IMG/VR virus record: IMGVR_UViG_3300006735_000319
Coordinates: 1 to 21,392 of that record
DNA length: 21,392 nucleotides
Source of the DNA: a virus
Direction: 5' to 3' (one strand)
Both the position numbers and the translations under genes were made by a program. The notes under the pieces are model-generated. The model was given only the letters and a program-made list of their open reading frames with translations. It ran no database searches and had not been told where the DNA came from. The stretch's first letter is position 1. The number at the start of each line of letters is the position of its first letter. Positions 1-21,392 of this stretch are shown here, one piece after another.

Positions 1-1323
1 AATGAGGAAGGTTCTATAAAAGCTAAAGGGTGTGAAACTGAATCAGTTTGGCAATGTGAATACCCGGCTAATTTTTCTGTGTTACATAAGGTGTTTGGAG
101 ATAATTTTCAACAAAGAATGGTTAATGATAAATTTGATGTTGGTAATAGTGTTACTATAGTTAAAGCATATGAAGCAGTAACTAATTATTTAGGTTTTTC
201 ATTTTTGGAGGCGGGTAAAACTATGGGATTAGCTCCTTATGGTAAAGATAATTCTAATATACCTCAATTATTTAAAGATAATAGGGCATCTAAAGATATA
301 TTCATCCCAGATTATCCTAGAGGTGCTTATATAGATGATCAATCAAATCCCGTTTTTAGACGTAATAGAGATCCTAAAAATTTTCATCATAATTTTAATG
401 AAGTACTAGATATAGAAAAAGATCTGGCATACAAAATACAACAAGAAACACAGGAAAAAGTAGGTGATTTAATTGAACAGGCAATCAATATAACTAAAAT
501 AAATCAAGTAGTATTGGCTGGTGGTTATGGTTTAAATTGTGTTGCTAATTACTATTTACAAAAACGTTTTCCTAATGTAGAATTATATTGTGAACCCATT
601 TCGCATGATGGAGGAACAGCAATAGGTGGTGCAAAATTAACTTGGCATGGTAGTAATAATGATAAAACAATAAGAAAACAAACATCGTTATATTATGGAC
701 CAAAATATTCTAAAGAACAATTAAACCAATCAGTATTACAAGTTGAAGATAAATTTACCACTTATAAAGGTAATCCTAAAGTTGTGGCTGAATTATTAAA
801 TGAAGGTAATATAGTAACATTATTTCAGGGTTCGAGTGAGGCGGGTCCTAGGGCATTAGGTAATAGATCTATTTTATATAATGCTACTGATCCTAATGGT
901 AAAGAATTTGTTAATAAAGTGAAAGGTAGAGAATGGTTTAGACCGTTTGCGGGTACTGTATTAGAGGAAGATGTTAATAAATGGTTTGATTTAGCAGGTA
1001 TGGATTCATCTCCATTTATGATGTATGCCGTGGATGTTAGAACCCTTCATCCAACACAAGATCAGGATCCTGTACCCTCTATAACTCATGTAGATGATAC
1101 TTGTAGAATACAAACAGTAAATAAAGACCAAAATGAACATTATTATAATATAATAAATGAGTTTAAAAAATTAACTGGTGTACCTATTGTATTTAATACT
1201 TCATTTAACTTAGCAGGTGAACCATTAGTAGAAACTATTAATGATGCTATAAATGTTTTACTTAATAGTGATATAAAATATCTTTACTTACCAGAAATAG
1301 AACTTATATTAGAGAAAAAATGA
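1..1323 (+). CDS. Carbamoyltransferase (NodU/CmcH family), 5' end outside window
   Basis: The frame is open from base 1, so the gene starts upstream; the GTG at 79 is internal. About 440 residues of a family usually near 550-600 are present. Members transfer a carbamoyl group from carbamoyl phosphate to a hydroxyl on a sugar, antibiotic or nodulation factor. Visible landmarks are the Kae1-like stretch VVLAGGYGLNCVAN (about residue 171), GTAIGGAK, the C-terminal signature GSSEAGPRALGNRS (about residue 277), WFRPFAGTVLEED, and VPIVFNTSFN followed by AGEPLV. The N-terminal metal-binding histidines lie outside the window. The stop overlaps the next start as ATGA, so the two genes are probably co-translated. 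Such genes are common in marine T4-like phages, where the substrate is unknown; modification of a surface glycan or of DNA precursors is inference. Confidence 0.93.
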   Translation, partial: NEEGSIKAKGCETESVWQCEYPANFSVLHKVFGDNFQQRMVNDKFDVGNSVTIVKAYEAVTNYLGFSFLEAGKTMGLAPYGKDNSNIPQLFKDNRASKDIFIPDYPRGAYIDDQSNPVFRRNRDPKNFHHNFNEVLDIEKDLAYKIQQETQEKVGDLIEQAINITKINQVVLAGGYGLNCVANYYLQKRFPNVELYCEPISHDGGTAIGGAKLTWHGSNNDKTIRKQTSLYYGPKYSKEQLNQSVLQVEDKFTTYKGNPKVVAELLNEGNIVTLFQGSSEAGPRALGNRSILYNATDPNGKEFVNKVKGREWFRPFAGTVLEEDVNKWFDLAGMDSSPFMMYAVDVRTLHPTQDQDPVPSITHVDDTCRIQTVNKDQNEHYYNIINEFKKLTGVPIVFNTSFNLAGEPLVETINDAINVLLNSDIKYLYLPEIELILEKK

Positions 1324-1670
1324 TGGATCCTAAGTTACTTACTATAGGTTTTTTATATTTTGTTGTATCGGCTACTGCTATTTGGTTTCAAACTCATGCT
1401 CAATTTTTTAATGATTGGTCTAAAGACAATGCTTTATTAGTTGCTATACCCGGATTTGTAATTTCATATTGGTCAATAAAAGCTACTGAAAATATAGCCG
1501 CAGCATACGATGGAGCAGTATGGCCAGCTAGATTAATTGGTTTTGGAGTAGGCATTATTTTATTTTCAATACTTACTTGGCTTATATTAGGTGAGAAAAT
1601 AGAGATTAAATCTGCTGTATGTGTTTTATTAGCTTTTTGTATATTAATTATTCAACTTTTTTGGAAATAA
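1320..1670 (+). CDS. Small four-helix membrane protein, half-DMT/EamA transporter-like
   Basis: The protein has 116 residues and about four hydrophobic helices: residues 5-22, 40-55, 70-90 and 95-115. The last two helices with WLILGEKIEIK between them resemble one half of a DMT superfamily unit (EamA, EmrE or ArnE type), in which a conserved GE precedes the final helix. A half-sized protein would have to work as a dimer. It starts inside the stop of the carbamoyltransferase gene (ATGA), with a second possible ATG at 1323. The coupling suggests it moves the carbamoylated product or its carrier across the membrane, but this is inference from position. Membrane location is clear from sequence; transport function is a resemblance only. 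Confidence 0.75.
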   Translation: MMDPKLLTIGFLYFVVSATAIWFQTHAQFFNDWSKDNALLVAIPGFVISYWSIKATENIAAAYDGAVWPARLIGFGVGIILFSILTWLILGEKIEIKSAVCVLLAFCILIIQLFWK

Positions 1671-1672
1671 AT

Positions 1673-1703
1673 TTGGCTACCCAGGAGACCTTTCGTATAT
1701 TTA
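1673..1703 (+). promoter_or_regulatory. Bacteroidota-type promoter (TTG-N20-TATATTTA)
   Basis: TTG at 1673-1675 lies exactly 20 bases before TATATTTA at 1696-1703. The Bacteroidota housekeeping consensus is TTG near -33 and TAnnTTTG near -7. It sits in the only clear intergenic gap after the membrane gene and 34 bases ahead of the ATG at 1738. The same spacing recurs at 4485, 6050 and 8280. Confidence 0.6.
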
Positions 1704-1716
1704 CAGGGTAAATAAG

Positions 1717-1740
1717 TAATTAATTAATATAAAGGTTATG
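1717..1740 (+). promoter_or_regulatory. Repeated leader, TTAATTAA...AAAGGTTATG type
   Basis: TAATTAATTAAT followed by ATAAAGGTT leads straight into the ATG at 1738. Near-identical leaders precede the genes at 2049, 3314 and 6120, and shorter forms precede 2241 and 6401. AAAGG could pair weakly with the 16S 3' end, but lies only two bases from ATG, unusually close for a Shine-Dalgarno site. Confidence 0.55.
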
Positions 1741-2031
1741 AGTAATTTTAAAAGATTTGATAGACATGAAGTGTTTGAAATGGAAGACACGTCATTCGTA
1801 TTAGATATTATTGGTAAAGTTGATAAGTATGACTATGAAGATGGTGGTGCCGAAGTTTCTAACATGTTATTTGGATTGTTTGATGGTTATTGGTATTCTG
1901 ATTTATACAGAATGTTAAACGATAACTTAAAAGTATCAACATACGATGTTGCTATAATGGATGAAGTGTTGAGTAAAATTTCTAAGGCAATTAACATGGA
2001 TCAAAGTGAAGAAAAAATTTATTTTAATTAA
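1738..2031 (+). CDS. Small acidic protein of unknown function
   Basis: The 97-residue product is not recognised. It is acidic and aromatic-rich, with an FGLFDGYWYSDLYRML stretch at about residues 46-61, and looks like a compact soluble alpha/beta protein. It is the first gene after a promoter-like site and a repeated leader, and heads a series of small genes with the same leader. That suggests an early or middle accessory gene made during host takeover. The function is unknown. Confidence 0.75.
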   Translation: MSNFKRFDRHEVFEMEDTSFVLDIIGKVDKYDYEDGGAEVSNMLFGLFDGYWYSDLYRMLNDNLKVSTYDVAIMDEVLSKISKAINMDQSEEKIYFN

Positions 2032-2051
2032 TTAATAAATAAAAGGTTATG
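2024..2051 (+). promoter_or_regulatory. Repeated leader before gene 2049
   Basis: TTAATTAATTAA followed by TAAATAAAAGGTTATG overlaps the end of the upstream gene (stop at 2029-2031). It is the second copy of the leader seen at 1717. Confidence 0.5.
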
Positions 2052-2234
2052 CAAATTAAAGATTTAAAAGTAGGTCAATTATTTCAAATGGAAGGATTAG
2101 ATATGGATGGTAATACTGTTCAAGCTGATTGTACGTTAAGAGCTTATAATGGAATGAATAAATACGTTGTGGAATCAGATGGTATTACTATATTATATGA
2201 TGGTGAAGATGTTATTACAAAAGTTTATAAATAA
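2049..2234 (+). CDS. Small beta-rich (SH3-like) protein of unknown function
   Basis: The 61-residue product is not recognised by name. Its alternating pattern (IKDLKVGQLFQME, then a short turn, then TLRAYNGMNKYVVES and a final strand) suggests a five-strand SH3-like or KOW-like barrel, as in many small phage proteins. It begins at the AAAGGTTATG leader, 17 bases after the previous stop. The fold is inferred from pattern alone. Confidence 0.75.
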   Translation: MQIKDLKVGQLFQMEGLDMDGNTVQADCTLRAYNGMNKYVVESDGITILYDGEDVITKVYK

Positions 2235-2243
2235 AAGGTTATG
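2231..2243 (+). promoter_or_regulatory. Short leader ATAAAAGGTTATG
   Basis: This short form of the leader lacks TTAATTAA and overlaps the preceding stop codon at 2232-2234. It leads directly into the ATG at 2241. Confidence 0.45.
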
Positions 2244-2459
2244 GCAATTAAAAAATTAAAAAATAGAAGTAGATTAGAAATTGATTTAACAGGGCCAGAT
2301 GGTAATGCATTTGCATTATTAGGTCGTGCTAAAGGTTTATGTGCCCAATTAGGCATTCCTTTTAAACCACTAAGTGATAAAATGACTAGTGGTGATTATG
2401 AAAATCTAGTTAAAGTATTCGATGATACGTTTGGAAATTTTGTTACATTATATAGATAA
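2241..2459 (+). CDS. Small conserved-looking phage protein, unknown function
   Basis: The protein has 72 residues. The N-terminal half carries LEIDLTGPDGNAFALLG followed by a helix RAKGLCAQLGI. From memory, this pattern is widespread in small proteins of marine T4-like phages, but no function is attached. The C-terminal half is helical and ends in FGNFVTLYR. It is preceded by the short leader, and the next gene starts 4 bases after its stop. This is a confident gene with unknown function. Confidence 0.8.
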   Translation: MAIKKLKNRSRLEIDLTGPDGNAFALLGRAKGLCAQLGIPFKPLSDKMTSGDYENLVKVFDDTFGNFVTLYR

Positions 2460-2463
2460 TATT

Positions 2464-2628
2464 ATGACTAAATGGATAGAATATAAAGGTAAAAGAAAAA
2501 AACTATTTGGTGAATCCGAAAGTGGTAATCCTATAGTTAAAATGAATGGTAATTTAGTTCAGATTCCCATTGAGTATACTAATTATGAACCAGAAGAATG
2601 GATAAGTAATTCACTTTATAGCAGCTAA
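2464..2628 (+). CDS. Small protein, unknown function
   Basis: The product has 54 residues from the ATG at 2464. An in-frame ATG at 2422 exists, but it would overlap the upstream gene by 38 bases and add a poor N-terminus, so 2464 is preferred. The sequence (MTKWIEYKGKRKKLFGES, then strands NPIVKMNG and LVQIPIEYTN) suggests a small basic beta-barrel-like protein. It is followed after 4 bases by the next gene. Function unknown. Confidence 0.65.
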   Translation: MTKWIEYKGKRKKLFGESESGNPIVKMNGNLVQIPIEYTNYEPEEWISNSLYSS

Positions 2629-2632
2629 TAAT

Positions 2633-2944
2633 ATGAATAAAACAACAGTAATATATCCAAATGAAGATTTAATCACATTTGATAATTTAAAAATTGAAAA
2701 TAATAGGGATGCAGGTCCAGATGCTAAAGAAGCAAAAGAAATATTTGATAATGGATATGGAGTTCTAATAGAACAAAATAGACGAACATTAGGTAACAGA
2801 AATAAGTTATGGCAAGTAACTTTAATAGATTCCGAATGGGAAGAGATAGTGGAGGATTCTAAAATATCAAAAGATGGTGTTTGGGAATATTGTGATGAGG
2901 ATGAAGTAAATGAAATATTAAAATTAATACAAACAGAGTTATAA
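2633..2944 (+). CDS. Acidic small protein, unknown function
   Basis: The 103-residue acidic product is not recognised. It has a helical centre (DAKEAKEIFDNGYGVLIEQN), a strand LWQVTLIDSEW and an acidic C-terminal helix. The stop overlaps the next start as TAATG, so it is probably translated together with the PC4-like gene. It may be a partner of that DNA-binding protein, but only position supports this. Confidence 0.75.
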   Translation: MNKTTVIYPNEDLITFDNLKIENNRDAGPDAKEAKEIFDNGYGVLIEQNRRTLGNRNKLWQVTLIDSEWEEIVEDSKISKDGVWEYCDEDEVNEILKLIQTEL

Positions 2945-3159
2945 TGGAACAAATTATTGAAATTAAAAAAAATAAAACTAACTATGTCCAAATTGAACTT
3001 AGAGAATATGAAGGGCATGAGTATGTTGACGTAAGAGAATTTTACGATAGTCAAGATGGTAAACGATTACCCACTAAAAAGGGTATTACGTTTTCTCCTA
3101 AGGTATTAGAAGAAGTAATTGATGGGTTGTCCATGTTGAAGGATCAAATGAATGGATAA
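2944..3159 (+). CDS. PC4/p15-like transcriptional coactivator, ssDNA-binding
   Basis: The 71-residue product matches the pattern of the PC4/p15 C-terminal domain. Basic strands at residues 3-20 (IIEIKKNKTNYVQIELREY) are followed by a DVREFY segment, then LPTKKGITFSP and a C-terminal amphipathic helix (VLEEVIDGLSMLK). In this family a dimer binds single-stranded or melted DNA through the curved sheet, and phage members have been linked to replication, recombination or transcription. Start and stop overlap both neighbours (TAATG at 2944; next ATG at 3152). Family assignment is fairly sure; the role here is inferred. Confidence 0.8.
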   Translation: MEQIIEIKKNKTNYVQIELREYEGHEYVDVREFYDSQDGKRLPTKKGITFSPKVLEEVIDGLSMLKDQMNG

Positions 3160-3298
3160 AATAAATGAAGTAGAAAAATGTGTGTCATGTGGCACAACTA
3201 CTCCTTATGTTATGAGACAATCAATTCATGAAAGGTTATATTATATAGAGGGAGCAGGACAATTATGTGAGGATTGTCATTATAAAATCTACGGTTAA
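3152..3298 (+). CDS. Zinc-finger-like microprotein (two CxxC pairs)
   Basis: The product has 48 residues. Two CxxC pairs, C10-C13 and C39-C42, separated by about 25 residues, fit a zinc ribbon or treble-clef type site (CVSCG ... LCEDCHYK). The start overlaps the PC4-like gene by 8 bases. Small zinc proteins of this kind often bind nucleic acid or host proteins, but nothing specific can be said. Codon use matches neighbours. Confidence 0.7.
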   Translation: MDKINEVEKCVSCGTTTPYVMRQSIHERLYYIEGAGQLCEDCHYKIYG

Positions 3299-3316
3299 TT
3301 AAAAATAAAGGTTATG
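3296..3316 (+). promoter_or_regulatory. Repeated leader before gene 3314
   Basis: TTAATTAAAAATAAAGGTT overlaps the preceding stop and leads into the ATG at 3314. It is another copy of the leader. Confidence 0.5.
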
Positions 3317-3445
3317 GAATGTGTAAAAGATGTTTTTGCGATAATGGGTTTATTTGCTACTTGTCTTGCTTTGTATCACTTCATTGGTGATCAAATTGCG
3401 ATATACAAGATAAACAAAAAGTGGAAAAATAAAGATAATGTTTAA
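3314..3445 (+). CDS. Membrane microprotein, one helix plus basic tail
   Basis: The 43-residue product has a hydrophobic helix at about residues 6-22 (VFAIMGLFATCLALYHF) and a basic tail rich in lysine (YKINKKWKNK). The positive tail suggests it faces the cytoplasm. It has the AAAGGTTATG leader and overlaps the next gene by 8 bases. No homologue is recognised. A role at the host membrane, such as superinfection control or lysis timing, is conceivable but unproven. Confidence 0.65.
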   Translation: MECVKDVFAIMGLFATCLALYHFIGDQIAIYKINKKWKNKDNV

Positions 3446-3581
3446 AACAATAATTCAAAATTGGCTAAAAGAAATAGTTAAATCTACTCCTAATGATCAA
3501 GAATTGGGTGCTAAAATAAGACATCTAGTTTACGAAACAGAATTAGAAAATAAAGCCAATAATAAATCCAGCGATGACTAA
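3438..3581 (+). CDS. Small hydrophilic protein, unknown function
   Basis: The 47-residue product is predicted helical (FKTIIQNWLKEIVKS, then GAKIRHLVYETELENKA) with a polar tail. It starts inside the previous gene (8-base overlap), and its codon use is like its neighbours. The function is unknown. Confidence 0.55.
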   Translation: MFKTIIQNWLKEIVKSTPNDQELGAKIRHLVYETELENKANNKSSDD

Positions 3582-3605
3582 TAAGACTCAGTTAAGAATT
3601 TTTTG

Positions 3606-3767
3606 ATGGATGTGTCACCTAGGAATACGGATATACAATTGAACACCGTCATTGTGGGTGATCTAAAAATGTACTTTAGTGCTCGTGGCAACAATAAACA
3701 CTACAATTTGGAATATTTTATTAACATGAAAACGGGGGAGAAAACCGATTACCATGAGAGTAAATGA
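3606..3767 (+). CDS. Small protein, unknown function
   Basis: The 53-residue product is likely beta-rich (IQLNTVIVGDLKMYFSA, YNLEYFINMKTGEKT). It starts 24 bases after the previous stop and overlaps the next ORF by 14 bases. From here on, codons use more G and C (acg, ggg, gtg) than in the leader-driven genes upstream. Function unknown. Confidence 0.55.
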   Translation: MDVSPRNTDIQLNTVIVGDLKMYFSARGNNKHYNLEYFINMKTGEKTDYHESK

Positions 3768-3855
3768 TAAATTGATTGGCGAGATTGCATTTGGGTTGTA
3801 CATGATTTTCTACATTTGGTGTGTGTATGAGCTGGTATTTGTATGCAAATGTTAA
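3754..3855 (+). CDS. Membrane microprotein, 33 residues
   Basis: A short basic/polar start (MRVNDKLIGE) is followed by one hydrophobic aromatic helix at residues 10-31 (IAFGLYMIFYIWCVYELVFV) and a CKC end. It overlaps the preceding ORF by 14 bases. The size makes chance possible, but the orderly hydrophobic helix and packed position favour a real gene. Confidence 0.45.
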   Translation: MRVNDKLIGEIAFGLYMIFYIWCVYELVFVCKC

Positions 3856-3911
3856 ACATAAACACGCTGGTATTCAATGCGTAACAGCGCTATAAAACGG
3901 TTATAATTGTA

Positions 3912-4001
3912 ATGATACCCAATCCACTATATGCGATAGTAAATGCTGTTAAACGCGTTACCCCTTATATTATATATGACAATAATGATATAGATAGATA
4001 A
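3912..4001 (+). CDS. Possible 29-residue microprotein
   Basis: The product begins MIPNPLYAIVNAVKRV and ends in an acidic NNDIDR tail. Its stop and the next start share one base (TAATG), as at true gene junctions in this phage. Very short, so support is mainly the junction and natural-looking composition. The 56 bases before it (3856-3911) hold nothing recognisable. Confidence 0.3.
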   Translation: MIPNPLYAIVNAVKRVTPYIIYDNNDIDR

Positions 4002-4111
4002 TGAGTTATGTATATTTGTATAGATATATTACCAAAGATAATGGTGCATTTGATAGATTGGGTGCGTGGTGTATGCTTATTTGCATGCAGGCAACCAAAT
4101 TTCTCATATGA
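4001..4111 (+). CDS. Possible 36-residue microprotein
   Basis: The ORF begins within the stop of the 29-residue ORF (TAATG). It contains a polar segment (YITKDNGAFDRLGAW) and a short hydrophobic end. A second ORF in another frame (4008-4157) overlaps nearly all of it, so at most one may be real. Confidence 0.3.
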   Translation: MSYVYLYRYITKDNGAFDRLGAWCMLICMQATKFLI

Positions 4112-4157
4112 CGAAGTATATATTTGCAGAATCAACAATCGTTACCGCATGAAATAA
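4008..4157 (+). CDS. Possible 49-residue protein overlapping gene 4001
   Basis: This alternative frame starts 7 bases after the 4001 start. It has a hydrophobic front and a polar end (SYDEVYICRINNRYRMK) that looks like a folded strand pair. It would leave only 29 bases before the next ORF. Which frame is used, or whether both are, cannot be settled from one sequence. Confidence 0.3.
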   Translation: MYICIDILPKIMVHLIDWVRGVCLFACRQPNFSYDEVYICRINNRYRMK

Positions 4158-4186
4158 AAAGTATTTGCAATTAAAGCGCGTTTAAA

Positions 4187-4303
4187 ATGAGAATAATACA
4201 AAAATTAAATAAAATTACAAATAAATTTGGGGCCCCGGGGTGGGGTTCTTATATTAGCATGTATAAAAAATTGGAAATATGGTCGAAACCGGTTTTAAAA
4301 TAG
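4187..4303 (+). CDS. 38-residue microprotein with GAPGWG core
   Basis: Basic N-terminal helix (MRIIQKLNKITNKF), then GAPGWGSYISMYKKLEIW and a basic end. The striking G/C run at 4229-4246 (GGGGCCCCGGGG within AT-rich DNA) is explained as codons for GAPGWG. It overlaps the next gene by 25 bases in another frame. No function is known. The conserved-looking aromatic/glycine core argues for a real protein. Confidence 0.5.
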   Translation: MRIIQKLNKITNKFGAPGWGSYISMYKKLEIWSKPVLK

Positions 4304-4428
4304 AGCTAACACACCCAGGTGTACATTGTTTATTGGGATTCCAGAAATGGGATGCTGATGGTGATGAACCGTATAATACATTTAAGATACATTTACTATG
4401 GATCACGTTAAGGTGGGATTGGGAGTAA
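4279..4428 (+). CDS. Small conserved-looking protein, unknown function
   Basis: The 49-residue product reads FKIELTHPGVHCLLGFQKW, then an acidic turn (DADGDEPYNTF), then strands KIHLLWITLRWDWE. The strand-turn-strand layout and the FQKWDADGDEPYNTF segment look like a compact phage protein seen in other marine phages, though I cannot name a family. It overlaps the 38-residue ORF upstream. It is the last gene before a promoter-like gap at 4429-4530. Confidence 0.6.
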   Translation: MVETGFKIELTHPGVHCLLGFQKWDADGDEPYNTFKIHLLWITLRWDWE

Positions 4429-4470
4429 CATATTTCCGCTTCACACTTCGATACTACCCGCTTGCCTTTA

Positions 4471-4493
4471 CTCGCCCAAGTGCTTTGGGCGGG
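4471..4493 (+). other. GC-rich hairpin (possible terminator or mRNA structure)
   Basis: CGCCCAA at 4473-4479 pairs perfectly with TTGGGCG at 4485-4491 around a 5-base loop; C-G and T-G pairs extend it to nine. No T-run follows, so it is not a standard intrinsic terminator. Its right arm also supplies the TTG of the promoter-like site at 4485, so hairpin and promoter overlap. Confidence 0.5.
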
Positions 4494-4515
4494 GGATGAT
4501 CCTAGTGTATATTTA
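4485..4515 (+). promoter_or_regulatory. Bacteroidota-type promoter (TTG-N20-TATATTTA)
   Basis: TTG at 4485-4487 is followed by exactly 20 bases and TATATTTA at 4508-4515, 15 bases before the ATG at 4531. It lies in one of the few true gaps (4429-4530), downstream of a hairpin stem. Confidence 0.6.
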
Positions 4516-4530
4516 CTATAAACTGTTAAT

Positions 4531-4755
4531 ATGGCAACACTTAGAGAAATATACGATGAATTAGAAAGAATACATGGCGATATCACAGACTATGTAGAAG
4601 AATGCGACAATGGCAACTTATCCAGCGATTTAACCATGAACGTGGAAAATCCCATGGAATCATTACTGGTTGCGCTAGAGACGTTAATTGACGACAAAGA
4701 TGCCGGAATTTACGATGATAGAGAAATTTATGAAAATCCTGAAGATTTTGATTGA
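4531..4755 (+). CDS. Small acidic helical protein, unknown function
   Basis: The 74-residue, strongly acidic product has a helical front (LREIYDELERIHGDITDYVEE), a second helix around MESLLVALETLIDDKD and an acidic tail (YDDREIYENPEDFD). Acidic small phage proteins can mimic DNA or bind host proteins, but no such evidence exists here. It has its own promoter-like site. The antisense ORFs over it are shadows. Confidence 0.7.
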   Translation: MATLREIYDELERIHGDITDYVEECDNGNLSSDLTMNVENPMESLLVALETLIDDKDAGIYDDREIYENPEDFD

Positions 4756-4936
4756 TAGCGGGCCGATCGCGGATTGTGATCGTACCGCTCCCACGATCGC
4801 CACGGTCCATCGATGGTGCGTGGATACCGCAAAAAAGGTTGATGGATTCATTCATCTTCTACGATTTTCCACATCGATTAGTATATACAAATATATTTTA
4901 TGCGAAAATTATGGCGGTATTGGGCAAGAGCCCTAG
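4730..4936 (+). CDS. Possible small ORF in GC-rich stretch
   Basis: A 68-codon frame from the ATG at 4730 covers the otherwise empty 4756-4899 stretch. It has a plausible segment (TIATVHRWCVDTAKKVDGF) but a less natural end, and overlaps both neighbours (26 and 37 bases). A competing plus-strand frame (4752-4973) is also open. DNA at about 4756-4830 is far richer in G and C than its surroundings. If neither frame is real, the stretch is non-coding with CGATCG-like palindromes, including CCATCGATGG. Confidence 0.3.
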   Translation: MKILKILIDSGPIADCDRTAPTIATVHRWCVDTAKKVDGFIHLLRFSTSISIYKYILCENYGGIGQEP

Positions 4937-5064
4937 GAGAAAAAATTGGAGAGACAGATGGGCGCGCAGATAACGTTGCCTTTATTAGAACTCTCATTAT
5001 ATTACAAGCAGTTATAACAAATGTTTTAATAGCATGGAATATAATTCGCAGATGGGATGAGTAG
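4900..5064 (+). CDS. Small membrane protein with amphipathic front, unknown function
   Basis: The 54-residue product has a basic aromatic N-terminal part (MRKLWRYWARALGEKIGE), a polar link (TDGRADNVAFIR) and a hydrophobic helix at residues 31-47 (TLIILQAVITNVLIAWN), ending in IIRRWDE. The LWRYWARALGEK...AD.VA.IRT layout is one I associate with small proteins of uncultured marine phages. No function is known. Its end overlaps the next ORF by 8 bases. Confidence 0.65.
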   Translation: MRKLWRYWARALGEKIGETDGRADNVAFIRTLIILQAVITNVLIAWNIIRRWDE

Positions 5065-5212
5065 AAAAATACCAGAATGGTCAAAATTAACATGGAATTG
5101 TGGATGTGGCGCACTAAATGCGGGATGGTTAGATAATTGTGGAAAATGTGGCAAAAGTAAAAAAGAAAACGAAAAAGAATACGCCAAAAATTATAATGTG
5201 TTCTCAGTGTAA
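5057..5212 (+). CDS. Zinc-ribbon-like microprotein
   Basis: The 51-residue product has cysteines at 15, 17, 28 and 31 (NCGCGALNAGWLDNCGKCGK), a likely four-cysteine zinc site in the style of a RanBP2 or zinc-ribbon knuckle. A lysine/glutamate-rich tail follows. It overlaps both neighbours (8 bases before, 17 after). A zinc-dependent fold is likely; the target is unknown. Confidence 0.6.
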   Translation: MSRKIPEWSKLTWNCGCGALNAGWLDNCGKCGKSKKENEKEYAKNYNVFSV

Positions 5213-5354
5213 TGAAGAATTTACAAATGGTTATGATTACCGCATGCATTGGGAAAAACATTATGATGATTATATAAAATACGGAATAGATTATGCCAGA
5301 AAGAAAGCAGAAAAAATTAAAGGATACCCCCTTACTAGATCAGGTTCAACTTGA
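5196..5354 (+). CDS. C2H2 zinc-finger-like small protein
   Basis: From the ATG at 5196 the product has 52 residues and starts MCSQCNEEFTNGYDYRMHWE. Cys-x2-Cys, 12 residues, His-x3-His fits a classic C2H2 finger. A basic helix follows (YARKKAEKIKG). An upstream in-frame ATG at 5139 would give 71 residues but would overlap the previous gene by 74 bases, so 5196 is preferred. C2H2 fingers are rare in bacterial viruses and mostly bind nucleic acid. Overlaps the next ORF by 62 bases. Confidence 0.55.
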   Translation: MCSQCNEEFTNGYDYRMHWEKHYDDYIKYGIDYARKKAEKIKGYPLTRSGST

Positions 5355-5463
5355 GCGTGAATTATGGAACGCGGCATTGCGAGTTCCTCCTCCTCACCGT
5401 AGTAAAAAGAAATATTCTCGCAAGGGCAAGGCCCGTTTTAGGGATTTTGACAAAGATTTATAG
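5293..5463 (+). CDS. Small basic protein, unknown function
   Basis: The 56-residue, lysine/arginine-rich product begins MPERKQKKLKDTPLLDQVQL. A proline-rich turn (RVPPPHRSKKKYSRKGK) precedes an RFRDFDKDL end. The charge suggests nucleic-acid or ribosome contact. It overlaps the zinc-finger gene by 62 bases in another frame, the longest overlap in the cluster, so one of the two ends may be less certain. The next 55 bases to 5518 hold no gene. Confidence 0.5.
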   Translation: MPERKQKKLKDTPLLDQVQLERELWNAALRVPPPHRSKKKYSRKGKARFRDFDKDL

Positions 5464-5518
5464 ATTCGCAACCTCTCCGTAAAAAAATTTTTCCATATCC
5501 GCAAGAGTATATATTTAT

Positions 5519-5794
5519 ATGCATATAATTGTAGATATGATAACATTCCTTTATAGCACCGCGCAATTTTTATTATTCTTCGGTATCTTCTATGCTATTT
5601 TGCATTATCTTAAACCAGATATCAAATTATTTGGGCAAGTGGTAATTGGCATAAATGTATTTGCTGTTTGGCTCTATATAGCAGGTATATTCAATCAGTC
5701 TATATTGTGGGCCGATGCATCACCTAAGATATTTCTACACGGGATTGTCGCCGTTATCATTTATACTATATTAAAATTGGAGAATGAGAAGTGA
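5519..5794 (+). CDS. Small membrane protein, three helices
   Basis: The 91-residue product has hydrophobic helices at about residues 8-28, 38-58 and 70-85, and a short charged end (KLENEK). The ATG at 5519 coincides with an ATATTTATA box, so the true start may be the ATG at 5537 (MITFLYSTAQF), which still keeps all helices. Size and topology would allow a holin-like role, but there is no lysozyme gene next to it, so the role is open. Its end overlaps a 27-codon ORF by 11 bases. Confidence 0.65.
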   Translation: MHIIVDMITFLYSTAQFLLFFGIFYAILHYLKPDIKLFGQVVIGINVFAVWLYIAGIFNQSILWADASPKIFLHGIVAVIIYTILKLENEK

Positions 5795-5867
5795 AGATTA
5801 CGTAATTTTATCGTTAGCTGGTTGTTGGTTGCTTTTTTGTTTAATATCTTGGATACAAAGTAAATGA
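5784..5867 (+). CDS. 27-residue membrane microprotein
   Basis: The product reads MRSEDYVILSLAGCWLLFCL followed by ISWIQSK: a short polar start, one hydrophobic helix (residues 7-23) and a basic end. It starts inside the previous gene (11-base overlap), and its TGA overlaps the next ATG (ATGA). Coupling at both ends makes a chance ORF less likely despite the size. Function unknown. Confidence 0.5.
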   Translation: MRSEDYVILSLAGCWLLFCLISWIQSK

Positions 5868-6037
5868 TTAAACGATTCTTATATAACTTAGCAATGAAAT
5901 CGCCAATCAGAAAATGGGCGTTATCATTAACGGGATGGAAATGGTTAGCGTGGCAATTAATAGCAGGCGGTATATTTTTTGTTATATTAGAGATTTTATT
6001 AAATCTCATAGGAATGACGATGATTCCTTGGAAGTAA
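5864..6037 (+). CDS. Small membrane protein with basic amphipathic front
   Basis: The 57-residue product has a basic, aromatic front (MIKRFLYNLAMKSPIRKWAL, then SLTGWKWLAWQLIA) and a hydrophobic helix at residues 30-50 (GGIFFVILEILLNLIG), ending MTMIPWK. It overlaps the preceding microprotein as ATGA. The longer ORF at 5914-6096 in another frame is a shadow. Together with 5519 and 5784 it forms a run of three membrane genes. No family is recognised. Confidence 0.6.
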   Translation: MIKRFLYNLAMKSPIRKWALSLTGWKWLAWQLIAGGIFFVILEILLNLIGMTMIPWK

Positions 6038-6049
6038 TGCACAGGAGGC

Positions 6050-6080
6050 TTGGAGTCCCAAGATATTGTTCGTATATTTA
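6050..6080 (+). promoter_or_regulatory. Bacteroidota-type promoter (TTG-N20-TATATTTA)
   Basis: TTG at 6050-6052, exactly 20 bases, then TATATTTA at 6073-6080. It lies 39 bases ahead of the ATG at 6120 and shares TTCGTATATTTA with the site at 1673. Both are followed by the same TTAATTAA/AAAGGTTATG leader. Confidence 0.6.
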
Positions 6081-6097
6081 TGGCATAAATAAATAAG

Positions 6098-6122
6098 TTA
6101 ATTAATTAAAATAAAGGTTATG
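6098..6122 (+). promoter_or_regulatory. Repeated leader before gene 6120
   Basis: TTAATTAATTAA and AAATAAAGGTT run into the ATG at 6120. Promoter and leader together match the arrangement at 1673-1740. Confidence 0.55.
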
Positions 6123-6395
6123 GAGTTAAAAAATTATTCAGATTTAAATTCATTTTTAAGAGATTGTAGTATTGAGGACTTAAAACATATAAAGTCCCGA
6201 GTTAATTTAATGATTGAAAGTAAAACTATAGATGCTAACGTAAATATAAAAGTTGGATCTTGGGTTAAAATAAATCACAGAAAATGTATTGGTAAAAAGT
6301 ATACTGTTGAGAAAATCAATAGAAAAACTTATATACTAAATGATGGTAAAGGTGCTAGAATTAAAGCATCATTAGGTTTAATTGAATCAATTTAA
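6120..6395 (+). CDS. Small KOW/SH3-like protein, unknown function
   Basis: The 91-residue product has a helical front (LNSFLRDCSIEDLKHIKSRV) and a C-terminal beta part at about residues 43-90. In the beta part, VGSWVKINHRKCIGKKYTVE followed by INRKTYILND resembles a KOW/SH3-like barrel. Such domains often bind RNA polymerase, ribosomes or RNA. Its promoter-leader unit suggests the same timing as the genes from 1738. The fold is inferred; the function is unknown. Confidence 0.75.
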   Translation: MELKNYSDLNSFLRDCSIEDLKHIKSRVNLMIESKTIDANVNIKVGSWVKINHRKCIGKKYTVEKINRKTYILNDGKGARIKASLGLIESI

Positions 6396-6403
6396 AGGTT
6401 ATG
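6391..6403 (+). promoter_or_regulatory. Short leader TTTAAAGGTTATG
   Basis: A short form of the leader overlaps the previous stop (6393-6395) and runs into the ATG at 6401. Confidence 0.45.
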
Positions 6404-6616
6404 AGATATATGAATCAAGATTATGTAGTACAAGAATTGTTGGGTATGATTAGTGCCCGACAAATAGAGGGGGAAACATTCCCCGAATTATCAAATGATA
6501 GAATTTTATCAATTGCGGATTCGTTTTTATTCGAATGGAATGAATTAGGAGATCCGGATGCTAACTTTGAATCAATGTTAGCGTGGACATTAGATCAAAA
6601 TTTAACACACGCTTAA
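6401..6616 (+). CDS. Small acidic helical protein, unknown function
   Basis: The 71-residue product is helical and acidic (YVVQELLGMISARQIEGETF, then a helix SIADSFLFEWNELGD and a helix FESMLAWTLDQNL). It is not recognised. It begins at the short leader, and the next gene follows after one base (TAATATG). It resembles small phage proteins that pack against a host protein, but nothing specific can be claimed. Confidence 0.75.
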   Translation: MRYMNQDYVVQELLGMISARQIEGETFPELSNDRILSIADSFLFEWNELGDPDANFESMLAWTLDQNLTHA

Positions 6617-6617
6617 T

Positions 6618-7022
6618 ATGGAAAAGTTAATAGTAGAATTTGATACCGGAAAGGTAACCACTTATAATGTGGTTATCTTCAGAACATATAAAAAAGGTGT
6701 TAAAGAAATTTTATTTACCGAGGTAAACAATTTCGTTAAAAGATCCGATGTGGTAGATTGGAAAAAAGTTACTCCTAGAAAAAAAAGAGGAGAAGGAGAT
6801 AGTATATCTTCTAAGTATATTGGTAATAATATTCATGAGAATATAGAAATGCCAATGTCTATAGCCCCCGAGATAGTAGAATTTGCTAAGGGTGATGGTA
6901 AAGGATTTACTAAACAAGTAGTAGATAAATGGAATAAGCATTTAGATTTTGATTTACATTCAAAATTTGAAAGATATGGTTTCACGGGTTCATCAAGACT
7001 AAACACAATATTTAAGATATGA
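6618..7022 (+). CDS. Protein of unknown function, 134 residues
   Basis: The front half (MEKLIVEFDTGKVTTYNVVIF, RTYKKGVKEILFTEV) is beta-rich. The middle is basic (TPRKKRGEGDS), and the C-terminal part is helical (IAPEIVEFAKGDGKGFTKQV, WNKHLDFDLHSKF). It is not recognised. Its stop overlaps the next start as ATGA, linking it to the lipoprotein gene. Confidence 0.75.
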   Translation: MEKLIVEFDTGKVTTYNVVIFRTYKKGVKEILFTEVNNFVKRSDVVDWKKVTPRKKRGEGDSISSKYIGNNIHENIEMPMSIAPEIVEFAKGDGKGFTKQVVDKWNKHLDFDLHSKFERYGFTGSSRLNTIFKI

Positions 7023-7591
7023 AAAAGAAAACAGGCGAATGGATATTATATTGGATGCTCGTAGCATTGACGTGTTTAGGTTTTGCTACAAGTTGTACTC
7101 CAGAACCCCTCTGGGTTGACCATTCCGAATTTTTAATAGATAATAATGAAAAATTTATTCCAAAGGCGTTCATCGTCAAAAACAAAAAATACCAAGAAGT
7201 ATATATTGACTCGCTCGAATCAGATACGTACTTCTTACTCTACGCCGAGGCAAATAAAATGCCCGAGCGCTACCGCTATAATGGCGAGTATAATATTTGG
7301 GCCTCCTTTTCTACTCCTAACCGCTATAACGATGGGACTAACACTAATTTTGTTGATAACGTTCCTTATGTTAGTTCTAACAGCGTTAGGTTTGATCGTC
7401 CTAGAGTCTTTAATGGTAAAGTACAAGGCTATCAACCAAAAGAATTGGATCTCTACACTAAACAAACTGTTGGACCAATACACCAAACAGCCGTAAAACG
7501 GCGCGACACTATATCAATATATATGGACGTGACATTTGACGATGAGTGGTTTGTTAGGGACACGTTATTCGTTGTTTTACGCCCAAAATAG
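7019..7591 (+). CDS. Phage-encoded lipoprotein
   Basis: The 190-residue product has a basic start (MKKKTGEW), a hydrophobic helix (ILYWMLVALTCLGF) and a lipobox-like ATSC with Cys26, followed by TPEP. The mature part is mostly beta strands (VYIDSLESDTYFLLYAE, RDTISIYMDVTFDDEWFV, DTLFVVLRPK) and should lie outside the inner membrane. Phage lipoproteins can block superinfection or alter receptors, but no family is recognised. Codon use is clearly richer in G and C (ctcgaatca, gcccgagcgc) than the gene just upstream, suggesting recent acquisition from a host. The frame at 7146-7496 is a shadow. Confidence 0.75.
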   Translation: MKKKTGEWILYWMLVALTCLGFATSCTPEPLWVDHSEFLIDNNEKFIPKAFIVKNKKYQEVYIDSLESDTYFLLYAEANKMPERYRYNGEYNIWASFSTPNRYNDGTNTNFVDNVPYVSSNSVRFDRPRVFNGKVQGYQPKELDLYTKQTVGPIHQTAVKRRDTISIYMDVTFDDEWFVRDTLFVVLRPK

Positions 7592-7677
7592 TATATATGT
7601 ATTATGGAATATACTCATTTTAGGTTAGCTCTTTAATAAGGAGTCTGGCTGAGTCAAATTAACAAAGTTTTAAAAAT

Positions 7678-7980
7678 ATGGATGCAAGAAATATATTAGA
7701 AGGTTATTTAAACCAAATGCAAGATGCTCACAAAGAATTTAGTGGAGCAAAAAATAGTTTAATGGAATTAGCTTTAGCTCCTTTTGAACCTTTATTTATT
7801 AAAGATACTGAAGGAATGAGAGTTGCTTCTCGTTTGAAAAAAAGTGATATTAAAAATTTATTAAATTCAATTGATAATGATTTATTACCTATGTTTGAAG
7901 AAAACAAATATAAAGAAGGAATAGATAAAATAAATGAATGGAAAAAGCTTCTTGAAGAAAATTTGGAGAAGCAAAAATAA
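7678..7980 (+). CDS. Small helical protein, unknown function
   Basis: The 100-residue, almost all-helical, acidic product has a YLNQMQDAHKEFSGAKNSLM helix, a second helix KKSDIKNLLNSIDNDL, and a lysine/glutamate-rich end (WKKLLEENLEKQK). It is not recognised. The 86-base gap before it (7592-7677) holds no clear promoter; it includes TAAGGAG at 7633-7639 and a direct repeat GAGTC. A 6-base stem (7987-7992 with 8000-8005) follows the gene. Confidence 0.75.
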   Translation: MDARNILEGYLNQMQDAHKEFSGAKNSLMELALAPFEPLFIKDTEGMRVASRLKKSDIKNLLNSIDNDLLPMFEENKYKEGIDKINEWKKLLEENLEKQK

Positions 7981-7986
7981 ATTGGT

Positions 7987-8005
7987 ACCTTCTAAATACG
8001 AAGGT
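7987..8005 (+). other. Small hairpin after gene 7678
   Basis: ACCTTC pairs with GAAGGT around a 7-base loop. A T-poor stretch follows, so it is a weak candidate for a terminator or processing site between gene 7678 and the glutaredoxin gene. Confidence 0.3.
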
Positions 8006-8016
8006 TTGAAAAATTG

Positions 8017-8025
8017 ATATTTATA
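8017..8025 (+). promoter_or_regulatory. Possible late promoter box ATATTTATA
   Basis: ATATTTATA lies 20 bases before the glutaredoxin ATG, in a true gap. The same box lies in the gap before gene 10256. T4-like phages use an AT-rich -10-only box with gp55, usually TATAAATA; this variant is a guess. Confidence 0.3.
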
Positions 8026-8045
8026 AAATGGGGGTTTAAGAGAAA

Positions 8046-8363
8046 ATGAGAAAAAAAGGGGTAGGGGAAATAACGTTGTATACGATTGACGATTGTAAAT
8101 TCTGTCAAGCCACAAAAGGTGCACTCTCTCACCTCAGAATCCCATTTAAAAATATTGATGTTGAAGAAAACGAACACATGGGCGACTATCTTGAGCGCCA
8201 TCTTAAAACCGAGTTTTATCCCATCATATTTTTTAGAAAATCAGAAGAAGAATATGTTTATATACTTTCAGAGACAAACTTGGAGGAACTAAATCACATT
8301 CGTATATTTAATACAATAGAGGAAGCCATTGAAATTCTTCTAAAATATTATTATGAATTATAA
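8046..8363 (+). CDS. Glutaredoxin
   Basis: The 105-residue product has a thioredoxin fold: strand ITLYTIDDC, active site CKFC (Cys17, Cys20), helix QATKGALSHL, strand PFKNIDVE, then EFYPIIFF with the cis-proline (Pro59). It would use glutathione or a similar thiol to reduce ribonucleotide reductase and other host or phage disulfides, as T4 NrdC does. Its length is normal for the family, with an extra C-terminal helical segment (ETNLEELNHI...AIEILLKYYYEL). No reductase gene is in the window. A promoter-like site for the next gene lies within its 3' end. Confidence 0.9.
   Translation: MRKKGVGEITLYTIDDCKFCQATKGALSHLRIPFKNIDVEENEHMGDYLERHLKTEFYPIIFFRKSEEEYVYILSETNLEELNHIRIFNTIEEAIEILLKYYYEL
8280..8310 (+). 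promoter_or_regulatory. Bacteroidota-type promoter inside glutaredoxin gene
   Basis: TTG at 8280-8282, 20 bases, TATATTTA at 8303-8310, with TTCGTATATTTA as at 1673 and 6050. It lies within coding sequence, 63 bases ahead of the HD-domain gene, so chance is more possible here. Confidence 0.45.
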
Positions 8364-8373
8364 AATATAATTA

Positions 8374-9129
8374 ATGGTTTTAACAGCGGAGCAAATTAAG
8401 GAGAACTATGAAGTTCTTATTAGGGGTATAGAAAAATACGTAACGGGTGATAGACAGCAGAAATTTCTAGACTTTTATAATAGTTTAGATGATCGTATTG
8501 CCCTACTCCCTGCTTCACACAAAAAAGCTTATCATAATTGTTTTCCCGGTGGTTATGTTGAACACGTAGTTCGTGTTATTACGGCCGCATTTAAGCTAAA
8601 TGATGTTTGGTCGGAAATGGGAATGGCAGATACTTTTACTGAGGAGGAGTTATTTGTCTCCGCTTTAAACCATGATTTAGGAAAAATAGGCTCACTTGAA
8701 GAGGTTTCTGTTTTTCCATCTACAGATGAATGGAGAAAGAAAAATTTAGGAGAAATGTATACTTTTAATACAAAAAATGAATACATGACAGTCCCAGACC
8801 GTTCATTATTTTTACTTCAACAAGCAGGTATTCAATTAACAACCAATGAATTCATTGCTATTAAAACACATGATGGTTTATATGATGAGGCAAATAGTCC
8901 TTATTTAAAAGGGTTTATGCCTGAAACTAAACCGCGTACTTCACTCCCTTATGTTTTACACCAAGCTGACCTCATGGCAGCAAGAATAGAATTTGAAAAA
9001 GAATGGATAGGTAAATTTGATAATAAAAAACCTAAACAAAAAGTTTCAAAACAAGATCGAGTTAATACTAACTTAGATAAAATAGGTTCTGGAAAAGATA
9101 ATTTAATGAATTTAGTAAAGAATCTCTAA
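8374..9129 (+). CDS. HD-domain metal-dependent phosphohydrolase
   Basis: The 251-residue product carries the HD signature: His64 (GGYVEHVVRV), His100-Asp101 (ALNHDLGKIG), His166-Asp167 (IKTHDGLYDE) and Asp199 (LHQADLMAAR). These would hold one or two metal ions and hydrolyse a phosphate ester, typically a nucleotide or cyclic nucleotide. HD enzymes are common in marine T4-like phages and are often suspected of nucleotide pool or signal-molecule control, but the substrate is not known. It overlaps the next start (TAATG). Confidence 0.9.
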   Translation: MVLTAEQIKENYEVLIRGIEKYVTGDRQQKFLDFYNSLDDRIALLPASHKKAYHNCFPGGYVEHVVRVITAAFKLNDVWSEMGMADTFTEEELFVSALNHDLGKIGSLEEVSVFPSTDEWRKKNLGEMYTFNTKNEYMTVPDRSLFLLQQAGIQLTTNEFIAIKTHDGLYDEANSPYLKGFMPETKPRTSLPYVLHQADLMAARIEFEKEWIGKFDNKKPKQKVSKQDRVNTNLDKIGSGKDNLMNLVKNL

Positions 9130-9413
9130 TGGATGCAACTACTATCGTATTAGTCAATGTTGGTGTTTTTAGTATTGGGGTTATTTCTTACATTATTTGG
9201 AATCTAATGAGAAAAAATGAAAGATTAGAGGACGAAATAGTAAAAAGGGATAATTATATAGAAAATATTACTACAATAATGTCAGAATCGGATCGAAAAA
9301 TTAAGGAAATCGATTCAAAACAAACATTCCAATCAGACGATGAAATAGGTTGGTTCTTTTCAGGAATCAAGGAGATTCAAGAACTTATAAACGAGTATAA
9401 TATAAACAAATGA
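9129..9413 (+). CDS. Membrane-anchored coiled-coil protein
   Basis: The 94-residue product has an N-terminal hydrophobic helix (residues 5-24, IVLVNVGVFSIGVISYIIW), then a long charged helix likely to form a coiled coil (LMRKNERLEDEIVKRDNYIE) and a helical end (FFSGIKEIQELINEYN). Most of it would face the cytoplasm if the basic RK after the helix follows the positive-inside rule. It resembles spanin-like or division-type anchors only in layout. The stop overlaps the next start (ATGA). Confidence 0.75.
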   Translation: MDATTIVLVNVGVFSIGVISYIIWNLMRKNERLEDEIVKRDNYIENITTIMSESDRKIKEIDSKQTFQSDDEIGWFFSGIKEIQELINEYNINK

Positions 9414-10216
9414 ATCCACCTATTGATGAGAACTTGCAGGGGAACATTCTAACTCCACCTAAAAGGGATGAAGGTCCAATGTACACTAAAAAAGGTACAT
9501 TAAGAAAAAGAAGACCTAAAACAAAAAACCAATACTTTACAGCCGATACTGAAGAGGCTATTATAGAGTATTTAAATACTACTGACGAGAAAAAACGTAA
9601 TCAAATATATAATGAACGTATTTGGTATGGTTTTCATAAATTAACTGAAAACATAATCCATACTTTTAAATTTTATTATACCGAAGTTGATACCATAGCC
9701 GAGTTACAACATGAAGTAACTACTTTTTTACTAGAAAAGTTACACTTATATAAACAAGAAAAAGGTAAGGCATTTTCCTATTTTGGTACTATTGCAAAAC
9801 GTTATTTAATACTTTATAATAATAATAATTATAAAAAATTAAAACAAAGAGCGGAAGTAGATGCTGTAGATAAAGATCAATCTATAACTATTGATTTAGT
9901 TAATAACCAATCCATAGATAAACCTAAGGATGAAGCTACAGAATTTATAGAGTATTTAATAAAATATTTTGATTTACATCTGTTTGATCATTTTCCAAAA
10001 CATGAGGATGCTAGAACAGCAGATGCTATTTTATCTTTATTTAGAAGAAGAGAACATATAGAATTGTTTAATAAAAAAGCTATTTACATTTACATTCGTG
10101 AGATGACTGATCAAAGTACTCCACAAATTACTAAAGTATTAAAACGAATGAAGAAAATATATAAAAAATTGATGGCTCAATATATTGAACATGGTACTGT
10201 TAGTATGAAATTCTAA
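9410..10216 (+). CDS. 55: Late-transcription sigma factor (gp55-like)
   Basis: The 268-residue product resembles T4 gp55, a truncated sigma-70 relative that with gp33 and the sliding clamp directs host RNA polymerase to late promoters. The core at residues 85-147 has a sigma region 2-like pattern: YTEVDTIAELQHEVTTFLLE, then GKAFSYFGTIAKRYLI and a basic N/K-rich stretch. The N-terminus is basic and flexible (TLRKRRPKTKNQYFT). The C-terminus (EMTDQSTPQITKVLKRMKKI) looks like a short helix-turn segment. It is longer than T4 gp55 (185 residues). It stands just before the structural block, consistent with controlling it. Confidence 0.85.
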   Translation: MNPPIDENLQGNILTPPKRDEGPMYTKKGTLRKRRPKTKNQYFTADTEEAIIEYLNTTDEKKRNQIYNERIWYGFHKLTENIIHTFKFYYTEVDTIAELQHEVTTFLLEKLHLYKQEKGKAFSYFGTIAKRYLILYNNNNYKKLKQRAEVDAVDKDQSITIDLVNNQSIDKPKDEATEFIEYLIKYFDLHLFDHFPKHEDARTADAILSLFRRREHIELFNKKAIYIYIREMTDQSTPQITKVLKRMKKIYKKLMAQYIEHGTVSMKF

Positions 10217-10231
10217 TTCTTTAGTACATCT

Positions 10232-10240
10232 ATATTTATA
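10232..10240 (+). promoter_or_regulatory. Possible late promoter box ATATTTATA
   Basis: ATATTTATA lies in the gap after the sigma gene and 15 bases before the first structural-block gene. The same nine bases occur at 8017. This is suggested by position and repetition only. Confidence 0.35.
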
Positions 10241-10255
10241 TCCAAAGCATAGACT

Positions 10256-10624
10256 ATGGATTTTTCACAAGTAAAATTATTTGGAAAGAAAAATTTTTCC
10301 GATCTTTTAAAAGAAATTCACACTAATCAAAAAGATAAGGAATCACAATTACGTTCTTTAATAGAAGGTTTAAAACCACTAATAACATCCCCAGGTGAAG
10401 CTACCATGATTGTACCTTTAATAAAGGAATATATGGAATTAGCTATAAAAAATGACGATGCCTTAATAAAAATGGCTGGTATAGTACAACGTGCTATGAA
10501 TAGTAAAATAGCAGAGGGTGACGAATTACTTTCCGAAGAAGATAAAGAAATGTTATTTAGCTCACTTCAAGAATTAGATAAAAAAACAGAACAACCAGTA
10601 ATAGAGGATGCCAAGCCAGCTTGA
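10256..10624 (+). CDS. Small helical protein of the structural block
   Basis: The 122-residue, mainly alpha-helical product (FGKKNFSDLLKEIHTNQKDK, MIVPLIKEYMELAIKNDDAL, MLFSSLQELDKKTEQ) has an acidic, proline-containing tail. It starts the structural block and overlaps the hub gene by 17 bases. A baseplate or assembly helper is plausible from position, but no family was recognised. Confidence 0.75.
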   Translation: MDFSQVKLFGKKNFSDLLKEIHTNQKDKESQLRSLIEGLKPLITSPGEATMIVPLIKEYMELAIKNDDALIKMAGIVQRAMNSKIAEGDELLSEEDKEMLFSSLQELDKKTEQPVIEDAKPA

Positions 10625-11774
10625 TTTTAGTAAAAATATAGGTAGCACTAGTAATAGAAATTCTTTTAATGGAATTTCTGATGCTCCCGGCTTTATCCCT
10701 GTAAGGGTAAAAAAAGTAAATATTGTACCTGAAGAAAATGAGGAATCATTATTCCAAAATGCAGGAGAATATTGGGGTGTAGGTGCAATCACTTTTGAAG
10801 CATTAAATAGATCCACAGCTATAACTGATATTCCTCAAGGAACTATAGCTTTACCTCTTAACACTAGTGTTAGAACTTTACCATTAGTAAATGAAATTGT
10901 TTTTGTAACATTGGGCCCCTCCCGAAGTAGATTATTAGGTGGTAACCCTGATTCAAATACATTTTATTATACAAACTCTATACCAATATGGAATAGTACG
11001 GATGTAAACGCATTACCTTCTTCTGTAACATCTGGAGATGCTAATACAAATAGCAATACAGCAGAAGATGTACAATCCGGAATACCTAATAACCCTAATA
11101 ACCCTAAGGGAGGTGCTCCATTAGGAGATGTCTTTAGGGATCAAGGAGATATTAAAAATTTATACCCACAGGAGGGAGATGTTATATTTGAAGGTAGGTT
11201 TGGTAATTCCCTAAGATTTGGTTCTACAGGAAAAATAGATGGAGATTTTAGTGAGTTTGATGTTAGTCCCCAAAATCCATGGAGTCAAAACGGTGAAACT
11301 GGAAACCCTATAACAATATTAAGAAATGGGCAAAAACAGGAAGCTATTAAATTTGATGTATGGCAACCCATTTTTGAAGATATAAATGCTGATTTATCAT
11401 CTATTTATTTAACTTCAAATCAAAATGTACCTTTACAAATTGCCTATTCTAATTTAAAATCTTATGGATTAGATGTTACACCTCCTGAGGATACAACTGC
11501 AGAATTTGAAAAAATAGGAGAAGATTTAGGAGATCAGTTTACTTCAAATAATGAATCCGATGACATTAGTAATACTAGGGATTCAATAAATGTAGAACCA
11601 GATTTAAGTACAGATCCTAATTTAGCCCAAAAACAAGCAGCTATTCAAGGAACTAATAATAACCAAAGAATAAGTGATTCGGCTGCTTCTGTCCCAAGAG
11701 AGGAACTAGAACCTAATGCCGCAGTATTAGCCCAACAATCCATAAGTAATCGAAGAAATAAATCTGGAAGATAA
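10608..11774 (+). CDS. 5: Baseplate hub protein, OB-fold N-part (gp5-like)
   Basis: The 388-residue product has, at residues 30-120, an OB-fold-like run (IPVRVKKVNIV, DIPQGTIALPL, LPLVNEIVFVTLGPSR) of the type at the front of T4 gp5. Residues 190-265 form a second beta unit (GDVIFEGRFGNSLRFGSTG, PWS, GNPITILRNG, WQPIFEDINADLSSIYLTS). The rest is disordered and rich in N, S and Q. There is no lysozyme domain, as T4 gp5 has. In the baseplate this part would connect the tail tube to the spike, which is encoded by the next gene. Their stop and start overlap by one base (TAATG). Confidence 0.65.
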   Translation: MPSQLDFSKNIGSTSNRNSFNGISDAPGFIPVRVKKVNIVPEENEESLFQNAGEYWGVGAITFEALNRSTAITDIPQGTIALPLNTSVRTLPLVNEIVFVTLGPSRSRLLGGNPDSNTFYYTNSIPIWNSTDVNALPSSVTSGDANTNSNTAEDVQSGIPNNPNNPKGGAPLGDVFRDQGDIKNLYPQEGDVIFEGRFGNSLRFGSTGKIDGDFSEFDVSPQNPWSQNGETGNPITILRNGQKQEAIKFDVWQPIFEDINADLSSIYLTSNQNVPLQIAYSNLKSYGLDVTPPEDTTAEFEKIGEDLGDQFTSNNESDDISNTRDSINVEPDLSTDPNLAQKQAAIQGTNNNQRISDSAASVPREELEPNAAVLAQQSISNRRNKSGR

Positions 11775-12460
11775 TGTTACAGTTTTTTATAGACATATAT
11801 GATATATTAATAGAGTTATACCAACAATTTTTTGGTGTACCTGAGGGAATATCTTATGCTTTATTTGGATCAAGAAAAAGAAAAAAAGCAAAAAGAGCTC
11901 TTAATAAGGCACAAGGAGAAATAGACCAAAAATTAGATAGTAATTTAAATTCAATTCCAACTGATGAATCCAACTCAAATGTTGAATCTACAGAATTTGT
12001 AGGTGGTGAAGCTAAAGTAGGAGAAGATGTACCCGATGTTCCTTTTATACCTAGTTTTCCTTATACTGGGAGGCAAATTATATTAAATTCTGGAAGGGTA
12101 CACCTTAATGCAGCAGATGATTTTGTTTTAATTAATTCAAAAAAATCTATATCTTTAGCAGCACCCGGAAGTGTAAATTTAGATACTGAAGGTGCATTTA
12201 TAGTTAATGCAGAAAAAATAAAATTAGGAATAGGTGATAAGTCTAATCACCCTATAGCTAAAGGAGATGCAGTAGAAGCTACTTTTTTTTCTATAACCCA
12301 ACAATTATCCGACGCTTCAGCCTCATTGGCTAATGCTACTGATTCTTCAGGTGGTGAAATTACAGCATGTAAGGCCGTAGCCCAAAATTTTAGAGTTATA
12401 ATTCAACAAGTTAATCAAAATTTAGAACGTATAAGTTCAACTAAAAACTTTACTCAATAA
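11774..12460 (+). CDS. Baseplate spike protein, gp5 C-part-like
   Basis: The 228-residue product has a helical front (MLQFFIDIYDILIELYQQFF), a basic stretch (SRKRKKAKRALNKAQ) and, at residues 98-152, short repeats forming a beta-helix needle: GRQIILNSGRVHLNAADDFV, LINSKKSISLAAPGSVNLDT, EGAFIVNAEKIKLG. This VgrG/gp5C-like repeat forms a three-stranded spike that pierces the outer membrane. It is followed by HPIAKGDAVEA. The preceding gene supplies the OB-fold part, so the T4 single protein appears as two genes. Confidence 0.7.
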   Translation: MLQFFIDIYDILIELYQQFFGVPEGISYALFGSRKRKKAKRALNKAQGEIDQKLDSNLNSIPTDESNSNVESTEFVGGEAKVGEDVPDVPFIPSFPYTGRQIILNSGRVHLNAADDFVLINSKKSISLAAPGSVNLDTEGAFIVNAEKIKLGIGDKSNHPIAKGDAVEATFFSITQQLSDASASLANATDSSGGEITACKAVAQNFRVIIQQVNQNLERISSTKNFTQ

Positions 12461-15399
12461 TGCCTGGAACAGTAGGAACCATACCCGAAGTTATAACTAA
12501 GGCTAGAAATAGTACAGGTAAATTTATAGTCAAATTAAAATCAGTTAATAACGATATTATATATGGTAAAAAAACTGTTGATAATTTAGAATTATTAACT
12601 GCTAAAAAGGATGATCCTAAGGCCAGAAAGAAACTTTTAAATAATACTAATTTTCTTAGAGACCCCAGTATAAATTCATTAACCAATGTAATACAGGTAC
12701 TTAATGGATACGAATTATGTAACCCTGCATCATTTGCTTTAACGCAGGCGTTCCCCCCAGGTAGTGAAGGTGCAGAACTTTTTGGTAAAGTTCAAGGAAA
12801 AATAAGAGAAATATTTGAAGGATTTAGAAATTTTTCTTTAGCACCTGGTATAGGAGAAGTTACTGGAGCCACAACTAATACATCTGTAAGATTTGAAAGG
12901 AAACAAAAATTTCCTATAAATTTACCTCCTCTTAAAAATAATGCTTCATACCCTATTAGTGAGGGAACCGTCCTTACTTTAGTAAGTACTGATCCTAGAA
13001 TAAGGGCTAGCATGAAAGGACCAGTTATTGCTATTGATGGAAACTCTTTTACAATAGGTATAGATACTGCCTCTACTCAAACTCCCCCTAAAGATCCAGA
13101 TACAAAAGAAGATTTTAAAACAAATGTATTTGATGTAGAATTTACAAAACAACAAAATAGTGATGTACAAGCACTATCTAAGGAACTAGAATCTATTTCC
13201 GAACTTTTAAGAGAAATAGGGTTCCAAGATATATTAAATGATTTAAATGGTATCCCAAGAAATTTTCCTGGTGTAGGTAAAATTAGAGAAAAGTTTATAG
13301 AAGTTAGTGATTTTATAAATAAAACAGGTAAATTTGCAGCTCAAGCGGGAGATGAGGCATCCGATGCTTCCCAATTTTTAGCTGGGGGTCTTACTTCTAG
13401 ACAAGTATTAGAAGGATCTAGATTATTTGGAGATTTCTATAGAAAATTAGAACCTATTGTTAATTTTCAAAATACCTTAACTACGGGGTTTAAAGATACA
13501 ATTGAAGATTTAAATACTATACTAAGAGGTGCTATACCTTTTGAAGAATTATCTAAATTTGTACAATTTGTTGTTAATTTTGCAAGAGTTATACAGGGAG
13601 TAGTTAGTATGTTAATTGCCCTACTTAAAACCATTCAAAGTATAGTTAAAATTTTAACCACTATATTAAAAGTGTTTCAAGTAGTAATAAAAGTAATAAA
13701 AGTAGCTATAGTGGCCCTACCCTCTCTATTTACAACTGTAGGTATAATTCAAGTTTTAGTAGATAAAATAGAACAAGTAGAAGGGGCTCTTTCTACTGCA
13801 ATTATGTTTTTGGAAGTAATAGATGGGTTTTTATCCCAAGTTATACTCCAATTAACTATAACTAAACAAGCATTACAAACTCTTATAGATGAAGGAGCAC
13901 AATTAGCAGCTAAATTAGCAAGCTGTGCAGCTTTAAGTGGAAATGGAATGGGACCATCTATGGAAGGAATGGTTAATGCCCTAAGAGATTCCCTAAGAGG
14001 ATTAACAGGAGCGGGAGTAGGAGAGGATTACTATCCAGATGACCCCAATGCACCCGGAAGAGGACTACAAGCAGACCAATTACCAGATGGTGTAGGTTCA
14101 TTTGTTACTTTACCTAATGGAGAAATAATGTTTGTAAATGATTCTATAATAGGATTTGATGAAAATGGTAATCTAATATTTTATGGTAATTTACAATCAC
14201 TATCTACTGGAGTAAACTTCAATGATACATTAGGACAAGATTTTAGAAATAGAAATTTAAAATATTATACTTTTGATAAATTTAGAAATTCACAAGCAGA
14301 CATGCTTGAAGCAGGAGATAGAATTGCAAATGAAAGAAATAATAGAATTAAGGAAGTAGACGTAAATGACAGATTTGGAAACTTTGCAGAAATATATAAA
14401 GGGTATACTATAAAAATACAGGAAGAAATAGAAGATAATGTTAATGCTCAAACAGCAACAAGAAGAAGAGGTATAGCTTTTGATAGTGCTGAAAAGATAG
14501 TAGTATCTACTGATTTAACATTTTCGGATAATTTATCCCAAATAGTAAATGAAGTAAAATTTTTAATAGATAGAGCTATAAAGGCTGGTGTAATTGGTGT
14601 TAACACATCAGATTTACAAGCTAATGAGCCAAGTGATGATGATGTTGTTGATCTAGTAGAAAGTATTGGGGGAGATAAAACAGCTATATCTAATATAAGA
14701 GCGGATAAAAATAATAAAATAGCCGCTAGTGTTCCTACTAAATCTGGTAAACCTACAAAATCTAGAGTTGGTAATAGACCTTTTGAATCTAATGCTAATC
14801 AACCTATTACTGCTAGAGGAAAAACTGATGGAGGTTCTCCTCAAAAACCAATTAATAAATCGGGTATAGCTCAAAGTGGATTAGACGAATTTATAAAAGA
14901 AACCCCTTCATTAAATACTTTAGCTAGTAATTTAGGAAGTATAAATAGAGCTACTACTAGTCAATTATCTAATATTTTAAGAGACCCTGGAGTAGAAAAT
15001 ATGAGTGAAGAAGAATTAGTAGAAAAAATAAAAGGAGATATATTAAGTGGATTAGATCCTAATCCTGAAAAAATAGAGGAAGTAAAAGCTAAAACACAAC
15101 AATGGTATCAAGGAATTAGGGCTAGAGCATCTATAGATTTCCAACAATTAAAAATCCAAGCAGTAGCGGCTAAACAACCTGATCCTGAATTTGAACCATA
15201 TGTAACTGCTATTGAATTAAAAGAAATTCCTAAATGGATTAGGTTACTTAAAAGAAAAAAATATACTGAAGCAGAAATTAATTCTGGTTTAGCAAATGAA
15301 GGATTAACAATAAAATATGATATAGTAATAGAGGATGATGGAAAAATAGATATCAGAAAAAAACTTGCTTTTAAGGAAGGTAATTTTAATAATACTTAA
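12460..15399 (+). CDS. Large structural protein with long hydrophobic core
   Basis: The product has 979 residues. The front part (about 1-230) is beta/mixed, with SVRFERKQKFPINLPPL and YPISEGTVLTLV. Residues 230-360 are helical, and about 368-490 form a run of hydrophobic and amphipathic helices (FVQFVVNFARVIQGVVSMLI, LLKTIQSIVKILTTILKVFQ, IVALPSLFTTVGIIQVLV). A glycine/proline linker follows, then mixed segments and charged helical ends. A hydrophobic core inside a helical protein suggests a tape-measure-like or membrane-penetrating protein; position beside the spike suggests a baseplate part. Neither can be decided here. It starts in the stop of the spike gene (TAATG). Confidence 0.7.
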   Translation: MPGTVGTIPEVITKARNSTGKFIVKLKSVNNDIIYGKKTVDNLELLTAKKDDPKARKKLLNNTNFLRDPSINSLTNVIQVLNGYELCNPASFALTQAFPPGSEGAELFGKVQGKIREIFEGFRNFSLAPGIGEVTGATTNTSVRFERKQKFPINLPPLKNNASYPISEGTVLTLVSTDPRIRASMKGPVIAIDGNSFTIGIDTASTQTPPKDPDTKEDFKTNVFDVEFTKQQNSDVQALSKELESISELLREIGFQDILNDLNGIPRNFPGVGKIREKFIEVSDFINKTGKFAAQAGDEASDASQFLAGGLTSRQVLEGSRLFGDFYRKLEPIVNFQNTLTTGFKDTIEDLNTILRGAIPFEELSKFVQFVVNFARVIQGVVSMLIALLKTIQSIVKILTTILKVFQVVIKVIKVAIVALPSLFTTVGIIQVLVDKIEQVEGALSTAIMFLEVIDGFLSQVILQLTITKQALQTLIDEGAQLAAKLASCAALSGNGMGPSMEGMVNALRDSLRGLTGAGVGEDYYPDDPNAPGRGLQADQLPDGVGSFVTLPNGEIMFVNDSIIGFDENGNLIFYGNLQSLSTGVNFNDTLGQDFRNRNLKYYTFDKFRNSQADMLEAGDRIANERNNRIKEVDVNDRFGNFAEIYKGYTIKIQEEIEDNVNAQTATRRRGIAFDSAEKIVVSTDLTFSDNLSQIVNEVKFLIDRAIKAGVIGVNTSDLQANEPSDDDVVDLVESIGGDKTAISNIRADKNNKIAASVPTKSGKPTKSRVGNRPFESNANQPITARGKTDGGSPQKPINKSGIAQSGLDEFIKETPSLNTLASNLGSINRATTSQLSNILRDPGVENMSEEELVEKIKGDILSGLDPNPEKIEEVKAKTQQWYQGIRARASIDFQQLKIQAVAAKQPDPEFEPYVTAIELKEIPKWIRLLKRKKYTEAEINSGLANEGLTIKYDIVIEDDGKIDIRKKLAFKEGNFNNT

Positions 15400-15408
15400 A
15401 AATAAAAT

Positions 15409-15624
15409 ATGATTTCACTTATCTTACAAATAATTAAATTTGTTATTGTTAGATTAGCATCCGCTAGAATTTTAAGTGGATTTAATTCACAATTATTAAA
15501 AATAGATGCTTGGTTAGAAAAACATCTTAATATTGATTTAATTAAACAGGAAGAAAAATTTTATCAAAAATATCCTAATATTGAAAAAAGACTAAAAAAA
15601 CTAGAAGAAAAATTAAACGAATAA
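15409..15624 (+). CDS. Small protein, hydrophobic front and coiled-coil end
   Basis: The 71-residue product has a hydrophobic stretch at residues 3-20 (SLILQIIKFVIVRLASAR) and a charged helical end (QEEKFYQKYPNIEKRLKKLE, then EKLNE). Start ATG lies 9 bases after the previous stop. It may be a small baseplate or membrane-interaction protein of the structural block. Not recognised. Confidence 0.7.
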   Translation: MISLILQIIKFVIVRLASARILSGFNSQLLKIDAWLEKHLNIDLIKQEEKFYQKYPNIEKRLKKLEEKLNE

Positions 15625-15652
15625 AAAATACATTAAATAAATATTTATAATC

Positions 15653-16111
15653 ATGAAATTAGAAGCTTTTAAAAAAATAATTAGAGAAGAAGTAAGAGCG
15701 GTAATTAAAGAAGAACTATCATTAATTATGCAAACTCCTATAACCGAAACTAAAACAGTAAAAAAGCCGGTTGTAGAAGTAAAAAAAGAAAAAACCTCAC
15801 TATCCAATATTATAGAAGATCCAAAACCACAACAACAACAATCTAAACCTTTATTTGAAGGACTAGGAGCAATATCAGATGTTTTAAATCAAACTCACGT
15901 TGAAGGTGGATGGAGAGATATGGGTAGTATGAAAGCAAATGATGCAGTTTCATATCAAGGAGGAATGCCGGGACAAGAAACTAAAGTAGTTAGTTCGGTT
16001 AATGATATGGTAGCAGGACAAAGAACATCAGATATTAATCAAGTTAGCATTAATTCTGTACCAGATTTTTCTGGAGTAATGAATAATTTAAAAACTAATG
16101 GTAAAATATAG
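15653..16111 (+). CDS. Structural-block protein, unknown function
   Basis: The 152-residue product has an N-terminal charged helix (MKLEAFKKIIREEVRAVIKE), a lysine/proline/glutamine linker including QQQQ, and a glycine-rich C-terminal part (HVEGGWRDMGSMKANDAVSY, GGMPGQETKVVSSVNDMVAG). It lies directly before gp25 and overlaps it by one base (TAGTG). A helper or connector of the wedge is plausible from position. The AT box at 15641 is only 3 bases before its ATG, too close for a promoter of this start. Confidence 0.75.
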   Translation: MKLEAFKKIIREEVRAVIKEELSLIMQTPITETKTVKKPVVEVKKEKTSLSNIIEDPKPQQQQSKPLFEGLGAISDVLNQTHVEGGWRDMGSMKANDAVSYQGGMPGQETKVVSSVNDMVAGQRTSDINQVSINSVPDFSGVMNNLKTNGKI

Positions 16112-16533
16112 TGGCTGATTATCAATTTAAAAATATAGATATATTAGATTTAAAACCTAGCACTGGTGTAGGTATAAAAGTCCCCTTTGATGGTGAAACG
16201 GGTATTAATACCACGTTTACTACTCAAGATGCTATTAAATCTAATTTATTAAATTTTTTGTTAACTGGTAAAAGAGAAAGAGTAATTAACCCTACATTTG
16301 GATCGGGTTTAAGAGAACTTTTATTTGAACCTATTACGGGTGATTTAAATGCTGCTATACGAGAATTAATTGTAGATGGTGTTAGCCAATTTTTTCCTAA
16401 TGTAATAATTAATTCATTAGGAGTTCAACAAAACCCAGAACAATCTACAATAACTATAATATTAAATTATTCAGTAATTAATACTAATATCCAAGACGAA
16501 ATTCAAATAAATGTAAATAATGGCGGAGTCTAA
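16111..16533 (+). CDS. 25: Baseplate wedge protein gp25-like
   Basis: The 140-residue product starts at a GTG. The gp25/GpW-like core is visible: VPFDGETGINTTFTTQDAIK, then SNLLNFLLTGKRERVINPTF and GSGLRELLFEP (residues 24-74), followed by a helix AAIRELIVDGV and strands TITIILNYSV. In the family this small protein sits at the wedge and joins it to the sheath; the historical lysozyme label is doubtful. Length is close to T4 gp25. It overlaps gp6 by 14 bases, an order shared with other contractile-tail systems. Confidence 0.92.
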   Translation: MADYQFKNIDILDLKPSTGVGIKVPFDGETGINTTFTTQDAIKSNLLNFLLTGKRERVINPTFGSGLRELLFEPITGDLNAAIRELIVDGVSQFFPNVIINSLGVQQNPEQSTITIILNYSVINTNIQDEIQINVNNGGV

Positions 16534-18397
16534 ACAAGTACAATATTTAAATAAAGATTTTGATGGTTTTAAGGAAAAACTATTGGAATTTGCCGAAATC
16601 TATTACCCTAATACTTATAATGATTTCTCGGAAAATTCGGCCGGGTTAATGTTAGTTGAAATGGCCTCATATGTGGGTGATGTTTTATCTTTTTATGCCG
16701 ATAATCAAGTACAAGAAAATTTTGTAGAATTTGCTACACGAAAAAGTAATTTGTTATCATTAGCTTATAATAGTGGGTATTTTCCCCAAGTAACTAATGC
16801 ATCAACAGCAGATGTGGAAGTTTTTCAATTAATTCCTTCCACAATAACCGCAGGTTCGGTTCAACCCGACTTTAATTATTCTTTAATTGTACAAGAAGGA
16901 GCACAACTTACAGCTGGAAGTGGAGGTAGTAACTTTTTTTATATAGAAGATAAAATTGATTTTTCAATTTCAAGTAGTTCCGATCCAACAGACATTTCAG
17001 TTTATTCAGTTGATTCAGATGATAATCCTAATTTTTATCTATTAAAGAAAACTAAAAAAGCTGTATCAGGTCAGTTTAAACAAACCACATTCCAATTTGG
17101 ATCTCCAGAAAAATTTCCTACTATTGAAATAGAGGATACTAATATTATTAAAGTTACTCAAGTTAATGATGGTGATGATAGACTATATTATGAAGTTCCT
17201 TTCTTAGCACAAGAAACTATATTTGACCCTCAACAAAATATAGCTGCTAACGATCCTAACTTTTCACAATATAATGATACTACCCCATTTTTATTAAAAA
17301 TAAGAAAAGTACCTTATAGATATATAGCAAGATATAAAACTGATAATAAATTAGAACTCCAATTTGGTTCAGGTATATCTTCAGGACCAGATGAAGAAAT
17401 AATCCCTAATCCTGATAATGTAGGTTTAGGATTACCATATGGGGTAGATAAATTAACTACAGCATTTGATCCTTCTAACTTTTTATTTACTAAGGCCTAT
17501 GGTGTAGCCCCATCTAATACAACTTTAACAGTAAATTATTTAGTAGGAGGAGGAGCAACATCTAATGTACCCGCTAACACTATAACAACTTTTAACTCTG
17601 GTAGTTTCTCATTTTTTGGAGCAAATTTAGATAATACATTACAAAACACAGTAAGAGATTCTTTAGCATTTAATAACCCCTCACCTGCAACGGGAGGAGG
17701 AGACGGAGATTCAAAAGAAGATATTAGATTAAATACTATATCTCAATATCCTACTCAATTAAGAACCGTTACTAAAGATGATTATATGGTAAGATCTTTA
17801 TCTTTACCATCTCAATTTGGTGTAGTATATAAATCTTATATAACACAAGAAAATGAACAAATAAGTGATAAACTTCCTGTTTATGATGAACATAATACTA
17901 ATGCTTTATGTTTGCATATATTATCAAAGGATTCAGAAGGTAAAGTTGCTAATTGTGACCCAGCTTTAAAACAAAACTTAAAAACTTATTTAGCAGAATA
18001 TAGAATGCTGACTGATTCTGTTCATATAAAAGATGCTTTTATTATTAATATAGGTGTTAATTTTGATGTAATTTTACTACCTAATTATAACAATAGTTTA
18101 GTATTAAATAACATTATAACGGGGTTAATAGAATTTTTTGATACAGATAAAATGCAAATTAATCAACCTATCATAATTAATAATGTTAGAAATGTAATAG
18201 ATACTGTTGAGGGAGTTCAAACCGTAAAAAGATTAGAAATAGTAAATAAAGTAGGAGAAAGTGGAGGATATTCACCCTTTGCCTATGATATAAAGGGAGC
18301 TACTATAGATGAAATATTATATCCTTGTTTGGATCCATCTATTTTTGAAGTTAAATTCCCATTAGCAGATATTCAAGGTAAAGTAGTAACAAACTAA
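16520..18397 (+). CDS. 6: Baseplate wedge protein gp6-like (baseplate J family)
   Basis: The 625-residue product has a helical front (EKLLEFAEIYYPNTYNDFSE, GLMLVEMASYVGDVLSFYAD, residues 17-65), a beta-rich middle, and at about 400-440 the baseplate-J signature (KEDIRLNTISQYPTQLRTVT, KDDYMVRSLSLPSQFGVVYK). The end has helix and strand elements (NNVRNVIDTVEGVQTVKRLE) as in the family. In the baseplate, gp6 forms the wedge ring that joins neighbouring wedges, and gp25 and gp53 bind it. Length agrees with T4 gp6 (660). The next gene starts 4 bases after the stop. Confidence 0.9.
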   Translation: MAESKQVQYLNKDFDGFKEKLLEFAEIYYPNTYNDFSENSAGLMLVEMASYVGDVLSFYADNQVQENFVEFATRKSNLLSLAYNSGYFPQVTNASTADVEVFQLIPSTITAGSVQPDFNYSLIVQEGAQLTAGSGGSNFFYIEDKIDFSISSSSDPTDISVYSVDSDDNPNFYLLKKTKKAVSGQFKQTTFQFGSPEKFPTIEIEDTNIIKVTQVNDGDDRLYYEVPFLAQETIFDPQQNIAANDPNFSQYNDTTPFLLKIRKVPYRYIARYKTDNKLELQFGSGISSGPDEEIIPNPDNVGLGLPYGVDKLTTAFDPSNFLFTKAYGVAPSNTTLTVNYLVGGGATSNVPANTITTFNSGSFSFFGANLDNTLQNTVRDSLAFNNPSPATGGGDGDSKEDIRLNTISQYPTQLRTVTKDDYMVRSLSLPSQFGVVYKSYITQENEQISDKLPVYDEHNTNALCLHILSKDSEGKVANCDPALKQNLKTYLAEYRMLTDSVHIKDAFIINIGVNFDVILLPNYNNSLVLNNIITGLIEFFDTDKMQINQPIIINNVRNVIDTVEGVQTVKRLEIVNKVGESGGYSPFAYDIKGATIDEILYPCLDPSIFEVKFPLADIQGKVVTN

Positions 18398-18401
18398 AAA
18401 A

Positions 18402-19520
18402 ATGGCAGTATATAAAATATTTCCCGAAAAAGATACAACTATATTATCTCAATTTCCCGCTCAAAATACGGGTAGGGATGAGATATTAGATATTTCAAAT
18501 TATAATGGTATTAATATAAATTCATCTGCAGCGGGAGATTTACCGGCTGTAGCTCGTTCTTTAATACAATTTAAACAAAGTACAATTGATAATACTGTTG
18601 ATAATAAAATAGGTTCAAATAATTATGAAGCCAATTTAAGAGTATTTTTAGCTAATGCGGAGAATGCTCCTTTAGAATATGAAATATATGCTTATCCTGT
18701 TTCAGGAGCTTGGAACATGGGAACTGGTAGAGTAAGTGATTCTCCTAAAACCGAAGATGGTTGTTGTTGGGGATTTAGATCAGCTTCTGGTTCAAATTCT
18801 TGGACTGCTAGTGCATTTACTAATTTTGTAACTGCATCTTATACAACAGCAGTAGGTGGAGGAAATTGGTATACGGGATCAACTACAGTTAATCCAGAAG
18901 CATCACAATCTTTTAAATATATTAGTGATAAGGATATTTCCTTAAATGTAACTAATGCTGTAAAATTATGGACTGCCGCAAGTTTTTCAAATGATGGGTT
19001 TATATTAAAGTTAGGTGATGAACATGAATTTGTAGATGAATATGTTGAAACACAATATTTTTCTATGGATACACACACAATATACCCTCCTGAATTAGAA
19101 TTTAAGTGGGATGATAGTTCATATGATACTCCTTTAACCCCTGTAACATCTAGTGATTTTGTTATTGGGTTTACAAATTTAAAAGAAGAATTTGAAGATC
19201 AATCTGTTTATAAATTTAGAGTAAAAGCAAGAGATACATTCCCGGCTAGAACATTTCAATCTAGTTCAGTTTATTTAAATGCAAAAGTATTACCAACTTC
19301 TTCTTATTGGGGTCTAAAGGATATAAAAACTGACCAAATGGTAATAGATTTTGATACTTCATACACTAAAATAAGTGCGGATAGTGGTAGTAATTTCTTT
19401 AAAGTTTATATGGATGGTTTAGAACCTGAAAGGTACTATCAATTAATGATTAAATCTCAAGTAGGAGATGAAACTCTAGTATTTGAAGATAAAGGTAACT
19501 ATTTTAAAGTTGTTAGATAA
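18402..19520 (+). CDS. DNRLRE-like beta-rich structural protein
   Basis: The 372-residue product has an N-terminal segment (YKIFPEKDTTILSQFPAQNT, ARSLIQFKQS), a middle part with YPVSGAWNMGTGRVSD and DKDISLNVTNAVKLWTA, and a FILKLGDEHEF strand, in the order of DNRLRE/CBM-like surface domains. The C-terminal third (KFRVKARDTFPARTFQSSSV) looks immunoglobulin-like. In phages such proteins are virion decorations or tail-fibre bases. It follows gp6 and overlaps the next start by one base (TAATG). Function is inferred from fold pattern and place. Confidence 0.65.
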   Translation: MAVYKIFPEKDTTILSQFPAQNTGRDEILDISNYNGININSSAAGDLPAVARSLIQFKQSTIDNTVDNKIGSNNYEANLRVFLANAENAPLEYEIYAYPVSGAWNMGTGRVSDSPKTEDGCCWGFRSASGSNSWTASAFTNFVTASYTTAVGGGNWYTGSTTVNPEASQSFKYISDKDISLNVTNAVKLWTAASFSNDGFILKLGDEHEFVDEYVETQYFSMDTHTIYPPELEFKWDDSSYDTPLTPVTSSDFVIGFTNLKEEFEDQSVYKFRVKARDTFPARTFQSSSVYLNAKVLPTSSYWGLKDIKTDQMVIDFDTSYTKISADSGSNFFKVYMDGLEPERYYQLMIKSQVGDETLVFEDKGNYFKVVR

Positions 19521-19870
19521 TGGCAAAACAGGAAATACAATTAACGAAAGAAGTTTATGGTAAGGTTTCTTACCCTAAAATTGTAAACACTGAATTTTCA
19601 GAGTTAGTAACAGTAGAAGATACCGAATTAGTAGGACCCGATCCTATGACTGTAGCTGAATTTTTTGATGAATATGATAGATTATTCTTTCAAATACCCA
19701 GAAATGGAGCTAATGGTTCTCATGAGGAATTAGTAGCAAGAAGTTCATCTTATATAGGCATATCAGGTCAAGCTGATGAAATTCAAGCTTTACTAGATGA
19801 AATAAATAGTTTAAGAATACAATTGCTTACTGCACAACAAGAAATAGTAAATTTATCTACTAGTGTATAA
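19520..19870 (+). CDS. Small tail-associated protein with coiled-coil end
   Basis: The 116-residue product has a beta-like front (EIQLTKEVYGKVSYPKIVNT), an acidic middle (DPMTVAEFFDEYDRLFFQIP) and a C-terminal heptad-like helix (EIQALLDEINSLRIQLLTAQ, QEIVNLSTSV) that could form a trimer. That layout suits a fibre or baseplate connector. It overlaps both neighbours as TAATG. Not recognised. Confidence 0.75.
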   Translation: MAKQEIQLTKEVYGKVSYPKIVNTEFSELVTVEDTELVGPDPMTVAEFFDEYDRLFFQIPRNGANGSHEELVARSSSYIGISGQADEIQALLDEINSLRIQLLTAQQEIVNLSTSV

Positions 19871-21392
19871 TGGAAGAAATAAAGGTAATATCCACTGGAT
19901 CGGCTAATTTTGTAAATCAAAATTACAACCCAAAAGATGAAAATCTATTTAATAGTTTCTCATTAAATAGAGATTTTGGTGCACCTCAAGATGTTATAGA
20001 ATTACATATTTTTGATGGAGGAGGATTATTACTAACTTCATCTTATGATTTTAGAAACTTCCAAACCCAAGCAACAACCGATCCATCTTCTAGTTTTTTT
20101 AATAAAATTCTTGTAGATCCCGAAGAAGATGTAAAAAACTTAGGTTATGATGCAGGGACATTCAATACAACTTATTACCCATATAGAAATTTATTCTTAA
20201 GTAATGAAGAAAGAAGATTCTTTATTAAAGAAATATCCGATGATAGAACAGAATTAAGAATAGTAACTAATGAATTATCATATGAGGCATTAAGTACTTC
20301 ATATTTTAATTATATAAATTCCAAAACCAACAAGAGTTTTTATTCGGATTTTCTTTTAAATTTTGGTGATAATAATACTATATTAGGTGTAAATACTTTA
20401 TTAGATACTTCACTTACTACTGAACCTAGTATTTTTATAAAATTATATGAACCTCTTCCTGATAGTTTACAATTAAAAGATACACTTTGGGTATCGGAAC
20501 AAGTATCCGATCCTTTTTCTTTTAAAGTAGACATAAATATTTTACCTGAAGAGGAAGAAGATGAAACAATATTACTAAGAGGACCTAATACTAATGTTGA
20601 TTTAAACTTACAAACTAATGTAACTACTAAATATCTAAATGTAAGTGAAATTTTAGATAGTCCCTTAACTTCTTCATTACAACAAATAAAATCAATCCTA
20701 GAAGAAAAAAGTATAGACATTAATATAGACTATACTGATTATAAAAATTTTGTACATTTTTCTTCTGCCTATCAAAGATTAGAAAATTTTAGAGAAAAAT
20801 TAATTCTAATTGAAAGATTTCAATCCGATATTAACCAATTAAAAGGAGTAGGGCCTCTTACTAATAAAACCTTTATATCTTCTTCGGAAGCTACTTTACA
20901 AAATAACCTAGATAAAGTAATTGAACAATTTGATGGATATGAATTTTTCTTATACTTTACATCTGGTTCCAAAGCTTGGCCTAAATCCGGCTCTAATATA
21001 GCTCCTTTTATTAATGCACCTGTAAATTCAACTTCTGCTTTAGATTGGTATGGTTCAGAAGATGAAAGCAGTGACTTTTTTGGAGGTCAAATTTTATCTG
21101 CCTCATTATATAATGATACAAATAGAAATTATATTTGGAATACCTTACCCGCTTATATAAAAGAAGATCCTCAAAATACTAATTTAGAACTTTTATCTTC
21201 TATGTTAGGTCAACATTTTGATACTTTATGGACATATACCAGAGCAATAGGTGATATAAAAGATAATGATAATAGAATAGATAAAGGTATATCAAAAGAT
21301 TTAGTAGCAGATACTTTAAGATCCTTAGGTATAAAACTTTATACTTCTAATAGAACTAATGAAAACCTATTTCAGGACCTATTAGGATTATC
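19870..21392 (+). CDS. Large tail/baseplate protein, 3' end outside window
   Basis: The gene starts at the ATG overlapping the previous stop (TAATG) and stays open for 507 codons to the right edge. The front (NFVNQNYNPKDENLFNSFSL, DFGAPQDVIELHIFDGGGLL) is beta-rich. The middle has paired helices (YKNFVHFSSAYQRLENFREK, LILIERFQSDINQL), and later segments (IWNTLPAYIKEDPQNTNLEL, LSSMLGQHFDTLWTYTRAIG) have a helical pattern. Position after gp6 and length suggest a wedge or tail protein in the place of T4 gp7, but no motif confirms that. Confidence 0.75.
   Translation, partial: MEEIKVISTGSANFVNQNYNPKDENLFNSFSLNRDFGAPQDVIELHIFDGGGLLLTSSYDFRNFQTQATTDPSSSFFNKILVDPEEDVKNLGYDAGTFNTTYYPYRNLFLSNEERRFFIKEISDDRTELRIVTNELSYEALSTSYFNYINSKTNKSFYSDFLLNFGDNNTILGVNTLLDTSLTTEPSIFIKLYEPLPDSLQLKDTLWVSEQVSDPFSFKVDINILPEEEEDETILLRGPNTNVDLNLQTNVTTKYLNVSEILDSPLTSSLQQIKSILEEKSIDINIDYTDYKNFVHFSSAYQRLENFREKLILIERFQSDINQLKGVGPLTNKTFISSSEATLQNNLDKVIEQFDGYEFFLYFTSGSKAWPKSGSNIAPFINAPVNSTSALDWYGSEDESSDFFGGQILSASLYNDTNRNYIWNTLPAYIKEDPQNTNLELLSSMLGQHFDTLWTYTRAIGDIKDNDNRIDKGISKDLVADTLRSLGIKLYTSNRTNENLFQDLLGL

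Follow-up and report, generated by a model that had tools for sequence, protein, structure and literature searches.

The question raised by this locus is whether a TTG placed exactly 20 bases before the word TATATTTA marks promoters and, if so, which RNA polymerase reads them and in which host. The stretch of viral DNA analyzed here (21,392 nucleotides, hereafter the window) contains a carbamoyltransferase gene, many small genes, genes for an HD-domain protein and a sigma-like protein, and T4-like baseplate genes. Jointly with the whole explanation developed below, it is probable that the window comes from an immutovirus-type, T4-like myophage. The nearest cultured relatives are Flavobacterium phage immuto (Immutovirus) and Mel-JY01. 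Immuto shares with the window both motifs described below and the order HD gene, small gene, sigma gene and baseplate genes, at a protein identity of ~42%; neither promoters nor this sigma factor are named in the annotation deposited for it. The carbamoyltransferase gene is Nol-like (positions 1-1323; PHROG 1601, 4e-127) and is truncated at the window start.

On the + strand of the window, TTG-N20-TATATTTA occurs four times, with the TTG starting at 1673, 4485, 6050, and 8280, and on the - strand it does not occur. At the other spacings searched on both strands (TTG-Nx-TATATTTA, x = 14-19 and 21-26), the pair was absent. The four sites named in the first-pass annotation were thus all recovered, at the sole spacing present, although its coordinates hold for the TTG and not for the box, which lies 23 bases further on. 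As it had also described, three of the four sites share a longer sequence, which reads TTCGTATATTTA. The sole error in that description concerns the placement in gaps, in that the 8280 site lies within the glutaredoxin open reading frame with no intergenic gap. TTGG, rather than just TTG, is present in all four sites, and the final base of the box is invariably A. In 1000 dinucleotide shuffles of the window, the count of the N20 pair was at most two, so that four pairs were never obtained, and the maximum at any spacing from 15 to 25 was at most three. The 4485 site has a counterpart in L006, L017, L030, and L034.

Putative transcription signals and associated genes in the window
Feature	Position	Strand	Remarks
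Putative early-class promoter, TTGG-N15-TTCG-TATATTTA	1673..1703	+	34 nt upstream of ATG 1738
Putative early-class promoter, TAGTG-TATATTTA variant	4485..4515	+	15 nt upstream of ATG 4531
Putative late-class box TATATTTATAT, core TATTTATA at 5512	5510..5520	+	no TTG at N20; abuts ATG 5519
Putative early-class promoter	6050..6080	+	39 nt upstream of ATG 6120
Putative late-class box ATATTTATA	8017..8025	+	5' of glutaredoxin ORF
Glutaredoxin ORF, host of the 8280 promoter	8046..8363	+	Pfam Glutaredoxin, 1.2e-9
Putative early-class promoter inside glutaredoxin CDS	8280..8310	+	63 nt upstream of HD-domain gene ATG 8374
HD-domain phosphohydrolase-like gene	8374..9129	+	PHROG 28876, 6e-15; equivalent position in immuto; first gene past the 8280 promoter
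Divergent phage sigma factor, candidate late sigma	9410..10216	+	sigma-70 region 2 and C-terminal helical domain
Putative late-class box TATATTTATAT, core TATTTATA 10233-10240	10231..10241	+	no TTG at N20; shortly upstream of ATG 10256
Putative late-class box ATATTTATA	15641..15649	+	12 nt upstream of ATG 15653

The check suggested by the first-pass annotation in related genomes was run on the complete genome of immuto and on 80 IMG/VR contigs that carry relatives of the sigma-like gene (58-100% identity), and the spaced pair recurs in both with a bias to the + strand. In immuto, TTG-N20-TATATTTA is found 23 times on the + strand and never on the - strand, and adjacent spacings yield 0-2 sites. 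When TATCTTTA is added as a permitted box, the counts become 33 and 1, and 31 of these 33 + strand sites lie in noncoding DNA, which makes up 5.3% of the genome. In many of them, the box starts exactly 36 nt upstream of an ATG. A TTG accompanies 22 of the 27 noncoding TATATTTA boxes of immuto and one of the 13 coding ones. The sites are mostly located at 60.9-76.2 kb, immediately upstream of the counterparts of the HD and sigma genes. The immuto promoters differ from those of the window in that they continue into GGTATCAATAATTAAAAC. About 15 of the early promoters of immuto (L086, 67.6-74 kb) precede unrelated small genes and have in common an extended cassette, TATATTTAGGTATCAATAATTAAAAC, an arrangement that looks like the copying of promoter and leader as one unit.

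The window and its 80 relatives together hold 69 unique copies on the + strand and one on the - strand; all 69 begin with TTGG, and the box is mostly preceded by TTCG. Across all of IMG/VR, the full early motif was searched with 15, 16, and 17 N after TTGG (TTG spacings of 20, 21, and 22, respectively), and was found in at least 120 contigs at N20, in 58 at N21, and in 17 at N22. The contigs picked by the N21 form contain 55 additional N20 sites. Judged from these sequence patterns, the four sites in the window are very probably promoters.

At the 8280 site, the glutaredoxin codons under the motif are nearly frozen among 33 unique relatives: TTG is used for leucine in 31 of 31 cases, CGT in 33 of 33, ATA in 33 of 33, and TTT in 29 of 33, whereas adjacent Leu, Ile, and Thr codons of the glutaredoxin gene vary synonymously in the same relatives. 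In ten larger genes of the window, TTG makes up 4% of the Leu codons and CGT 11% of the Arg codons. The freezing of the codons at the motif points to selection on the DNA, and thus to a promoter for the operon of the HD gene, the gene following 9129, and the sigma gene. In more distant relatives, the motif is located in the gap directly upstream of the HD gene. The 8280 site would be an example of a promoter conserved within an unrelated coding sequence.

Two further TATATTTA boxes, at 5510 and 10231, lack a TTG at N20, as had been pointed out, and the spacing does separate two groups. Both read TATATTTATA. Nearly all close relatives keep the 10231 box as YATATTTATATCCAAA, and in immuto its counterpart lies at 78884; the 5510 box, whose leader is very short, is retained in L005 and L006. 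The 8017 box has counterparts in L005, L011, L024, L025, and others, and ATAAATATTTATAATCATG matches the 15641 box in ~10 relatives. In an unbiased word count, TATTTATA ranked first among the 8-letter words in noncoding DNA upstream of the late genes of immuto (14 of 29 upstream regions vs 0.4 expected). With immuto genes assigned as early or late by gene content and position, expression being no part of the split, the TTG class is found in 20 of 32 early and 2 of 29 late upstream regions (Fisher p 5e-6), and TATTTATA in 2 of 32 early and 15 of 29 late ones, which belong to structural genes (Fisher p 1e-4). The counts of ATATTTATA on the + and - strands are 16 and 1 in immuto and 208 and 36 in the relatives. 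By these sequence criteria, the boxes lacking a TTG probably represent a second class of promoters, the late class. A T4-like TATAAATA was also tried as the late box, and it showed no excess on the + strand of immuto (15 on + and 30 on -).

Alternative explanations for the two classes were weighed. The four spaced pairs in the window could be a coincidence of chance or of coding sequence, as might be suspected from TATATTTA alone, which occurs 8 times in the window vs 8.8 expected, and from the location of the 8280 site within a gene; however, the shuffles, the relatives, immuto, and the frozen codons all contradict such a coincidence, which the counts in immuto and the relatives suffice to refute, and we regard it as exceedingly improbable. 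For the boxes lacking a TTG, it could be argued that promoters are confined to the TTG class and that TATTTATA reflects AT-rich translation start regions favored by Bacteroidota ribosomes. Translation in Bacteroidota is tuned by the sequence and structure of the start region and not by Shine-Dalgarno pairing (PMC6847099), and several boxes start only 8-12 nt upstream of an ATG. In particular, the boxes at 5510 and 15641 are so near to their ATG that they could be start regions instead. For the class as a whole, we consider this improbable, since the exact word TATTTATA far exceeds the expectation from base composition, is missing from most early upstream regions that are comparably AT-rich, and occurs in many immuto copies at 20-40 nt upstream, and the boxes are strand-biased.

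The candidate for the protein that reads the putative late promoters is encoded immediately before the first of them. The window protein itself gave no significant Pfam or PHROG match and no match to a solved structure, and an assignment from this protein alone was rejected; homologues were therefore needed. A homologue with ~45% identity (L426) passed the Pfam Sigma70_r2 threshold (2.4e-5, 24.5 bits vs a cut-off of 24), and another (L083) matched a PHROG sigma family (3.7e-4). L426 and L427 belong to a contig in a Flavobacteriales genome, in which the HD gene, a gene for 97 amino acids, the sigma gene, and the late box follow each other in the same order as in the window. The predicted structure of the window protein was of modest quality (pLDDT 70, pTM 0.43), and its Foldseek matches were weak and often sigma factors; the single strong viral match (E 1.6e-4) carries no name in the tables used. 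A profile match to T4 gp55 was weak (E 0.06), and L426 scored no better than E 0.011 with phrog_234, the PHROG of gp55. The window protein has 268 amino acids vs 185 in gp55, has an additional C-terminal domain, and can barely be aligned with it, and the likeness of the sequences is suggestive only.

Taken together, we favor as the probable explanation a T4-like cascade of two classes, in which host-type early promoters are followed by a phage sigma factor and TATTTATA late promoters. The motifs, spacing, strand bias, conservation, synteny, and early/late split of immuto were computed here; that both classes are promoters, with host sigma A reading the early ones and the phage sigma the late ones, we infer. 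The two classes would have the letters TATATTTA in common. The early class, TTGG-N15-TTCG-TATATTTA, would be a rigid -33/-7 pair resembling promoters of the Bacteroidota primary sigma factor and would drive small early genes, and the 8280 promoter would drive the operon of the HD gene, the gene following 9129, and the sigma gene. Host RNA polymerase carrying the product of 9410-10216 would then probably read the late class, like gp55 in T4. This class would consist of TATTTATA with AT-rich DNA downstream and no upstream element, would serve the structural genes from 10231 onward, and would have its first promoter just past the sigma gene. T4 late promoters have an 8-bp box and AT-rich downstream DNA and lack a -35 element (PMC2988020). 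The system proposed here resembles T4 in all three respects, and also in the position of the boxes 5' of structural genes and in the phage-encoded sigma, but the box is TATTTATA instead of TATAAATA, with 6 of 8 letters in common.

The first-pass annotation held that the unmodified host polymerase reads the TTG sites. In Flavobacterium, the -33 element is weak and the -7 element reads TAHHTTTG, in which the final G hardly ever varies (PMC6847099); F. psychrophilum promoters belong to the same family (PMC9723704). Compared with promoters of the Bacteroidota primary sigma factor (sigma ABfr; -33 TTTG and -7 TAnnTTTG), the early class has a similar upstream TTG, TA--TTT box, spacer of ~20, and leader of 20-35 nt, and its leaders of ~24-30 nt are in keeping with those of F. 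johnsoniae and F. psychrophilum (PMC6847099, PMC9723704). It differs in the final A, in a box nearly fixed as TATATTTA or TATCTTTA, in the strict TTG(G), and in a spacer that is almost always 20 in this lineage. At the TTG-N20-TAnnTTTN sites of immuto, the final base of the box is A in 34 of 38. To determine the host spacing, upstream regions were used, since coding background swamped the signal in whole genomic loci. In 987 flavobacterial upstream regions, TAHHTTTG was found 339 times in sense and 187 times in antisense orientation, whereas TAHHTTTA was unbiased (286 vs 280). TTG was best at N18-21 in these regions, and therefore the N20 of the phage is within the host range. The exact phage pair is not in excess in 61 Flavobacteriaceae genomes (667 TTG-N20-TATATTTA vs 641 in the reversed control). 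Given the final A in place of the nearly invariant G, and no excess of the pair in the host genomes, reading by the unmodified polymerase is unproven.

Alternatively, the TTG sites could be promoters for a polymerase modified by the phage sigma or by an early phage factor, so that TATATTTA is preferred to TAnnTTTG as the -7 element and a strict TTGG at 20 bases is required. The A that almost all sites carry where the G of the host hardly varies (PMC6847099), a TTG far stricter than the weak -33 element of the host, and the counts in the 61 genomes would all be accommodated by such a change, and the C-terminal helical domain of the sigma-like protein model could contact the upstream element. 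Nevertheless, we consider it rather unlikely. An early-class site precedes the sigma operon itself in both the window and immuto, and therefore the sigma factor is not required for all early sites; in addition, the distantly related Mel-JY01 keeps the spacing with a canonical TAnnTTTG, and the geometry and spacer are within the host range. A broader idea, which we regard as tentative, is that a widespread marine flavophage lineage rewired both halves of T4-like transcription for Bacteroidota, changing the early -7 element and pairing TATTTATA late promoters with a divergent sigma. The early promoter would then compete with host promoters, possibly via a polymerase-modifying factor, and the divergent sigma would have its own early promoter written within the glutaredoxin gene.

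A host phylum had been assigned from promoter grammar alone. A bacteroidote host is indeed probable, but the assignment needs the cultured relative and the missing Shine-Dalgarno motifs as well; with these several lines, a host in the Bacteroidota is well supported, and the promoter alone is insufficient. The links to a particular host are indirect: the nearest relatives infect Flavobacterium, and one related contig is in a Flavobacteriales genome. None of the 27 starts in the window has a Shine-Dalgarno motif (control 4), and in immuto 11 of 232 starts do (control 28), as expected for Bacteroidota. Microcystis elabens is the labelled host of Mel-JY01 (PP395634.1, L089-L092). The + strand of this phage carries 24 TTG-N20-TAnnTTTG sites, a Bacteroidota-type promoter, and the - strand 4, yet Shine-Dalgarno-like motifs are present at 24 of 54 starts (control 1); the host label is worth checking.

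No mapped promoters for flavobacterial phages, including immuto, were found in the literature searched. For a phage group that is widespread, as judged by the IMG/VR contigs with the fullest early motif, the two classes offer an early/late grammar that can be tested, and they bring out a candidate late sigma factor from among hypothetical genes. Immuto and Flavobacterium sp. LMO8 are a cultured phage-host pair suited to testing it, and the early motif may aid the grouping of contigs from the immuto-like lineage.

Two minor observations concern the small genes. The 91-aa open reading frame after the 6050 promoter (6120-6395) gave a sub-threshold Pfam match to an H-NS N-terminal domain (3.9e-4). 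At the starts 1738, 2049, 2241, 6120, and 6401, AAAGGTT (or AAAAGGTT) abuts the ATG in several small genes, and it is possibly a translation or leader signal that replaces the Shine-Dalgarno motif.
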